A stretch of DNA of 64,000 nucleotides from Petrotoga mobilis SJ95 (GTDB lineage Bacteria > Thermotogota > Thermotogae > Petrotogales > Petrotogaceae), in NCBI RefSeq assembly GCF_000018605.1, contig NC_010003.1, positions 2,022,501-2,086,500 of the forward strand, in the 5' to 3' direction. This document shows, piece after piece, positions 1 through 64,000 of the stretch (position 1 is its first letter; each line of letters starts with the position of its first letter). The notes beneath the pieces are model-generated. The model did not search any database. It saw nothing but the letters and a program-made list of their open reading frames with translations, and had not been told where the DNA came from. The position numbers and the translations under genes are program-made.

Positions 1-55
1 CAAAAATTTGAAACATCAAAACGAAGAGTGTTAAAAGATAGAGATATTTTTTCAA
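1..55 (-). CDS. Partial exported protein, N-terminus only
   Basis: The minus strand opens a reading frame at a TTG at position 55 and runs off the left edge. The 18 visible residues begin MKKYLYLLTLFVLMF, two lysines followed by a hydrophobic stretch, which is a typical start of a signal peptide. The TTG overlaps the TGA of the secretin-like gene in a TTGA overlap, so the two are probably translationally coupled and in one operon. The function cannot be told from this fragment. By its place it should be another envelope component of the same locus. Confidence 0.6.
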   Translation of the reverse strand, partial: MKKYLYLLTLFVLMFQIF

Positions 56-1218
56 TTTTGATCAACCCCTTCAAAGGTTGGGGTAGCAGTTAAAAATATC
101 ATCATCCGTTTGCTCTCATCAATGTTTTGGTTATCACCGAATAAAAATCTAAGAAATGGAAGATCTTTTAACAAAGTTGTTCCCCCATTTTTTGAATAAA
201 GTTGACTCAAATCTAAATCAGCAATTAGCAAAATTTCGTTGGGGTTTAAATTCACTTTAGTCTCCAACTCCGATTCTGAAAGTAAATAGCTATCATTTGT
301 GACTTCCATTAAGTTTGTTGTTTTTGTCCTAAAAGAAATTTGAAGTATTTGATTCATCATAGTTGGGGTCATTTCTATTTCTATTCCACTTTCAATATTT
401 CTGAATTCGTTTCTGTAGGTAGTAAAAACGATACTCTCTAGATTCTTCAAACTTAATAACGCTGGTTCTCCTGGTAAAACGTTGACAACCTGTTTAGTAA
501 CTAAATTTGCGGTTTCGTTCTTTTCGTACATCTCTATTTCAGCTTCAAAAAGATCTTGTACAGAAAATCCAATTGCAGGACTCGTAAAAGAAAAACTGTT
601 AATTATACCTTTTTGGTTTATGTTGAACACGTTGCCCTTTATCAAATCAGAGTACCTTTCATTTGTTTCAACGATATAAACGGTTAATTCAATATATGGT
701 TCCCTCTTATCCAACTTGTCAACCAGATCTTTTATATAATCTATTGTATTTTGTGGAGCATACACGACTATTTGGTTAGTTTCTTCGTTAGTTTTTATGT
801 ATTGGTGTAGATTTTCGGGAATCAAATTTAAAAATTTTTCCACCGAAATATAATTCAAAGAAAACACTTGCATTTCAGCTAAGTTCAAAAAATTATGACT
901 TTGAGGATCAGCTAATCCCACAAAGTAAACATTTTCATCAATTTTTTTGTAAGAGTAGCCACCGGGAAGTAGAAGTATATTCAACGCTTTTTCTAAATCC
1001 ACTTCTACAAAGTCTGCTGTGACCAAGCCACTCAAGTATTGATCGGTTAAAATCGTTACCCCCGTTTGAAGAGAGATTTCGTTCAGAGCTTCTATCAAAT
1101 CGGTGTTATAGAAAGTTGCAGTCACTTTTGGGGCAGTACTTTCTTGGGAGAAGGCTAAAAAACACATAAGTGATAAAATAACAAAAGAAAGGGACCTTTT
1201 TAATACGCTTTTTATCAC
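52..1218 (-). CDS. Short secretin-like exported protein
   Basis: The protein has 388 residues with an N-terminal signal peptide (hydrophobic to about residue 24, ending near AFSQ). Next come a short secretin N-domain-like part (residues 30-100, DLIEALNEISLQTGV), an N1/NolW-like segment (about 110-170, with TNQIVVYAPQ and LDKREPYIELTVYIVE) and a C-terminal secretin-like beta domain ending in LPFLRFLFG and MMIFLTATP. These elements are typical of GspD/PilQ secretins, which form outer-membrane channels, but full secretins are usually clearly longer. The start is GTG, overlapping the upstream stop in GTGA. The family assignment is firm at fold level. Whether it forms a channel or is a secretin-domain scaffold is open. 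It sits between a chaperone-like gene and another exported protein, not in an obvious type II secretion or pilus operon. Confidence 0.72.
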   Translation of the reverse strand: MIKSVLKRSLSFVILSLMCFLAFSQESTAPKVTATFYNTDLIEALNEISLQTGVTILTDQYLSGLVTADFVEVDLEKALNILLLPGGYSYKKIDENVYFVGLADPQSHNFLNLAEMQVFSLNYISVEKFLNLIPENLHQYIKTNEETNQIVVYAPQNTIDYIKDLVDKLDKREPYIELTVYIVETNERYSDLIKGNVFNINQKGIINSFSFTSPAIGFSVQDLFEAEIEMYEKNETANLVTKQVVNVLPGEPALLSLKNLESIVFTTYRNEFRNIESGIEIEMTPTMMNQILQISFRTKTTNLMEVTNDSYLLSESELETKVNLNPNEILLIADLDLSQLYSKNGGTTLLKDLPFLRFLFGDNQNIDESKRMMIFLTATPTFEGVDQN

Positions 1219-2705
1219 ATTAACTCCCCCTCGAAGACTTTCAATCTTTGTTCGGTGTTATAAATAGTGAGGATGTATCTATAACCTTCCCCTTCTAAAA
1301 TGGGTACTTCACCGATCAACATCGTTTCTTGGCTTGGTACTAACCACTCTTGACTATATGGAAGAAGATCGTAAACACCTATGCTCACACCATCACTGTC
1401 TAAAATACTCAAACTTCCGTTAGGAATTATGTATCTCTCCCCCGTATTTTTGATCAAAGCACTGAAAATTCCGCTACCTTCTATTTTTTCATAATTTGAG
1501 CTCACTAACTCAACATCATAATTTACTTCACCTATAACGGTTTCAACGTTGACCTTTTTCTGGGATAAAAATTCTCCCGATTCATCGTAGGCATTTAAAA
1601 CGATTTTGCCGTAGTATGCACCATTTTCGACTTCCTTTGGTACGTTTATAGAAAGTATAACCCTCGAGGTTCGTTGAGGGTTAACTATAAAAGATGATGG
1701 AGACCTCAACGTGATCCATGATAGCAAGGATCTATCTTTAGCTTGAGGTAAACTCGCAAATTCTTCTCCCCCCACTTGTACCGTGACGTTTTGATTAGAC
1801 ATATTTTGTAGATTTATAACAAAGGTTTTTACAGCACCAGGGTAAAGCTCATAACTGAACTCAGTATTGTCTAATATAAGCGCAAGTTCCGTGGGAGGAG
1901 TGAAATTAAAGCCTTCTTCTGGAACGGTTATATCGTATGTAAACACCCTTTGCCTGTTGGAGTAGTTAACAAAAAGGTTTACTTTGTACTCTCCAGGAGC
2001 TAACAAGTACGTAGGCTTACCTGAAAATACAACTTTATTTCCTTTCAATATTCTTTGGGCGGTTCTATTGTTATTTTCCATGTAAGGAGATTTTAAAGGT
2101 AATCTTTCTATCATCCTACCCGATTTATCTCTCAAAATAGCTTCAGCAGAGATTACGAGGTCATAACTGGAACCATTAGAGATGGTAGCTTCGATTACCG
2201 GTTTGCCTTCTTCATCTGGAACAACCTTCACATCTTCAACTTCTGCCCTTGTTATGACAGTTCCTTGTACATGAACCGTTATTGGTATTGCATACCTTAT
2301 AATTATTCCTATCGTTCCACTCGTTTCAACTTCTGGGGTAATCATGAGGATAAAATTGTAAGTTCCAAAAGGAGCCTTCGAAGGAATATTTACACTGACT
2401 TCAACGGGTGTTGTCGAACGAGGAGAAACAGTGATGGAGTTTGGGAACTCAATCCAACTTGAATAAAGAAAGTTATCTGGAGTTGCTTCTACATAATCAA
2501 AATTTCCTGAAAGATCCTGAGTCATTTGATAAAGCTCTATACTAACGTTTTGTGTGGTGTTACCACCAATAACGTTTATTGTGGCAACGAATTCTTCCCC
2601 TGCCCTGACATCTTTTTCAACGGACAAAGGTGAAACGGCTATCTGAGCAAAAGAAAAAGCTGTAAAAAGTAAAAAAACAATTGATATGATATAAAATTTC
2701 TTCAT
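1215..2705 (-). CDS. Exported protein with two chaperone-like beta modules
   Basis: The protein has 496 residues and a clear signal peptide (ends near FSFAQ, residue 20). Two related beta-rich modules are visible. Each has an N-terminal strand, a segment ending in SWI.., a proline-rich turn (ITVSPRSTTPVEVSVNIP near residue 95; FIVNPQRTSRVILSINVP near 340) and a GTYNF/GAYYG strand. This resembles immunoglobulin-like pilus-assembly chaperones or DUF916-type surface proteins. The middle and the end hold further Ig-like strands. It is the first gene of a 4-base-overlap operon with the secretin-like gene, so a periplasmic or surface scaffold role is inferred. No catalytic motif is seen. A TATAAT element lies upstream at 2735-2740 (minus strand), with a weak -35. 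Confidence 0.65.
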   Translation of the reverse strand: MKKFYIISIVFLLFTAFSFAQIAVSPLSVEKDVRAGEEFVATINVIGGNTTQNVSIELYQMTQDLSGNFDYVEATPDNFLYSSWIEFPNSITVSPRSTTPVEVSVNIPSKAPFGTYNFILMITPEVETSGTIGIIIRYAIPITVHVQGTVITRAEVEDVKVVPDEEGKPVIEATISNGSSYDLVISAEAILRDKSGRMIERLPLKSPYMENNNRTAQRILKGNKVVFSGKPTYLLAPGEYKVNLFVNYSNRQRVFTYDITVPEEGFNFTPPTELALILDNTEFSYELYPGAVKTFVINLQNMSNQNVTVQVGGEEFASLPQAKDRSLLSWITLRSPSSFIVNPQRTSRVILSINVPKEVENGAYYGKIVLNAYDESGEFLSQKKVNVETVIGEVNYDVELVSSNYEKIEGSGIFSALIKNTGERYIIPNGSLSILDSDGVSIGVYDLLPYSQEWLVPSQETMLIGEVPILEGEGYRYILTIYNTEQRLKVFEGELM

Positions 2706-2810
2706 GATTATTACCTATCCCCTTTTTTGTGTCTATTATAGCACAATTAAAATTTATAAAATCTTTAATAATTATATTCACTAAAATAAAGTGCACGTGT
2801 ATATTAATAA

Positions 2811-2853
2811 AATTACCCCTTTTTAAGTGCTCTAATTGCAAAAAGGGGTAATT
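2811..2853 (-). terminator. 14-bp hairpin, probable terminator
   Basis: Positions 2811-2824 and 2840-2853 are perfectly complementary (AATTACCCCTTTTT and its reverse complement) with a 15-base loop. On the minus strand the stem is followed by a T-rich run (TTATTAATA). It lies just downstream of the gene ending at 2896 and before the promoter of the gene starting at 2705. It most likely ends transcription of the small exported gene, but it lacks a long pure T tract and could be a processing or attenuation structure. Confidence 0.55.
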
Positions 2854-2895
2854 GAAAAATATGGGATATTATTAATAAATGTTCTTTAAAAACTC

Positions 2896-3348
2896 TTAAA
2901 TTGAGGCTATGGTAAAGGTTACATCAGCGATTTTTGTATTTGTAGGAAGTGCACCTAGATTTAAGTTACCTAGAACGTCAAGTGTTGCAGTAACATCGAA
3001 GACCACATTTCCTGCTCCTCCAAAACCAGCTGCGTTGGTGTCTATGGAAATTTGTAATAAACTAGCCCATGAAGCATAACCAGTCACTTCAGCTATACTA
3101 GAAGAAACACTATAATTAACATTTGCCTCTGCTAAGAGCTTTACAGTATCTGTAGGATTTGCAGGATTTGCTGGATCAAATACTAAATCGAACTGGGAAT
3201 CAGGACTTGTAGTATCTACTGACAATCTCACAAATGCTGGAACATTCAAAAAAACTGGAACGTTAACAGTATCAGAAACTTGTGCCAAACCTGAAACTGA
3301 AATCAACATCACCATCATCAAAACTGCCAAACTTAAAACTTTTTTCAT
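2896..3348 (-). CDS. Small exported beta-rich protein, copy 1
   Basis: The protein has 150 residues. The signal peptide spans residues 1-22 (ends GLAQ) and the mature part starts with VNVPVFLNVPAFVRLSV. The same VPV/IYLxVPxY opening occurs in three neighbouring genes. The mature protein is rich in Val, Thr, Ala and Asn, has no cysteine, and ends in IADVTFTIAS, which matches the ends of its paralogues. The start ATG follows a GGGGTGG ribosome site. It looks like a secreted beta-sandwich subunit. I know no family to which it clearly belongs; DUF4402 or spore-coat-U-like pilins are remote possibilities that need a structure-based search. It is separated from the next gene by a strong hairpin. 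Confidence 0.7.
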   Translation of the reverse strand: MKKVLSLAVLMMVMLISVSGLAQVSDTVNVPVFLNVPAFVRLSVDTTSPDSQFDLVFDPANPANPTDTVKLLAEANVNYSVSSSIAEVTGYASWASLLQISIDTNAAGFGGAGNVVFDVTATLDVLGNLNLGALPTNTKIADVTFTIASI

Positions 3349-3481
3349 AATTTTCCACCCCTTTTAAAATTTTCGTTTTATTTGAATTATCTTTATTTTA
3401 CTTTTCTAATTTAATTATACTTACTATAATAAAACAACAATAATTTTTAATAAAAATCCAATCAAAATTTATGTTACAACT

Positions 3482-3934
3482 TCAGTTGCTAGAAACTGTT
3501 ATTTGAATATTCCCAATTTGACCTTCCATAAAGGTGTATATAAGTCCTTCCAACAGGCCTACATCCAGCTGAAAAGTTAAAATATAATTGTGGATTCCAG
3601 GAGTTCCTCCAGTGCCTGACAGTAGCAAATCATAAGAACCTAGTATCAAATATTGCTGCCACCCAGGTAGCGAGCTAAGTACCGTAAAATTAGCTGTTAA
3701 ATTATAATTTATGTTAGATTCAACATTAAAAGTTAAACTGTCTTCTACTATGTCGCCCCAATTGGCAACTGTAGCATACAAGTCTAAACGTGAATCGCTA
3801 AGGTTGGTAATTTTCAAGTATTCAGGTACGGCTAAATATATAGGGACAGTGGTCTCTTTGCTTATAGCAAATGAGGTTGATGAAATGATAATTATGAAAG
3901 AAAAAATTAATGTATATTTTAATTTTTGAATCAT
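3482..3934 (-). CDS. Small exported beta-rich protein, copy 2
   Basis: The protein has 150 residues with a signal peptide ending near STSFA (residue 23). The mature part begins TTVPIYLAVPEYLKI and ends GQIGNIQITVSS, both matching the neighbouring paralogues in motif and position. The middle is divergent. The ATG follows a GAGGG ribosome site, and a TATAAT element lies about 45 bases upstream of the start. It is probably its own transcription unit or is read with the large paralogue upstream. The function is unknown; by paralogy it is a secreted structural subunit. Confidence 0.68.
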   Translation of the reverse strand: MIQKLKYTLIFSFIIIISSTSFAISKETTVPIYLAVPEYLKITNLSDSRLDLYATVANWGDIVEDSLTFNVESNINYNLTANFTVLSSLPGWQQYLILGSYDLLLSGTGGTPGIHNYILTFQLDVGLLEGLIYTFMEGQIGNIQITVSSN

Positions 3935-4093
3935 TTACCCTCACGCCCTGACTTCATTTTTTATAAAACTAATTCTGTTTTAATTATACTCGGGCTAATA
4001 AGATAGCAATTAATTTCAATAAAATTTCAATAAGAATTTTGAAGAAAAACAGTAAGAAGAAAATAAAAAATAAGAAAAAGATTCAGGAAGGTA

Positions 4094-5296
4094 TCAAGAG
4101 GACGAAAGAGTAATGTAAACATCACCTATATGGATAATTTCATTGACCGTGAGCACCTCATTTTCAAAAAGGGATAGTATTTGCTCACGTTTGTCATTCC
4201 ACAAATCAGCAAAATCTGCCTTTATTTCAATATCAAAATCGGTATTACTGCTATCTACGGATATTAATTCGTCATTTTGTAATATAATATAATCCTCTAA
4301 AAAGCTGTAACTGTCAAAAATATCCATTGAAAGATAAATATCGTAATTTGGCAAAGTTGATTCAATGTGTACAGGAACTGAAGAAATAACATTATTCTGA
4401 GGATTGGCAAGGTCAAAAGTTAGTTGAATTGTGCCTTCTCCTCCGACGATGAAGTTTATAACAGGTTCAGGCACCTTAAAGTAAATAGGAACAGCCAAAT
4501 AACTAAAATACCCACCCTCCATAGGGATAGAAACTACAACATCCCCCACGTGAAGTCCCTCTTCAGGGAAGCCAGCCTGGACAAATTTTTCTTGTAATAA
4601 ACTTCCATAATTTTTGAATAGGTTACCTAAATTAGAGCCAACTGTTATGTCGAACTCTACATTAGGATTATTTAAATACGTATTTGGAGAACCTAAAAAT
4701 TGCAAATAGCTACCTTCAGATAGAAAATCAAACCCATCTAATAACTCTACACCAACGTAAACATGAAGGGGAGGCAAGTTAGACTTGAGGGATACATTAG
4801 AGGATTTTTGATCATACCACTTCCCACTACCTGGATAAGGTGGGGTGAATTCAAAGACTATATCGTTTGAAACGTTATAGTCGACAAAAAAGTTGTCAAC
4901 TACGAAATAAACATCAATAAAATCTAACTGTTCCCCAGTAGAGTCTAAAAGCAAAACTTCTCCTATTTTTGTCCCTGAAGAAGATAAAAGTCCATTCTGA
5001 AACATAGCCAGAATTTTTTGGTTATTGTTTTGCCATAATGGTTGGATATTAAACCCTAGTTGTAATGTATAAGTACTTCCGCTTCCCCAACTTGAAAGGT
5101 TAAAATAACTATGAAAGAATTGGTAATTACTATCTAGTTGTAATTCTACCCGATAAACGTTGGACAGGTTAAGAAAAATTTGAGTTTGCTGATAGTTGTA
5201 ATTGTCTAAATCCAATTTAAATTCGAAATAATTATTTGCTGAAAATATGCTCACAGTTAAGAATAAGAAAGTTATAAAGACAATCATTTTCTTCAT
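4094..5296 (-). CDS. Exported protein with repeated beta domain
   Basis: The protein has 400 residues, starting at the ATG at 5296. A GTG nine bases upstream is possible, but the AGGAAG ribosome site suits the ATG. After the signal peptide (to about FSANN, residue 22) three repeats can be read. Each ends in the same motif: TKIGEVLLLD (about residue 123), LHVGDVVVSIP (about 260) and IHIGDVYITLSSS (the C-terminus). Each is preceded by a helix-like segment such as DLWNDKREQILSLFENEVL. The third repeat opens with LAVPIYFKVPEPV, the family motif. It therefore looks like a multi-domain version of the 150-residue neighbours. The function is unknown. It is divergent from the related gene at 5493. Confidence 0.68.
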   Translation of the reverse strand: MKKMIVFITFLFLTVSIFSANNYFEFKLDLDNYNYQQTQIFLNLSNVYRVELQLDSNYQFFHSYFNLSSWGSGSTYTLQLGFNIQPLWQNNNQKILAMFQNGLLSSSGTKIGEVLLLDSTGEQLDFIDVYFVVDNFFVDYNVSNDIVFEFTPPYPGSGKWYDQKSSNVSLKSNLPPLHVYVGVELLDGFDFLSEGSYLQFLGSPNTYLNNPNVEFDITVGSNLGNLFKNYGSLLQEKFVQAGFPEEGLHVGDVVVSIPMEGGYFSYLAVPIYFKVPEPVINFIVGGEGTIQLTFDLANPQNNVISSVPVHIESTLPNYDIYLSMDIFDSYSFLEDYIILQNDELISVDSSNTDFDIEIKADFADLWNDKREQILSLFENEVLTVNEIIHIGDVYITLSSS

Positions 5297-5430
5297 TTTA
5301 ATCACTTCCTAATAGTTTTCTTTTTAAATTATACATTATTTTTTATAAATAATTTTAACTATTTCAATAAAAATTCAATAAAAATGATTATAATTCGCTT
5401 TTAATCGTACATAAAAAAATAATAAAAGAC

Positions 5431-5459
5431 TTGACATTTTTATTTTTATTTAGTATAAT
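5431..5459 (+). promoter_or_regulatory. Strong sigma-A-type promoter
   Basis: TTGACA at 5431-5436 and TATAAT at 5454-5459 are both perfect consensus hexamers, with a 17-base spacer. It lies 34 bases upstream of the start of the small exported protein at 5493, so that gene is expected to be highly expressed. Confidence 0.85.
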
Positions 5460-5492
5460 TTTATTAGACTTTTATTAGAGGTGGTGAATGTA

Positions 5493-5987
5493 ATGAAAAA
5501 GATTATTTTTATAACAATAATAATGTTGTTGGTTTTAAATATCAGTGTTATTTCTTTTTCTCAAACTTCTGATGGTGTTAATATCCCTGTCTATATTAGT
5601 GTTTCTAGTTATGCTGCAATTGACTCTGTTGATAAAGAAAGTTTAGATTATGAATTGGATTTGTCATCTCCTGAAAACAAAAGTGAAGAAATAAAGGTAA
5701 AAATCGTAGCAAATACCACTTTTGAACTCATGGTTGAATTTGATGCAGAAGGAAGTAGTTTTAACGAACAGAACCAAGCATTGTTTGAATTGTTGAATAG
5801 TAGCTTTAATTATTCTGTTGATAGTAACGATTCATCGTATGGAGTTATTGAAAAAACCGTTCAAGTAGGATTCAATTTTCAACAGGTGCTCGCTAGCAAT
5901 CCTGAGATGAGAGAATTGCTTTTAAAAAATGGAGAATATAATGATAAGGTTGGTAATTTTGTTTTCACAGTTTCCCCCGCAGTTTAA
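5493..5987 (+). CDS. Small exported beta-rich protein, copy 3
   Basis: The protein has 164 residues from the ATG at 5493. Two GTGs at 5481 and 5484 lie within the GAGGTGGTG ribosome site and are unlikely starts. The signal peptide ends near VISFSQ. The mature part opens VNIPVYISVSSYAAI and ends KVGNFVFTVSPAV, as in the minus-strand paralogues. It also has the FNFQQVL..NPEMRELLLKNG segment that corresponds to the helix-like segment in the repeated protein. It is monocistronic, between a consensus promoter and an intrinsic terminator, which suggests an abundant structural protein. The function is unknown. Confidence 0.72.
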   Translation: MKKIIFITIIMLLVLNISVISFSQTSDGVNIPVYISVSSYAAIDSVDKESLDYELDLSSPENKSEEIKVKIVANTTFELMVEFDAEGSSFNEQNQALFELLNSSFNYSVDSNDSSYGVIEKTVQVGFNFQQVLASNPEMRELLLKNGEYNDKVGNFVFTVSPAV

Positions 5988-6030
5988 AGACAATTATGCG
6001 CCCCTTATTTGCATAGTGCAGCAAATGCTC

Positions 6031-6062
6031 GAGAGGTAGGTTAATTCCTGCCTCTCTTTTTA
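6031..6062 (+). terminator. Intrinsic terminator
   Basis: The stem GAGAGGTAGG (6031-6040) pairs with CCTGCCTCTC (6047-6056) with one G-T wobble and a 6-base loop, and is followed by a TTTTTATT tail. It ends the transcript of the small exported protein gene. Confidence 0.85.
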
Positions 6063-6137
6063 TTATTGAAAAATTAACAATTATTTTGTATTTGATAAAC
6101 GTTTTTGAAGTAAAATAAAACGGCTGAGGTGAGAATA

Positions 6138-6701
6138 ATGTTTAACGAAGAACTGAAAAATAAAAACCTTATAGTTGAATTAGAATCTTTTGAAAAGATA
6201 TTAGAAAGAGAGATCATCATCAGAAACTGGAAAGAAATTGAACTACCTTCTGAAAAGGCGAAGATACTTGCCCCAATAGATGTAAATGTTTCTTTGGAGA
6301 AAGGCGACAGTCAAGTATTGGTAAACGGTAAAATTGAAACTATGGTTCAGCTTCATTGTTCGAGATGTTTGAAACCTATAGAGTATTGGATCGATGAAAG
6401 TTTTGAAGCCGTATATATGAGTAGGAGTTTTGAAAAGTATTTATCGAAAACTGAACGTTTAAAAACGTTAGACAATCTCATTTACTATGATGGTCAAACA
6501 ATAGATTTGACAAATCGAGTAATAGAGACTATAATATTAGCAGTGCCAGAAGTTCCACTGTGTAAAGAAGATTGCAAAGGGCTATGTCCTATCTGTGGAA
6601 TTGATTTGAACGAAAATCCAGAGCATTCTTGTGAAACAGAGGATATTGACCCACGTTTTGTAATGCTAAAAAAGTTGTTGGATAATGAAAAATCAAATTA
6701 A
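6138..6701 (+). CDS. yceD: YceD/DUF177 family protein
   Basis: The protein has 187 residues in the DUF177/YceD family, linked to accumulation of large-subunit rRNA. The family features are a central CSRCLKP pair of cysteines and a C-terminal CKEDCKGLCPICGxxLN four-cysteine cluster, both visible here and probably zinc-binding. The ATG at 6138 is chosen because GAGGTGA at 6126-6132 is a good ribosome site 6 bases before it; a GTG inside that site at 6129 is not a likely start. The order yceD-rpmF-plsX is widely conserved in bacteria and supports the call. Confidence 0.9.
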   Translation: MFNEELKNKNLIVELESFEKILEREIIIRNWKEIELPSEKAKILAPIDVNVSLEKGDSQVLVNGKIETMVQLHCSRCLKPIEYWIDESFEAVYMSRSFEKYLSKTERLKTLDNLIYYDGQTIDLTNRVIETIILAVPEVPLCKEDCKGLCPICGIDLNENPEHSCETEDIDPRFVMLKKLLDNEKSN

Positions 6702-6728
6702 TACAAAATACCAAAGGGGGAAACATAC

Positions 6729-6911
6729 ATGGCAACGCCAAAACAAAAGGCTTCAAGAGGTCAAACACATTCTAGAAGAGCGAAATTTTACTCTGCCTAC
6801 AAGATCAATGTTGTAAAATGTCCGAAGTGCGGAGAGCCAAAATTACCACACCGCGTTTGTTTGAATTGTGGATACTATGGTGACAAACAAATCTTAGAAA
6901 TAGGTGAATGA
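6729..6911 (+). CDS. rpmF: Ribosomal protein bL32
   Basis: The 60-residue protein has the bL32 start MATPKQKASRGQTHSRRA and a zinc-ribbon CPKCGEPKLPHRVCLNCGYY (two CxxC pairs). It is a large-subunit ribosomal protein. A GGGGGAA ribosome site precedes the ATG. It lies between yceD and plsX, the usual place. The end overlaps the ribosome site of plsX, so the two are probably coupled. Confidence 0.97.
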   Translation: MATPKQKASRGQTHSRRAKFYSAYKINVVKCPKCGEPKLPHRVCLNCGYYGDKQILEIGE

Positions 6912-6915
6912 GCCT

Positions 6916-7896
6916 ATGAATAGTGTAAAAATAGGTATCGATCTATACGGCGGTGATAATGCGCCCAGTTCTGTTGTTGAGGGCGCACTTTTTGCTTTAA
7001 AGAATAAGTTCCTTTCTCCTGAAGAATTGGTTATAGTGGGAAATGAAATTTCAAAGGAAGATTTAGATAAAATATCGAATTTACAGATTGTCCCAGCTAA
7101 AAATTTGGTTAGTAACGAGACAAAACCAACGGAAGTTTTGAAAATGAAAGAATCTTCGATGTACGTAGGCTGCGAAATGTTGAAAAATAACGAATTAAAT
7201 GCTTTTGTTAGTGCAGGTAACACTGGTGCATTACTATCAAGCGGTACATTTGTTGCAGGTAGACTACCTGGTATAAAAAGGCCTGCCTTGGTTTTAGCCC
7301 TTCCTTCTAAATCCAATAAACCCAAAATTTTGGTGGATGCAGGAGCAAACGCTGAAGTAAAGGCTGAACATTTTTATGATTTTGCAAGGGAGGGAATAGC
7401 TTACGCTAAATTTTTGAATCTTGAAAATCCAAGGGTTGGGATTTTAAATATCGGTTCTGAAGACGAAAAGGGAAATTCAATTGTTAGAGAAGCTTCTAAT
7501 TTGTTGAAAGAAGAAAAGAAGTTTAATTATGTTGGCTATGTAGAAGCACGTGAGTTGTTTGATGATACGTGTGATATAATAGTTACAGACGGATTCACCG
7601 GTAACAACGTTTTAAAAACTATGGAAGGTACAGCTTATTTCATCCTTCATGAATTGAAAGAAACGATTAAAAAAGGTGGGTTATTCACAAAATTAGGAGC
7701 CTTGTTTCTAAGAGGTTCTTTAAAATCTTTAGTCAATAAAATTGATTATAGGAGTTACGGAGGGACATTCTTTTTGGGGGTCAATGGTGTTTTAGTTAAG
7801 GCGCATGGGTCTTCAGACGCTGAAGCAATAGCTAATGCATTGTACGTGGCTTACCGTGCCGCCAAATTTGACTTGATCGAAAAGATTGAGATTTAA
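6916..7896 (+). CDS. plsX: Phosphate acyltransferase PlsX
   Basis: PlsX moves an acyl group from acyl-ACP to phosphate to give acyl-phosphate for phospholipid synthesis at the membrane. The N-terminus reads VKIGIDLYGGDNAP, the family hallmark, followed by SAGNTGALL and the C-terminal YGGTFFLGVNGV..AHGSS motif. The length, 326 residues from the ATG at 6916, is usual. That ATG has AGGTGA 8 bases upstream; a GTG at 6904 lies inside rpmF without a ribosome site. Confidence 0.95.
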   Translation: MNSVKIGIDLYGGDNAPSSVVEGALFALKNKFLSPEELVIVGNEISKEDLDKISNLQIVPAKNLVSNETKPTEVLKMKESSMYVGCEMLKNNELNAFVSAGNTGALLSSGTFVAGRLPGIKRPALVLALPSKSNKPKILVDAGANAEVKAEHFYDFAREGIAYAKFLNLENPRVGILNIGSEDEKGNSIVREASNLLKEEKKFNYVGYVEARELFDDTCDIIVTDGFTGNNVLKTMEGTAYFILHELKETIKKGGLFTKLGALFLRGSLKSLVNKIDYRSYGGTFFLGVNGVLVKAHGSSDAEAIANALYVAYRAAKFDLIEKIEI

Positions 7897-7911
7897 AAGG
7901 GGGTTTAACAA

Positions 7912-9750
7912 TTGTGTGGGATAGTAGGGTTTGTTTCCGATAGAAAAGTGAAAGTTGAAGATCTTATTTCTGGATTGAAAAAACTTGAGTATCGAGGATA
8001 CGATTCCGCAGGTTTAGCTTACAATGTGAATCATTCTATAAAATACCTAAAAATGCCGGGAAGAATAAGCGAGATTGAAAAATTACTACTAAATGAAGGT
8101 TTAATGAAAGAAAGTTTTTATTCTGGAATAGCCCACACAAGATGGGCAACGCACGGCGTTGTTTCAGAACAAAATTCCCATCCACATTTGGATTGTAAAG
8201 AAGAGTTAGCCGTTGTACATAACGGCATCATAGAGAACTTTCAAGAGTTGAAAACGGAGCTTGAAGTTAAGGGCCATATCTTCAAATCAGAAACGGATTC
8301 AGAAGTTATCGCACATTTGATAGAAGATAAGTACAATGGAGATCTTTTTGATTCTGTTTTAAAAGCTTTAGAAGAACTCGAAGGTGCGTATGCTATTGCT
8401 GTTGTTCATAAAGACAAACCCGATCAAATAGTTGCTGCAAGAAAAGGCAGTCCTTTAGTGATTGCAAGTAATAATAGTATTAGTATGTTAGCTTCAGATG
8501 TTACTCCTTTACTGAAGTATTCAAAAGAGATGAATTTTTTGAATGATGGAGAGGTAGCTATTTTAACTCCTAAAGGTTACTCTTTATTTAACTTAGATGG
8601 TGTCCCTCTTGAGAGAAAACCAATACTTATAACCTGGGATGAGTCGCTGGCAGAAAAATCAGGATATCCGCATTTCATGTTGAAAGAAATCTTTGAGCAA
8701 CCGATAGCTTTAGAATCCGTTCTGGTTGGTCGATTAAAAGATGGGAAACCACAGATAAAAGAAGTACGATCTTTAGAAGGTTTTGTTAAGAACCAAATGA
8801 AAAAAGTATATGTGGTTGCATGCGGTACGAGTTATCATGCTGGTTTAGCTGCAAAATACTTCATGAATAGATATTCAGATATTGATTTTGACATTGAGGT
8901 TGCATCAGAGTTCAGATACATGAATCCGGCGATAGATGGTAATACTTTGGTGTTGGCTATCTCTCAATCTGGGGAGACTATAGATACGTTAGAAGGTGTC
9001 AGATTAGCAAAGAAAAAAGGTGCATATGTATTAGCTATAAGTAACGTAGTTGGGTCAACTATTCCGAGAGAATCTGACGCAGTCCTTTATCTCAACACTG
9101 GTCCAGAGATAGGGGTTGCTGCAACGAAAACTTATACGGCACAGATAGCTTTGCTTTACACCTTAGCTTCCCAACTCATCCGTTGGAAAGGTTACGAAAA
9201 CGAAGAGTTGGATGAAATTATGAGAACCATCGAAAAAATCCCAGAATTATTTAAAATGATCTTGAATGAAACAAACGGTCACATGATGGAATTGGTAAAG
9301 AAGTATAAAAACTTCAAAGACATGATGTACATTGGTAGAGTTTTTGGTTTTCCCGCAGCTTTGGAAGGGGCTTTGAAATTAAAAGAGATCAGTTATATCA
9401 ATGCGATCGCCTATCAAGCAGGAGAATTAAAACATGGGCCAATAGCACTATTAGATGATAATTTTCCAGTCTTTGCGATAGTTCCTTCAGGGAAGTTAAG
9501 AGAAAAAATGATTTCAAACATTATGGAAGTAAAAGCGCGTGGCGCAAGGGTTATAGCTTTAACCCCAAAAGATGATCTACAAACGAAAAAAATATGTGAT
9601 GATTACATCGATGTGCCTACTGTTCTGGAACCTTTAATACCGTTGGTAGTAGCTCCTATTACTCAATTGTTCGCTTACTACATAGCGGTGCAAAAAGGTT
9701 TGGACCCAGATAAACCGAGAAATTTGGCAAAAAGTGTCACAGTAGAATAA
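7912..9750 (+). CDS. glmS: Glucosamine-6-phosphate synthase GlmS
   Basis: The 612-residue enzyme makes glucosamine-6-phosphate from fructose-6-phosphate and glutamine, the first step to UDP-GlcNAc. The start codon is TTG directly before TGT, so the cysteine becomes the N-terminal nucleophile after methionine removal (CGIVGFV). The glutaminase domain continues with GYDSAG and HTRWATHG. Two SIS domains follow, with VACGTSYHAG and SQSGETIDT in the first. The C-terminus DKPRNLAKSVTVE is canonical. A GGGGG ribosome site is present. I see no glmS ribozyme upstream: only 15 bases separate it from plsX. Confidence 0.97.
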   Translation: MCGIVGFVSDRKVKVEDLISGLKKLEYRGYDSAGLAYNVNHSIKYLKMPGRISEIEKLLLNEGLMKESFYSGIAHTRWATHGVVSEQNSHPHLDCKEELAVVHNGIIENFQELKTELEVKGHIFKSETDSEVIAHLIEDKYNGDLFDSVLKALEELEGAYAIAVVHKDKPDQIVAARKGSPLVIASNNSISMLASDVTPLLKYSKEMNFLNDGEVAILTPKGYSLFNLDGVPLERKPILITWDESLAEKSGYPHFMLKEIFEQPIALESVLVGRLKDGKPQIKEVRSLEGFVKNQMKKVYVVACGTSYHAGLAAKYFMNRYSDIDFDIEVASEFRYMNPAIDGNTLVLAISQSGETIDTLEGVRLAKKKGAYVLAISNVVGSTIPRESDAVLYLNTGPEIGVAATKTYTAQIALLYTLASQLIRWKGYENEELDEIMRTIEKIPELFKMILNETNGHMMELVKKYKNFKDMMYIGRVFGFPAALEGALKLKEISYINAIAYQAGELKHGPIALLDDNFPVFAIVPSGKLREKMISNIMEVKARGARVIALTPKDDLQTKKICDDYIDVPTVLEPLIPLVVAPITQLFAYYIAVQKGLDPDKPRNLAKSVTVE

Positions 9751-9772
9751 TTTTAGTGGAGGTGATAAATTT

Positions 9773-10120
9773 TTGTTAAAAACTGATGTTTTGAATTCCG
9801 TTAAGGAAATAGTGGAATTGTTAGAAGAAAAAGATGGAGAAAATATTGTTGTACTTGACATGGAAAATTCTGAATTGATGGTTGATTACTTTGTTATTGT
9901 TACGGGAAATTCAGAACCACATAGAGTAGCTTTAAGAGACCAAGTAGTTAGGTATTTAAAAGATGAAGATATACCCATAACTTTTTACGATAAAGGAAAA
10001 AGTACCGATTGGATGATAATCGACGCGGGTATTTTTATAGTTCATATATTCTCGGAAGAGAGTAGAGAATTCTACGATTTAGAAGGGCTTTGGGGAGAAC
10101 AAAATAGAATGGTACTATAA
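9773..10120 (+). CDS. rsfS: Ribosomal silencing factor RsfS
   Basis: The 115-residue RsfS/Iojap protein binds uL14 on the large subunit and blocks subunit joining when nutrients are low. Family signs are VLDMEN followed by DYFVIVTGNSEPHRVAL and the C-terminal DWMIIDAG.FIVHIFSEESREFYDLEGLW. The TTG start has GGAGGTGAT placed well upstream. It follows glmS by 22 bases and is probably in the same transcript. Confidence 0.95.
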   Translation: MLKTDVLNSVKEIVELLEEKDGENIVVLDMENSELMVDYFVIVTGNSEPHRVALRDQVVRYLKDEDIPITFYDKGKSTDWMIIDAGIFIVHIFSEESREFYDLEGLWGEQNRMVL

Positions 10121-10140
10121 AATAATACTCACATCTTTCG

Positions 10141-10178
10141 TTTTTCACCCCGGTGCCCATAAAAGGGTCGGTGAAAAA
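10141..10178 (+). promoter_or_regulatory. Hairpin in the rpsB leader
   Basis: TTTTTCACC (10141-10149) pairs with GGTGAAAAA (10170-10178), and CCC/GGG can pair inside the loop. It lies 54 bases upstream of the rpsB start, in a 111-base non-coding gap. On the plus strand it has no T tract, so it is not a plain terminator for rsfS. An S2-binding autoregulatory leader is a reasonable idea, since rpsB leaders are regulated in other bacteria, but the fold here is not matched to a known family. Confidence 0.4.
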
Positions 10179-10231
10179 AAGGAAGGTGGAGGTTAGAAAA
10201 CCAAATCAAACAACTACGGAGGTGTATTTTT

Positions 10232-11098
10232 GTGTCAGTGGTAAGTATGAAACAGTTACTTGAAGCAGGAGCTCACTTTGGTCATAGGACGAGAAGATGG
10301 AATCCCAAGATGCAGCCTTATATTTTTACTGCAAGAAAAGGTATTCACATTATTGATTTACAAAAAACTTTGAAAAGTATTGACGAAGCCTATGACTTCC
10401 TAAAAAATTCGGTCATGGAGAAGAAAAGAGTATTGTTCGTTGGGACTAAGAAACAGGCACAGCAGATTGTTGCCGATGAAGCCCGCAGATGTGGAGAGTT
10501 TTTTGTAAACAACAGATGGCTTGGTGGTTTGTTAACAAACTTCAAAACGATAAAATCTAGAATTGATAAGTTGGAACAACTAACAGAATATGTTGAAAGC
10601 GAAGAGTTTTCGAAACTACCCAAAAAAGAGCAAGCAACCATACGCAGAAATTTAGAAAAATTAGAAAAAAACTTGGGTGGGTTACGTGGAATGAAAAAAA
10701 TTCCAGATATTCTTTTTATTATTGATCCTAAAAAAGAAGAAATCGCTGTGAAAGAAGCTAATTTACTTAAAATACCTATAATAGCAACGGTGGATACTAA
10801 TTGTGATCCGGATGTTATTGATTACGTTATTCCAGCAAACGATGATGCTATTAGAACCATAATGCTCATTGTTTCAAAAATGGCTGATGCGATTATTGAA
10901 GGAAAAGAAGGTAGAATTGAAACTCTCGAAGAAAGTAGCGAAGTAGAAGAAGAAGAAGAAGAAAAAGACGAAGTAATTGATGAAGTGGACGAAAAATTAG
11001 AAGCTGAAGAGAAATACGCCAGTTATGCTGAAGAAGTAGAAGAAGTGGAAGAAGAATTTATACCTTCAGAAATAGAAGACGAAGACGAAAAATTTTAA
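10232..11098 (+). CDS. rpsB: Ribosomal protein uS2 with acidic tail
   Basis: This is the small-subunit protein uS2. The first 225 residues are canonical: [19 protein letters not shown], then [21 protein letters not shown] and the [21 protein letters not shown] pair. The remaining roughly 60 residues are an extension in which more than half are Glu or Asp. Total length is 288 residues against about 230-260 usually. The GTG start at 10232 follows GGAGGTG. The common partner tsf does not follow; miaB does. Confidence 0.96.
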
Positions 11099-11118
11099 TT
11101 TTTGGTTCTACATAATAC

Positions 11119-11144
11119 ACCGGGGGATAGCTCCCGGTTTTTTT
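11119..11144 (+). terminator. Intrinsic terminator after rpsB
   Basis: ACCGGG (11119-11124) pairs with CCCGGT (11133-11138) and is followed by a run of seven T. It ends rpsB, so miaB, starting 17 bases later, needs its own promoter or read-through. Confidence 0.85.
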
Positions 11145-11160
11145 ATAAGAGGTGATAATA

Positions 11161-12480
11161 TTGAAATTTTACATACGGACATTTGGTTGTCAAATGAATA
11201 TTAATGAAAGTGAAATAATGGCAGGTCTTTTGAAAGAAGAAGGCTTCGAATGGACTGAAAATCCAAAAGAAGCCGACATAATATTGATAAATAGTTGTGC
11301 TGTTAGAGAAAAAGCAGAAAATAAAATGTATGGTGCCATAGGCGGTTACGGTAAACTAAAAGATGAAAATAAGAATTTAATCTTAGGTGTAGGTGGTTGC
11401 TCTGCAGAAAAAGAAAGGGAGAATCTGCTTGAAAGATTTAAAAATATAGATTTTGTCTTTGGCACTAGAAATGTGGTAGACATAGGAAATTTGGTAAAGC
11501 GTGCTTTAAATGGAAAAAGATTTGCTGATTTTAGCGACAAATTGAATGATGTCAATTACGATATTCCAAAGATGCCAATAAGTAAACATCATGCTTGGAT
11601 TACTATCATATACGGATGCAACAAATATTGCTCGTACTGTATAGTTCCATATACCAGAGGTTTTGAAAAAAGTAGACCTATGGAAGATATAATAAGAGAA
11701 GTTGAAAGCTATGCAAAAAAGGGCTACAAAGAAATAACCTTTTTAGGTCAAAATGTTGATTCCTACGGTAAGGACTTTGGAGATAAAAAATCTAAATTAG
11801 ACCTTCTCATACAAAAGGCAGCTGAATTTGATTCCATAAAACGAATTTGGTTTTTAACCTCATATCCATCGGATATAACCGATTCTTTGATACAAACTGT
11901 TGCCAACGAAGAAAAAGCGGCAAATTATTTTCATCTTCCAGCTCAATCGGGAAGCAACAAGATTCTTAAAGCGATGAATAGAAAATACACAAGAGAAGAG
12001 TTCATTGAACTTGTTAATAAGGTAAAGAAAGAGGTAGCTAACGTTACGGTATCCAGTGATTTTATAACGGGCTTTCCATCTGAAACAGATGAGGATTTTG
12101 AAGAAACGGTAGATTTGATTAAGCAATGTAGATTTGAGAGAATAAATATCGCAGAATATTCCCCAAGAGAAGGGACCATAGCTTATAAATATCAAAATGA
12201 CGATGTCCCTAAACATATCAAAAATAAAAGATTGCAGTATCTCATGGAGTTACAAAAAAGGATAAACCTTGAAGAAAATGAAAAGTATCTTGAACAAGAA
12301 GTTGTTATAATTCAAGAGGGAAAAGCGGGTAAAAATGGTACTTATATGGGAAGAACTATGAACAATAAATTAATAATCTTCGAAAGCAATGAAGAGTTGA
12401 ACGGTGAATTTTTGAAAGTAAAGGTCAATAAAATTACACCAGGTCCATTGTATGGTGAGGTTGTAAACAATCTTTACTGA
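11161..12480 (+). CDS. miaB: tRNA methylthiotransferase MiaB
   Basis: MiaB is a radical-SAM enzyme with two [4Fe-4S] clusters that adds the 2-methylthio group to i6A37 of tRNA. The N-terminal UPF0004 domain has FGCQMNINESE (Cys10), NSCAVREKAE and GGCSAEK cysteines. The radical-SAM triad is YGCNKYCSYCIVPYTRG. GFPSETDEDFE and a C-terminal TRAM-like domain follow. The TTG at 11161 gives the standard start MKFYIRTFGCQ; a GTG at 11152 lies inside the AAGAGGTGAT ribosome site. Length is 439 residues. Confidence 0.95.
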   Translation: MKFYIRTFGCQMNINESEIMAGLLKEEGFEWTENPKEADIILINSCAVREKAENKMYGAIGGYGKLKDENKNLILGVGGCSAEKERENLLERFKNIDFVFGTRNVVDIGNLVKRALNGKRFADFSDKLNDVNYDIPKMPISKHHAWITIIYGCNKYCSYCIVPYTRGFEKSRPMEDIIREVESYAKKGYKEITFLGQNVDSYGKDFGDKKSKLDLLIQKAAEFDSIKRIWFLTSYPSDITDSLIQTVANEEKAANYFHLPAQSGSNKILKAMNRKYTREEFIELVNKVKKEVANVTVSSDFITGFPSETDEDFEETVDLIKQCRFERINIAEYSPREGTIAYKYQNDDVPKHIKNKRLQYLMELQKRINLEENEKYLEQEVVIIQEGKAGKNGTYMGRTMNNKLIIFESNEELNGEFLKVKVNKITPGPLYGEVVNNLY

Positions 12481-12514
12481 CGGCCTAATAGATAGAAAAA
12501 AGGGGTGTTCACAT

Positions 12515-13345
12515 TTGATACATGGAAAAGTATATGAATCTTTATCGTTTTATAGCCGAGCACTGAAAAGTGATGTGAAATATTCTATTTATCTTCCACC
12601 TAAATACGACATTGAAACCAGGAAATATCCGACTATTTATCTTCTGCATGGACATGGAGGGAACGAAACGAGTTGGCTAAGAAAAGGTCGAGTAGATCAA
12701 AGTTTGGATTTAATGATAACTAACAATGAAATTCCACCTTTTGTTGCCGTGATGCCTGATGCTAAGAACAGTTGGTACGTTAATTCTCCAACTGGTGTTA
12801 ACTATGAAACCGCTTTGATAGAGGACCTTCTTCAACATATAGAAACGCAGTACAAGGTTTATAACGAACGTTCTTCAAGATTCATAGCCGGTTTATCTAT
12901 GGGAGGATACGGTGCCTTAAGGTTGGCATTTAAGTATCCAGAGTTATTTTTGTCTGTTGCTAGTTTAAGTGGGGGAATAACCAGAGAAGTTCCCCCAGAG
13001 AAAGAAGTCGATTTATATGGCAATGAAATTCATGTAAGAGAAGATTACTATCATGACGCATTTGGCTGGCCTTTTGACCCAAAGTTTTGGGAGAAAGAGA
13101 ATATTTTTAATTATATAGAAAACGTAAAACAAAGCGGCTTAGAGCTTCCAGTTTATCTTTCTTGTGGAAGTGAAGATTACTTTTACCTATATTTGGGTGC
13201 TTCTGAACTGCACCATGAATTAAGAATCAATGGCATATCTTCAACTCTTTTCATAAAACCAGGCGACCATAATTGGTTTCTTTGGAGCCAAGAAATAAAA
13301 GATGTATTAAGGTTCTTTGCAAAAAATATGCTAATTATCCATTAA
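12515..13345 (+). CDS. Alpha/beta-hydrolase esterase, EstD/EstA type
   Basis: The 276-residue protein is an esterase of the esterase-D/tributyrin-esterase type. Visible marks are the oxyanion segment YLLHGHGGNETSW, the nucleophile elbow GLSMGGYGALRLA with Ser about 128, an acidic residue in SCGSEDYF (about 220) and His in PGDHNWFLW (about 251). There is no signal peptide, so it is cytoplasmic. The natural substrate cannot be told: it could be a carbohydrate acetyl or feruloyl ester, or a general acyl ester. The TTG start has AAAGGGGTG upstream. Confidence 0.85.
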   Translation: MIHGKVYESLSFYSRALKSDVKYSIYLPPKYDIETRKYPTIYLLHGHGGNETSWLRKGRVDQSLDLMITNNEIPPFVAVMPDAKNSWYVNSPTGVNYETALIEDLLQHIETQYKVYNERSSRFIAGLSMGGYGALRLAFKYPELFLSVASLSGGITREVPPEKEVDLYGNEIHVREDYYHDAFGWPFDPKFWEKENIFNYIENVKQSGLELPVYLSCGSEDYFYLYLGASELHHELRINGISSTLFIKPGDHNWFLWSQEIKDVLRFFAKNMLIIH

Positions 13346-13361
13346 AGTAAGGAGTGAATTT

Positions 13362-13898
13362 ATGGACCAAAAGAATGCCACCTATAGGTTAGTAATGAAT
13401 TCGTTGTTTATAGTTCTATCCATACTTTTGTCAAGGTTATTAGCGATTAGAATTCCCATAGGCAATGTGGAAGTTATTAGATTTGGGTTTGGAACGATTC
13501 CTATGTTTCTTTCCGCTTTTATTTTTGGGCCCCTGGATGGTTTTATCGTTGGAGGTTTATCTGATTTGATTGGTTTTTGGATAAATCCAATGGGGGCGTT
13601 CCTTCCCCAATTCACGTTGACCTCAGCCTTACACGGTTTGATTCCAGGTATAGTTTTTAGGTATTTTTTTAAAAGAAGAATCAATTATTGGTCACTAGCC
13701 ATTTCCTGTGGTTTAGGTGAAGCGGTAGGAATAACCTTAACACCATTCTTTATTCATCAAGCTTTTGATGTTTCATATGCGGTTCTTATGCCTCCACGAA
13801 TCGGTGGCTATGTGGTCTCATTCTTTTTGAACGCCTTTATAATGCTTTTATTACTCACGAGAATTCCTCAAATTAATAAAATGATGGAGAAAAAATAA
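13362..13898 (+). CDS. ECF transporter S component, folate type
   Basis: The 178-residue membrane protein has about five or six hydrophobic segments. It shows the pattern of FolT-like ECF substrate-binding subunits: RIPIGNVEVIRFGFGTIPMFLSA, then GPLDGFIVGGLSDLIGF and the loop NPMGAFLPQFTLTSALHG. S components bind a vitamin and work with a shared energising module (EcfA, A', T) encoded elsewhere. Folate is the usual assignment for this subgroup and is not proven here. It sits between an esterase and prmA with short spacing, so it is probably co-transcribed. Confidence 0.8.
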   Translation: MDQKNATYRLVMNSLFIVLSILLSRLLAIRIPIGNVEVIRFGFGTIPMFLSAFIFGPLDGFIVGGLSDLIGFWINPMGAFLPQFTLTSALHGLIPGIVFRYFFKRRINYWSLAISCGLGEAVGITLTPFFIHQAFDVSYAVLMPPRIGGYVVSFFLNAFIMLLLLTRIPQINKMMEKK

Positions 13899-13899
13899 G

Positions 13900-14748
13900 A
13901 TGGATAAATATTATGAGTTTGTTTATGAATTAAAAGCCAGCGAGGAAGAAAAGATAATAGATCAGTTCATAAAATATGGGTTTAATTCCTTTTACTTTGA
14001 AGAAGATGTAGAAAGTTCAAAGACTTTTCTGAAGTTGTATGTCAAGAAGGAAGAGCAAATCAAAGATATTTTGGATTTCCTTTCTATGTATGGTTTAAAA
14101 CTCCTTTCGAAGGAAATTACCGAAGAATCAAAATGGTTAGAAGAATGGAAAAAAACAATAGATGTTTTTGAACTTATAGATGGAGTTTGGATCAATCCTT
14201 TTTCCAATAAAAAAATAGAAAAACCGGGAATAGTATTGAATATAATACCAGGAAGTGCATTTGGAACAGGTTTACATTCAACCACTAAACTGGCAGCCGA
14301 ACTTTTAAGAAAGGTTGGTTGCACAGGCAAAGATGTTATTGATGTTGGAACAGGTAGCGGAATATTGTCCGCTTTGGCTAAAAAGATTGGGGCTAATCGT
14401 GTTTTGGCTTTAGATAACGATGATTTGGCTACAGAAAAAGCAAAAGAAACTGCTATTTTAAACAATGTCAGTATTGAGATAAAAGAATCCGATTTGTTAA
14501 GCGCTGTTGGAGAACATGAAAGATTCGATATATTAGTTTCTAATATTGTGGCTGAAGTACTGATACAGTTAATGAAAGATCCTAAATTTGATAAAATACT
14601 TAAAAATAAAGGATTTGTCATCCTTTCTGGTATAATTGAAAGTAAGGAAAAATTGGTTATTGAACAAGCAAAAGATGTAAATTTAGTATTGAAAGATAGA
14701 ATGGAGGATGGTTCTTGGATAGCTCTGATGTTTCAGAAAAAGATTTAA
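13900..14748 (+). CDS. prmA: Ribosomal protein L11 methyltransferase PrmA
   Basis: The 282-residue protein has an N-terminal domain (about 1-90) that in the family recognises L11, and a class-I SAM methyltransferase domain. GTGLHSTTKLAAELL precedes motif I DVGTGSGILSALAKKIG (about residue 147), then ALDNDD and the post-I segment LVSNIVAEVL. PrmA methylates uL11 at several amino groups. The ATG starts one base after the upstream stop, so it is coupled to the ECF gene. Confidence 0.9.
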   Translation: MDKYYEFVYELKASEEEKIIDQFIKYGFNSFYFEEDVESSKTFLKLYVKKEEQIKDILDFLSMYGLKLLSKEITEESKWLEEWKKTIDVFELIDGVWINPFSNKKIEKPGIVLNIIPGSAFGTGLHSTTKLAAELLRKVGCTGKDVIDVGTGSGILSALAKKIGANRVLALDNDDLATEKAKETAILNNVSIEIKESDLLSAVGEHERFDILVSNIVAEVLIQLMKDPKFDKILKNKGFVILSGIIESKEKLVIEQAKDVNLVLKDRMEDGSWIALMFQKKI

Positions 14749-15248
14749 AAATAATTGAAAAACAATTGGGACGGTGCGTTAGTAACGTATTAACTATAGA
14801 AAAAAGATGCATTTATGGCTATCCTCAAGTAATAAAGAGCTTTCCTTTAAAAGATGGAAAGCCATTTCCTACTCTTTATTGGCTAACTTGTCCATATTTA
14901 GTGGAAGAAGTTTCAAAACTGGAAGCCCAACAAAAAATCACTGAAATAGAAAAGATTATACAAAATGATCCAGAATTAAAACGACAGCTGGTACGTGTTC
15001 ACCAAGTAGAAATTGAAAAAAGAATGAAGCTATTAGGAGAAAAAATCAATTCCCTACCTGAAAATATGATTAAGAAACTAAAAGAGACAGGAGTAGGTGG
15101 AATTGAGAATTTTTCTTCGGTAAAATGCCTACACTTACACTATGCATCTTATTTAGTTGGAGAAAATAATCCTGTGGGGGGAATAGTGGATCGTTACATT
15201 GCTAAGAAATGCTGCGACGACAGTAGATGTGAAAAATTAAAATCTTAA
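14715..15248 (+). CDS. DUF501 family protein
   Basis: The 177-residue protein starts at a TTG that overlaps the end of prmA by 34 bases, with GGAGG 7 bases upstream. It has the DUF501 pattern: QLGR near the N-terminus, then KRCIYGYPQVIKSFPLKDG and PFPTLYWLTCPYL, and a C-terminal KCLHLHYASYLVGENNPVGG segment with a closing CC..CEK cysteine group. The conserved Cys and His residues suggest metal binding, but the function is unknown. Confidence 0.85.
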   Translation: MDSSDVSEKDLKIIEKQLGRCVSNVLTIEKRCIYGYPQVIKSFPLKDGKPFPTLYWLTCPYLVEEVSKLEAQQKITEIEKIIQNDPELKRQLVRVHQVEIEKRMKLLGEKINSLPENMIKKLKETGVGGIENFSSVKCLHLHYASYLVGENNPVGGIVDRYIAKKCCDDSRCEKLKS

Positions 15249-15264
15249 GGGCAAGTTACATTCA

Positions 15265-15360
15265 TTTTATGGGGTGTGGGAGAAGCACTTTTCCTGCTGA
15301 GTTAGGGACCGCAGGTCCTTCCTTAGATGGGTGGGGAGCGGGGTGAAAGGGCGCTAACAC
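15265..15360 (+). repeat. Modular intergenic repeat, copy at 15.3 kb
   Basis: The 254-base gap before uvrC holds a GGGACCGCAGGTCC hairpin core (15305-15318) followed by a G-rich module (GGTGGGGAGCGGGGTG then AAAGGGCGCTAA) to 15357. The same two modules recur near 18.1, 37.5 and 40.4-40.9 kb. GC is much higher than in the flanks. No transposase or coding sequence is present. Confidence 0.8.
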
Positions 15361-15461
15361 AAGATAATGAAACAAAGATTCATATGGTTCTTAAGTGGCG
15401 AAGCCCTTTTGCAGCTTTGTGCAAAAAGACTTTTTAAAAACAAACAAAGATCTTGGGGTTC

Positions 15462-15481
15462 TTAAGGGGTTTACCCCTTAA
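15462..15481 (+). promoter_or_regulatory. Hairpin just before the uvrC ribosome site
   Basis: TTAAGGGG (15462-15469) and CCCCTTAA (15474-15481) form a perfect 8-bp stem with a TTTA loop. It ends three bases before AAGGAGG of uvrC. It is not followed by T residues on the plus strand. It could affect initiation on uvrC mRNA or be part of the intergenic repeat. Confidence 0.5.
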
Positions 15482-15502
15482 TGCAAGGAGGCGACTCAAC
15501 CT

Positions 15503-17227
15503 TTGATAGACAGATCAATTTTAAACAACATCCCTAAAAAACCAGGAGTATATATTTTTAAAAACAATAAAGGTGATCCTATATATATAGGCAAGGCAAA
15601 AAACTTAAAAAACAGAGTTTCTTCCTATTTTAACAAGAAAAACTACATAGGAAATGAAAAAACTTATGAAATGCTAGAAAAAGCCACAAATTTAGACTAC
15701 ATAATAACTTCAAATGAAAATCAAGCATTTATCTTAGAAGCCAACCTCATCTATATTCATAAGCCAAAATACAATATAATGTTAAAAGATACACGAGTGT
15801 ATCCATATATTTTAGTAACGGATGAACAATTCCCCAAGATAAAATACATTCGTACAAAAAAAGAAGAAAAAGGTAAATTCTATGGTCCATACTCTGATGT
15901 TAAATTTGTAAAAGACGTTATCGAAGTACTCCAAAGCGTATATAAAATCAGAAGTTGTGACAGAGATTTAGGCAGGAAAAGCAAACCATGTTTCCTTTAC
16001 CATTTAGGAAGATGCTATGGTCCATGTTACAAGGATGTAGACGAAACGGTATATCAAGAATCAGTGGAAAAGGTTAAAAAAGTTTTATCAGGAGATATTG
16101 AAGAAGTGAAGAACTATCTTCAAAAAGCAATGATGGATTATGCCAAAATAAAAAATTATGAAAAAGCTGCTCAGATGCGTGACACGTTGTTCAAATTGGA
16201 AAATTTATTTGAAGAAGTGGCAGTTGAATACAAAAACGGGAAAAATTTAGATATAATAATGTATGAGCCTCCTGTTTATTTAGTTTTAATAGTGAGAAAA
16301 GGATACTTGATTTCAAAACTTTCCTTCACAATGGAAGGTACGTTAGAAGATTTCTTGTATCAATACTATATTGTTAGAAAGAATGAACCGCCTTCTTTGA
16401 TATCGACATTATACAATGAAGAAATTTCTCCAGAAATATTGGATTTTCTGAAAGAAAAAGGCTTAAAAAGAATCGAAAAGATAGGTAAAAGTTCTAAAAT
16501 ATATGAAATGGCTTATACAAATTTGCAAGAAGAAATAAAAAGGCAAAAAGACTTAAGCTTTGCTTTAAAACAAGCAAAAGAGATACTTTCTTTGAAAAAA
16601 GAACCAAAAATTATTGAAGGTATAGATATATCTCATCTTCAAGGGTTATATACCGTTGCCTCTTTAGTACGTTTTGAAAACGGCAAGCCCAAAAAAGAAG
16701 GATACAGAAAGTATCGATTAGATGATATAAAAGCGCCAGATGACTTTGAAAGCATCAGAACAGTTATAAAAAGAAGATATCAAAAGCATGAATTACCTGA
16801 TCTTTTATTTATTGATGGAGGAAAAGGACAGGTAAATTCAGCTGTAGAAGCACTAAAAGAAATTGGTTATTCTTTGAAAGATGTCGATGTTGTAGGTATC
16901 GCCAAAGAAGATGAAAGGATAGTTTTTCCAGGTGACATACCAGATCTTCACTTACCACTAGATCATCCGGTGTTGAGGCTGCTTATATACGTAAGAGATG
17001 AAACCCATAGGTTTGCTATAGGCTTTAACAGAAGTCTCAGAAGTAAACGATTTGAAAAAACAAAGTTGGATGATATTTACGGTATAGGTCCAAAAAGGAA
17101 AAAAGAATTAATAAAACATTTTGGAGGGATTCAAAAATTACTGGAAGCATCAATTGAAGAGATATCGAAAGTCGTTAAAAGTGAAAAAATCGCTAAAAGA
17201 ATAAAAGAAAGTTTGGGAGAGAAATAA
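15503..17227 (+). CDS. uvrC: Excinuclease ABC subunit C
   Basis: The 574-residue nuclease makes both incisions in nucleotide excision repair after UvrA and UvrB have loaded. Domains in order are GIY-YIG (residues 12-90, GVYIFKNNKGDPIYIGKAKN), a cysteine pair region CFLYHLGRCYGPC (about 165-180), a UVR motif (about 200-235, YAKIKNYEKAAQMRD), the RNase H-like domain with EGIDISHLQG and LLFIDGGKGQ, and C-terminal helix-hairpin-helix motifs (IYGIGPKRKKELIKHFGG). The TTG start has AAGGAGG upstream. Confidence 0.96.
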   Translation: MIDRSILNNIPKKPGVYIFKNNKGDPIYIGKAKNLKNRVSSYFNKKNYIGNEKTYEMLEKATNLDYIITSNENQAFILEANLIYIHKPKYNIMLKDTRVYPYILVTDEQFPKIKYIRTKKEEKGKFYGPYSDVKFVKDVIEVLQSVYKIRSCDRDLGRKSKPCFLYHLGRCYGPCYKDVDETVYQESVEKVKKVLSGDIEEVKNYLQKAMMDYAKIKNYEKAAQMRDTLFKLENLFEEVAVEYKNGKNLDIIMYEPPVYLVLIVRKGYLISKLSFTMEGTLEDFLYQYYIVRKNEPPSLISTLYNEEISPEILDFLKEKGLKRIEKIGKSSKIYEMAYTNLQEEIKRQKDLSFALKQAKEILSLKKEPKIIEGIDISHLQGLYTVASLVRFENGKPKKEGYRKYRLDDIKAPDDFESIRTVIKRRYQKHELPDLLFIDGGKGQVNSAVEALKEIGYSLKDVDVVGIAKEDERIVFPGDIPDLHLPLDHPVLRLLIYVRDETHRFAIGFNRSLRSKRFEKTKLDDIYGIGPKRKKELIKHFGGIQKLLEASIEEISKVVKSEKIAKRIKESLGEK

Positions 17228-17228
17228 T

Positions 17229-18014
17229 TTGGAAAAATTAATAGAATTTGCCATAAGTTACTTAAATAAATACAAAAGCTTTTTAGCCGATGAATTTCAA
17301 CATTTTTTCTTTGGCGCTGTTTACGATGGTGAAGACAAATTTCCAGTCTACTGTATTTTTATAGATGAAGAAGGAAGAGTTTTTGAAACTCTGGGACCTG
17401 ATAAACCAGGAAAAGTTATGAGTGTTTTATATCCTACGTATTACAATGATCCTGATATATTACTAAAAAAATACACAGAACTATCTAAGCAATACAATAA
17501 AATAATACAACCCGACACGGCATTTGGAATAGTACAATCACCTTTTAAAATTACATCATACAGGGTATGGGGAAATGAAAGGCTTATAAAAAAGCTCATA
17601 TTCTCTGAAAAATTAAAAGGCGAAGAATACATTTCTCTCTATCAGAGCATAACAGATGAAAAATTGAAATTCATAATAGAACATTACAAGCAATGGGATG
17701 ATGACATATTTTATTTTCCATATTTGAAGGACATTCATGTTTTATTTAAAGTTCCCGATCATATAAGTAGTTCAGAAGTATCTATATATATTGAAATAGG
17801 TCGAATATTAAAAGAAAAAGTGCTTCGAGGATACAATTTTTTGGAAAATTCATACAAACTTCCAGAAATGAAAGTTAAAGCACCAGCATTAGCCGTATTC
17901 AAAACACCTGCAGATCGTATCCTTGATATAGACTTCAAATCTATTTATGATCAATTTATAAAAAAGACTGCTAAAATAGTTGACCAAATTAATGAAATAA
18001 AAATTGATCTATAA
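17229..18014 (+). CDS. Conserved-looking unknown protein
   Basis: The 261-residue protein begins at a TTG one base after the uvrC stop, so it is translationally coupled to uvrC. It has no signal peptide or membrane segment. The composition is ordinary for a soluble protein, with aromatic-rich parts such as HFFFGAVYDGEDKFPVYCIF and the pair YFPYLKDIHVLFKVPDH. I recognise no domain or catalytic motif. A Thermotogota-restricted family is likely but not shown. Coupling to uvrC is not good evidence of a repair role. Confidence 0.7.
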   Translation: MEKLIEFAISYLNKYKSFLADEFQHFFFGAVYDGEDKFPVYCIFIDEEGRVFETLGPDKPGKVMSVLYPTYYNDPDILLKKYTELSKQYNKIIQPDTAFGIVQSPFKITSYRVWGNERLIKKLIFSEKLKGEEYISLYQSITDEKLKFIIEHYKQWDDDIFYFPYLKDIHVLFKVPDHISSSEVSIYIEIGRILKEKVLRGYNFLENSYKLPEMKVKAPALAVFKTPADRILDIDFKSIYDQFIKKTAKIVDQINEIKIDL

Positions 18015-18043
18015 CGCATAAAAAAAAGCTTTTGATTTTTAAA

Positions 18044-18214
18044 AGGGTCACAGGGCGGAGCCCTCCCCCCATCTCCTCTGGGTTAGGGACCGTAGGTCCC
18101 TTTTAGAAAGGTGGGCGGCAGGGCAAAACATTGATTTTTCCCCCTTATGAGATGGAAGTGGATTAGATCTTACTCCTTGCTCCTTATGGGTGGGGAGCAG
18201 GGTGAAAGGGCCCT
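18044..18214 (+). repeat. Modular intergenic repeat, copy at 18.1 kb
   Basis: Three modules of the repeat family are present in order: GGGTCACAGGGCGGAGCCCT (18045-18064), GGGACCGTAGGTCCC (18086-18100) and, after a spacer, TTATGGGTGGGGAGCAGGG with GTGAAAGGGCC (18185-18212). It fills most of the gap before the membrane protein gene at 18255. No coding capacity is seen. Confidence 0.8.
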
Positions 18215-18254
18215 AGATAATAGAAATGTAATACTTCTACAAAAGGAGAGAACA

Positions 18255-18779
18255 ATGAAAGTAAACATTGAAGATTATTATAAAAGGACTAATCAAAATC
18301 TAACGCCAAAAAATATAAAAAAAGAAAAAAAATCTCCTTTTACACTCGCTGAAATGCTATATGGTACATTTAATATAGTTATTTCTGTAATATTTATATT
18401 ACTCGTAGTAATAATGAACACTGTAAAACCTATTATTAATGATCTTCTTAACCCCAATTTTCCGTTAGAAACCAGACAAATATTTTTTCTATCTATATTA
18501 ATGTTGGTCTTAGGAATACTATTTGAAATATATGCCATAGAAAAAGCTAGACTTCACAGATACTCGTTAATAGGCGCTATCTCTTTTTTCTTTTCAATCT
18601 TTATGACTATTGCTATAACTTATATAATAATAAAATATTCTTTAAACTGGGTAGGAATACAATTGTTCGGACAAACTGAAATAGGCCAAAACAAATGGTT
18701 TTATTTACCTTCCATAGCCTATTTAGGATATTCGATATTCAATGTATACTATTCTTTTTCTTTGATGAATTCACAATAA
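18255..18779 (+). CDS. Small integral membrane protein, unknown
   Basis: The 174-residue protein has a charged N-terminus (MKVNIEDYYKRTNQN to about residue 35) and then four hydrophobic segments (about 40-62, 75-97, 105-130 and 150-172). The ATG at 18255 has AAGGAGAG 4-10 bases upstream. Reading further upstream would run into the intergenic repeat, so this start is preferred. No family is recognised. It is the last gene before the rRNA operon. Confidence 0.65.
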   Translation: MKVNIEDYYKRTNQNLTPKNIKKEKKSPFTLAEMLYGTFNIVISVIFILLVVIMNTVKPIINDLLNPNFPLETRQIFFLSILMLVLGILFEIYAIEKARLHRYSLIGAISFFFSIFMTIAITYIIIKYSLNWVGIQLFGQTEIGQNKWFYLPSIAYLGYSIFNVYYSFSLMNSQ

Positions 18780-18806
18780 TTTTCAAATAAGTTCATAAAA
18801 AAGAAA

Positions 18807-18836
18807 TTGACAAAGTGGAGAGAGATGTGGTAATAT
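18807..18836 (+). promoter_or_regulatory. Promoter of the rRNA operon
   Basis: TTGACA (18807-18812) and TAATAT (18831-18836) are separated by 18 bases, about 100 bases before the mature 16S rRNA. It is the only good promoter in the gap. Confidence 0.75.
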
Positions 18837-18907
18837 ATACAACGCTGATGGATGAAAGAGAGAAAGAAAGAAAAAAGTAAGAGAAGAAGGAAAGGGAAAG
18901 CTCATTG

Positions 18908-18925
18908 AAAAGTAGATAGAGGAGG
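18908..18925 (+). other. 16S processing stem, left arm
   Basis: AAAAGTAGATAGAGGAGG at 18908-18925 is perfectly complementary to 20472-20489 on the other side of the 16S gene. This 18-bp stem is the expected RNase III substrate that releases the 16S precursor. Confidence 0.85.
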
Positions 18926-18936
18926 CCCAAGAGTAT

Positions 18937-20448
<1,512 letters not shown>

Positions 20449-20471
20449 CTAAGGAGATTACAAAGTTTCTA

Positions 20472-20489
20472 CCTCCTCTATCTACTTTT
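20472..20489 (+). other. 16S processing stem, right arm
   Basis: CCTCCTCTATCTACTTTT pairs over its full length with 18908-18925, closing the 16S precursor loop just before the tRNA gene. Confidence 0.85.
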
Positions 20490-20498
20490 GAGAGAGTT

Positions 20499-20576
20499 GG
20501 GCTAGTAGCTCAGCTTGGTAAGAGCGCACGCCTGATAAGCGTGAGGTCGGAGGTTCAAGTCCTCCCTAGCCCACCA
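20499..20576 (+). tRNA. tRNA-Ile (anticodon GAT), CCA encoded
   Basis: The acceptor stem GGGCTAG pairs with CTAGCCC, followed by A and encoded CCA. The anticodon arm is ACGCCTGATAAGCGT with anticodon GAT, and the T arm is GGAGGTTCAAGTCCTCC. It lies in the 16S-23S spacer. No tRNA-Ala follows it, unlike many rRNA operons. Confidence 0.97.
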
Positions 20577-20590
20577 ACCCTGAAAGAAAG

Positions 20591-20612
20591 CTCATTGACA
20601 AGTGCATAGAGT
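20591..20612 (+). other. 23S processing stem, left arm
   Basis: CTCATT and ACAAGTGCATAGAGT (20591-20612) pair with 23537-23558 (ACTCTATGCACTTGT and AATGAG) with one internal mismatch. This is the RNase III stem around the 23S precursor. It begins with the same CTCATTGA sequence that precedes the 16S left arm at 18901. Confidence 0.85.
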
Positions 20613-20614
20613 AC

Positions 20615-23534
<2,920 letters not shown>

Positions 23535-23536
23535 AA

Positions 23537-23558
23537 ACTCTATGCACTTGTGAATGAG
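23537..23558 (+). other. 23S processing stem, right arm
   Basis: This is the complement of 20591-20612. It closes the 23S precursor loop and lies a few bases before the 5S gene. Confidence 0.85.
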
Positions 23559-23561
23559 TAA

Positions 23562-23678
23562 TAGGGGGTGAAGATAACGATACGGGAAACACCCAGAACC
23601 ATACCGAACCTGACGGTTAAGCCGTATCGTGCCGATGGTAGTACGCTTTGACGTGTGAGAGTAGGTATCGCCCCCTTC
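23562..23678 (+). rRNA. rrf: 5S ribosomal RNA
   Basis: The gene is about 117 bases. The terminal helix GGGGG/CCCCC (23564-23568 with 23671-23675), ACCATACCGAACCTGACGG and GCCGATGGTAGTACG are canonical 5S elements. It is followed directly by a T8 run (CCTTCCTTTTTTTT). Confidence 0.95.
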
Positions 23679-23722
23679 CTTTTTTTTAAATGTTTCTCTG
23701 CCCAAGTCCCGCCCTAAAAATT

Positions 23723-23749
23723 GCCGCGTAGAATATACGCGGCATTTTT
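23723..23749 (+). terminator. Terminator of the rRNA operon
   Basis: GCCGCGTA (23723-23730) and TACGCGGC (23736-23743) form a perfect 8-bp stem with a 5-base loop, followed by ATTTTTGTTT. Confidence 0.9.
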
Positions 23750-23822
23750 GTTTATTAAAATGAAGAAAATATGATATAATTTTTTAGACGAAAAAATTCT
23801 AAAAATGGAGGTAGGAAGTGAG

Positions 23823-25502
23823 ATGGAGGATGTTAAGGAAGTAGCATATAAAAGATATCAGCAATGGCTTGAAAGTGTAACAGATGATTTCAAGGAAGAA
23901 CTACTCCGTTTAAAGGATAATGAAGAGGAAATTATTGATCGCTTTTATAAAGATTTAGAGTTTGGAACTGGTGGATTAAGGGGTATAATGGGTGTTGGAA
24001 CTAACAGAATGAATGTATATACAGTAGCTCGAGCAACTCAGGGCTTCGCTAATTATTTAAAAAAATATAAAGATTTTCCGAGTGTTGTTATTGCTTACGA
24101 TACGAGGTTAAACTCCGACCTATTTGCAAAGGTTGCTGCTCGAGTATTGGCTGCTAATAACGTTAATGTACATATTTTTGATCAAGTTGCTCCTACACCC
24201 TTACTTTCCTTTACCGTAAGAAAATTAAAGGCAGATGGCGGAATAATCATAACAGCGAGCCATAATCCACCGCAATACAACGGTTACAAGGTTTATACAT
24301 CCGACGGCACTCAAGCTGTTCCCCAATATGCAAATGAAATTACTTCAGAAATCGAAAAGTTAGATTACTTCAAAGATATTAAAATGATGGGATTCGAAGA
24401 AGCTGTTAATTCTGAAAAAATAAATATACTCAGCGAATCTATTTTCAACGATTATTTAGATGAAATTGAAGGATACATTAGGTCCTTAAATCCAAAAATG
24501 GATAAAAAACCCTTAATAGTATATACACCATTGTATGGAGCTGCTTTGAAATTAGTTGAAGGAATTTTGAATAGGTTAGGTTTTGAGTTTAGTCTAGTTG
24601 AAGAACAATCAAAAATTGATCCTTCTTTCTCAACTTTAAAGGTTCCTAATCCCGAAGAGAAAGAAGCATTTGAATTAGCTTTGAAAAAAGCAAAAGAAAT
24701 AGATGCCGATCTAATTTTGGCAACGGATCCTGATGGAGACAGAATAGGGGTATTTGAAAAATATAAAGGCGATTATGTATCTTTTACAGGAAATCAAATT
24801 GGAGTAATGTTGGCTCATTATTTGTTAAGCAAATTTAGGGAATTTTCTTCCTTAAAACCAGACGATTACATTGTAAAGACAATAGTTACTACTGATATGG
24901 TTAAACCCATTGCCCAAGAGTTCGATGTAAAAGTCGAAGAAACATTGACAGGATTCAAATATATAGGAGAAAAAATAGAAAAATATCTAGGAAGTGGAAA
25001 AAAATTTATATTTGGATTTGAGGAAAGTTATGGATATTTGGCGAACGATCATGTGAGGGATAAAGATGCCATAATTGCTGCTGCATTAATTTCCGTTATG
25101 AGTTCTGAGTCCCTATCCAAACTGAAAACACTCACCGAGTATTTGAAAGATCTAAAAGAAAGATATGGTTATTATGATGAAAAGCTTCTTTCTTTTACTT
25201 TTGAAGGGTTTGAAGGAACTCAAAAAATAAAACGCATAATGAGCAAGATGAGAAAAAATCCTCCTATAAAAGTTGGTGATTTTACTTTGAAGGAAACGTT
25301 AGATTATCTTAATGGAATAGAGGGGTTCCCGAAATCCGATGTAGTAGAACTGAGATACTCAAACGTTAAAATTATAGCGAGGCCTTCAGGCACAGAGCCA
25401 AAAATCAAATTTTATATTATGGTAAAATCATCTTCCGAAAATGAATCTCGCAAATTGATAAAAGATGCTGAGCAGGCTATCTCAGAAATTGTAAATGTTT
25501 AG
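23823..25502 (+). CDS. Phosphoglucomutase/phosphomannomutase family enzyme
   Basis: The 559-residue alpha-D-phosphohexomutase moves phosphate between C1 and C6 of a hexose phosphate. The phosphoserine loop TASHNPPQYNG has Ser about 144, the metal loop DPDGDR is near 302, sugar recognition GFEESYGY near 400 and the phosphate-binding end RPSGTEPKIKFY. The long length and the N-terminal YKRYQQWLESV point to the PGM2/PgcA-like subgroup. The ATG at 23823 is preferred over one at 23805 because GGAGGT is 10 bases before it. A TATAAT element lies at 23775-23780. Confidence 0.92.
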   Translation: MEDVKEVAYKRYQQWLESVTDDFKEELLRLKDNEEEIIDRFYKDLEFGTGGLRGIMGVGTNRMNVYTVARATQGFANYLKKYKDFPSVVIAYDTRLNSDLFAKVAARVLAANNVNVHIFDQVAPTPLLSFTVRKLKADGGIIITASHNPPQYNGYKVYTSDGTQAVPQYANEITSEIEKLDYFKDIKMMGFEEAVNSEKINILSESIFNDYLDEIEGYIRSLNPKMDKKPLIVYTPLYGAALKLVEGILNRLGFEFSLVEEQSKIDPSFSTLKVPNPEEKEAFELALKKAKEIDADLILATDPDGDRIGVFEKYKGDYVSFTGNQIGVMLAHYLLSKFREFSSLKPDDYIVKTIVTTDMVKPIAQEFDVKVEETLTGFKYIGEKIEKYLGSGKKFIFGFEESYGYLANDHVRDKDAIIAAALISVMSSESLSKLKTLTEYLKDLKERYGYYDEKLLSFTFEGFEGTQKIKRIMSKMRKNPPIKVGDFTLKETLDYLNGIEGFPKSDVVELRYSNVKIIARPSGTEPKIKFYIMVKSSSENESRKLIKDAEQAISEIVNV

Positions 25503-25525
25503 TATTCTAATAAAGGTGAGTGAAA

Positions 25526-26104
25526 ATGAGGTTTCATAACGTTTTATTTACAGATAATGGTAATTTCGTAGAAATCAACGATATTTCTTATTTAGATGGA
25601 AGCACTATAAAAATAAACGACATTCTTCCGCCTTCGATTTTAAGAAAAGGTTCTGTTAACTTCGTGGGATATTTTCTTGTGGAAGAGGATAATAATGATC
25701 TATCAGGTATAAGAAGATATTTAAATATAAGCGAGCGAAGAGGGAAATACCTTAAATTAAGTTATTGTGATGACATATCTAACACGGTTAGGGAGATTCA
25801 TGGCGATTATGTTGATCTGGTTTCTAAATATGTAGGGTTAAGGAGAGTAATCTCTTCTTTCAACGATTTGATTTTAGAAAACGATATAAACAACAATTTT
25901 AGTTATTGGTTAGAAAAGACGGTTGAAAATGTTCCTCTTGACGTTAGAGAGTTGATCGCTCAAAGAATTACAAAATTTGTTAATTTGTATTTGATAAAGA
26001 TCTATGAAGGGATTTATAAAAGAAATATAGATCTATTAAAAAGATTTGAATCGGAAATCGCATTCAAAATTTTAGAAGCTCAACTATTACAGAAGACATA
26101 TTAG
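25526..26104 (+). CDS. Unknown soluble protein
   Basis: The 192-residue protein starts at the ATG at 25526 with AAGGTGAG upstream; a GTG at 25520 is inside that site. The first 60 residues look beta-rich ([23 protein letters not shown]), the rest helical with many charged residues. There is no signal peptide and no motif I recognise. It lies between the phosphohexomutase and truA with short gaps, so it is likely co-transcribed, but this gives no function. Confidence 0.65.
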
Positions 26105-26115
26105 GAGGAGTATTC

Positions 26116-26853
26116 GTGAAATGGGTTGCAGCAACGGTAATGTATGATGGTTCAAACTTTTATGGTTATCAAAGTCAGCCAACATTTCGTACCGTTCAAG
26201 ATGAGTTTGAAAAAGCCTTAAAGGTTATTTTTAAAAAAGAAATTCCTTCTTATGCTTGTGGAAGAACTGATACAGGAGTACATGCGGTAGGCCAAGTTAT
26301 TTCCTTTAAAGTAGAAAATGAAAATATGACTGAAAAAAATATCAAAGATGCTTTGAATGCTATTTTACCAGAAGATGTGTATGTAAAAGAAGTCAAAGAA
26401 GTAAAAGAAGGGTTTAATCCAAGGGCAGAGGCAAAAAAAAGAATATATCATTATTTTATTTATATTAGTGAAGATCCAAATATATTTTTAAGAGACAGAG
26501 TATGGTGGATCCCTTTTGCATTGAATTTAGAAAAGATGAGACAGGCAGCAAAATATTTTGAAGGGGAGCATGATTTTACCAGTTTTAAAACCGGTAACGA
26601 TGAGAGAAATCCCATAAGGACCATTTATAGGGTAAGAATAATAGAGTTAAGAAAAGATTTAATTTTGATAAGAGTTGAAGGCAAGTCCTTTTTAAAAAGA
26701 ATGGTTAGAAATATCGTTGGTTCATTGGTAAAGGTGGGTACAGATGTATGGGAAGTGGAAAAAATACAGGAAATTTTGGAAGCAAAAAAAAGAGCTTTAG
26801 CACCTGCCTCAGCTCCTGCGCAAGGGTTGTATTTTTACTCAGCTTTATTTTAA
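26116..26853 (+). CDS. truA: tRNA pseudouridine synthase A
   Basis: The 245-residue enzyme converts U38-U40 of tRNA to pseudouridine. The catalytic Asp52 is in [15 protein letters not shown]. Other family parts are [14 protein letters not shown] at the start, RVWWIPF in the middle and [20 protein letters not shown] near the end, with the final [11 protein letters not shown]. The GTG start follows AGGAGGAG. The downstream gene overlaps its end in another frame. Confidence 0.95.
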
Positions 26854-27977
26854 TAAATGGTATAATCTTAGCCAAAGTGGAGATTGGTTTAATTTATAAT
26901 GGACCTTCTAACTATTTCGACGAGGTCTTGTTGAATCTCTACAAATACGCGGATATCTCCATACCTCCTGATGAAAACTCTCAAATTTTGGAAATAGATT
27001 ATATTAACGATCTATTTTATATAAGATATAACAACACAATTTTCACAACCTCAATGGAAAATTTGGATAATACTATCCATGAAATACTTAATGAACTTCC
27101 TAGGAGCGTCTTTGTTATCCCAGAAAACTCTTTTATTCTTACAGACGATGGAACCAAAACGTCTGCTTTTTTAAGTTGGAATCAAAATATGAGTGTACTT
27201 TTAGATGTCAATGGCTTTATTTTTGAGCATAAGTTTTCTCCACCCATTGGTGAGATGATTACAAGAGTACCTTCAAAATGGATAGAGCTAGAAATTACGG
27301 GTGACAGCAGAGAAGCTACTTTAAACAATCTAAAAATAAACACACCAATTACAATAAATGTACCACCTTCAAAACTTACTTTCACGGATGGAGTAAAAAA
27401 AATAGAAATAGACTTAACGAATTATGAAGGTGAAAAATATACATTAGATCTGGAAAAACAACAGATATATAAAAAAGTTGAAACTAATATAGATAAAGTA
27501 TTTGAAATTGAAAGCGGCGTATTTTTCTATGGAGAGCCTTTATCTATTTGGATGCCAAAAAAAGGAGAACCTGTCATTACTAAATCCCGGTTTTATTGTG
27601 ATTACGGTGACATAGAAGAAAAAAGTAAGACATTCTATATCGATGGAGAAATTGTTTTTGCCTATGAAAAAGATAGTACGGTATACATGCTTTCCAGTTC
27701 GGGCCAATTTCTCACTTTGGGTAAAAAGAATATAAATCGAGATTTTGAAAGAGCTCCTTTATCCATTTTGGTCACAGATGAATATATTCAAATAAAAACC
27801 TTCAAATTAGAAAGTTATAGGATTGAATTTGCAGGAGGAATATTCAAAGAAGGAAATGTTTACAATATGTTTTTAGAGTTGCCTTCCTACGCACCACAAA
27901 AGGAATACGATTTAGGTAAGTTTGATATCGAAATTACAAAAAACGAAGTTATAATCTATTCTAATGAAGATGAGTAA
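26748..27977 (+). CDS. Exported or membrane-anchored unknown protein
   Basis: The open frame begins with an ATG at 26748, inside truA, with AGGTGG upstream, and gives 409 residues. A hydrophobic stretch at residues 27-42 ([16 protein letters not shown]) looks like a signal peptide or anchor but is encoded within and just after the end of truA. The only other standard start, GTG at 26877, would remove it. The mature part is beta-rich and acidic with no cysteines in recognised motifs. Reading from 26748 would keep about 26 mostly polar residues before the hydrophobic part. A nonstandard start nearer the hydrophobic segment is possible. The function is unknown. Confidence 0.6.
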
Positions 27978-27981
27978 TAAA

Positions 27982-28710
27982 CTAAAGAGGGAAATTCAGC
28001 AAAAAACCTTCAATACTCCCTTTGTAAACAATCTCACCCTGATCCAAAAAAACAATCTTTTCTGCAATGTCTGAAAACAAGGAGAGGTTTCTTGTAGATA
28101 TAATCAATGATCGATCTTCTTTGATATCGTAAAGAAAGTCTTTAATATTTTTATGCATGAAATCGTCCAAATGATCTAAGATAGAATCAAATATGAATAC
28201 TTGTGGGTTTCTAACTAAACTCAGAAAAATTATAAATGAAATCTTATCCCCAATTGTCCAATTCCAAAAACTCTCATAACTTTTTAACGAAGAATGATTG
28301 GAAAAGATATGTGCGATATTAAGCTTTTCAAGAAGTATAAATTGCTCATGTGATATCTCGGAAGGTTTTATTCCTAATACGAGGTTGAAGACTTCACTTA
28401 AAGTTAAGAAATTTATATTATCAACAAAGGTTGGCTCCGAATATGCAATTTCGGAGCGCAGATATCGTTTTTCAATATGATTAACATCCTCACCTAAAAA
28501 TAAAATCTGACCAGTAGTTTGGATGTTTTTAAAAAGTTCCTCATTCAAAGTTACAATAGATCTTGCTAATAAAGATTTACCTGCATTCCTAGGTCCATAA
28601 ATTAAAAGAATTTCATTTTTTGATATTTCTAAATTAATATCATTTAGTAGTCTTTGACTGTTAATGTATACAGATAAATCTTTAATTTCGATAATCTTAT
28701 CTTTATCCAT
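27982..28710 (-). CDS. Degenerate ABC-type ATPase
   Basis: The 242-residue protein has the fold pattern of an ABC transporter ATPase of the PstB-like group: IEIKDLSVYINSQRLLNDINL and Walker A GPRNAGKS (about 39-46). Key parts are altered. The signature motif place reads WTIGDK instead of LSGGQ. Walker B reads VFIFDSILDHLD, without the catalytic Glu. The H-loop region IISTRNLSLFSDIAEKIVFLDQGEIVYKG lacks the usual His. It may bind but not efficiently hydrolyse ATP. No permease gene adjoins. It follows a 58-residue small gene by one base. Confidence 0.75.
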   Translation of the reverse strand: MDKDKIIEIKDLSVYINSQRLLNDINLEISKNEILLIYGPRNAGKSLLARSIVTLNEELFKNIQTTGQILFLGEDVNHIEKRYLRSEIAYSEPTFVDNINFLTLSEVFNLVLGIKPSEISHEQFILLEKLNIAHIFSNHSSLKSYESFWNWTIGDKISFIIFLSLVRNPQVFIFDSILDHLDDFMHKNIKDFLYDIKEDRSLIISTRNLSLFSDIAEKIVFLDQGEIVYKGSIEGFLLNFPL

Positions 28711-28711
28711 T

Positions 28712-28888
28712 TTAATGTTTTGTGCTTTTCATATTATTAAAAAAATAGTCTTCTTTCGCTAACGCTAACTTTCTAATACTTTCCTCGTCGTTAGCATTTT
28801 TTAGAGATCTAATAAAATCAATTTGAGAAGAGTATTTGAATTTGAAAGAATCATCTTCACGATAAGGACTTTGGTTTTTCTCGTACAC
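28712..28888 (-). CDS. Small unknown protein, 58 residues
   Basis: A GTG-started frame on the minus strand ends one base before the start of the ABC-like gene. The peptide is highly charged (YEKNQSPYREDDSFKFKY, later NANDEESIRKLALAKEDY) with natural-looking composition. An AAAGGCGG site lies about 10 bases before the GTG. The tight junction suggests co-translation with the ABC-like protein. No family is recognised. An in-frame TAA lies just upstream, so the frame cannot extend far. Confidence 0.5.
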   Translation of the reverse strand: MYEKNQSPYREDDSFKFKYSSQIDFIRSLKNANDEESIRKLALAKEDYFFNNMKSTKH

Positions 28889-29023
28889 CGCAATTCGCCG
28901 CCTTTCTTCACTTAATCTTTAAATTGGTGGCTTACAAATATTATAATACTCTCTTCTTTATACAAAAAAGCTAAATTTCATTACAGTTCTTTTATAAAAC
29001 CGTGAAAAATCAAGTGTTTAAGG

Positions 29024-29060
29024 AAAAAAGAAAGACTCCCTAAACTAAAATCAGGAGCCT
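29024..29060 (-). terminator. Terminator after hydF
   Basis: On the minus strand AGGCTCC and GGGAGTC form a 6-7 bp stem with one wobble, followed by TTTCTTTTTT (29024-29033). It lies 14 bases after the hydF stop. Confidence 0.7.
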
Positions 29061-29073
29061 CAATAAAAATTGT

Positions 29074-30270
29074 TTATAATGAAAGAGGTTCTAAAGTTCT
29101 ATTTAAGGATCCGTGGAGAAAAGATATTAGCACCCCGTAATTAACGACAGGAACTCCCAACCTATTGATTGAATTTATTCTTCTTAACATCATTCTTCTT
29201 GTAAGAGTACATCCCCCACAATGTACAACCAATTTTACGTTCTTAACATCTTCTATGTCAGGGAATTCTTTCCCTGCAATAAACTTAAAATTCAAAGATT
29301 TTTCGGAATATTTTTCGAGCCATTTTGGAATTTTGACTCTTCCTATATCTTCACTCAACGGGCGATGAGAACAACCTTCCATTATAAGAATGGTATCGCC
29401 ATTTTCCAAATTATTAATTACGTCTATATCCTTAGTTAAGATACTGATATCCCCTTTATGATGTGCCTCTAATATTGAAAATGTAGTTAAATTTATATCC
29501 TCAGAGACTAATTCAGAAACCCTCCCAATTGCTTGAGAATCGGTGATAACCAACTTAGGTTTTTCTTTCAACTTACTAATTATTTCGCTTATTCCTTCAA
29601 CAGAAGTCACAATTGGAAAAGCCTTTCTATCTATTGCTTCTCTTATAGTTGCTACCTGAGGCATTATCAATCGACCTTTTGGTGCTCCTGTGTCCACCGG
29701 GACGACAAGTAAGACGATATCGTTGCTTTTAATAAATTGTGGAAGCAACGGAATTTCTTCTTCCTTTGGTTTTAACTCAGTCAAAGCTTCTTTTACTCTT
29801 TCTATATTGATTTTTTCTTTGCAAGAAACTTCTAAAACAGGTCTTCCAAAAGAATTAATATATAATTGTTTTAAATTAGATACGTTGTTAAGTTGATCTA
29901 TTTTATTCAATACGATTATGAATGGGATATTCATCTTTTCAAAGAGATCGCAAATAGAGTGTTCAAACCCGTTGGGTTCAGAATCAACTACTAAAACTCC
30001 AACATCAGCTTTGTAAAAAGCTCTTTTAGCCCTTTCAATTCTTTTTTTTCCAAGTTCACCCTCATCGTCAATACCTGGGGTATCAATTAAAGTAACGGGG
30101 CCTATAGGTTGTAATTCCATACTTTTATATACTGGATCGGTAGTTGTCCCAGCAACGTTAGAAACAAGAGCTATTTCTTGATTAACTATTGCGTTTATCA
30201 AAGAGGATTTTCCAACGTTTCTTCTTCCAGCGATAGCTATGTAAGTTCTATAACCTGATGTTGCTGGCAT
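29074..30270 (-). CDS. hydF: [FeFe]-hydrogenase maturation GTPase HydF
   Basis: HydF is the scaffold on which the H-cluster di-iron subcluster is built and delivered. The 398-residue protein has the GTPase motifs GRRNVGKS (15-22), TDPVYK, DTPGIDDEGELG and NKID. Its C-terminal [4Fe-4S] site follows the HydF pattern: EGCSHRPLSED, then HCGGC in VVHCGGCTLTRRMML. The ATG at 30270 is preferred because GGAGG lies 9 bases before it; an ATG at 30279 is too close to that site. It overlaps hydE by 23 bases. Confidence 0.95.
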   Translation of the reverse strand: MPATSGYRTYIAIAGRRNVGKSSLINAIVNQEIALVSNVAGTTTDPVYKSMELQPIGPVTLIDTPGIDDEGELGKKRIERAKRAFYKADVGVLVVDSEPNGFEHSICDLFEKMNIPFIIVLNKIDQLNNVSNLKQLYINSFGRPVLEVSCKEKINIERVKEALTELKPKEEEIPLLPQFIKSNDIVLLVVPVDTGAPKGRLIMPQVATIREAIDRKAFPIVTSVEGISEIISKLKEKPKLVITDSQAIGRVSELVSEDINLTTFSILEAHHKGDISILTKDIDVINNLENGDTILIMEGCSHRPLSEDIGRVKIPKWLEKYSEKSLNFKFIAGKEFPDIEDVKNVKLVVHCGGCTLTRRMMLRRINSINRLGVPVVNYGVLISFLHGSLNRTLEPLSL

Positions 30271-31390
30271 TATTTCCATCCTCCATTCGTTTTTGGGTTA
30301 TTTTGGAAGGTGAGAAGCCTAATTGTTTGATTTTTTCATATGTCTCATAAAACTCTACTTTTATCTTATTATCGTAGATGTTGTAATTTTTTCTATACAC
30401 TTCTGGAGTAATGTTAACCATAATAACGTTGCACCCGGCAAAAAAACCTTGGTATTGCAAATCGGGAGAAATCGTTCCTAATGCAGTAGTAGTAGGCATT
30501 TGTGCTCTTGGCACGCAAAATCTTGTGGCACAGTAGGCGTTTAAAGTTAATTCACCACTCCCACGAGGATGATTTTTTAACGGTGTGTTTTCTGTGGGGA
30601 TAAATGGCCCCATACCTATCATCCTAATATTTTCATTTCTCATAAAAAGAATATCATCAGCTATATCTTCTAATGTTTGTCCAGGTAAACCTATAATATT
30701 CCCCGAACCAGTCACGTAACCTAGACTATTCATATACCTTAATAGTTCTATTCTATTATCATAGCTCTTTTCAGGATGGATATTTTTAAAAATATTTTTG
30801 TTAATGGTTTCGTGTTTTAGAAGTACCCTTACTGCGCCTGCTTTTCTAAATTTTCTATATGATGAAAAACTTCTTTCACCAATTGATAAAGATACGGGTA
30901 AACTTGTGTTTTTTCTTATTTCTCTTATGATGTAGATTAAATCATCATCTGTGTATCTATCGTCTTCACCACTTTGAAGAATAATCGTATCTAAACCAAG
31001 TATCGCTGCTTGATTTGCAACTTCTATTATTTCTTTGGGACTCATCCGATACCTTTGTACAGATGGATTTTTAGCTCTCAATCCACAATAGTAACAGTTT
31101 TTCTTACAATAATTTGAAAACTCGATAACTCCTTTTATGTTTATATAGTCTCCTGTATACGTTTTTCTGATCAGATTTGCTACATTGAAAAGATCATCTC
31201 GATCTTTATCTTCTTTTTTTAAAGACAAGATTTGTATAATGTGTTCTTTTTCTATGGTTTCATTAGATATAAAATAATTCACGATATTTTGAACTTTTTC
31301 AGAAAAATTAGAATAATCATCCCATTGAGAGGTGGAATGTGGTGTATTACTCTGTAATATTTTTAAAATTTCTTCGTTTTGTAATTTCAT
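30248..31390 (-). CDS. hydE: [FeFe]-hydrogenase maturation radical-SAM HydE
   Basis: The 380-residue radical-SAM enzyme takes part in making the dithiomethylamine-bridged di-iron unit. The cluster motif CKKNCYYCGLR is Cys95/99/102, followed by IILQSGEDDRYTDDD, VSLSIGERS and LPGQTLEDIADD, all typical of HydE. The ATG at 31390 suits the AAAGGG site better than the ATG at 31399. It is the middle gene of hydG-hydE-hydF. Confidence 0.95.
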   Translation of the reverse strand: MKLQNEEILKILQSNTPHSTSQWDDYSNFSEKVQNIVNYFISNETIEKEHIIQILSLKKEDKDRDDLFNVANLIRKTYTGDYINIKGVIEFSNYCKKNCYYCGLRAKNPSVQRYRMSPKEIIEVANQAAILGLDTIILQSGEDDRYTDDDLIYIIREIRKNTSLPVSLSIGERSFSSYRKFRKAGAVRVLLKHETINKNIFKNIHPEKSYDNRIELLRYMNSLGYVTGSGNIIGLPGQTLEDIADDILFMRNENIRMIGMGPFIPTENTPLKNHPRGSGELTLNAYCATRFCVPRAQMPTTTALGTISPDLQYQGFFAGCNVIMVNITPEVYRKNYNIYDNKIKVEFYETYEKIKQLGFSPSKITQKRMEDGNNASNIRL

Positions 31391-31408
31391 ATAATACATC
31401 CCTTTGCA

Positions 31409-32824
31409 TTAAAAGTATAGATCTCTTTTTCCAGCCTTAACAAGATCCATTCTTTCTAATAATTTCTCTTTTAGAGGCCCTTCATTCATAACCTTTAACT
31501 CTTCTTCGATCCTCTTTTCGATAGATATCCTAGTATTTTCTGGGGCATAATCCTGGGCATATTCTAAAAGAGTTAAAATGGCGTTGGGAGTGCAAAACCT
31601 CTTCACAAATCCAGGTATTGCAAACTCCATGAAGTGCTCGCCAGTTCTCCCCATACGATAGCATGCGGTACAAAATGAAGGAAGATAACCTTCGATTGCT
31701 AATTCGTTTATTACAGTGTCTAAACTCCTTTGGTCACCTAAGGTGAATTGACTTTTCTTATAAGCTTGTTGATCTTCTGTTGAATATGCACCAATTCCAA
31801 TATTAGAACCAGCATCTATTTGTGAAACTCCTAACTTTAAAACCTCGTTTCTTATATGGGAAGGTTCTCTGGCTGTTAAAATTAATCCCGTGTAGGGTAC
31901 AGCTAATCTTAAAATCGCCACTATCTTTTGGAATTCATTATTATTCACAAGGTATGGAGGTTGCTCAGATAAAGGGGTGTTTAGAGCTGGTTCTATTCGT
32001 GGAAATGAAATTGTATGGGGACCAAATCCAAAGCGTTCTTCAAGATGTATTGTATGGTATAAAAGGCCCATGACCTCGAATTTATAATCGTAAAGTCCAA
32101 ATAAAGCACCGATCCCAACATCGTCAATCCCAGCAGCTACAGCTCTGTCTAATCCATATAGCCTCCATATATAACTAGATTTAGGCCCTTTTGGATGAAC
32201 TTTCTTGTAAGTATCAAAATGATAAGTTTCTTGAAAAATTTGAAATGTTCCTATTCCAACTTCTTTTATTTTTTTGTAATCATCAATTGTCTGAGGGGCA
32301 GCATTGATATTCACCCTTCTGATCTCACCGTTTCTGTTTTTAGTTTTGTATACCGTTTCAACGGTTTTGGCTATGAAATCTGCATCGTAATCAGGATGTT
32401 CGCCATAAACTAATATTAATCTTTTATGGCCTTTGTCTTCAAGTGCTTTCACCTCTTTCTCTAATTGTTCAAAACTAAGAGAGTTTCTATAAATTTCCGT
32501 GTTGCTTGATCTAAAACCACAGTACTCACAATTGTTTATACATTTGTTTCCAATATAAAGAGGAGCAAAAAAGACTATTCTATTCCCATATACATTTCTT
32601 TTTAATGTTCTTGCTCCTTCAAAAATCTCTTCTAACGTTTCATCATCTTCAACGTTTAAAAGTGTTGCTACTTCGTCTGGATTCAATCTTTCTTTTGATA
32701 AAGATTTTTGAATAATATCTCTGACTTTTAATTTACTTGGGGATTTTGTTCCTTCCAATATGTTAAATATTTCATCTTCTTTTATGAATGGTTTTTGGTT
32801 CTCCTTATCTCTTATCCAAAACAC
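31409..32824 (-). CDS. hydG: [FeFe]-hydrogenase maturation tyrosine lyase HydG
   Basis: HydG cleaves tyrosine with SAM to give p-cresol, CO and cyanide for the H-cluster. The 471-residue protein has the ThiH-like radical-SAM motif CINNCEYCGFR (Cys95/99/102) and the HydG-specific C-terminal CX2CX22C site (CTACYRMG to KRFC) that binds the auxiliary cluster; ThiH lacks it. The GTG start has GAGGAGGAT upstream. The hydrogenase structural genes are not in this window. Confidence 0.95.
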   Translation of the reverse strand: MFWIRDKENQKPFIKEDEIFNILEGTKSPSKLKVRDIIQKSLSKERLNPDEVATLLNVEDDETLEEIFEGARTLKRNVYGNRIVFFAPLYIGNKCINNCEYCGFRSSNTEIYRNSLSFEQLEKEVKALEDKGHKRLILVYGEHPDYDADFIAKTVETVYKTKNRNGEIRRVNINAAPQTIDDYKKIKEVGIGTFQIFQETYHFDTYKKVHPKGPKSSYIWRLYGLDRAVAAGIDDVGIGALFGLYDYKFEVMGLLYHTIHLEERFGFGPHTISFPRIEPALNTPLSEQPPYLVNNNEFQKIVAILRLAVPYTGLILTAREPSHIRNEVLKLGVSQIDAGSNIGIGAYSTEDQQAYKKSQFTLGDQRSLDTVINELAIEGYLPSFCTACYRMGRTGEHFMEFAIPGFVKRFCTPNAILTLLEYAQDYAPENTRISIEKRIEEELKVMNEGPLKEKLLERMDLVKAGKRDLYF

Positions 32825-32893
32825 TCAATTATCCTCCTCTATTTTTTAAATTTAGTGTCTTTAAAAGCTTTAACCCGCTCGCATGTGTGAGGA

Positions 32894-33075
32894 AGGGCTC
32901 CGCCCTGTAACCAATTTAAAAACAAAATCTTATTTTTGAAAATCTTTATATTTCTAAAGTGTCGACTTTAGTATATATAGAATTTAAATATTCTAAAACT
33001 CGTTTTATCCCCACTGTGTCCATCATCCTGCATAGAAAAAAAGGGTAGCAATACCGTGACTGCTCCCCACCCCTG
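32894..33075 (-). repeat. Modular intergenic repeat, minus orientation
   Basis: The gap before hydG holds the module AGGGCTCCGCCCTGTAACC (32894-32912), the reverse complement of the CACAGGGCGGAGCCCT module. A second piece near 33057-33075 (TGACTGCTCCCCACCCCTG) is the reverse complement of the G-rich module. Between them is AT-rich sequence. It is in opposite orientation to the copies at 15, 18, 37 and 40 kb, matching the switch of gene strand. Confidence 0.7.
32954..32971. promoter_or_regulatory. Inverted repeat upstream of hydG
   Basis: CTAAAGT and ACTTTAG (7-bp arms, 4-base centre) lie 130 bases before hydG, next to TATATA-rich sequence. It could be an operator for the hydGEF operon. The protein that would bind it is not known, and it does not fit a Rex box. 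Confidence 0.3.
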
Positions 33076-33125
33076 TATATTGTATATAGTATGTATGTGA
33101 AATATTTAACTTACATCCTAAAAAA

Positions 33126-33485
33126 TGGTGGAGACGGCGGGAATCGAACCCGCGTCCGAAAATAGGTGAAGTCGGCTTCTCCGAGCGCAGTCCGCAATCA
33201 GTTTTCGGAAATTGTGACTTTGCGGACCGAGTCACAATTTCCTATTACCCGTTGGTACTTCTAAAACCCGGGTAAGAGATTTTAGAAGTGGAACCTTTTT
33301 CTGACGCCTCATTCCTCAAGCAAGGTTCCAAGAAAACTTGGGGAGAGACGAGCCGCCGTCTACGCAGCAGCTAATGCTAATTCTGGTTCTTCGGCATTTC
33401 AATGTTTTTTCGTTTTTTACGAGGTTTCAGACTCCTCGACTCGCTTCCCGACTTCAGCCTATTCCCGTCGAACCCAATCGTCCCC
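33126..33485 (-). ncRNA. ssrA: tmRNA (ssrA)
   Basis: The transfer-messenger RNA gene is complete, 360 bases. The 5' end GGGGACGATTGGGTTCGACG pairs in an acceptor stem with CGTCTCC, and CCA is encoded at the 3' end. The T arm is GCGGGTTCGATTCCCGC. The tag reading frame (33360-33398) ends AEEPELALAAA and a TAG stop; the exact resume codon is uncertain. It rescues stalled ribosomes. Confidence 0.96.
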
Positions 33486-33540
33486 ATACTTTATTCCTTA
33501 ACCCGTTCGGGGTGAATTCTTTTTGCTGGGATACGTTTAT

Positions 33541-33569
33541 ATTATAACAAATTTTCAGTTCAAAATCAA
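33541..33569 (-). promoter_or_regulatory. tmRNA promoter
   Basis: On the minus strand TTGATT (33564-33569) and TATAAT (33541-33546) are separated by 17 bases, placing the transcript start about 50 bases before mature tmRNA. The -35 overlaps the stop of the HEAT-repeat gene. Confidence 0.75.
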
Positions 33570-34186
33570 GACCTCTTAAGATGCCACTGTAGCTTTTCAG
33601 ATATTTCAGGGTCACGTTCTTGTAGGTATGGAACCAAATCAAAATTCTTAGACAAGATTTTTGTTATTGAATCCAAAATGAGCACTTTTAAAGAGTTGTT
33701 GGAAGTTTTATAATACTTTTCTAAAAGTATATCTAAAGTTTTTCTGTTCGGTAACTCGGTAATGGCCATAACGCTTATCTCTTCTATTTCCCATTCATCG
33801 CTGTCAATATAAGTTTTCAATATGTCTAAATAAGATTCATCTTTTGTGATTTTTAATAGATTTTCTATGATCAAAGGGAAAGCCCTCTCATCTGAAAATT
33901 TATTGAACATCATCTTAAGGTTTTCCACTATTTCATGGCACTTCAAGTCAGATAAAAGTTCAGCTAGATACAACAAAACAGTATCGTCTTGAAAGTTCAG
34001 ATTGAATCTTCGTTTGAACTCTTGTAAAAGGTATTCTTTTCCCTCGGGTGCCATAACGCTCAATGCATCCCTTGCCAATTCTCGAACTTCGTAATCTTCG
34101 TCATCTAATAACTCTATTAAATTAGGTATAGCTTGAAGCCCTTTTTCATCTACTATCTTTTTTATCAGATCTTCACGACTGTACAT
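33566..34186 (-). CDS. HEAT-repeat protein
   Basis: The 206-residue soluble protein is helical and has HEAT-like repeats. The clearest is residues 19-50 (AIPNLIELLDDEDYEVRELARDALSVMA), and weaker copies follow (YLDILKTYIDSDEWEIEEISVMAITEL, TLDILLEKYYKTSNNSLKVLILDSI). Such proteins are usually protein-binding scaffolds. It follows recN by 16 bases and is probably co-transcribed with it; a repair role is not shown. Confidence 0.75.
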   Translation of the reverse strand: MYSREDLIKKIVDEKGLQAIPNLIELLDDEDYEVRELARDALSVMAPEGKEYLLQEFKRRFNLNFQDDTVLLYLAELLSDLKCHEIVENLKMMFNKFSDERAFPLIIENLLKITKDESYLDILKTYIDSDEWEIEEISVMAITELPNRKTLDILLEKYYKTSNNSLKVLILDSITKILSKNFDLVPYLQERDPEISEKLQWHLKRS

Positions 34187-34202
34187 CTTTTACACATCCT
34201 TT

Positions 34203-35798
34203 TCAATAGACAATGTTTCCGTACATTTCTTTTATTTCTTCCAATCTTTCATTTTCTGATAATTTTATGATTGCTGAACTAGTTTCTTCGTTTGACGATT
34301 TTACTATTTTAAAGTGTTCAGTGGCGAAATTTGCAACTTGGGGCATATGAGTGATTACAATAATTTGTTTGTCTTTTGATAATTCGTTGAGTTTATTTCC
34401 TACAACATCTGCCATCCTTGGACCAACTCCAGAATCAATCTCGTCAAAAACCATAGTATCAATTGCATGATTTTTTCCTAGTACAACCTCCACTGCTAAT
34501 ATTATTCTAGATAATTCACCCCCAGAAGCTATTTCGGATAAAGGCATAAAATCACTTTTTGGATTTGTTTTTAATAAAAAGGTGATCCTATGTGCTGCCT
34601 CTTTTTTTGGCTCTTTTAGTCTTTCTATCTTCCAATCTATCTTACTATTTTCCATATTAAGATCCTTCAGATTGTTTTCAATGTTTGATTTTAAATCGTT
34701 GAGAAAAGGAGTAACTTCCTCTATTATTTTATCACTGAGTTCTAATAATTCGTCTTTCAATTTATATAATCTTGGTTCTAACTCGTGAAAATCGTTTTTT
34801 ATTTCTTCTAATTCATTTTTTTGAATTCTAAACTTGTTGAGATTTTTTAAAACATCATCAAGAGATGGACCATATTTTCTTTTTAAATCGATGATTTTGT
34901 TCAGTCTCTCGCTGACTCTTTCCAATTCTTCTGGATCGCTATCTAGTTGAGATAATCTATTTTCTAAAAGGGTGTATAATTCGGCTATTTGTTCCTGAAT
35001 AGACGAAGCTAGAGAATGTTCTTCAATGAATCCAAAATCTTTTAACTTTGACAAATTGTAAATTATATAACCAATTTCCTCATCGATACTTTGTTCCTCT
35101 CTATCTTTTAGTATGTTTAAAGATTCTACCAAACGTTCCCTGATTTCTTCTAAATTATTTAGAGTTTTAAACCGAGCAGAAAGTTCATCATCTTCATGAG
35201 GTTGAAGGTTCGCCTCTTCAATTTCCTGGATCTGGTAGTTTAAAATATCAATATTTCGAAAGATTTCGGTTTTATTGGTTGGAAGGTTTTCTAGCTTTCT
35301 TTTCAAATTCAAGTATTCCTCATACCCCTTATCGTAATCAAAAAAATATTCGGGGAATTTCTCTCTCAAAATCTTAAAAATCAAAGAATTCTGATAATTC
35401 TCGTCTCTCAAAGCTATGTTGGAGTCTTGAGAATGTATTTCTAACAGATACTTCGAAATGTCTTGAACGACGTTTTTAGGAACTATTGTATCGTTAACTC
35501 TGAAAAGTGTCTTTTTAGGAGTGAAATTTACGGCTAAGATCAAATCATCACCATCAAAGGGCACGTATTCTCTCAGCATCTCTTTGATAAAATCATTAAC
35601 GGTAAAATATGCTGAAACTGAACCTTCTGAGGTCTTCAGGTTTTGAGGAACATTTCCTATTAAAAAAAGATTTAAAGCATTTAAAAACATAGATTTTCCC
35701 GTTCCCGATTCACCGGTGATAGCGCAGAAATTATCGTTAAAATCCACGTTAGCACTTTTAAAGAGACCAAAATTTTTTATAGACAAAGAAAGTAGCAT
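34203..35798 (-). CDS. recN: DNA repair protein RecN
   Basis: RecN is an SMC-like ATPase for double-strand break repair. The 531-residue protein has an N-terminal ATPase half with LSIKNFGLFKSANVDF and Walker A GESGTGKS (about 29-36). A central coiled coil (about 150-360, rich in Glu, Leu, Lys) follows, then the signature LSEIASGGELSRIILAVEVVL and Walker B MVFDEIDSGVGPRMADVVG with HMPQVANFA. Length is near the lower end for the family. A start TTG/ATG near 35798 is accepted. Confidence 0.94.
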   Translation of the reverse strand: MLLSLSIKNFGLFKSANVDFNDNFCAITGESGTGKSMFLNALNLFLIGNVPQNLKTSEGSVSAYFTVNDFIKEMLREYVPFDGDDLILAVNFTPKKTLFRVNDTIVPKNVVQDISKYLLEIHSQDSNIALRDENYQNSLIFKILREKFPEYFFDYDKGYEEYLNLKRKLENLPTNKTEIFRNIDILNYQIQEIEEANLQPHEDDELSARFKTLNNLEEIRERLVESLNILKDREEQSIDEEIGYIIYNLSKLKDFGFIEEHSLASSIQEQIAELYTLLENRLSQLDSDPEELERVSERLNKIIDLKRKYGPSLDDVLKNLNKFRIQKNELEEIKNDFHELEPRLYKLKDELLELSDKIIEEVTPFLNDLKSNIENNLKDLNMENSKIDWKIERLKEPKKEAAHRITFLLKTNPKSDFMPLSEIASGGELSRIILAVEVVLGKNHAIDTMVFDEIDSGVGPRMADVVGNKLNELSKDKQIIVITHMPQVANFATEHFKIVKSSNEETSSAIIKLSENERLEEIKEMYGNIVY

Positions 35799-35859
35799 TC
35801 ACCACACCAACCTTACAATCGGCACTTTATTCTTCTATCATCGAAATTATACCATAATT

Positions 35860-37278
35860 TTAAATCTTTTTATTTTTTAAATAATCAAGTATTATTTCAT
35901 TTGCATCTAAAGGAGGCACTTTTTCTAACGTTTTTTTGGGAAGTTTAACTCCTTCCTCAATAACCTCTAAATATCCTCTAGCAGTACTCTTCCAAGTATA
36001 ATTTTCTAAAACTCTTTTTTTAACCTTTTTTGAAAAATAATCATAATTATTCAAAGCTTTTATTAAGCCCTCAACAATATCTTGAATATCTTCAGGATTA
36101 ATTAACACACCTGAACCATCCGAAAATATTTCGCTTGGTCCACCATTCTTTGTTGCAACAACAGCAAGGCCACAAGCGCCTGCTTCGATAGGAGCTAAGC
36201 CAAAAGGTTCATAAAAAGAGGGTAAAACAAAAACGGACTTCAATTTTGAAAAGAGTTTGTAAGCGGTAGCTAAGGCAAGTTGAGATTTTAAATCAAAAAA
36301 ATATACCTTATCTTTTATATCTGCTTTTTCTATTTCTTCCAAAATTGGGGTTAGGATGGATCTTTCTTTTTCCGACAATTTTTGTATGTCAGTGAAAGGA
36401 TCAGGAATGCCCCTAAGAAATATTCCTAGATTTGCCTTATCTTGAAGATCTCTAGAATTTGCATATGCCTTCACAACAGCTATATGATTCTTTTTAGCAT
36501 CTAAACGGCTGGAGAGAACGATAAAAGGTTTTTGCTGTTTATTTAATTTATTTTCAATTTGAGCGACAGTGTCTTGATCGAGATCAGTCAAATCGTCGTT
36601 AAAGATCTCCGTGTTAACACCAGGAGGAATCACTTTGTATTTACTGTCGTTTGCAACTTCAGAAACATCGGCATACAAAGGATGAGAATATTGTTCATAT
36701 CTTTCCATAGATGTGGAGACAATAATTTTAGATGCGTATTGCATTGACAACCTTTCAGCCATTATTCTTTGTGAAAAATGGTACTCTTTGTCGAGATCTT
36801 CAAAATTCTTCGAAGAGACGTTTAATTTGTCCATTTTTTGGGCACCTAAAGAATGCCCTGTGAAAGAGAAATTTAAACCTAATTTTGATCTTAAGAGAAC
36901 TCCCGAGTACCCTCCATCGGCGTAATGAGTGGTTATGAAATCTATATTTTTGCCTTTGTAAAATGAAAGAATATTATCAACGTATTCCTTTAAATAAGGC
37001 CACAATTGTTCTTTATTTAAAAATTTTTCACCATCAAAAGGTATCCTGACAATAGTTGGATTTTTATTAATATCGAAATAATCTAATTCCTTTGAAAACT
37101 CAGGCCAGTCACGATCAATTATCTGTCTGGTAACTATATCCACAGAAACATTTAAATTAGCCAACTCTTTAGATACTTCTTTAACGTAGATCAATTGACC
37201 CCCAAAATCAGGATGCTCGGTTAAATGAGAATCGTTTTTGTCAAAGTTGCCCTGGGGGTTTAGAAATAGCACCTTCAT
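35860..37278 (-). CDS. GT4 glycosyltransferase, sucrose-phosphate-synthase-like
   Basis: The 472-residue enzyme has the GT-B fold of family GT4. The N-terminal domain carries FGGQLIYVKEVSKEL, IVTRQI.DRDWPEF, ITTHYADGGYSG and FTGHSLGAQKMDKL, the segments shared by sucrose and sucrose-phosphate synthases. The C-terminal domain has VIPPGVNTEIF, SRLDAKKNHIAV and the ExxxxxxxE donor site EPFGLAPIEAGACGL. Substrates are not certain: sucrose-phosphate synthesis, or a glycosyltransfer step for compatible solutes such as mannosylglucosylglycerate, which Petrotoga makes. No phosphatase partner adjoins. Confidence 0.82.
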   Translation of the reverse strand: MKVLFLNPQGNFDKNDSHLTEHPDFGGQLIYVKEVSKELANLNVSVDIVTRQIIDRDWPEFSKELDYFDINKNPTIVRIPFDGEKFLNKEQLWPYLKEYVDNILSFYKGKNIDFITTHYADGGYSGVLLRSKLGLNFSFTGHSLGAQKMDKLNVSSKNFEDLDKEYHFSQRIMAERLSMQYASKIIVSTSMERYEQYSHPLYADVSEVANDSKYKVIPPGVNTEIFNDDLTDLDQDTVAQIENKLNKQQKPFIVLSSRLDAKKNHIAVVKAYANSRDLQDKANLGIFLRGIPDPFTDIQKLSEKERSILTPILEEIEKADIKDKVYFFDLKSQLALATAYKLFSKLKSVFVLPSFYEPFGLAPIEAGACGLAVVATKNGGPSEIFSDGSGVLINPEDIQDIVEGLIKALNNYDYFSKKVKKRVLENYTWKSTARGYLEVIEEGVKLPKKTLEKVPPLDANEIILDYLKNKKI

Positions 37279-37414
37279 TTAAGCTACCTCCAATACTCTG
37301 TTATTTGCAATACAACAAATATATTTTACCATACTTCTAATAAATTTTCTTTTCAACGTTTTAGAAGCAAAATTCGAAAATATGCTATAATTCTAACGAT
37401 TTCATTTTGTATTC

Positions 37415-37582
37415 CCATGTGTGTGCAGCAGAACAAAAAATAAAAAAACTTTTTTCCTTATGTGTGGTCAGCAGGTCAAAAAATGAAAAAACTTTTTTCG
37501 TACGAGGGTGTTCTGGGGAAAATATTAAAAAAACTTTTTCCTTATGGGTGGGCAGCGGGGCGAAGGGGCGCTAACAGTAAGT
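37415..37582 (+). repeat. Modular intergenic repeat, tandem G-rich modules
   Basis: The 363-base gap between the divergent GT4 and PLD genes holds several serial, partly decayed copies of the TTTTTCCTTATGGGTGGGCA module (near 37415, 37458 and 37530). They are separated by AAAAAACTTTTTTC. The last copy, with GCGGGGCGAAGGGGCGCTAA (to 37574), is the best kept. The hairpin modules seen elsewhere are absent. No gene is seen in this gap. Confidence 0.65.
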
Positions 37583-37641
37583 TTTAGAAGAAATTCTAAT
37601 AATAAAGCTTCAAAAGTTCACAGGACGGAGGATTAACAACA

Positions 37642-38544
37642 TTGAAAACAAAACTTACCTTAACAGCATTATTTCTGTCTTTCTTTACCTCGATTTTTTC
37701 CTATGAACTCTTCTTCTCCGGTGGAGAATTAGTACACTTCATAAACCAAAAACTAACCACGAGCACTTCAGTAAAAGTTGTATCTTTCAGTTTGGATGAC
37801 ACAATTTCTGAAAACTTATCAGCTATAAACCACCAAATATTTTTAGAAAAAGATGGTGGATATTCTGGTGATTTGAATTTGACCATCAAATACGATAAGA
37901 ATACTGACGGTTACCTACATCAAAAATATATGATCTTCGATAACAACTCAGTATTATTTGGAACTGGGAACTTCACTACAAGCGGTTTATTAACAGATCT
38001 AAACATCTTCATCTACACCGAAGATGAAAAGATTGTTAAAGTTTTTCTTGATGAATATGAGAACTTTCAAAGGGGTAAATTTGGATATTCAAAAGAAGTA
38101 ATCAATAAGCGTCTAAACACCACCGAATTTGGGAAGGTAAAAATAATAACTGGGCCATCAAAAGAGGTCCTTAACTCAGTCTTAAATGAGATTAAGAGAT
38201 CCAAAATTTCTTTAAAAGTCTTTTCGTATTCTTTCACCGATCCCTACTTTGTCCATGTTTTGGAACAAGCTTCCTCCAATAATGTAAAGGTTGAAATACT
38301 ATCCGATGATTGGAACAAAATCTACACTTCACCCTTAAAATATATGCAAGGCATAAATATAAAATATAGGAATGACATTCATGCAAAGTGTATAACAATA
38401 GATGGAGAAACAGTCATTATAGGAAGTTACAATCTAACCTATAGGGCAAGAGAGAAAAACGACGAAATGGTTGTTATAATTAAAAACAAAGGGTTGGCTG
38501 ACATCATAAACAGAAAATTTGATTTATTATGGCAAGAATGGTAA
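37642..38544 (+). CDS. Exported phospholipase-D family protein
   Basis: The 300-residue protein has a signal peptide (hydrophobic to about residue 20) and two HKD motifs: HQKYMIFDNNSVLFGTGN (His about 93) and HAKCITIDGETVIIGSYN (His about 246). Both are complete (HxKx4D), so it is probably an active phosphodiesterase outside the cytoplasm. Close relatives include Nuc/EDTA-resistant nucleases and cardiolipin-synthase-like proteins. The short length and the ..GSYNLT.RA..NDE ending favour a nuclease. The TTG start has GGAGG 10 bases before. Confidence 0.82.
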   Translation: MKTKLTLTALFLSFFTSIFSYELFFSGGELVHFINQKLTTSTSVKVVSFSLDDTISENLSAINHQIFLEKDGGYSGDLNLTIKYDKNTDGYLHQKYMIFDNNSVLFGTGNFTTSGLLTDLNIFIYTEDEKIVKVFLDEYENFQRGKFGYSKEVINKRLNTTEFGKVKIITGPSKEVLNSVLNEIKRSKISLKVFSYSFTDPYFVHVLEQASSNNVKVEILSDDWNKIYTSPLKYMQGINIKYRNDIHAKCITIDGETVIIGSYNLTYRAREKNDEMVVIIKNKGLADIINRKFDLLWQEW

Positions 38545-38625
38545 AATATATTGGTGTTTCTTTTTTCAATATCCGAAAAAGGAGGTCCATGCTTTTAAAA
38601 AATAAACCGAAAGCATAAATTAGCT

Positions 38626-40353
38626 ATGAAAATAAGAATATCTTTGGCTCAAATGAATTCTACAGTTGGCGACTATCCAGGAAATGTTGAAAAGATAAAA
38701 GATTTCATCTCTAAGGCAGACGAAAAAGGTGCCGATATAATATTATTTCCGGAATTATCTCTGAATGGATACCCACCTGAAGATTTAATCTTAAAAACTC
38801 AATTTCTCAAGGATTCTTTGAAAAGTATAGAAGAAATACAAGATTTTAGTAAATCTAAAGATGTTGTAATAGTTTTAGGTGCTGTTGACTGGGATGTTGA
38901 ATCCTACAACTCTGCTTTTGTTATATACAAAGGCGAAATCTATGGTAGTTATAAAAAGATGTTCTTACCAAACTACTCTGTTTTTGACGAAAAAAGGTAT
39001 TTTACTGCCGGTAGAGCACCTTTTTTAATGGAAATGGAAAGGATCAAAATTGGAATAACAATTTGTGAAGATCTGTGGGTTCCCAATGGACCGGCTGTTT
39101 CTTTAGCCCAAAACGGAGCCAATTTGATTTTAAACCTTTCTTCATCTCCTTTTTATAAGGGGAGAAATAAAGTAAGGTTTGAAATGCTTAAAACTAGAGC
39201 ATCAGAGTTATCGAGTTGGATCGCTTATTGCAATATTATAGGTGGTCAAGATGAGTTAGTTTTCGATGGTGGGAGTGTAGTTATTAACCCATACGGAGAA
39301 ATAGAATTAAGTGCTCCTTCTTTTGAAGAAGGGTTGTATTTTATAGATATAGATCCCCTAGAACCTACTAGAGCAAATTTAAGGGAAGGAAAAAGGAAAC
39401 ATTACAATCAAAGTGCCTACTATGAAAGCGTAAATACAATCAAAATAGAAAAAAAGATTAGAGAAAAAACTCCTATAAAAGCTGTCAAAGTTGACTCTTT
39501 TGATATATACGAGCAATTGTACCTTGCTGTAAAAACTGGGATAAAAGATTATGTATTGAAAAATGGTTTCCAAAAAGTTGTTCTAGGACTAAGTGGAGGA
39601 ATAGATTCTTCGCTCACAGCCGCTATTGCAGCGGATGCTATTGGCCCTGAAAATGTTGTGGGATTACTAATGCCTTCTCAATACTCATCTAAAGGCAGTA
39701 TCGACGATTCGATAGAGTTATCAAAAAATTTGGGAATAAATTATAAAATAATACCAATAAATGACATATACGAAAAGTATATTGAAAATTTAAAGGAAAG
39801 CTTTAAAAACACCGATGAAGACAAAACTGAAGAAAACATTCAAGCAAGGATAAGGGGAAACTTAGTAATGGCATTTTCGAACAAATTCGGATATTTAGCC
39901 TTAGCTTGCGGCAACAAAAGTGAAGCAGCTACAGGATACGCTACATTGTATGGAGACATGGCAGGAGGATTCTCTCCCATTAAAGACTTATACAAAACAG
40001 ACTTATATAAAGTTGCCAGAAAATACAATGAACTGCATGGAAAGGAAATTATTATAAAATCGATATTAGAAAAAGCCCCTTCAGCGGAACTTCGACCAAA
40101 TCAAAAAGATGAGGATATTTTGCCGCCATATGCTTTACTCGATGAGATTTTATTCAAGTATATAGACAGAGAAATGTCATATGATGAATTACTACAGGAA
40201 GGATACGATGAAGGGTTATTGAAAAATGTAATAAACATGGTCAACAAGAACGAATACAAAAGAAGGCAATCTGCTCCTGGTATAAAACTAACTGAAAGAA
40301 GTTTTGGAAAAGACAGAAGAATGCCAATTACAAATAAATATATCCCTTGGTAG
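38626..40353 (+). CDS. nadE: Glutamine-dependent NAD+ synthetase
   Basis: The 575-residue two-domain enzyme converts nicotinate adenine dinucleotide to NAD+ using glutamine. The N-terminal nitrilase-like domain has the Glu in LFPELSLNGYPPEDL, the Lys in YKKMFLPNYSVFDE and the Cys in TICEDLWVP. The C-terminal synthetase has the P-loop GLSGGIDSSLTAAIA (about 321) and the end RRMPITNKYIPW. Length and domain order are typical of glutamine-dependent NadE. Confidence 0.96.
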   Translation: MKIRISLAQMNSTVGDYPGNVEKIKDFISKADEKGADIILFPELSLNGYPPEDLILKTQFLKDSLKSIEEIQDFSKSKDVVIVLGAVDWDVESYNSAFVIYKGEIYGSYKKMFLPNYSVFDEKRYFTAGRAPFLMEMERIKIGITICEDLWVPNGPAVSLAQNGANLILNLSSSPFYKGRNKVRFEMLKTRASELSSWIAYCNIIGGQDELVFDGGSVVINPYGEIELSAPSFEEGLYFIDIDPLEPTRANLREGKRKHYNQSAYYESVNTIKIEKKIREKTPIKAVKVDSFDIYEQLYLAVKTGIKDYVLKNGFQKVVLGLSGGIDSSLTAAIAADAIGPENVVGLLMPSQYSSKGSIDDSIELSKNLGINYKIIPINDIYEKYIENLKESFKNTDEDKTEENIQARIRGNLVMAFSNKFGYLALACGNKSEAATGYATLYGDMAGGFSPIKDLYKTDLYKVARKYNELHGKEIIIKSILEKAPSAELRPNQKDEDILPPYALLDEILFKYIDREMSYDELLQEGYDEGLLKNVINMVNKNEYKRRQSAPGIKLTERSFGKDRRMPITNKYIPW

Positions 40354-40394
40354 TTAATGTCAAATGCACAGGGTTAGAGCGCTAAATAAGGATC

Positions 40395-40920
40395 TTTTTC
40401 CTTATGGGTGGGCTGCGAGGTCAAGAGATCTTCGATCTTTTCCTTGTGGGGTGGGCTGCGGGGCGAAGGGGCGCAAATAAAGACTAAGCGCAGCTTACAA
40501 AAAACGATGCTAATAATTAACTAAAAAACGCTCTTTTTTTTAAAAGGTCACAGGGCGCAGCCCTCTATTCCTGGTTAGGTCAGGGACCGCAGGTCCCTCT
40601 TTCAAAAGTGTGAGGAACTGCGGAAGGGCGCAAACCTAGATAGAATAAATATTATAGAAACTAAATAATTTTTAACAATAAGATTTTGGTTTTAAAAGGG
40701 TCACAGGGCGGAGCCCTCCCCCGGCCGCGTTAAGGACCGCAGGTCTCTCTTTCAAAAGCGTGAAGAATTGTGGAAGGGCGCAAACCTAGATAGAATAAAT
40801 ATTATAGAAACTAAATAATTTTTAACAATAAGATTTAGGTTTTAAAAGGGTCACAGGGCGGAGCCCACCCCCGGCCGCGTTAGGGACCGCAGGTCCCTTT
40901 TAGAAGGGTGGAAGCGCTAA
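40395..40920 (+). repeat. Cluster of modular repeats with 150-bp tandem unit
   Basis: The gap after nadE is filled by the repeat family. Two G-rich modules lie near 40400 and 40450, then three copies of the paired hairpin modules: CACAGGGCGCAGCCCT (40550-40564), and CACAGGGCGGAGCCC at 40702 and 40852, each with a GGACCGCAGGTC hairpin at 40584, 40734 and 40884. The units 40621-40770 and 40771-40920 are near-identical direct repeats of exactly 150 bases, including the AT-rich part. The start region of the next gene abuts it. No gene is seen inside. Confidence 0.88.
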
Positions 40921-40949
40921 AAACAACCATTAAAACAGGAGAAAAAATC

Positions 40950-41684
40950 ATGGAAGAAAAAGAAAAAAACCAATCCAACGACAGTCTAAAAAATTTATTA
41001 ATCATCATTGGCACTATGGCAGTCATATATTTTGCTACTTTCATACTATGGAATTTGTATGTAGAAAACTTAGAAAGCCATTATTACTATCCATATGTAA
41101 AAATCAAAGAAACAGGCTACGAACGGGTTAAAAAAATGCCTTTTTCGCCCAAAGGTTACAATATAACTATTGAAAAAAGCAATATCACAAACACTTACAC
41201 AGTAAAAACAAAGTTTGGTTCATTCAATATTCAAACATTTGACGATAGATTCTTCTTTTTTGAAAACTCTGATATGGTAGTAGTCTCTTATCCTTCTTAC
41301 GATTTCAGAGGGCTCGAATATTCTGTAATTCTAAAAAATGGTAGTATCTTTAAATTTGTTATAGTACCAAACGAGGAAATCGTTGAAGATATTTTTACCT
41401 TTGTTGAAAATCTTTTACGAATAAGGGTCTTAGAGATTCCAGAATTAGCAAATTATGAATATATCAAAGAAAGTGAGAACAGTTACACCATTGTTAGTAA
41501 CGATCAAGAGTTTACTTTATCAAAAAATTTGATAAGTACGGTAGGTGAATCCCAAGACTACATTTATTTCATTTCGAAAAAGTATGGGTTGTTCAATAAG
41601 ATATACTATTTAGAAAAATCAACCAATAATTTTGGAGAGCTAATAATGATATCGGAATCTCAAGAATTTTGGAGCAATAATTAG
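40950..41684 (+). CDS. Single-pass membrane protein, unknown
   Basis: The 244-residue protein starts at the ATG at 40950, with AGGAG 8 bases upstream. An upstream in-frame ATG at 40908 lies in the repeat and is not favoured. The N-terminus is charged (MEEKEKNQSNDSLKN), followed by one membrane segment (about 17-38, LLIIIGTMAVIYFATFILWNL). The rest is an outer soluble beta-rich domain with many Tyr, Phe and Asn. No family is recognised. Confidence 0.65.
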   Translation: MEEKEKNQSNDSLKNLLIIIGTMAVIYFATFILWNLYVENLESHYYYPYVKIKETGYERVKKMPFSPKGYNITIEKSNITNTYTVKTKFGSFNIQTFDDRFFFFENSDMVVVSYPSYDFRGLEYSVILKNGSIFKFVIVPNEEIVEDIFTFVENLLRIRVLEIPELANYEYIKESENSYTIVSNDQEFTLSKNLISTVGESQDYIYFISKKYGLFNKIYYLEKSTNNFGELIMISESQEFWSNN

Positions 41685-41811
41685 AAAATATAAAAATAAA
41701 GAATTTTTAAGTATAATATTTATTTTAAAAGAGTTACTGGAGTTGGGTCCAAAAGGGGGTATCTAATTTTTAAAGATTCTATCATCAAAAGCTATATTGG
41801 GAGGGTAAAAA

Positions 41812-44379
41812 ATGGATTTTATAAGTAAAATTACCGTCGTTCCAAAAATCCCGGAAAAGATTCTGGGGTTAAAAGAACTCTCTGAAAACATGTGGTGGAC
41901 ATGGAATTATAAAACTCAAGCCTTATTCGAAACCATAGACAAAGAGCTTTGGGAGTCCACTCAGAGAAACCCGGTTACCTTTTTAAAACGTGTGGAACAA
42001 AAAAAATTAAACACTGCTGCAGAAGATTCGAAATTTAACGAACTCTATCAAGAAGTCATGAAAGAGTTTTCTAATTATATGAATGAAAATAGCAACACAT
42101 GGTTCAGTAAGACCCACCGTTCTTTTAAAGATGGAGAAATTGCTTACTTTTGTATGGAATATGGCCTTCACGAGTCTTTTCCTATGTATTCTGGTGGTTT
42201 AGGAATATTGGCTGGTGATCATCTAAAAAGTGCAAGTGATCTAGGTATACCACTTATAGCTATAGGTTTACTATACCAAAAGGGATATTTTATTCAGAGG
42301 CTTAATTCAGAAGGATGGCAAGAAAGTATATTTTTAGATTACGATTTTTCGGATTTTCCTATTATTCCCGCCAAAGAAAGCAACGGGGATGAAATATACG
42401 TCGATATAGACCTATTAGGGAAAAAGGTATTCGCTAAAGTTTGGCAGGTAAAGGTAGGAAGAGTGAACCTATACCTCTTGGACACCAACCTAATGCAAAA
42501 TGATCCTGAAGATAGAGAAATAACCTCCACATTGTATGGTGGAGACATAGAAATGCGTATAAAACAAGAAATACTAATAGGGATCGGTGGAGTGAAAGCG
42601 GTAAGAAAGTTAGGGTACAACCCATCTGTTTGGCACATGAATGAAGGTCACGCTGCATTCTTAGGTCTTGAAAGAATACGTGAATTAGTTCAAGAACATG
42701 GCTTAACTTTTCAGGAAGCAATTGAAGCGGTTCGGGCTGGAAACGTTTTTACCACTCACACTCCCGTACCTGCTGGGAACGATGTATTTTCTATTTCTTT
42801 AATTGATAAATATTTTGGAGACTTTTGGCCTAAATTAGGAGCTTCAAGGCAAGACTTTCTAAATTTAGGATTAGAAAAAAGACAAAACGCAGAAGAATTA
42901 TTTTCAATGACCATTTTGGCGCTAAAACTCTCTGGAAGATCAAATGCTGTTTCAAGGCTACATGGAGAAGTATCGAGAAAGTTATGGAACCATGTTTGGC
43001 CAGGTATAGAATGGTTGGAAGTACCTATAAACTATGTTACCAATGGCGTACATATAGACACATGGTTAAACCCAAAATTGCAGGAATCTTTAAAAGAATA
43101 CCTGGGTGCTGACTGGATGTCAAAAATTGACGATCCAGAACTTTGGGAAAAAATTGATAATATCCCTGACCATGAACTATGGGAAACTCACCAACAATTA
43201 AAAAAAGAGTTAATAGAATACATTAGGAAGAGTATAAAAGCACAAAGATCGAGACATGGAGAAACAGTTGAACAACTCGAGGAAGTAAACCAAATAGGTG
43301 ATGAAAAAGCTTTAACTATCGGTTTTGCCAGAAGGTTTGCTACTTACAAACGGGCAGATCTAATATTCAGCGATGAAGAAAGATTAAAAAAGATCTTGAA
43401 CGATCCAGACAAACCCGTACAATTAATATTCGCTGGTAAAGCTCACCCTGCGGATAAACCAGGTCAAGAACTCATAAAAAAGATATACGAATACTCACGA
43501 AAACCAGAATTTCAAAATAAAGTCATAATTCTGGAAAATTACGATATGGATATGGCAAGGCACTTAGTTTCGGGTGTTGACATTTGGTTAAACAATCCTA
43601 GACGTCCAAGAGAGGCATCTGGAACATCAGGCCAGAAAGCCGGAATGAATGGAGCTATAAACTTCTCAGTTTTAGATGGCTGGTGGGTTGAAGGATACAA
43701 CGGTAAAAATGGATGGGCCATAGGGGACAACAGAGACTATGAAGACTTGAAATTACAGGATAAAATAGACAGTGTTTCAATATACAACCAATTAGAAAAA
43801 CAAATAGTGCCTATGTACTATGAAAAAGGAGAAACTGACGTTTCAAAAGAATGGGTATCAAAGATGAAAGAGTCTATTAAAAGTGTCACATCTTTTTTCA
43901 ACACAGCCAGAATGCTCAAAGAATACACTCAAAAACTATATATGCCCGCTCTCGAGCAGCACACACGCTTTTCAAACGATGACTTTAAATTGGCAAAAGA
44001 ATTTGCCGGTTGGGTTAAATTGTTAAAAGAAAATTGGGACTCTATAAAAATACATGTCAAACTCGATCAAGATCTTACTGGAGTAAAAAACGCAGAAGAA
44101 GAAATAGGAGTACAAGCAGAAATATACTTGCCAGGTATAGGTCCAGACTCAATCCTACCAGAAGTTGTATTTGCAAGGTTAAAAGATGGTAAGATTGCAA
44201 ACATAAGGCGGTACGATATGAAACTCATCAAAGAAGTACAAAAAGACACATATCTATACTCAGTAAAATTTAAAATAGAAGACAGGGGGGAATATGGAAT
44301 AAATGTAAGGGTAACACCTAACAATCCTCTCATGCCCCATAAAAACTACTTGATGGGACTAGTAAAATATCCTCAATAA
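41812..44379 (+). CDS. glgP: Alpha-glucan phosphorylase
   Basis: The 855-residue GT35 enzyme releases glucose-1-phosphate from glycogen or maltodextrin. It belongs to the group with an N-terminal DUF3417 domain (LKELSENMWWTWNYKTQALF). Then come YFCMEYGLHESFPMYSGGLG, HMNEGHAAF and the pyridoxal-phosphate region PRRPREASGTSGQKAGMNGA with DGWWVEGYNG. The ATG follows GGGAGGG. A TATAAT element lies at 41712-41717. It would feed glycolysis through the phosphohexomutase encoded at 23823. Confidence 0.94.
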   Translation: MDFISKITVVPKIPEKILGLKELSENMWWTWNYKTQALFETIDKELWESTQRNPVTFLKRVEQKKLNTAAEDSKFNELYQEVMKEFSNYMNENSNTWFSKTHRSFKDGEIAYFCMEYGLHESFPMYSGGLGILAGDHLKSASDLGIPLIAIGLLYQKGYFIQRLNSEGWQESIFLDYDFSDFPIIPAKESNGDEIYVDIDLLGKKVFAKVWQVKVGRVNLYLLDTNLMQNDPEDREITSTLYGGDIEMRIKQEILIGIGGVKAVRKLGYNPSVWHMNEGHAAFLGLERIRELVQEHGLTFQEAIEAVRAGNVFTTHTPVPAGNDVFSISLIDKYFGDFWPKLGASRQDFLNLGLEKRQNAEELFSMTILALKLSGRSNAVSRLHGEVSRKLWNHVWPGIEWLEVPINYVTNGVHIDTWLNPKLQESLKEYLGADWMSKIDDPELWEKIDNIPDHELWETHQQLKKELIEYIRKSIKAQRSRHGETVEQLEEVNQIGDEKALTIGFARRFATYKRADLIFSDEERLKKILNDPDKPVQLIFAGKAHPADKPGQELIKKIYEYSRKPEFQNKVIILENYDMDMARHLVSGVDIWLNNPRRPREASGTSGQKAGMNGAINFSVLDGWWVEGYNGKNGWAIGDNRDYEDLKLQDKIDSVSIYNQLEKQIVPMYYEKGETDVSKEWVSKMKESIKSVTSFFNTARMLKEYTQKLYMPALEQHTRFSNDDFKLAKEFAGWVKLLKENWDSIKIHVKLDQDLTGVKNAEEEIGVQAEIYLPGIGPDSILPEVVFARLKDGKIANIRRYDMKLIKEVQKDTYLYSVKFKIEDRGEYGINVRVTPNNPLMPHKNYLMGLVKYPQ

Positions 44380-44400
44380 GATTTTGTAAATTTTTAATAG

Positions 44401-44466
44401 ACCCCCTTGATTTCAATATATTGTCGTGTTATCATATAAAAGTACAATATATTGATTCAAGGGGGT
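44401..44466 (+). promoter_or_regulatory. Twin NrdR-type boxes within an RBS-covering hairpin
   Basis: Two identical CAATATATTG palindromes (44414-44423 and 44445-44454) are 31 bases apart, three helical turns, as is typical of NrdR box pairs (consensus ACACWATATATWGTGT). A TATAAA at 44435-44440 lies between them, so bound NrdR would cover the promoter. The boxes are part of a larger inverted repeat, 44401-44423 with 44445-44466 (ACCCCCTTGA and TCAAGGGGGT outer arms). The right arm contains the AAGGGGG ribosome site of nrdJ. Confidence 0.75.
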
Positions 44467-44473
44467 AATTTTC

Positions 44474-46996
44474 ATGAGAGTTTTAAATAAATGGATCCAA
44501 AAAGAACCATCGAAGAATGCAATCACCATATTAAAAGACAGATATTTCTTAAAAGATGGCGAAGGGAATTATTTAGAAAGCACATGGGATGAAGTTGCAA
44601 AAAGGATTGCAAGACATGTTGCTGCAGCTGAGGTAAACTATACAAACGATATAGAGGAAATAAAAAATGCAGAAGAACATTTCTACCAACTAATTAAATC
44701 TCGAATTTTCTTACCGAACAGTCCAACGATATTCAACGCAGGCAAAACAATGGACAGACAATTATTCAAAAAAGATATAGAAGAAACAACTTTAGAAGAC
44801 TACAAAACAATTTTTGATTCAAGAACAAAACACAACATGTTATCTGCATGTTTTGTAATCCCTATGGACGACTCAATGAGCGCCATATTCGATGCGGTAA
44901 AAAATGCTGCTTTAATAATGAAATATGGAGGAGGAGTAGGATACGACTTCTCTGTTTTACGTCCAAAAGGTTCTTCTATCGCAGGAACAGGGGGAAAATC
45001 CTCCGGACCTATTAGCTTCATGCATGTTTTCAACACAGCAGCTTCCACGATAGAACAAGGTGGGGCAAGGCGGGCAGCTCAAATGGCTGTATTAAGGTAT
45101 GATCATCCCGATGTCTTTGACTTTATAAATTCCAAAAAAGACAACAAAGGCAACAATGTCTTGAATTATTTCAACATTTCAGTAAACATTGACAACCCAA
45201 AAGAATTCAAAAAAATGCTCGAAGAAGATGGGGATCTCACCTTAGAACATCCCGCATCATCCATAAGAAAGACTATCAAGGCAAACGATTTAATGAACAA
45301 AATGGTAGAAAACGCATGGAAAACGGGAGATCCTGGGATGCTTTTCCTCGGCAGACACAATCAGTACTATGCTATGAGTGAGCATACTCCAGTCACTGCC
45401 ACAAACCCATGTGGAGAAGAACCACTGCCACCCTTTGGAAGTTGTAATCTTGGCTCTATAGACGTTGCAAAACTAGTGGAAGACATGGATTTAGGAAATC
45501 CAAACTCGCCGGATATTTCAGAATTTCAAGAAATAGTATATTGGGCTGTAAGATTTTTAGATGACGTCATAGAATCAAACATCTACCCTCTGAAAGAAAT
45601 TGAAGAAATATCGAAAAAGCAAAGATTTATTGGATTAGGAATGATGGGATTAGCAGATGCATTATACAAAAAAGAGCTACCCTACAACTCAGAACAAGCC
45701 AGAAAGTTCATGGCAAAATTAACCGCTGAATTAGCTTATTTCTCTCATGTTGCAAGTACTGAACTGGCCAAAGAAAGAGGCAATTTCCCGGACTTTCAAC
45801 GATCCAAATACCCAAACGGTTTCATTCCATTTCCCATGTTGGATGACGAAATAGACGAAGACATAAAAGTGTGGAATGAAAAAATACGTCAACATTTTCA
45901 AGGCGAAGCCACAAAATACAAAAGAAATGTACAAACAAACACCATAGCCCCAACAGGTTCAATATCTAACTTAGCAGATACATCAAGTGGAATCGAGCCA
46001 AACTTCTTACTATCCTATGTAAGATACATGACCAACAAAGAAGGAGACAGAGTTCCTCTATCTTATATAAACCCAATATTAATGGAAAAAATAGGCACCA
46101 ACATGACAGAAGAGTTAAAAGCAGAAATCATTGAAAAAGGAAGTATTCAAAATATAGACAGCATACCAAACGAAATCAAAAAAATATTTGTAACCTCTAT
46201 GGATATACCACCAAAGGATCATCTATTAGCCCAACACGTAATTCAAAGTTATCTTGACGCCTCATGCTCTAAAACTATAAATATGCCTAAATCTTCAACT
46301 ATAGAAGACGTTAAAGCTATCTATCTACAAGCATTAGAATTAAATTTAAAAGGATTAACTATTTACAGAGATGGGAGCCTTGAAACCCAAGTTCTAACCT
46401 CCTCATCTCAAGAAGAAAAAGAAACATCCGAAACACAAGGCAAAAGCGTTACATTCTTCGTATTGGACGAAAAGCATAAACTAAGGGCAAGGCCAAGAAA
46501 AGAAACCTTACGAAGCGTCACACGAAAGTTCAAACACGACACAGGAACGGTATACGTCACAGTCTCCTTCGATGATGCCGGAGAAGCGGTAGAAATCTTT
46601 CTATCAGATGGTACAGAAACGGCAGAGGTCATTGGAAGATTATCATCCATAGCTTTAAGAGCAGGCGTCTCAACGGATGAAATAGTTGAGCAATTAAAAA
46701 AAGTTAAAGGAACATATTGTAAAGGATTGGCACAGGAAATAAGCAAAGCCCTCAACGATTTCAACCAGTTATGGGGATCGAAAATAGAAGATTATGAAGT
46801 AATAAGAACGGGCACACCTAAAACCCGAGAAGAAGTAGAAAAATTTGTCTACGCCAATGACTTAAAATACGACAAAGGATATTATATAGACTCAGAAGGT
46901 AACGCATACTGTCCAAGCTGTCTATCTAAAAATACACTGGTAAATGAATCAGGCTGTGTCACCTGCACCACTTGCGGATGGTCAAAGTGTTCTTAA
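44474..46996 (+). CDS. nrdJ: B12-dependent class II ribonucleotide reductase
   Basis: The 840-residue enzyme reduces ribonucleotides to deoxyribonucleotides with adenosylcobalamin and so works without oxygen. Visible parts are the first redox Cys in [30 protein letters not shown], the finger loop [20 protein letters not shown] with the radical Cys, and [20 protein letters not shown]. The C-terminal tail is a cysteine-rich zinc ribbon with redox cysteines ([20 protein letters not shown]). No class I or III subunits are nearby. Confidence 0.96.
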
Positions 46997-47046
46997 ATGA
47001 TATACAATAAGAAACAATACTAGAATTTGGTTTTGAAACAGGGTAT

Positions 47047-47148
47047 ATGGTTTTATTAAAGTTTCATGGAACAAGCGGTATGGCACCTTTCGTTACAAAT
47101 TAAAGCGATGTCGTGAAAGACAATTACCTTGTTGGAATAACTTTATAA
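47047..47148 (+). pseudogene. Short frame with one internal stop, possible gene relic
   Basis: ATG at 47047 opens a frame giving MVLLKFHGTSGMAPFVTN, then TAA (47101), then in the same frame SDVVKDNYLVGITL and a second TAA. The composition looks protein-like, but the frame is too short to assign. It may be the remains of a gene between nrdJ and the CRISPR leader. Confidence 0.25.
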
Positions 47149-47171
47149 CCCGCCTTCATGGCGGGTTTTTT
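47147..47171 (+). terminator. Intrinsic terminator
   Basis: AACCCGCC (47147-47154) and GGCGGGTT (47160-47167) form an 8-bp stem with loop TTCAT, and TTTT follows. It lies 150 bases after nrdJ and separates it from the CRISPR leader. Confidence 0.9.
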
Positions 47172-47284
47172 GATTTTATTAATTTTTTTGTTCACAGTTT
47201 TGATAAGTTGAACCGACTTAATATAAAATAATGTTAACAATTTAACCTAATAATAGCATAGAAAAGCAAATGATGAGAAAAATC

Positions 47285-47450
47285 GTCTGTCGACCTCCAA
47301 TAGGGTAAAAATCCCGGGGGGATCGACAGACAAGCGAAAAAAGTCACAAGCCTTATTACATGAGTATTTGAATTGAATCTTAACAATTTCTCAAAGTTTT
47401 GCTTGACAATCGTAATTTTTTATGATATAGTATTTGTAAGTATCTTATGC
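47285..47450 (+). promoter_or_regulatory. Leader of CRISPR array 1
   Basis: The AT-rich leader is nearly identical to that of array 2. It holds a hairpin with perfect 9-bp arms GTCTGTCGA and TCGACAGAC (47285-47293 and 47323-47331), then a promoter TTGACA (47403-47408), 17-base spacer, TATAGT (47426-47431). Transcription would start about 10 bases before the first repeat. In type I systems the leader also carries sites for new spacer insertion. Confidence 0.88.
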
Positions 47451-47742
47451 CTTTTTATCCTACCTATGAGGAATGGAAACCATGAAAGGGGGGAGGAACG
47501 TAAAATTTACTTATACTTTTTATCCTACCTATGAGGAATGGAAACTGCTTTGCTCTGTTCGCATAAACCAGCTCACAAAGCTTTTTATCCTACCTATGAG
47601 GAATGGAAACTTTGTTTTTCATAAGCTTTCTGCCCAGCGTAACCCGCCTTTTTATCCTACCTATGAGGAATGGAAACGAGATATTGACAATGAGAATACA
47701 AATGTATATACAATACTTTTTATCCTACCTATAAGGAATGGA
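47451..47742 (+). CRISPR. CRISPR array 1, short, decayed 3' end
   Basis: Four intact 30-base repeats (beginning CTTTTTATCCTACC, ending ATGAGGAATGGAAAC) start at 47451, 47516, 47581 and 47648. A fifth at 47716 has the ATAAGG variant and breaks after GGAATGGA. Four spacers are 35-38 bases. The lost end is replaced by GTTAGGGGAGAGGAATGG and further purine-rich copies of GGAATGGAAAC near 47755 and 47835. It lies 3.6 kb from cas2, with the copper island in between. Confidence 0.95.
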
Positions 47743-47802
47743 GTTAGGGGAGAGGAATGGAAACGAGATTGCTTCAGAGCTTCGATGCAGTATGTTCTCG
47801 CT

Positions 47803-48299
47803 TTAAACGGATTTTGATGAATTGAAAGTGGGGGAGGAATGGAAACGAGTAGTTTATGTTGTATTCTACTCTCTTTAATAAATATCAAAAAATGTCCGTA
47901 CCTATAAGAACCGTTGATATTTGTAGTAATAAGAATCTTCCTTGTCTTTCCTTAATGCTTCAGAAAAATCCTTATTTAGGTTTAGGGCACCTAGAATTCA
48001 CCGTTTTCATTCGGAAATATTTGTTACCCAAATAAGAGTTATTTTAAGAGCTTCTTTCGACTTTTCCAAGTTTAGAATTCTCTAACCAAGGGTAGAGTCT
48101 TTTGAATAATTTAATTTTTATACAGGATCTTCTTAAAAAAACAACGGCCCCTCTTAGGAATGATAAAATAAAATTCCAAAAAAAATTCGCCTAGGGTATT
48201 TTTTTTGAAAATTCCGTCTGTTGCGTGGATGCAGAGGTATTATTGGCTCATGTTGATTTTGCCAGTTTGGGGCTATGATTTACTGCAATATTTTTTGCT
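47803..48299. other. AT-rich gap after array 1, no gene seen
   Basis: After a diverged repeat relic (CTTTAAACGGATTTTGATGA, 47801-47832, then a purine-rich GGAGGAATGGAAACGAG) the stretch to about 48300 has no open frame worth calling on either strand. It has no hairpin with a T tract and no tRNA. It looks like decaying intergenic DNA at the left border of the copper island. Confidence 0.5.
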
Positions 48300-48395
48300 A
48301 TGAATATGAATAATCCAAATGTTTTTGGTGAGTATCAGCGGGAACCCACGACTCTAAAATTGTTAAAGAATATTGTTGGGGCTGTAAACATTTAG
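48300..48395 (+). pseudogene. 31-codon fragment, possible gene relic
   Basis: A short frame from ATG at 48300 ends with QREPTTLKLLKNIVGAVNI before TAG. The residue mix looks like real protein, but there is no ribosome site and no recognisable family. It may be the tail of a lost gene of the copper island. Low certainty. Confidence 0.25.
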
Positions 48396-48486
48396 TAAAT
48401 TTTTAAGTATTTGTGATGCAATTGCTTTTAATATTTATTTTCTGCTGTTATTATTGGGGTAGGGGTATGAAACCTTAAGGATTGAT

Positions 48487-48791
48487 TTGCATGCGGTGCC
48501 GAAAGTAAAGAAAAGGCTTATATCGCCTGATTATTCTATTTGTTGGTCGCTTGTTCTATGTTGCCTTAAACTGAAACTGGTAGCAGACATAAAAGCAGAA
48601 TTAGATAATTTTAATCGCACAAGACAACAGGAGCGCCTTAAGGCCATTCCGAATAATCCGGAGTTTGTTGACCTATATGCCAGATAGTTGTCAATCCAGA
48701 AGAAGTCAAATGGAAGGTTAGAAAGAATGGATTGACACATTATTTCTGTAGTAAACTCTGTAAGGATGAATTTATTAAAACAGGCTACTAG
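48487..48791 (+). pseudogene. Frameshifted YHS-domain protein
   Basis: The first frame (48487-48687) ends NPEFVDLYAR and stops. One frame over, from about 48678, the sequence continues CQIVVNPEEVKWKV and then THYFCSKLCKDEFIKTGY to 48791. Together they read as a YHS metal-binding domain (family pattern DPxCxM-V-PEEA-xx-Y-GxTYYFCSxxCKxxF). The join at GACCTATATGCC fits one lost base (DPIC became DLYA). The gene lies just before the copper ATPase, where YHS proteins often sit. The break point is inferred. Confidence 0.7.
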
Positions 48792-48814
48792 TCTGAAAAG
48801 GAGGTTAATAATCT

Positions 48815-50857
48815 ATGAAACACAGAAACCGTCAAACGAAACATAATATGAATGCCGAGCACACAAATCATACCGATGGTGGTGGGCATGCCTCACATCA
48901 CGCACACATGGTGGCTGATTTCAGGAAGAGGTTCTGGGTATCATTAATTGTGACTATCCCCGTTCTTCTACTTTCTCCACTTATCCAATCTTTTTTCGGC
49001 TATTCCATAGATTTTGCGGGTTCGATGTTTTTTCTTTTTGGCCTTTCTTCATTTGTCTATTTCTACGGTGGCTGGCCGTTTTTAGAGGGACTGTTTCAGG
49101 AGTTAAAAAAGAAACAACCCGGTATGATGACGCTCATTGCGCTGGCTATATCTGTCGCCTATTTTTACAGTAGTGCGGTTGTCTTTGGAGTTGAAGGAAA
49201 AGTATTCTTTTGGGAATTAGTTACCCTTATAGATATTATGCTCCTTGGACACTGGATAGAGATGAAATCTATTATGGGAGCGTCACAGGCTTTGGAGGAA
49301 CTGGCGAAACTTATGCCGTCAGAAGCCCATCGTCTAAAAGAAAGTGGAGATATAGAAGAGGTCAAGATTGAAGATTTGCAATCACAGGATAAAGTGCTTA
49401 TCAAACCGGGTGAAAAAATTCCGGTTGACGGAATAGTTCTCGAAGGCGAATCGGATGTTGATGAATCTGCTATAACTGGTGAATCAAAGCCGGTAAGCAA
49501 AAAAAAGGATGATAAGGTTATCGGTGGCGCAGTCAACGGAGAAGGTTCTCTCACTGTCCAAGTAACCAAGACCGGCAAAGATTCTTATCTTTCCCAAGTG
49601 ATAGAGTTAGTAAGGATTGCCAGTGAAAGTAAATCTAGGGCGCAAGGATTAGCGGATAAGGCGGCTTTCTGGTTGACAATAATTGCTATTACGGCAGGTG
49701 CAGCAACCCTTATAACCTGGCTTGTATTAGGTAAAGAATTTGTATTTGCTTTGGAACGTATGGTTACTGTCATGGTTATTACTTGCCCGCACGCCTTAGG
49801 CCTGGCTATACCACTTGTTATCGCTGTAATTACATCTATTTCGGCTAAGAACGGCCTTCTGATTAGGAATAGAACTTCTTTTGAAGGTGCTCGTAATATT
49901 GATGTTGTCGTTTTTGATAAAACAGGTACATTAACCAAAGGGGAATTCGGGGTATCGGACATTGTTACGTTTGGCGGCTGGAAGGAAGACGAGCTTTTAC
50001 GTGATGTCGCTGCCATTGAAACAAATTCCGAACACACGATTGCCAAAGGAATCGTGAAAAAAGCAAAAGAAAAGAAGCTGGATTTACCTAAGGTAGAAAA
50101 TTTCTCAAGTCTGCCAGGGAAAGGCGCTAAAGCGCGTATTCAGGGCAAACAAATTTTTGTTGGAAATAAAGGGATTTTTGAAATTGCCGAAGTATCTTCA
50201 ACGGACGATGCGCAAAAACAGGCTAACGAGTTTGCTTCTCAGGGAAAGACACTGGTCTTTGTTGCTTCAGAAAACAAGATTCAGGGGATCATCGCTCTCT
50301 CAGATATCATCAGAGATGAATCAAAAGAAGCGATTAAGAGACTCAAAAAGCAAGATATAAGTGTTTCGATGATTACTGGCGATAATCAGGCAACCGCTAA
50401 ATTTGTAGCCGATCAATTAGGCTTGGACAGTTTTTTTGCCGAAGTTTTGCCCGATAAAAAATCCGAGAAAATAAAAAAACTTCAAAGCGAAGGTAGAAAA
50501 GTTGCGATGGTGGGTGATGGTGTCAATGATGCGCCTGCTCTGGCTCAGGCTGACGTGGGAATAGCCATAGGGGCAGGTACGGATGTAGCTGTTGAAACAG
50601 CCGATGTGGTATTGATCGAGAATGATCCCAGAAATGTATTGGATATCATCCGGCTCTCGGCAATTAATCATCGCAAAACTGTCCAAAATCTTGCTTGGGC
50701 TACAGGCTATAACGTGTTTGCCATACCTCTAGCGGCCGGGGTCTTGTATAGTTATGGAATTATTCTCGCTCCAGCTATGGGGGCTATTATCATGTCCCTT
50801 AGTACAGTAATTGTCGCGATTAATTCTAGACTGATAAAATTTCAAAAGGAATACTAA
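48815..50857 (+). CDS. copB: Copper-exporting P1B-type ATPase, CopB class
   Basis: The 680-residue P-type ATPase has a His-rich N-terminus (residues 1-31, HTNHTDGGGHASHHAHM), the transmembrane metal motif TCPHALGLAIP (CPH, about 322), the phosphorylation motif DKTGTLTKG (Asp about 368), a GDNQATA loop and MVGDGVNDAPALAQADVGIA. CPH with a His-rich N-terminus is typical of the P1B-3 class (Cu2+/Cu+ export). The ATG has AAGGAGG 10 bases upstream. The base composition is richer in GC than the flanks, pointing to transfer from elsewhere. Confidence 0.93.
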   Translation: MKHRNRQTKHNMNAEHTNHTDGGGHASHHAHMVADFRKRFWVSLIVTIPVLLLSPLIQSFFGYSIDFAGSMFFLFGLSSFVYFYGGWPFLEGLFQELKKKQPGMMTLIALAISVAYFYSSAVVFGVEGKVFFWELVTLIDIMLLGHWIEMKSIMGASQALEELAKLMPSEAHRLKESGDIEEVKIEDLQSQDKVLIKPGEKIPVDGIVLEGESDVDESAITGESKPVSKKKDDKVIGGAVNGEGSLTVQVTKTGKDSYLSQVIELVRIASESKSRAQGLADKAAFWLTIIAITAGAATLITWLVLGKEFVFALERMVTVMVITCPHALGLAIPLVIAVITSISAKNGLLIRNRTSFEGARNIDVVVFDKTGTLTKGEFGVSDIVTFGGWKEDELLRDVAAIETNSEHTIAKGIVKKAKEKKLDLPKVENFSSLPGKGAKARIQGKQIFVGNKGIFEIAEVSSTDDAQKQANEFASQGKTLVFVASENKIQGIIALSDIIRDESKEAIKRLKKQDISVSMITGDNQATAKFVADQLGLDSFFAEVLPDKKSEKIKKLQSEGRKVAMVGDGVNDAPALAQADVGIAIGAGTDVAVETADVVLIENDPRNVLDIIRLSAINHRKTVQNLAWATGYNVFAIPLAAGVLYSYGIILAPAMGAIIMSLSTVIVAINSRLIKFQKEY

Positions 50858-50858
50858 C

Positions 50859-51046
50859 ATGAAAGCACATGTTGATCGAGATGGGTGATGGGAAAGCCCA
50901 ATTGCACACAAACCTGTCCTGAAGTGTTTCAACTGGAAGAAGGAAAATCAAAAGTCATCGTTGATACTGTTTACAAAGAAGCTGAGGTCAAATGTCGAGA
51001 AGTTGAAGCCAGATGTTCGGTACAAGCGATTTTTGTTACTGAATAG
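50859..51046 (+). pseudogene. Broken [4Fe-4S] ferredoxin gene
   Basis: ATG at 50859 gives MKAHVDRDG and a TGA. Another frame continues CTQTCPEVFQLEEGKSKVIV, then VKCREVEARCSVQAIFVTE to TAG at 51046. This is the frame of a small single-cluster ferredoxin (pattern DxxxCIGCGxCxxxCPEVF .. A-ExCPxxAI). The segment that should encode the first cysteines is damaged. The gene directly follows copB and shares its composition. Confidence 0.75.
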
Positions 51047-51089
51047 ATATAAATGAACACTAAATTCTTTTTAACCATTATCAAACAAA

Positions 51090-51319
51090 GAAATAGCCCA
51101 AGATTTCTTACAAAACTACCTACCTTCTGAGGTTAAGAAAGTATTAGACCTAAATTATTTAACTAATACATTCTCTTTGAACACAAAAGTTACAATAATG
51201 CCAGTGTGTTTCTGCAACTTTTAAAATACCCACTAAAGATATGGGAAGAAAAATACATCACCAAAACGAACAAATTATCTATAATAATACCGAACCAATG
51301 CCAAGTATTTAAGCTATAA
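51090..51319 (+). pseudogene. Relic of an Rpn-family transposase/nuclease
   Basis: The piece EIAQDFLQNYLPSEVKKVLD followed by LNYLTNTFSLNT (51090-51187) matches the start pattern of Rpn (PF04754-type) recombination-promoting nucleases. After a gap, FLQLLKYPLKIWEEKYI and NKLSIIIP (51209-51319) match a later part of the same family. The central part, with the active site, is missing and the frames differ. It is a deletion remnant on the right border of the copper island. Confidence 0.6.
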
Positions 51320-51343
51320 TTGTATTCTTAAAAATATCACTCC

Positions 51344-51619
51344 TTAAATTATGAAGTCATCAGGTTCACCTTTTTCCACACCATAAGTTTCTTTTATAAA
51401 AATTTTTCGAGATTCGAAAATGTACCAAGTAATGCTATCTTCATCTTTTTTTGTAATTTTTCTTATCTGTTGTTTTAAGATCTCATATTTTGCTTTTGTT
51501 ATTTCTCCTTCCAGCAAGGAATTTTGTACCCAGTTCAGGTATTGTCTCGCTTTTTTTAAAACTTTTGCTACTCTTTTTTCATTAACATCGTAGGCCATTA
51601 TTACGTACGTTTTTACCAC
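51344..51619 (-). CDS. cas2: CRISPR-associated endoribonuclease-fold Cas2
   Basis: The 91-residue protein with Cas1 forms the spacer integration complex. It has the ferredoxin-like start VIMAYDVNEKRVAKVLKKAR, with the conserved Asp in YDV, and LNWVQNSLLEGEIT as in other Cas2 proteins. It overlaps cas1 by 7 bases and is the last gene of the cas operon. Confidence 0.95.
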   Translation of the reverse strand: MVKTYVIMAYDVNEKRVAKVLKKARQYLNWVQNSLLEGEITKAKYEILKQQIRKITKKDEDSITWYIFESRKIFIKETYGVEKGEPDDFII

Positions 51620-52614
51620 CTCATTGTAAAAGGAACGTATTCTTTTTCTTCTATCAGATGTTTTAAAATCTTATAAGCCTCATGTTTTATCAATGTTCTG
51701 TAGGTAATATTTCTTTTTAATTTTTTATGTTTTAAAGTTGTACTTAAATGCTCTTCATAATTTTTTATAAAATTTTTTTGGCCTTCTTCGTTCAAGTGAA
51801 TGCCGCCTTGAACTTTTTTAAAATGGTTTTCATTAATTATTTTTTTATTCACAAGGTTAAAAATAGTTCTATCTACCACAATGGGCTTAAATATTTCAGC
51901 TATATCAAGGTTCAAAGAAAATTTTCTAAAGTTAGTTGAATGAAGATAGCCAATTCTAGGATCTAATGGTGTTTGATAAATTTGCGTTAAAACTGTAGAG
52001 TACATTAAAGAATTTCCAAAACTGATAAGTGTGTTCAGGTAATTTGTAGGGGGCCTTTTTTCTCTGACAACCATTTTGAAATCTTCATTTGAGATTATAT
52101 TGTTATCAATAAAATTATAATAAATCTCTCTATAATTTCCCTCTTGTGCCATTAATTCGTTAATAGAACCAATCTGGGGAATATTCTGAATAAATTCTTC
52201 CATTTTTTGCGAATACCGTTTTATTGTTAAATCGTTTTTCCTTTCATAATATTGCACAATCTTTAAGATGTTTTGCATAGCTCCTTCTACAAACTTTTTT
52301 GCTAAAACTAATCTTTTTTCTGAGGAGATATAGTGCTCTACTTGTTTAACTATTGTTATTCCATTTGTATTATGCTCATATGGATAAAAACTTCCCACAT
52401 AAAAACCATAATGGTTGAAAAAATGGAGTGGTAAGTTATTGGCTGACAAGAATTCAAGAAGTCGTTTGTTTATGTTTATTTCTCCAAATATCTTTATTTC
52501 TGAAATGTTTTCTATCGGGAAGTACTTTGTTTTTTCATCAGATTCATTTTTAAAGGCTAGTGTGTTTCCTTTTCTAGATAACGTTCCGCTTTGAAATATA
52601 TAGATAGGTTTCAA
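51613..52614 (-). CDS. cas1: CRISPR integrase Cas1
   Basis: The 333-residue protein starts at the TTG at 52614 (MKPIYIFQSGTLSRKGNTL), with GAGAGGA upstream. A longer frame into cas4 exists but adds 13 residues that are only the cas4 tail in another frame. The metal-binding residues are seen as Glu in AQEGNYREIYYNFI, His in GYLHSTNFRKFSL and Asp in NLDIAEIFKP. The type I-B form is expected by context. It catalyses spacer insertion with Cas2. Confidence 0.95.
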   Translation of the reverse strand: MKPIYIFQSGTLSRKGNTLAFKNESDEKTKYFPIENISEIKIFGEININKRLLEFLSANNLPLHFFNHYGFYVGSFYPYEHNTNGITIVKQVEHYISSEKRLVLAKKFVEGAMQNILKIVQYYERKNDLTIKRYSQKMEEFIQNIPQIGSINELMAQEGNYREIYYNFIDNNIISNEDFKMVVREKRPPTNYLNTLISFGNSLMYSTVLTQIYQTPLDPRIGYLHSTNFRKFSLNLDIAEIFKPIVVDRTIFNLVNKKIINENHFKKVQGGIHLNEEGQKNFIKNYEEHLSTTLKHKKLKRNITYRTLIKHEAYKILKHLIEEKEYVPFTMRW

Positions 52615-52615
52615 T

Positions 52616-53128
52616 TTATTCCTCTCCCGCCCAACATAATTCTGCAAAGCCACATTTTGAACACACTCCTATCCATTTTGGTGGAGATGGAATAGGCGAT
52701 TCAATTAATTCATTGAGTTTAAGAAGTGTATCTTGTATTTCTTTTTTGGCTTCCTCATCGAACACAATGGGAATTCTCTTTTTTTCTTTTGGCAATAGAA
52801 TTTCCCCCTTTGCTTGAATACCCATATCCTCCAATAATTTTAAATAATATAACAACTGGATTTTGGCTCCTTTGAAAGATTTCGAAGATTTTTTGATTTC
52901 TCCAACTATGGTACACTTATTATCATTCCAAATTAAATCAATTACAGCTCCTGGAAGCTTTATTTCTTTTTCTCCTTTCCCTTCATAAGAATTTTTGTGT
53001 AAAAACCTTCCTAGTTCTATGTAGGGGTTATCTTGTTCAGGAGTGAATCTTCTTAAAACAAACCAAGCTTCTCTTGGGCATATTGAATAGGCTAAAACTG
53101 AATATCCTGTAATGATATTATCATCCAT
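52616..53128 (-). CDS. cas4: CRISPR-associated exonuclease Cas4
   Basis: The 170-residue RecB-family nuclease takes part in trimming prespacers and choosing the PAM. The N-terminal Cys is in SICPREAWFVL, the nuclease core in VIDLIWNDNKCTIVGEIKKSSK, and three further Cys in CSKCGFAELCW complete a [4Fe-4S] site. It overlaps cas3 by 8 bases and ends one base before the cas1 start. Confidence 0.94.
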   Translation of the reverse strand: MDDNIITGYSVLAYSICPREAWFVLRRFTPEQDNPYIELGRFLHKNSYEGKGEKEIKLPGAVIDLIWNDNKCTIVGEIKKSSKSFKGAKIQLLYYLKLLEDMGIQAKGEILLPKEKKRIPIVFDEEAKKEIQDTLLKLNELIESPIPSPPKWIGVCSKCGFAELCWAGEE

Positions 53129-55316
53129 GAAAATCCTCTTTCAATTCATATGGAATAAACCCTACTTCTTCAGAATAGATTTCCCCAATGCCTAATTGGG
53201 TAATCAACCAAATTCCATTTCCCTTATACTCAAGCTTTTTGTCATCCTCTAGAAATACTTCGTTACAGTAGTTTTCCCATTCTTCCAGTTCTTTGTGAGG
53301 AACATTTATAGAATAATTTTGAATTTCTTTCCATAGTTGTTTTTTTCTTTCGTAATTTTCTAAACTATGTTCCAAACTTTCAATTTCATATAATTTGTTT
53401 GAGACTGTTCCATCCGAATCTACAAACACCACATCCTCGTATAAATGTTCTTTTATTAGAGGTTTATAATTACTCCAATTCCCTTCTTTTATCTCATACC
53501 AAGGACCTTTTTGGTATTTACTCACTGACAATGCAGTGTAATATTTATCTAGTAGTTCTTGAACTTCGTTTTCTGAAAATTTATTTTTGTTGGAAAAAAT
53601 TTCTTTTGTCTTATTCAGCGATATGCTATCGTACACATAAGAAGCATATGATCTTTCATTCTCACTGTCATCATCTACTATTTCAGCAACCATTACTGTG
53701 CCAAGTTTATTTAGCATTCTTCTATTACATCTTCCAGCAGCTTGCACGATACTATCAAAGGGGGATAAATCTTTAAAAACGTAATCAAAGTCTAAGTCTA
53801 CTCCAGCTTCTACTACCTGGGTAGATATGAGATTTCTTGGCAAGTTTTTATTTTCCAACTGTTTGATCTGTTTAATTCTTTCTAACCTTTCTTTAGGAAT
53901 TACCCAAGTAGAAAGAAAGAAAAGGTTACTTTTCAAATGTTCTCGGAGTAAGATAAAAGCTTTTAACGCTTCTTTTCTTGTGTTAAGAATAAGTAGAGAA
54001 GAGTTATCAGTTCTATCAGCTGTAAATTGTTTAATATCAGAAAGCTTTATTTTTTCATTAACTATGTTATAACAGTGTCTATTTTTTGGGAAAGAAGATT
54101 TAGGAGCTAACTCTTTACCTTCTGCTATTTTAGGTTGTGTAGCGGTCATTAAAATAAAATAAGTTCCCATCTTTTTTGAAAGAAAAGACATTGTTTCTCC
54201 AAATCCTTGCCAATATTCAGGGGGAATCGACTGAGGTTCATCCAAAATAACTACCGCATCTTTTAACCTGTGGAAACTCATAGAATCGTTGGCATTAGGA
54301 GAATAAAGCACTTCCCAAAACTTTGCAAGGGTTGTAACAATGAGTGGCTCTTTGAAGTATCTAAAAGAAAGTATAAACCTTTCTAAATTATCTAAATCTT
54401 CTTTTTCCTTTGATGCACTTACCAAATGATGGTCTTCCTGTACTTTGTCGTATATTTTCTTTGCAACTTCAGAATTTTGATCAACAATACTTATGAACGG
54501 TAATACATAAATAATTGTTTTAAGAGAAAGTTTATTTGCTAACTTCATCGATGCTTGCAATCCAGTGAGTGTTTTTCCAGCCCCAGTTGGGAGCGTTATG
54601 GTATAGATACCTGGTTCTGAAATTGTATCAACGTTTGATAATGTACTTTCTCTTATTTTGTTTTTCCAATCGCTTAAATGGTTCTTTGGAAGGGATTCAA
54701 GAAATTTGTCGAACCTATCTTGTTGATAAGAAATTTTATCAAAATTGATCCTATCAACATTTAACGCATCTAGCCTATCAGATGTTATAAAAATTGAATT
54801 CTCGATTCTCGTATTAAACCATAATTCTTCAGCTTTAACCGTCTTGTTTAAAAGATACTGTGAATGCCAAGATTGAAATATTAATCTTTTCCATTCCTTT
54901 TCTGTTAGATATTCAATTTTGTTTAGATCAAGGAATTCTTCTAATGCTTTTATAACGTCTTGATAATTTAAATTTCTCCAAAAAGACATTATATCTTCAA
55001 AATTTAGTTGATATGAATGATGTCTTCTAACAATTTCGGCTTGGAAAACATCCTTTGTAAGCATAAATGTTAAATAAGAAGAAGGTTCAGAATGAGGATA
55101 TTTTCCTTTTTTTGTCTTTAAATATTGTTGAAATTTAACATGAGATTTAGCTACATCATGAGTTAAGCAGATAGGTTTTAATGGATCAACTAAATCATTG
55201 TACCCATGAAAATTTGATATCTCTTTGGATTTTTCGAAGACTCCTTCTAAATGATCTTTAAGCAGTTTATCCGGATGGCTTTCTTGACCATTCAGGAAGC
55301 CAAACAATTTCATCAT
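53121..55316 (-). CDS. cas3: CRISPR helicase-nuclease Cas3
   Basis: Cas3 unwinds and degrades target DNA after Cascade binding. The protein is about 731 residues. The N-terminal HD nuclease has LKDHLEGVF and LTHDVAKSHVKFQQYL (about 50-65). The SF2 helicase has Walker A LPTGAGKT (about 247-254), motif II ILDEPQ, SATQ-like TATQP, VVEAGVDLDFD and motif VI QAAGRCNRR. The start is either ATG 55316 or 55313; a TTG at 55322 is less likely. It overlaps cas5 by 50 bases. Confidence 0.95.
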   Translation of the reverse strand: MMKLFGFLNGQESHPDKLLKDHLEGVFEKSKEISNFHGYNDLVDPLKPICLTHDVAKSHVKFQQYLKTKKGKYPHSEPSSYLTFMLTKDVFQAEIVRRHHSYQLNFEDIMSFWRNLNYQDVIKALEEFLDLNKIEYLTEKEWKRLIFQSWHSQYLLNKTVKAEELWFNTRIENSIFITSDRLDALNVDRINFDKISYQQDRFDKFLESLPKNHLSDWKNKIRESTLSNVDTISEPGIYTITLPTGAGKTLTGLQASMKLANKLSLKTIIYVLPFISIVDQNSEVAKKIYDKVQEDHHLVSASKEKEDLDNLERFILSFRYFKEPLIVTTLAKFWEVLYSPNANDSMSFHRLKDAVVILDEPQSIPPEYWQGFGETMSFLSKKMGTYFILMTATQPKIAEGKELAPKSSFPKNRHCYNIVNEKIKLSDIKQFTADRTDNSSLLILNTRKEALKAFILLREHLKSNLFFLSTWVIPKERLERIKQIKQLENKNLPRNLISTQVVEAGVDLDFDYVFKDLSPFDSIVQAAGRCNRRMLNKLGTVMVAEIVDDDSENERSYASYVYDSISLNKTKEIFSNKNKFSENEVQELLDKYYTALSVSKYQKGPWYEIKEGNWSNYKPLIKEHLYEDVVFVDSDGTVSNKLYEIESLEHSLENYERKKQLWKEIQNYSINVPHKELEEWENYCNEVFLEDDKKLEYKGNGIWLITQLGIGEIYSEEVGFIPYELKEDFHG

Positions 55317-55995
55317 TTCCAACCAAAACTCCCCCTATCTCTTCAGGATTATCAACAATAATCCCCGTATCGCTATTGACTGGATAAAAAACTGACAAGC
55401 TTTTGGTAAGTCCCCTTTCTTCATCCATCTGAAGAGGGACTATGTCTTTAAAGATTCCTTTGGTTTTTTTCAGATTAATTTTGGGTTTAATATCAGCTGG
55501 TATGATACTTTTAATATTTACCTCACCATCATTGATCTTCACTGGGTTGAAAGATCCTATGTAGTCAATATTAGCAAATGAATATGCTGTACCTAAATAT
55601 GGAGTAAAAACAAAATTACCTTGTTCAAGAAAAGGTTTTAATTTTTCTTCTATAGGACCTTCTACATAAATTCGATATTTTGGCCTTTTAACAAATTGAT
55701 GTTTTATAATATTGTGAATTCCCTTTTTTGGGTCTTTATAATTCCACAGGTTTATGCTAGTAGTGAACCATTTAATTGGAGATCTTATAGAGATGGAAAT
55801 TCTGTTTCCATACAATGCTTCCCAATAAGAAGCCAAATGAGCTTTATTTTCAGATTTGTTCTCTACGCCTATTATAGCTGCAATTAATCCTCCAACAGCC
55901 GTAGGTGGCGGAAAGGGATAGGATGCGGAAGAAGTGGTTGTATAGAATTTGCGAAACATAGCATACTCCCCTGTAATATCAAAAACAAGGGCCAT
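55267..55995 (-). CDS. cas5b: Cascade subunit Cas5 (type I-B)
   Basis: The 242-residue RAMP protein binds the 5' handle of the crRNA in Cascade. The start ALVFDITGEYAMFRKFYTTTSSASYPFPPPTAVGGLIAAIIG is split here by its motifs: GEYAMFRKF and YPFPPPTAVGGLIAAI are the Cas5 family signature. It lies 4 bases after cas7 and overlaps cas3. Confidence 0.93.
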   Translation of the reverse strand: MALVFDITGEYAMFRKFYTTTSSASYPFPPPTAVGGLIAAIIGVENKSENKAHLASYWEALYGNRISISIRSPIKWFTTSINLWNYKDPKKGIHNIIKHQFVKRPKYRIYVEGPIEEKLKPFLEQGNFVFTPYLGTAYSFANIDYIGSFNPVKINDGEVNIKSIIPADIKPKINLKKTKGIFKDIVPLQMDEERGLTKSLSVFYPVNSDTGIIVDNPEEIGGVLVGNDEIVWLPEWSRKPSG

Positions 55996-55999
55996 TGTA

Positions 56000-56908
56000 T
56001 CACCTCAATTCAATAGCTACTTTATCTTCTCCCAAAATACTCTTTAGATCATCAATATTCTTTACTTCCAAGTCAGGATCCTTGATAATTATTATCTTTT
56101 CTATATTATCTTTGAGTAAAGAAACCTTATCACATATTTCCTTCAAATTGAGAGCAATGTCTTGAATATTTCTGATTGCCAATTGTTCATCGTCATCTAA
56201 CAAAGAATTATCTTTTTTGGTTAATTTTATCCTTTCATCCAAAGACCCTATTAATCCATTGAAATCAGGTTTGTACCAAATTTCCATCAAAAAGCGGGAG
56301 CGATGTTCAGTTTTACTTCTTGTGATTAAATTGTTGGTTCCGTTCCAAGCAGCTTGTGTAAGTTTGTTGAAATCCTCATCTGTTGCTTGTGTCCTTTCAG
56401 ATGCATATTGATTTCCAATTGCATAGGTTCCAATCAATGCAAAAGGTACTATATATTCATTTCTTATAGTTCTCTGTTCTCCTCCTTCTTTAGTAACAAA
56501 CGCACCTGTCCCTTGTACAAATTCAACTTTTGTTTTATGTAAAGATCTTCCCCATTTAAATTGGACAGGTCCAGTCCATGCAAAACTTTCTTTACCCAAT
56601 GCGAAAGTTACACCGAAAAGCCTTGTATCGATACATTTCTTTAGAGTTTCGTCTCCATTTGTGGTAGACAATTTCGTTTTCAACTCTTCGAATCTTTCTT
56701 TTAAAGTCTTTGGTTCTCCATCAATGAAAACATCTTCTCCCATTCTCATTAATTCGTCTCTAATAGTTCTTTTAATCCTAACGTCAGATACCAAAACTTG
56801 CCCTGTTTCTTCATCGTATCTTGGATGATTTGCATTCAATGGATCACCGTTTGGATTCGCATCTTTTACAGAGTATACAAACAAAAGTTCTTTTCTACCG
56901 TTAAACAT
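56000..56908 (-). CDS. cas7b: Cascade backbone subunit Cas7 (Csh2 type)
   Basis: The 302-residue protein forms the filament along the crRNA. The start ELLFVYSVKDANPNGDPLNA, then HPRYDEETGQVLVSDVRIKR, is the Csh2/Cas7b signature. RTIRDEL follows. It defines the system as subtype I-B together with the cas8b gene. It overlaps the preceding gene by 8 bases. Confidence 0.95.
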   Translation of the reverse strand: MFNGRKELLFVYSVKDANPNGDPLNANHPRYDEETGQVLVSDVRIKRTIRDELMRMGEDVFIDGEPKTLKERFEELKTKLSTTNGDETLKKCIDTRLFGVTFALGKESFAWTGPVQFKWGRSLHKTKVEFVQGTGAFVTKEGGEQRTIRNEYIVPFALIGTYAIGNQYASERTQATDEDFNKLTQAAWNGTNNLITRSKTEHRSRFLMEIWYKPDFNGLIGSLDERIKLTKKDNSLLDDDEQLAIRNIQDIALNLKEICDKVSLLKDNIEKIIIIKDPDLEVKNIDDLKSILGEDKVAIELR

Positions 56909-57386
56909 CTTGGTCCTCCCCCTTGTCCGTTTTTTCTATTTCTAATTCTGCTACTTCTTTCTCTTTTGTGTAGTCTTTGTATATTTCCCAGAAATAATTT
57001 CTCCAGTTCATGAAACCTGTTACAAAAGCAAAATTTCCATCAACGCCTAAATCTTTTCCTTTAGAATTCATTAATAGTTCTTGAGAGTAACCAGCTAAAT
57101 CTTCAATAAGGAAAGAAGGCTCAATCTTGTACGCTTTTATCAGTTCTGGTATTCTTGCTAGATGTTTTTTAATATCTCTTAAACTTAATCTTCCAAAATT
57201 TAGCTGTTTGTACAACGGAGAATCTTGAATTTTTGCGTTTGAATAACCACTCTCGTCTTTTTCCCCTTTTGCTTGATTATAGGCTATAAAGCCCAAAACT
57301 ACTCCAGATAAAAGTGTTCCTTTTCCAAAATCACTCTGCAAAAACTTATCAGAAAACTTATCTAGGAATTCCAAATGTCTTTTCAT
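56901..57386 (-). CDS. Cas11-like small subunit / separate Cas8b C-terminal part
   Basis: The 161-residue mainly helical protein starts at ATG 57386, in an ATGA overlap with the cas8b stop, with GGAGG 7 bases upstream. It has GTLLSGVVLGFIAYNQAKGE, LSLRDIKKHLARIPELIKAY and NFAFVTGFMNWRNYFW, resembling the C-terminal helical part of long Cas8b/Csh1 proteins. In many I-B systems the small subunit Cas11 is made from an internal start in cas8b. Here it appears as its own gene. The role in Cascade is inferred from position and resemblance. Confidence 0.65.
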   Translation of the reverse strand: MKRHLEFLDKFSDKFLQSDFGKGTLLSGVVLGFIAYNQAKGEKDESGYSNAKIQDSPLYKQLNFGRLSLRDIKKHLARIPELIKAYKIEPSFLIEDLAGYSQELLMNSKGKDLGVDGNFAFVTGFMNWRNYFWEIYKDYTKEKEVAELEIEKTDKGEDQDV

Positions 57387-58861
57387 AACGAATACCTCCA
57401 AGATTTATTGTAGTTGTTCAAAAATTCAATCAACAACAAAAAGTCATTCAAAGTAAGATGAAAATAGTCATTTTGGACTTTGTCGTTCATCAATTTAGGA
57501 ATTCTTGCAACAAAATTTTGTTTTATAGTTTTAGTTTCAACCCTTTCTCCACTTAAAATTTTTCCAATAATTTCCATTGTCAGGGTTCTCATTACCTTTT
57601 CTTCACTGTCTTCTTTCAAAACTAAATGGCGAAGAGTTCGATATATGTGTTTTAAAGCAGCAGAAAGTTGGGTATCTTTCTTTTTCGCCAAGAGCTGCAC
57701 AGTCTCTTCCCAAATTTGGTGTAATTTTTGTATTCTTGTTAAAGGTACATCCTCGATCATTTGATGTATTACAAGTTGTGCTTGATTTTGTTCGAGAAAA
57801 AGAAAATGAAAAACAGCTGTATAAGGTTTATCTACATCATAATCAGGATCTGTGATATAATCCAAAAGATCTTTTTCTTTTGTATACTGATCACTCCAAA
57901 AATAATTCTTTAAATCATTGAAAGCATCATCCAGAATGTTTGTATCTGTTGTAAAGAACTCGGGTATTATCCAGATCTGGATATTATTTATAATGGATTG
58001 ATCTACAAAATTATAATCTATGTAAGTTTTGGCATTAGAGAAAGTCTTAAAGCAGTCTTTACAATATTTGTATACCTTGTTAGAAAAATTCTTATTTATG
58101 GCAGGAAGGAAATTCACTTTATCAAACGTAGCAAAAGGAAAAATCATATCGAAATTAAGTAAAATATCGCTTTCCTTACCACAATAATCACAAACTCCAC
58201 CTTTTTTTGAAACATTTTTCTTATTCAGTTCCTCGTTTAATTTCTTTAAAAAATATTGTTGGAACAGCTTAACTTCTCCAGGGTAAAGAAATTGTCCATC
58301 ATCTTCAATACCAAAAACAATTAAATACGAAGCCTTTGGATCACTGTAACACTCTAAGAACCGATCCACAAAATCATTATTAGATAAGTCATTGATTATT
58401 TTTTGAACAGAACCTTTTTCAAAAAATCCTAAATCTTCGAAATCTTGAATCATTTTTTCAATTTTGCTTATATACGATTTAGAACCATTTAAGAGAACCT
58501 CACGATTTTTTTCTCTTGTACTTTTTGGCTTTGATATTCTCAAAACAGGTGAGTATCGCCAGTCGGTATTACTGCCTGGAGGTTCTTTATACAAATACCT
58601 AAGTTTTTTGTATTGTTCATCTTTGCTATCTGCAAAAAAATCAGCTTCATCAATTTTTGAAACACCCTCAATTTTTAGAGGTATGATTGTATTTTCTTTT
58701 TCACTTTGCAATTTCAACGTACTGTAATTTGATACTTTTAAATAAATTCTTATTTCTTTTGATCCATCTGTTCTTACAGGTATGGCTAGATAATCTGTTA
58801 TTTCATCAGTTTTTGATGAAAATTCTTTTCCAATAGTGTAAACCGCTTCGATAAAACCCAT
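57383..58861 (-). CDS. cas8b: Cascade large subunit Cas8b (Csh1/TM1802-like)
   Basis: The 492-residue protein lies in the usual place of the large subunit between cas6 and cas7. It has a central zinc-finger-like CDYCGKESD and, about 50 residues later, YCKDCF. Other parts are divergent, as is normal for Cas8. It recognises the PAM in type I-B. The C-terminus NDFLLLIEFLNNYNKSW lacks the extended helical domain, which seems to be encoded by the next gene. Confidence 0.85.
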   Translation of the reverse strand: MGFIEAVYTIGKEFSSKTDEITDYLAIPVRTDGSKEIRIYLKVSNYSTLKLQSEKENTIIPLKIEGVSKIDEADFFADSKDEQYKKLRYLYKEPPGSNTDWRYSPVLRISKPKSTREKNREVLLNGSKSYISKIEKMIQDFEDLGFFEKGSVQKIINDLSNNDFVDRFLECYSDPKASYLIVFGIEDDGQFLYPGEVKLFQQYFLKKLNEELNKKNVSKKGGVCDYCGKESDILLNFDMIFPFATFDKVNFLPAINKNFSNKVYKYCKDCFKTFSNAKTYIDYNFVDQSIINNIQIWIIPEFFTTDTNILDDAFNDLKNYFWSDQYTKEKDLLDYITDPDYDVDKPYTAVFHFLFLEQNQAQLVIHQMIEDVPLTRIQKLHQIWEETVQLLAKKKDTQLSAALKHIYRTLRHLVLKEDSEEKVMRTLTMEIIGKILSGERVETKTIKQNFVARIPKLMNDKVQNDYFHLTLNDFLLLIEFLNNYNKSWRYSL

Positions 58862-58882
58862 ATTATCACCCTCTGTCCATAA

Positions 58883-59629
58883 TCATATAACTTCGACTAA
58901 CCCAAACCCTTGGGAGTTTTTTGCTCCAAAACCAGAATCGTAACCAATTTTCAACAAACTTGGATTCCCTTGAATTTCAAAAACTCCATGCCAACCTTTA
59001 ATAATAAAATTTTTATACTTTGTTATGATCATTTTAGAGCCTTTCTGATCAGCTTCTTTTATAACGAATTCATCATTACTTATTTTTTTTGAAAGATATG
59101 AATCGTAATAGGCAAGATATTTTTTTATTAAATTTTCCTTTATTAATTTTGAAAATTGATCTTCGCTGGGGGAAAAGTAAATAGTCTTTTTTGAAGAATT
59201 TTGTACAATCGTAGAATAAATAGTAATGGGGGATAAAGTCTTTACCTTTATTTTATCGCTTTTTATTTCCAAATCATCGTACTCTAACTTCTCTACATGA
59301 ATCTTTTGACCTAATAGTTCAAAATCATCTTTAAATAAAAGCGAGTCTGCACAATACTGAATTAAGTTCTTGTCGTGAGAGGAAATTTTCAAAGAAACAT
59401 TATCAGAAAACTCTATTGTTTTATCCTTTTGATTTAAGCTGAATTTTCCGCTTAGCCTTGAAAAAGAAAACAATTTGTACTTTCTTTTATTATAGCTAAA
59501 ACCCTCGTTATGAATGAAGTTTCTATATTCGGCATTATCTATTAAATCAAGAATGAAAGCTTGAATAATATGATTGTAATTTAATGGAAGTATTAAACTA
59601 TTTAAAGAAAATTGAACGTTTAATCTCAT
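58883..59629 (-). CDS. cas6: CRISPR RNA endonuclease Cas6
   Basis: The 248-residue RAMP enzyme cuts the repeat RNA. The start MRLNVQFSLNSLILPLNYNH contains the likely catalytic His20 in YNHIIQAFILDLI, and the C-terminal glycine-rich loop is GYDSGFGAKNSQGFGLVEV. It is the first gene of the cas operon, 21 bases before cas8b. Confidence 0.95.
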   Translation of the reverse strand: MRLNVQFSLNSLILPLNYNHIIQAFILDLIDNAEYRNFIHNEGFSYNKRKYKLFSFSRLSGKFSLNQKDKTIEFSDNVSLKISSHDKNLIQYCADSLLFKDDFELLGQKIHVEKLEYDDLEIKSDKIKVKTLSPITIYSTIVQNSSKKTIYFSPSEDQFSKLIKENLIKKYLAYYDSYLSKKISNDEFVIKEADQKGSKMIITKYKNFIIKGWHGVFEIQGNPSLLKIGYDSGFGAKNSQGFGLVEVI

Positions 59630-59680
59630 TTCAATTCTCCCGATATTTTAAATTAAAAATTAGAATCTTTACTGTAATAT

Positions 59681-59709
59681 ATTTTATCATACGATAATAA
59701 AAAAAGCAA
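59681..59709 (-). promoter_or_regulatory. Promoter of the cas operon
   Basis: On the minus strand TTGCTT (59704-59709) and TAAAAT (59681-59686) have a 17-base spacer, 52 bases before cas6. It is divergent from the leader of array 2, which starts at 59726. Confidence 0.6.
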
Positions 59710-59725
59710 GAAGGTATAAAAAAAT

Positions 59726-59890
59726 GTCTGTCGACCTCCAATAAGGTAAAAATCCCAGGGGATCGACAGACAAGTGTTAAAAGTCACAATCCTTATATTA
59801 TGCATATTTGAGTTGATTTTTAACAATTTATCAAAATTTTGATTGACAATCGTAATTTTTTATGATATAGTATTTATAGGTATCTTATGC
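59726..59890 (+). promoter_or_regulatory. Leader of CRISPR array 2
   Basis: It is nearly identical to the leader at 47285. The hairpin arms GTCTGTCGA and TCGACAGAC are at 59726-59734 and 59763-59771. The promoter TTGACA (59843-59848), 17-base spacer, TATAGT (59866-59871) leads into the first repeat at 59891. Confidence 0.9.
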
Positions 59891-62798
59891 CTTTTTATCC
59901 TACCTATGAGGAATGGAAACGATGGAAAAGAAAGAAAGACATCAAGAACGTTTGACCCTTTTTATCCTACCTATGAGGAATGGAAACCTCATCCACATAG
60001 TAGATTATTTGTTATGGATTATGCTTTTTATCCTACCTATGAGGAATGGAAACTTTTTTTCATGATAAAATCATCTCCTTTTTTAGTAAAACTTTTTATC
60101 CTACCTATGAGGAATGGAAACGAAATAGTTACTATGGTGGACGTACTGAATTGATTGACTTTTTATCCTACCTATGAGGAATGGAAACCTTCATATTTGT
60201 CTCCGAATGAATCAAAAAACACTCTTTTTATCCTACCTATGAGGAATGGAAACAGGGCGAAAAGGAAATCATGAAACGTATTGGTGAATTCTTTTTATCC
60301 TACCTATGAGGAATGGAAACAAGCAAGAAAAGGCGATAAAACTTCTAAAATATTCTATCTTTTTATCCTACCTATGAGGAATGGAAACAACAATGAGGAT
60401 ATAGAATATTGTAGGCGTGATGTTGACTTTTTATCCTACCTATGAGGAATGGAAACGATAATTGTATCCCTTCGGTACGATAAAAGAATAACTTTTTATC
60501 CTACCTATGAGGAATGGAAACAATGAAGATGATAAAAGGATTTGGCATGGTGATAAAAGCCTTTTTATCCTACCTATGAGGAATGGAAACTTTTTTATAG
60601 AAAGTACACTGTACTTTCTAAGTCGCTTTTTATCCTACCTATGAGGAATGGAAACTCTAACAATTAACAACGAGCCAGCTCGAATGAAAATCTTTTTATC
60701 CTACCTATGAGGAATGGAAACTGTGCATTCTTGACACCTTGGAAGTTTTCAGTTATTTCTTTTTATCCTACCTATGAGGAATGGAAACTTCAATTGGATA
60801 CTTTCAAATATCTACGTGGAGGGGTGCTTTTTATCCTACCTATGAGGAATGGAAACCCCGTGCCGCTGACGTTGTATAACTTGAAAAAAGAATCTTTTTA
60901 TCCTACCTATGAGGAATGGAAACTGGGTTAAGAATGAGAGCACTTTAGAAGAGAGACCTGTCTTTTTATCCTACCTATGAGGAATGGAAACTTGTCTCAA
61001 TAGGTTCTTTTGGTTGAGTCTGTCCTGCTTTTTATCCTACCTATGAGGAATGGAAACCTTCCTGAAAAACCGTGTCGGTTTTTCCGTGTCGGTTTTTCTT
61101 TTTATCCTACCTATGAGGAATGGAAACTTGAGGAACCTAAAAAAGAGGAGGCAAATAATAAAACTTTTTATCCTACCTATGAGGAATGGAAACATAATAT
61201 AACTTCCATCACCATTTTCAATTATCTTTGCCACTTTTTATCCTACCTATGAGGAATGGAAACACCCGTCTCGCACGTCCGGCACTGTGATGCTGTATCC
61301 TTTTTATCCTACCTATGAGGAATGGAAACACTTGTATACAGAAACAGAAGCAGACATAAAAACACTTTTTATCCTACCTATGAGGAATGGAAACCGACAC
61401 CAATTAGATCCATAACAGTTACCTCCTTAAGCTTTTTATCCTACCTATGAGGAATGGAAACCAAGGCGTTTGTTTCGGCTCCGTGTTTGCGGCTCCGTGC
61501 CTTTTTATCCTACCTATGAGGAATGGAAACACCATGAATGAAACGCTTCTTTTGTCTTTCTTTGCTTCTCTTTTTATCCTACCTATGAGGAATGGAAACT
61601 CTAACTTCCTTCTTTCAACTTCTTTTTGTAACTTCTTTTTATCCTACCTATGAGGAATGGAAACCAAATACAGTATTCCCACAAGTAATAAGTAATAACA
61701 ACTTTTTATCCTACCTATGAGGAATGGAAACTCAATAATTTCACAATAATAATTTCTCAACAAATCATCCTTTTTATCCTACCTATGAGGAATGGAAACG
61801 TAGCTAAATTAGCAATTATAACTCCTTTTTCTTTTCTTTTTATCCTACCTATGAGGAATGGAAACACTTTATTCAACATATCAACATTATTTTCTTTCTC
61901 ACTTTTTATCCTACCTATGAGGAATGGAAACCTCGATTTCTTCTATGTACATTTTTTCCGACAACTCGCTTTTTATCCTACCTATGAGGAATGGAAACTT
62001 TAGATTTTTGTGTTGATATTTGTGTAGATATTTACTTTTTATCCTACCTATGAGGAATGGAAACTTATATCATCCTGTCTTCCTTCGTCTGTGATTTTCT
62101 CCCTTTTTATCCTACCTATGAGGAATGGAAACTTCTTATTTCTTTAACTATTTCTGGTTCTAATTGTTCACTTTTTATCCTACCTATGAGGAATGGAAAC
62201 CAAGAAATATCTCTTAGTTTTTTTTTTGAACCATATAGTAGCTTTTTATCCTACCTATGAGGAATGGAAACAAGTAAAAAAAAGAGATGATTTCTCACCT
62301 CTTTTTTCCTTTTTATCCTACCTATGAGGAATGGAAACGGTTCATTTAAACTAACAATCTTTGTATCTTCTTTTTCTTTTTATCCTACCTATGAGGAATG
62401 GAAACATATGAAAAGTAAAGTGAATACTGCTAAAACGCCCCCTTTTTATCCTACCTATGAGGAATGGAAACTCTAAATCTGTGAATACTTTTACTTTTCC
62501 TTGAAGCTTTTTATCCTACCTATAAGGAATGGAAACAGCCCCTGAGCTGAAGCTAACATACCCTCGGTGTACCCTTTTTATCCTACCTATAAGGAATGGA
62601 AACTTTCCTTCACATATTGGTCTACTTCACCATGTATCCCTTTTTATCCTACCTATAAGGAATGGAAACGCACTCTCCTCTAAAGCTCCTCTTTGAGCAG
62701 CTAATCTTTTTATCCTACCTATAAGGAATGGAAACGTATATACAGCATAACGCATTGCATCCATTGCATGGCTTTTTATCCTACCTATGAGGAATGGA
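59891..62798 (+). CRISPR. CRISPR array 2, 43 spacers
   Basis: There are 43 full 30-base repeats (start CTTTTTATCCTACC, end ATGAGGAATGGAAAC) and a broken 44th at 62772. Spacers are 35-41 bases, and the repeat-to-repeat distance is 65-71. Repeats 40-43 (62507, 62574, 62640, 62706) carry ATAAGG instead of ATGAGG. The 44th has ATGAGG, breaks after GGAATGGA and runs into purine-rich GGAATGGAGGG copies. The repeat type and the adjoining cas genes fit subtype I-B. Orientation is set by the leader and by decay at the 3' end. Confidence 0.99.
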
Positions 62799-62883
62799 GG
62801 GGGGTGGAGAGGAATGGAGGGTGAGGGAAAAAATGGAAACAATACAATCTTCAACTTCCGGGAATTTCAAGTAGTTCGCTTCC

Positions 62884-63545
62884 ACTTTTTAACCAAGCTT
62901 TGATGAATGGAAGGAAGGGAAGTAAGGCTAGCGAACTTAAGCATTTTTTCTACTTCTTTTTGATCTAAAGGATAGAAAATAGGGTAAGAATTTGGACCTC
63001 ATTTTAGATCATTCTTAAGCTTCTACGAAGTATCCCCTAAATTTTTAATCACACTTTAATTAATCGAAAATAGGAATGAAGTGGAGATTGATATCTCCCC
63101 TTTTGCTCTAAATAATGTAAGATGTAGATAAAACAGAAACTACATTATTTCTTAACTTGCTAGGTTCTATACTGTGCAGTCCAACCTTTTAGACAAGCTT
63201 TGATGAAGGTAAAGTAGAAACGAAAATAATGCCTGCAAACATGAGTTTTTTTCTCTTTTCTTTACTTTGAAAAAGATTACAAATAGAGGGGAATAAGGGA
63301 AGCGATATTATCTCTCAGCTTCCAAGTAATGCTTCCTTCCTTCTAACCTTATTTTAATGAACTGAAAGTAGGAAAGAAAAGATAACCTGTAAATGTGAGA
63401 CTTTTTTTCTTCTCTTTTGTTCAAAAAGAAATGAAAAGGAGAAAGGAATGGAAGGTGGGAGTGAGGAATGGAAACCTGTGTAACCGTCTGACTTTTTTTA
63501 ACATTCTAGATTTTTTATCCTATCTTTTCTTTGATGAATGAAAAT
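62884..63545 (+). repeat. Diverged CRISPR-like repeat relics
   Basis: Five sequences resemble the array repeat but share their own variant pattern (roughly CTTTTTAACCAAGCTTTGAT then GAATGGAAGG): 62884-62912, 63041-63070, 63185-63215, 63339-63368 and 63511-63545. They are 144-172 bases apart. A similar one follows array 1 at 47801-47832. A GAGGAATGGAAAC piece lies at 63463-63475. The stretch 62800-63660 holds no gene. Confidence 0.6.
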
Positions 63546-63660
63546 ATTCTCAAATCATCTCCATCTTTCTTAACTTCATAGATTTTTATTCTAACAATAA
63601 GAAATTAAAATAGTTTTTAACGCATCTTTCTTGTTTCTTCGCTTTTTTCTTCTTATCCTA

Positions 63661-63750
63661 AGAGCAAATCCACAATCAGATAAAGAAAAATATTCTAAGT
63701 ATTACATTAGAAGAGCTAAAGTAGTTATTAATTTAGCTATCGAAGGTTAA
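63661..63750 (+). pseudogene. 29-codon C-terminal gene fragment
   Basis: An open stretch without a start reads RANPQSDKEKYSKYYIRRAK and then VVINLAIEG before TAA. The composition is that of a real protein tail. No family is recognised, and there is no upstream reading frame to join it to. It is a possible relic at the right border of the CRISPR region. Confidence 0.3.
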
Positions 63751-63892
63751 TGCAAATTAATGAATTTTTTTAGATTTTTAGATGATATAATGGGGTTGAA
63801 AACAAATTATCAAAATCATGGGTAATAGGAAGAAGGTTAGGAACATTTTTAATATTTCAATAGTTAAATAACTCACTAAGAAGGAGATCAGG

Positions 63893-64000
63893 ATGATAGT
63901 TGAAAGAGTTATAGAAGAAGCACAGCCTTATTTAGAGGGAATAAAGATCAAAGATGCGGTTATAGGGATTTCACTTATTGGTATGGAACTTAGTAATAAT
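63893..64000 (+). CDS. Partial DUF4213/DUF364-like protein
   Basis: The ATG at 63893 follows AAGGAGATC. The 36 visible residues include VIEEAQPYLEGIKIKDAVIG and SLIGMEL, which fits the start of the DUF4213 domain that precedes the DUF364 putative heavy-metal chelation domain. The gene runs off the right edge. A TATAAT at 63786-63791 may be its -10 element, with a weak -35. Confidence 0.5.
   Translation, partial: MIVERVIEEAQPYLEGIKIKDAVIGISLIGMELSNN

Follow-up and report, generated by a model that had tools for sequence, protein, structure and literature searches.

The systems closest to the gene cluster described here are the chaperone-usher pathways (archaic Csu and FGL Caf), the WxL/WxLIP (DUF916-DUF3324) clusters of Gram-positive bacteria, the secretins of T4P, T2SS and T3SS (PilQ, GspD, HofQ and RcpA), and the toga, or outer sheath, of the Thermotogales, with its proteins OmpA and OmpB. 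CsuE is the tip adhesin of the archaic chaperone-usher type, and carries its pilin domain at the C-terminus. In the WxL/WxLIP clusters, as in the present locus, an Ig-Ig protein of the WxLIP family is encoded beside small secreted beta proteins. An AF2 prediction inserts a beta-hairpin strand of WxLIP into the WxL domain, and WxLIP is considered to be permanently at the surface rather than to act as a transient chaperone (PMC10599100). According to a survey that left chaperone-usher aside, the Thermotogae are the sole diderm clade without any of the secretion systems searched for, and its authors speculated that this clade evolved its own, toga-specific secretion systems (PMC4793230). Here we describe a cluster from the heat-loving bacterium Petrotoga mobilis SJ95 and assign a rough probability of 0.5 to the reading that its pilin-like subunits, with a periplasmic WxLIP-like chaperone, form a surface fibre via a secretin/barrel complex, as an usher-less analogue of the chaperone-usher pathway.

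The window, i.e., the whole stretch of 64,000 nucleotides that was analysed, corresponds to contig positions 2022501-2086500 of the genome (Thermotogota; 2,169,548 bp in a single contig). When the ORF positions were re-checked, the seven exported-protein ORFs were found where a preliminary description of this DNA had placed them (Table 1), and the 4-base overlaps at 1215-1218 and 52-55 are both real. A single transcription unit is ruled out for the whole gene set, because the last gene is divergent and gaps of 134-190 bp separate the others. The third exported protein lies mostly beyond the left edge of the window, and was completed by a 12 kb extension to the left. The cluster has a SARP-type regulator as a neighbour and, in Petrotogaceae, often also a PAS-GGDEF protein.

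Table 1. Features of the cluster (window positions unless marked as contig positions; strand in brackets).
Feature	Position	Basis
Third exported protein (secretin-barrel hybrid), 359 aa	1..55 (-), TTG start at 55; whole gene contig 2021476-2022555	ORF L003:10976-12055
Mini-secretin (388 aa), with a signal peptide followed by STN/N0, N1 and a short secretin domain	52..1218 (-)	Pfam and family profile
Chaperone-like protein of 496 aa; its two modules are WxLIP-like (Ig-Ig) and homologous to each other	1215..2705 (-)	Profile against EfmWxLIP1; halves homologous
Small exported subunit 1, a pilin-like beta sandwich that is extended at the N-terminus	2896..3348 (-)	AF2 and profile against CsuE
Small exported subunit 2, family of subunit 1	3482..3934 (-)	Profile comparison
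403-aa exported protein with two or three subunit-like domains in tandem; possible tip or linker	4094..5305 (-)	C-terminal domain against small-protein family; internal repeats
Small exported subunit 3, divergently transcribed, family of subunit 1	5481..5987 (+)	Profile comparison
SARP-type regulator	contig 2020350-2021405, adjoining the third exported protein	BTAD 9e-5, Trans_reg_C 8e-5
PAS-GGDEF protein	beside the third exported protein, left of the window	GGDEF 3e-39

The best solved relative of the chaperone-like protein was EfmWxLIP1 (9i1y/9i25), found by searching the PDB with the family profile (E=3.4e-8 overall); the alignment covers residues 25-186 and, weakly, 233-277. In hmmscan, 9 of the 19 family members matched PF06030 (WxLIP_PGBD), and none of the 19 matched the PapD-type chaperone model (PF00345), WxLIP/Fn3-like models being obtained instead. 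To judge from its sequence, the protein appears to possess both the PGBD and the HBD Ig domains of WxLIP. Its two halves are homologous (hhalign probability 99.6), which bears out the earlier view of a two-module Ig protein. By inspection, the protein has no C-terminal transmembrane helix, which is the defining feature of WxLIP.

The shared family of small proteins that had been proposed for the locus is real, since profile comparison joins the Petrotoga family (c3) with the final domain of the 403-aa protein (probability 90-96, with 90.6 for c3 against the 403-aa protein) and with Bacillota subunits (94-96). Subunits of the Thermotoga type (c0) were joined more weakly, with probabilities of 93 and 75 to d7 and d5, respectively. 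At the level of sequence profiles, the small proteins of the locus and the Bacillota families are one superfamily. Within the P. mobilis genome, matches to the subunit profile were limited to the four genes of this locus, and repeats 2 and 3 of the 403-aa protein matched each other with a probability of 97. The shared motifs need some correction: the opening motif occurs in the 403-aa protein as VPIYFKVPE close to residue 270, where the last of its repeated domains begins, and not at the mature N-terminus, and the ending motif is present but looser than claimed (IADVTFTIAS, IGNIQITVSS, IGDVYITLSS and VGNFVFTVSP).

An AF2 model of subunit 1 (window 2899-3348; 29 sequences) had a mean pLDDT of 91.9 and contained six strands (residues 40-44, 66-75, 79-87, 98-102, 113-123 and 141-149), the last of which ends at the C-terminus. 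Residues 22-39, which follow the signal peptide, lie outside the sheet in this model. This post-signal segment alternates between hydrophobic and polar residues in 29/29 sequences, and only 6 of 5000 joint column permutations gave an equally strong alternation. Such an alternation would suit any edge strand.

A profile of 59 subunit domains was compared with the PDB, and the best match was the pilin domain of CsuE (E=7.8e-5; best domain 0.0013). Five of the six matches that followed were Caf1 (E 0.04-0.44, each non-significant alone), and a smaller subunit profile matched CsuE at 0.17. Foldseek of the subunit model returned nothing below E 0.001, and all matches above this value were Ig-like; the best match was CEP192 (0.013), the PapG pilin domain was third, and the weak matches below CEP192 also included the PapK pilin domain and the CFA/I tip adhesin. 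An informative family was absent from NCBIfam and Pfam for the small proteins; the SCPU model of Pfam reached 0.061 in 1 of 29 members, and a SCPU search of Thermotogota gave no match but was uninformative, as the control genomes were also silent. In Bacillota, a two-domain protein of about 290 aa ends in the subunit domain (hhalign 97.4 for d5-d7; direct scores against the subunit profile are partly by construction, since that profile contains these domains). The C-terminal placement of the subunit domain in two-domain proteins is an arrangement common to CsuE.

The relationship to WxLIP raises the alternative of a static, WxL-like complex of the small beta proteins with the WxLIP-like protein, in the periplasm or on the outer membrane, in which the secretin and the barrel would serve as an anchor without polymerisation. 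WxLIP, the closest solved relative of the chaperone family, partners surface WxL proteins (PMC10599100), and the mini-secretin is short; both points fit such a complex. However, no WxL domain was found in the 29 and 59 small-protein sequences, and the WxLIP-like protein is doubled and, by inspection, lacks the C-terminal transmembrane helix. The subunits are multi-copy, have N-terminal extensions and multi-domain variants, and find their best PDB match in a pilin domain. Unlike the WxL/WxLIP clusters of Gram-positives, the present genes are found in diderms and lie with genes for an outer-membrane secretin and barrel. A static complex is unlikely, and fibre assembly by pilin-like subunits is preferred.

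The protein that had been called secretin-like is a secretin by significant matches to PF00263 (E=5e-10) and Secretin_N (PF03958, 8e-8), both over the cut-off, while STN (PF07660, 2e-6) was slightly below it; the family profile matched the PilQ/GspD structures with E=1e-37. It shares the STN/N0, N1 and secretin domains with the secretins of T4P, T2SS and T3SS. However, it is short, and its pore formation is uncertain because N1 and the secretin core are separated by about 30-40 fewer residues than in PilQ. It is also partnered with a second secretin-like protein that bears a 12-strand barrel. The homology to PilQ/GspD would allow the locus to be an accessory module of T4P or T2SS, in which the mini-secretin would act as an additional PilQ/GspD with the small proteins as its cargo. 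We regard this reading, and membership in these systems, as improbable: no gene for a secretion ATPase, an inner-membrane platform or a class III pilin was recognised beside the mini-secretin in the loci whose ORFs were read, and a second, longer secretin is encoded separately in this genome and in most Thermotogota.

The locus holds more than the preliminary description saw. The product of the third gene combines a diverged secretin-like domain with a 12-stranded outer-membrane barrel. The N-terminal domain of the hybrid family matched the secretin domain of the mini-secretin with an hhalign probability of 92.9, against at most 0.2 for 20 column-shuffled controls and 0.1-0.2 for unrelated families, and the Petrotoga hybrid belongs to this family with a probability of 99.2. 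In another lineage, the third proteins retain the secretin N0-N1 region (99.8), and STN was seen in L035:12137-13441. The AF2 model of one family member (L068) has a C-terminal 12-strand barrel with a pLDDT of about 95 and an N-terminal half at low confidence; the barrel matched KdgM with a TM-score of 0.75, as well as NanC and a designed barrel of 12 strands. The composition of the outer-membrane parts is given by sequence and model. No matches were obtained for the hybrid in the PDB profile search, and no informative family in NCBIfam and Pfam. The last residue is aromatic in many members of the family. An aromatic C-terminal residue is common in outer-membrane proteins.

Among 103 Thermotogota genomes, the chaperone-like family gave 64 matches in 56 genomes and the mini-secretin 72 matches in 59 genomes. 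Pairs of the two no more than 5 kb apart accounted for 61/64 and 61/72 of these matches, respectively, in 53/103 genomes, and most of the unpaired matches appear to sit at contig ends. Co-occurrence in related genomes, on which the earlier proposal had been staked beforehand, is near-perfect. When 84,980 species genomes were scanned, the alignment of the mini-secretin yielded 34 loci, many of them in Bacillota (Halanaerobiales and uncultured lineages). There, the four families again lie together, but the genes are arranged differently (subunit, mini-secretin, hybrid and regulator, then two-domain protein, subunit and chaperone). Of 299 sampled Bacillota genomes, 32 had a strong chaperone match (E <=1e-50), and 32/32 of these also had a strong mini-secretin match, the strong thresholds having been chosen by eye after the tables were seen. 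BamA/Omp85 was present in 32/32 cluster-bearing Bacillota as compared with 76/299 overall (Fisher 2e-22, which is overstated, since the thresholds were set by eye and the genomes are phylogenetically non-independent), so that the pattern of chaperone, mini-secretin and BamA had no exceptions among the 32. The cluster is conserved across two distantly related diderm groups, Thermotogota and diderm Bacillota, and the same parts in a different order point to a functional unit confined to cells that have an outer membrane.

The earlier suggestion that the locus assembles the toga, with the small proteins as sheath components, would suit exported beta proteins in Thermotogota, and OmpA/OmpB are likewise outer-envelope proteins of this phylum, but the reading fails and is very improbable because its distribution is wrong: the chaperone family is found in only 56/103 Thermotogota, being absent from most of one genus (g12) and from 7/7 genomes of another (g5), the cluster is present also in Bacillota, and OmpA/OmpB belong to other families and another locus, the passages of the toga proteome paper that deal with them making no mention of the cluster.

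Direct membership in the chaperone-usher pathway was also rejected, for the lack of an usher and of a PapD match; the outer-membrane usher (PF00577) was over the cut-off in 0/103 Thermotogota, with a positive E. coli control. That the locus works like chaperone-usher survives. As in that pathway, the exported subunits are single-domain beta sandwiches extended at the N-terminus by an amphipathic segment, and they are accompanied by a tip-like protein of two domains, an Ig-like partner in the periplasm and, presumably, an outer-membrane channel. Unlike in that pathway, the chaperone consists of two WxLIP-like modules, and the outer-membrane part of the mini-secretin and the secretin-barrel hybrid. 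The earlier proposal, in which a surface structure is secreted and assembled by this pathway, is supported by the two-phylum linkage and by the links of the subunits to CsuE and of the Ig protein to WxLIP, and is left unsupported in its toga part.

For usher-less fibre assembly, we predict the following functional steps. The small beta-sandwich subunits would be exported by Sec, as their signal peptides suggest. The WxLIP-like protein, soluble in the periplasm, may bind them through its Ig-Ig modules and prevent their aggregation, as its family and the WxLIP-WxL biology would imply, possibly by strand complementation resembling the AF2-predicted WxLIP strand in WxL (PMC10599100). The subunits would then be handed to a putative outer-membrane complex of mini-secretin and hybrid. 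There, one subunit could fill the groove of the next with its N-terminal amphipathic strand, leading to polymerisation by donor-strand exchange; in the monomer models, the position of the N-terminal segment outside the sheet is compatible with this. The fibre may be exported through the presumed secretin/hybrid pore without an ATPase, and the multi-domain subunit proteins, 403 aa here and about 290 aa in Bacillota, would be its tip or linker. More tentatively, these steps may amount to a new "chaperone-secretin pathway" of Thermotogota and diderm Bacillota, leading from the WxLIP-like double chaperone to secretin and hybrid and to donor-strand polymerisation, and possibly linking WxL clusters and chaperone-usher pili by descent.

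A search of open-access papers yielded no account of this gene set. Each component family is already known, and what is new is their combination and the secretin-barrel hybrid. The cluster is a concrete, testable candidate for the Thermotogae's own system. If the proposed reading is true, it would represent a surface-fibre pathway without an usher, in which a secretin-like domain is fused to a true 12-strand barrel, and would connect, at the level of protein families, the monoderm WxL system with pilin-like assembly in diderms.

In three loci (L035, L037 and L038), the third protein retains the secretin N0-N1 domains, which precede an apparent C-terminal barrel; the hybrid may have arisen from a duplicated secretin, with proteins of this kind as intermediates. 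The mini-secretin of one genome, G035, was found in two pieces on separate contigs, probably owing to an assembly break. The source genome encodes a further, longer secretin of 694 aa, and a longer secretin is also present in most Thermotogota. The 694-aa protein is encoded between an Hsp90-like gene and an AmmeMemoRadiSam-type gene (names assigned by eye), and no pilus genes were recognised adjoining it. Open frames of about 260–310 aa in Bacillota matched one module only of the chaperone profile, and may be single-module versions of the chaperone-like protein.

Coordinates of the features (L, loci; G, genomes; C, contigs; G000 and L003, source genome)
Feature	Location	Remark
Third proteins with N0-N1	L038:11359-12756; L035:12137-13441; L037:11395-12909	
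Short chaperone-like frames, examples	G177:C18:37031-37684; G133:C16:37337-38017	Bacillota; chaperone profile match
Split mini-secretin	G035:C35:4988-5788; G035:C43:197485-197844	
694-aa secretin	G000:C1:1162336-1164420	L004:7336-9420
SARP-type regulator and PAS-GGDEF protein	L003:8122-10905	Adjoin the cluster

In Thermotogota and Bacillota alike, many loci have a SARP-type gene adjacent or close to the cluster, which suggests that expression is regulated.

What the first reader, a model, noticed from the sequence alone, without database searches (positions are those of the whole stretch)
56901..58861. Cas8b split, with the small subunit as its own gene
Seen: the large-subunit gene ends early and a 161-residue helical protein starts at an ATGA overlap with its own ribosome site. 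Known: in type I-B and some other subtypes Cas11 comes from an internal start in cas8. Inference: here the helical C-terminal part has become a separate gene, so only the split product is made and no fused form. This makes it a natural test for how Cas11 evolved.
Basis: partly seen in the sequence, partly recalled or inferred. Interest (0 to 1): 0.6.

Follow-up and report, generated by a model that had tools for sequence, protein, structure and literature searches.

The report
CRISPR Cas8b with separate Cas11 gene
This bacterium's CRISPR type I-B defence complex makes its small DNA-holding subunit from a separate gene, not from a hidden start inside the large-subunit gene, and the same split marks one lineage of relatives, so it shows how such a gene can arise.

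Summary
cas8b (57383-58861, minus, 492 aa) stops at an ATGA overlap with a 161-aa gene (56901-57386) that has its own GGAGGT site. The two products match the two ends of one Cas8b family, with no part doubled. It is not a sequencing error: all 22 strong matches to the small protein's profile are stand-alone genes, in Thermotogota, the phylum of Desulfallas and one further phylum; none is in frame with cas8b, and stop-to-start distances run from -32 to +22. On a Cas7+Cas5+Cas3 tree the 21 split loci kept form one clade (support 100/100) inside fused type I-B, so one fission is the simplest reading. In fused relatives a strong ribosome site and start sit at the matching place in 21 of 41 genes, against 7 of 308 control windows. 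The separate gene's start is therefore probably the old internal Cas11 start, set free when the frame broke upstream. The predicted fold best matches Cas11c and the Cas8c tail of type I-C. PADLOC already holds the family, labelled large-subunit Cas8b; passages of open papers that I read say type I-B has no separate cas11. The make-up of the complex is inferred, not shown.

The parts
57383..58861 (-). cas8b without its C-terminal domain, 492 aa (large subunit)
   Evidence: ORF; Pfam Cas_TM1802 E 4.3e-47, profile positions 2-466 of 602
56901..57386 (-). stand-alone cas11b, 161 aa, equal to the Cas8b C-terminal domain
   Evidence: ORF; Pfam Cas_TM1802 positions 490-599, E 1.2e-10; PADLOC PDLC01518 E 4.5e-57; helical fold like Cas11c
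57394..57399 (-). GGAGGT ribosome site of cas11b, 7 bases before its ATG
   Evidence: sequence, scan
57383..57386 (-). ATGA overlap: start of cas11b and stop of cas8b
   Evidence: sequence; same -4 distance in 11 of 22 split loci
58883..59629 (-). cas6
   Evidence: TIGR01877, 145.6 bits, cut-off 58.65
56000..56908 (-). cas7 (Csh2, type I-B)
   Evidence: TIGR02590, 252.6 bits, cut-off 171.55
55267..55995 (-). cas5 (type I-B)
   Evidence: TIGR02592, 122.1 bits, cut-off 97
53121..55322 (-). cas3 (HD nuclease and helicase)
   Evidence: TIGR01587 and TIGR01596 above cut-off
52616..53128 (-). cas4
   Evidence: TIGR00372, 79.8 bits, cut-off 65
51613..52653 (-). cas1 (type I-B)
   Evidence: TIGR03641, 428.7 bits, cut-off 304.1
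51344..51619 (-). cas2
   Evidence: TIGR01573, 35.1 bits, cut-off 24.5
59890..62795 (+). CRISPR array, 30-base repeat ending GGAATGGAAAC, copies every 65-70 bases; limits approximate
   Evidence: repeat finder

Best explanation
A complete type I-B CRISPR-Cas operon in which the ancestral cas8b has been cut once, at the border of its C-terminal helical domain, into a tail-less cas8b and a dedicated cas11b. In the ancestor the domain was made twice: as the tail of Cas8b and as free Cas11 from an internal start. A frame break just upstream of that internal start turned it into an ordinary gene start, and the fused product was lost. The lineage has kept this arrangement and is now found in at least three phyla. 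Shown here: gene anatomy, homology, single clade, matching internal starts in fused relatives, purifying selection. Inferred: in Cascade, tail-less Cas8b sits at the PAM end with Cas5, and free Cas11b fills every belly position, including the one that the Cas8b tail holds in other I-B systems (three Cas11b plus the tail in Synechocystis), to hold the non-target strand.
For: The two halves fit the two ends of one family, and the small profile finds nothing in the large one. 22 of 22 junctions are out of frame, at nine different distances from -32 to +22, and 18 of 22 starts have a ribosome site of 5 or more matching bases. The 21 split rows form one clade, bootstrap 100 / SH-aLRT 100, inside I-B with I-C as root. 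Ribosome site (6 or more bases) plus start at the domain border: 21 of 41 fused I-B genes against 7 of 308 control windows (Fisher 8e-17); as positive control, I-C genes 33 of 36 against 2 of 215. Fold: of the top 13 entries, 12 are I-C Cas11c chains or Cas8c tails, Z 5.3-7.4. dN/dS 0.066. Belly of Synechocystis I-B: PMC11096372, passages read.
Against: No protein or complex data. Structure Z values up to 7.4 are in a range the tool calls common for helical bundles, and Foldseek alone gave no E below 0.28. 20 of 41 fused genes lack a strong (6-base) site at the border. Two of 22 split starts (L106, L124) have no exact site of 4 or more bases at an allowed distance. The direction of the change depends on I-C and a deeper I-B group as outgroups, and a simple model (LG+G4) was used. 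The Cas8b model is poor (pLDDT 62.5).
Confidence: 0.87

Rival explanations
1. Sequencing or assembly frameshift in a normal fused cas8b.
For: The two ORFs together have about the length of a fused Cas8b.
Against: The same break is in 22 loci of separate assemblies, with an independent same-genus copy at the same -4 distance and other loci at eight other distances and in both other frames; own ribosome sites; low dN/dS.
Confidence: 0.01
2. Programmed frameshifting at the overlap still makes some fused Cas8b, so both forms exist.
For: Frames differ by one base at the ATGA overlap, where frameshifting could act.
Against: The frame relation is not conserved: distances -32, -26, -11, -4, -1, +1, +2, +4, +22, with both possible shifted frames present and four loci without any overlap. 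No search for slippery sites was made beyond this.
Confidence: 0.05
3. Separate cas11 arose by duplication of the tail (a route proposed in PMC10212523), followed by loss of the tail from Cas8b.
For: The end state is the same; a tandem duplicate with later loss cannot be fully told apart from fission by sequence alone.
Against: None of the 20 split loci with a complete large protein keeps a tail (478-514 aa) and no remnant is seen by profile comparison. The gene start matches the internal start of fused relatives, so duplication is not needed.
Confidence: 0.08
4. The separate gene is the ancestral state and the fused I-B lineages joined it later.
For: Types I-A and I-E have a separate cas11; the split clade is sister to most fused I-B, so the direction rests on the outgroups.
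Against: I-C (outgroup) and the deeper I-B group are fused, with internal starts in I-C, so separate-first needs more changes.
Confidence: 0.06

Closest known systems
Type I-B systems with fused Cas8b (Thermotoga maritima I-B1, PMC13199841; Synechocystis I-B, PMC11096372; Haloferax, PMC11899642)
   Same: Same kind of effector genes; the small protein equals the Cas8b tail; Cas11 matters for those complexes (passages).
   Different: There Cas11 is read (or thought to be read) from a start inside cas8b and Cas8b keeps the tail; here the tail exists only as its own gene.
Type I-C Cascade (Cas8c with Cas11c from an internal start)
   Same: Predicted fold closest to Cas11c and the Cas8c tail; I-C genes show the internal ribosome site at the same border.
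   Different: Cas8c is fused; Cas7, Cas5 and Cas3 fall on another branch.
Type I-A and I-E (separate csa5 / cse2; names recalled)
   Same: Works like them: large and small subunit come from separate genes (PMC11899642 passage).
   Different: No sequence tie was tested; here the small gene is plainly the Cas8b tail.
PADLOC profile PDLC01518 (Cas8b, CAS-I-B; effector_LS)
   Same: 134-position profile matches residues 4-143 of the small protein, E 4.5e-57: the sequence family was already catalogued.
   Different: Catalogued as a large subunit, not as a small subunit.

Membership tests
CRISPR-Cas type I-B | Cas7 of the Csh2 family | tested here: met
   TIGR02590 252.6 bits over cut-off 171.55
CRISPR-Cas type I-B | Cas5 of type I-B | tested here: met
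   TIGR02592 122.1 over 97
CRISPR-Cas type I-B | Cas8b as large subunit (Pfam Cas_TM1802) | tested here: met
   161.7 and 41.3 bits for the two halves, gathering score 25.1
NCBIfam TIGR02556 / TIGR02591 (whole Cas8b) | score over the curated cut-off for one full-length protein | tested here: not met
   91.2 of 156.95 and 42.3 of 104.05 for the large half, lower for the small half; also not met in L109, but met by L130, the fused system of the same genome
Type I-B Cas11b as published | small subunit translated in frame from inside cas8b | tested here: not met
   separate gene in another frame, 22 of 22 loci
Cas11 small subunits | small all-helical protein with the Cas11 bundle | tested here: met
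   pLDDT 85.3, all helix; best matches Cas11c and Cas8c tails, Z 5.3-7.4 over 102-121 residues, against 6.3 for one unrelated chain and 3.8 or less for the rest; Z of this size alone can be chance for helical bundles
Cas11 small subunits | present in several copies in Cascade and holds the non-target strand | not testable with these tools
   needs purification

The most novel reading that the evidence does not exclude
A distinct, widely spread variant of type I-B whose Cascade has a tail-less Cas8b and a belly made only of free Cas11b (four copies expected where Synechocystis has three plus the tail), and which records a complete case of a hidden internal gene becoming a normal gene by breakage of its host frame. 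Two genomes (G046, G055) carry both the split and a fused I-B system and are a natural side-by-side test.
Probability: 0.65. Interest if true: 0.65.

Novelty: new variant of a known kind. Interest (0 to 1): 0.55.

Why it matters
[quoted passage not shown] This clade gives a case, placed on a tree, of separation by fission at the internal start. It also offers I-B systems in which Cas8b and Cas11 are naturally independent, which otherwise has to be engineered when I-B is used in foreign hosts, and it lets the role of the covalent tail be tested without mutants.

Tried and rejected
Sequence search of solved structures with the small-protein profile gave only chance matches (best E 0.035, ribosomal L14e) and with the large one none. 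No match on plasmids or in viral contigs. The structure of tail-less Cas8b came out poor (pLDDT 62.5); among its best rows are Cas8c residues up to 451-484 (Z 6.1-7.6 at rmsd 8.5-14.5 A), which I do not lean on.

G082 looked like a second split but the two pieces lie at contig ends, so it is an assembly break. L140, L206 and L207 have broken or partial cas8b and were left out of both the split and the fused counts as ambiguous, as were L128 (G082) and L208 (cut by its contig end). L111 (G051) is a split locus cut by its contig end and was not used in junction counts. L125 lacked cas5 and cas3 and fell out of the tree, so 21 of 22 split loci are on it.

The internal-start test takes the best start within 25 codons either side of the border; L199 and L205 had a plainly misplaced border and count as misses; L200 had no hit and L202 no assigned cas8b, so 41 of 43 fused loci were scored. 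The I-C control has 36 rows but two genomes appear twice (L146/L209, L150/L210), and its border was set at 125 residues from the end, not by a profile. In one search the deep I-B protein L200 was compared with a profile that contains it, so that match proves nothing; L208 and L207 (not in the profile) reach the tail region, L202 only part of it.

Full report
What is there. The minus strand carries cas6 (58883-59629), cas8b (57383-58861, 492 aa), a 161-aa gene (56901-57386), cas7, cas5, cas3, cas4, cas1 and cas2, next to an array of 30-base repeats at about 59890-62795. The genome is 2,169,548 bases in one contig; that size is the one I recall for Petrotoga mobilis SJ95, which no call confirmed. 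The 161-aa gene starts in the stop codon of cas8b (ATGA) and has GGAGGT seven bases upstream.

What the two proteins are. In Pfam Cas_TM1802 the large protein covers positions 2-466 and the small one 490-599 of 602, both over the gathering score. Profile against profile, 20 large proteins of split loci align to positions 7-471 and 22 small ones to 488-604 of the 622 positions of a profile of 42 fused Cas8b (probabilities 100 and 97.9), while small against large gives nothing. So the pair is one Cas8b cut in two with no part doubled. PADLOC has a profile of just the small family, named Cas8b, large subunit (E 4.5e-57). Neither half reaches NCBIfam's Cas8b cut-offs.

How general it is. The domain profile PDLC01518, which does not look at gene context, gave 22 matches of 144 bits or more in searches of 103 genomes of the window's phylum, 113 of the class and 398 of the phylum of a Desulfallas relative, and 9 of a third phylum (some genomes are shared between the draws). 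All 22 are in stand-alone frames of 136-206 codons; a 23rd is cut by a contig end (L009). Matches in fused genes scored 40.5 bits or less. Named examples are Desulfallas sp. Bu1-1 and three Thermotogota bins. G046 and G055 hold a split and a fused system each. That the window's phylum is Thermotogota follows from these three bins, which are genomes of the same class.

Not an error. Stop-to-start distances in the 22 loci are -4 (11 loci), -26 (4), and one each of -32, -11, -1, +1, +2, +4 and +22; the small frame is never that of cas8b; 20 of 22 starts have a ribosome site of at least 4, 18 of at least 5 and 16 of at least 6 exact bases. Large proteins not cut by a contig end are 478-514 aa (20 of 22 loci). 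Against the same-genus relative the small gene has dN/dS 0.066, the four others 0.10-0.17.

One origin. A tree of Cas7+Cas5+Cas3 (75 loci, 1266 columns; 21 split, 43 fused I-B, 7 I-C, 4 ambiguous) puts all 21 split loci in one clade, bootstrap 100 and SH-aLRT 100, beside most fused I-B, with a deeper fused I-B group and I-C outside. A tree of the shared Cas8b part also separates 21 split from 42 fused rows by one branch. One change from fused to split explains this, given I-C as outgroup. Caveats: uneven letter make-up in many rows, a simple model, and only a sample of I-B.

Where the start came from. In fused relatives I placed the domain border with a profile of the split small proteins and looked for the best start codon with a ribosome site within 25 codons. 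A site of 6 or more exact bases was found in 21 of 41 genes, against 7 of 308 equal windows elsewhere in the same genes; with 5 or more, 31 of 41 against 40 of 308 (Fisher 8e-17 and 2e-16; related genes are not independent, so these values are guides only). Of the 21, 19 lie within ten codons of the place that matches the start of the split gene. The same kind of test on I-C Cas8c, where an internal Cas11 start is established (PMC7684278, passages), found 33 of 36 against 2 of 215. Hence the split gene's start is most simply the old internal start.

Fold. AlphaFold2 on six sequences gives an all-helical protein, pLDDT 85.3. In the PDB, Foldseek's best eight rows are type I-C Cascade chains, at weak E-values of 0.28 to 1.5. 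On re-alignment 12 of the top 13 entries are Cas11c or the Cas8c tail (residues about 453-608), Z 5.3-7.4, with one unrelated chain at 6.3 and all others at 3.8 or less. Alone this would be modest; it agrees with the sequence homology to the Cas8b tail.

Function. In Synechocystis I-B the Cas8b tail and three Cas11b line the belly and support the non-target strand (PMC11096372, passages). In T. maritima I-B, Cas8b does not purify with the complex without Cas11 (PMC13199841, passages). By analogy the split protein should fill all belly sites and hold Cas8b without a covalent link. This last step is inference.

Literature. Seven searches of the open library bear on this. In the passages read from nine papers, none describes a separate cas11 in type I-B; PMC13199841 lists I-B among subtypes without one, and PMC11899642 says the Haloferax system lacks one. 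The 2025 classification was searched by terms only. I recall that McBride 2020 and Makarova 2020 treat the subject; neither was read here, so earlier notice cannot be excluded.

Noticed in passing
59725-59772: Strong hairpin (10-bp perfect outer stem) between cas6 and the array, -21.3 kcal/mol against a shuffled mean of -9.0; could be a terminator, an operator or a leader element.
   Followed up: partly
62574-62735: Three repeats at the far end of the array read ATAAGG where the others read ATGAGG, as expected for the old end of an array read on the + strand.
   Followed up: no
L107 and L131 (G046); L109 and L130 (G055): Two genomes hold both a split and a fused type I-B system.
   Followed up: partly
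L140 (G089), L206 (G315), L207 (G264): cas8b outside the split group broken elsewhere or cut short (329+216 aa, 182 aa, 341+372 aa): decay, sequencing error or further splits, not resolved.
   Followed up: no
57383-58861 and relatives: Split Cas8b falls under the NCBIfam cut-offs for Cas8b, so automatic annotation may miss these effector genes.
   Followed up: partly
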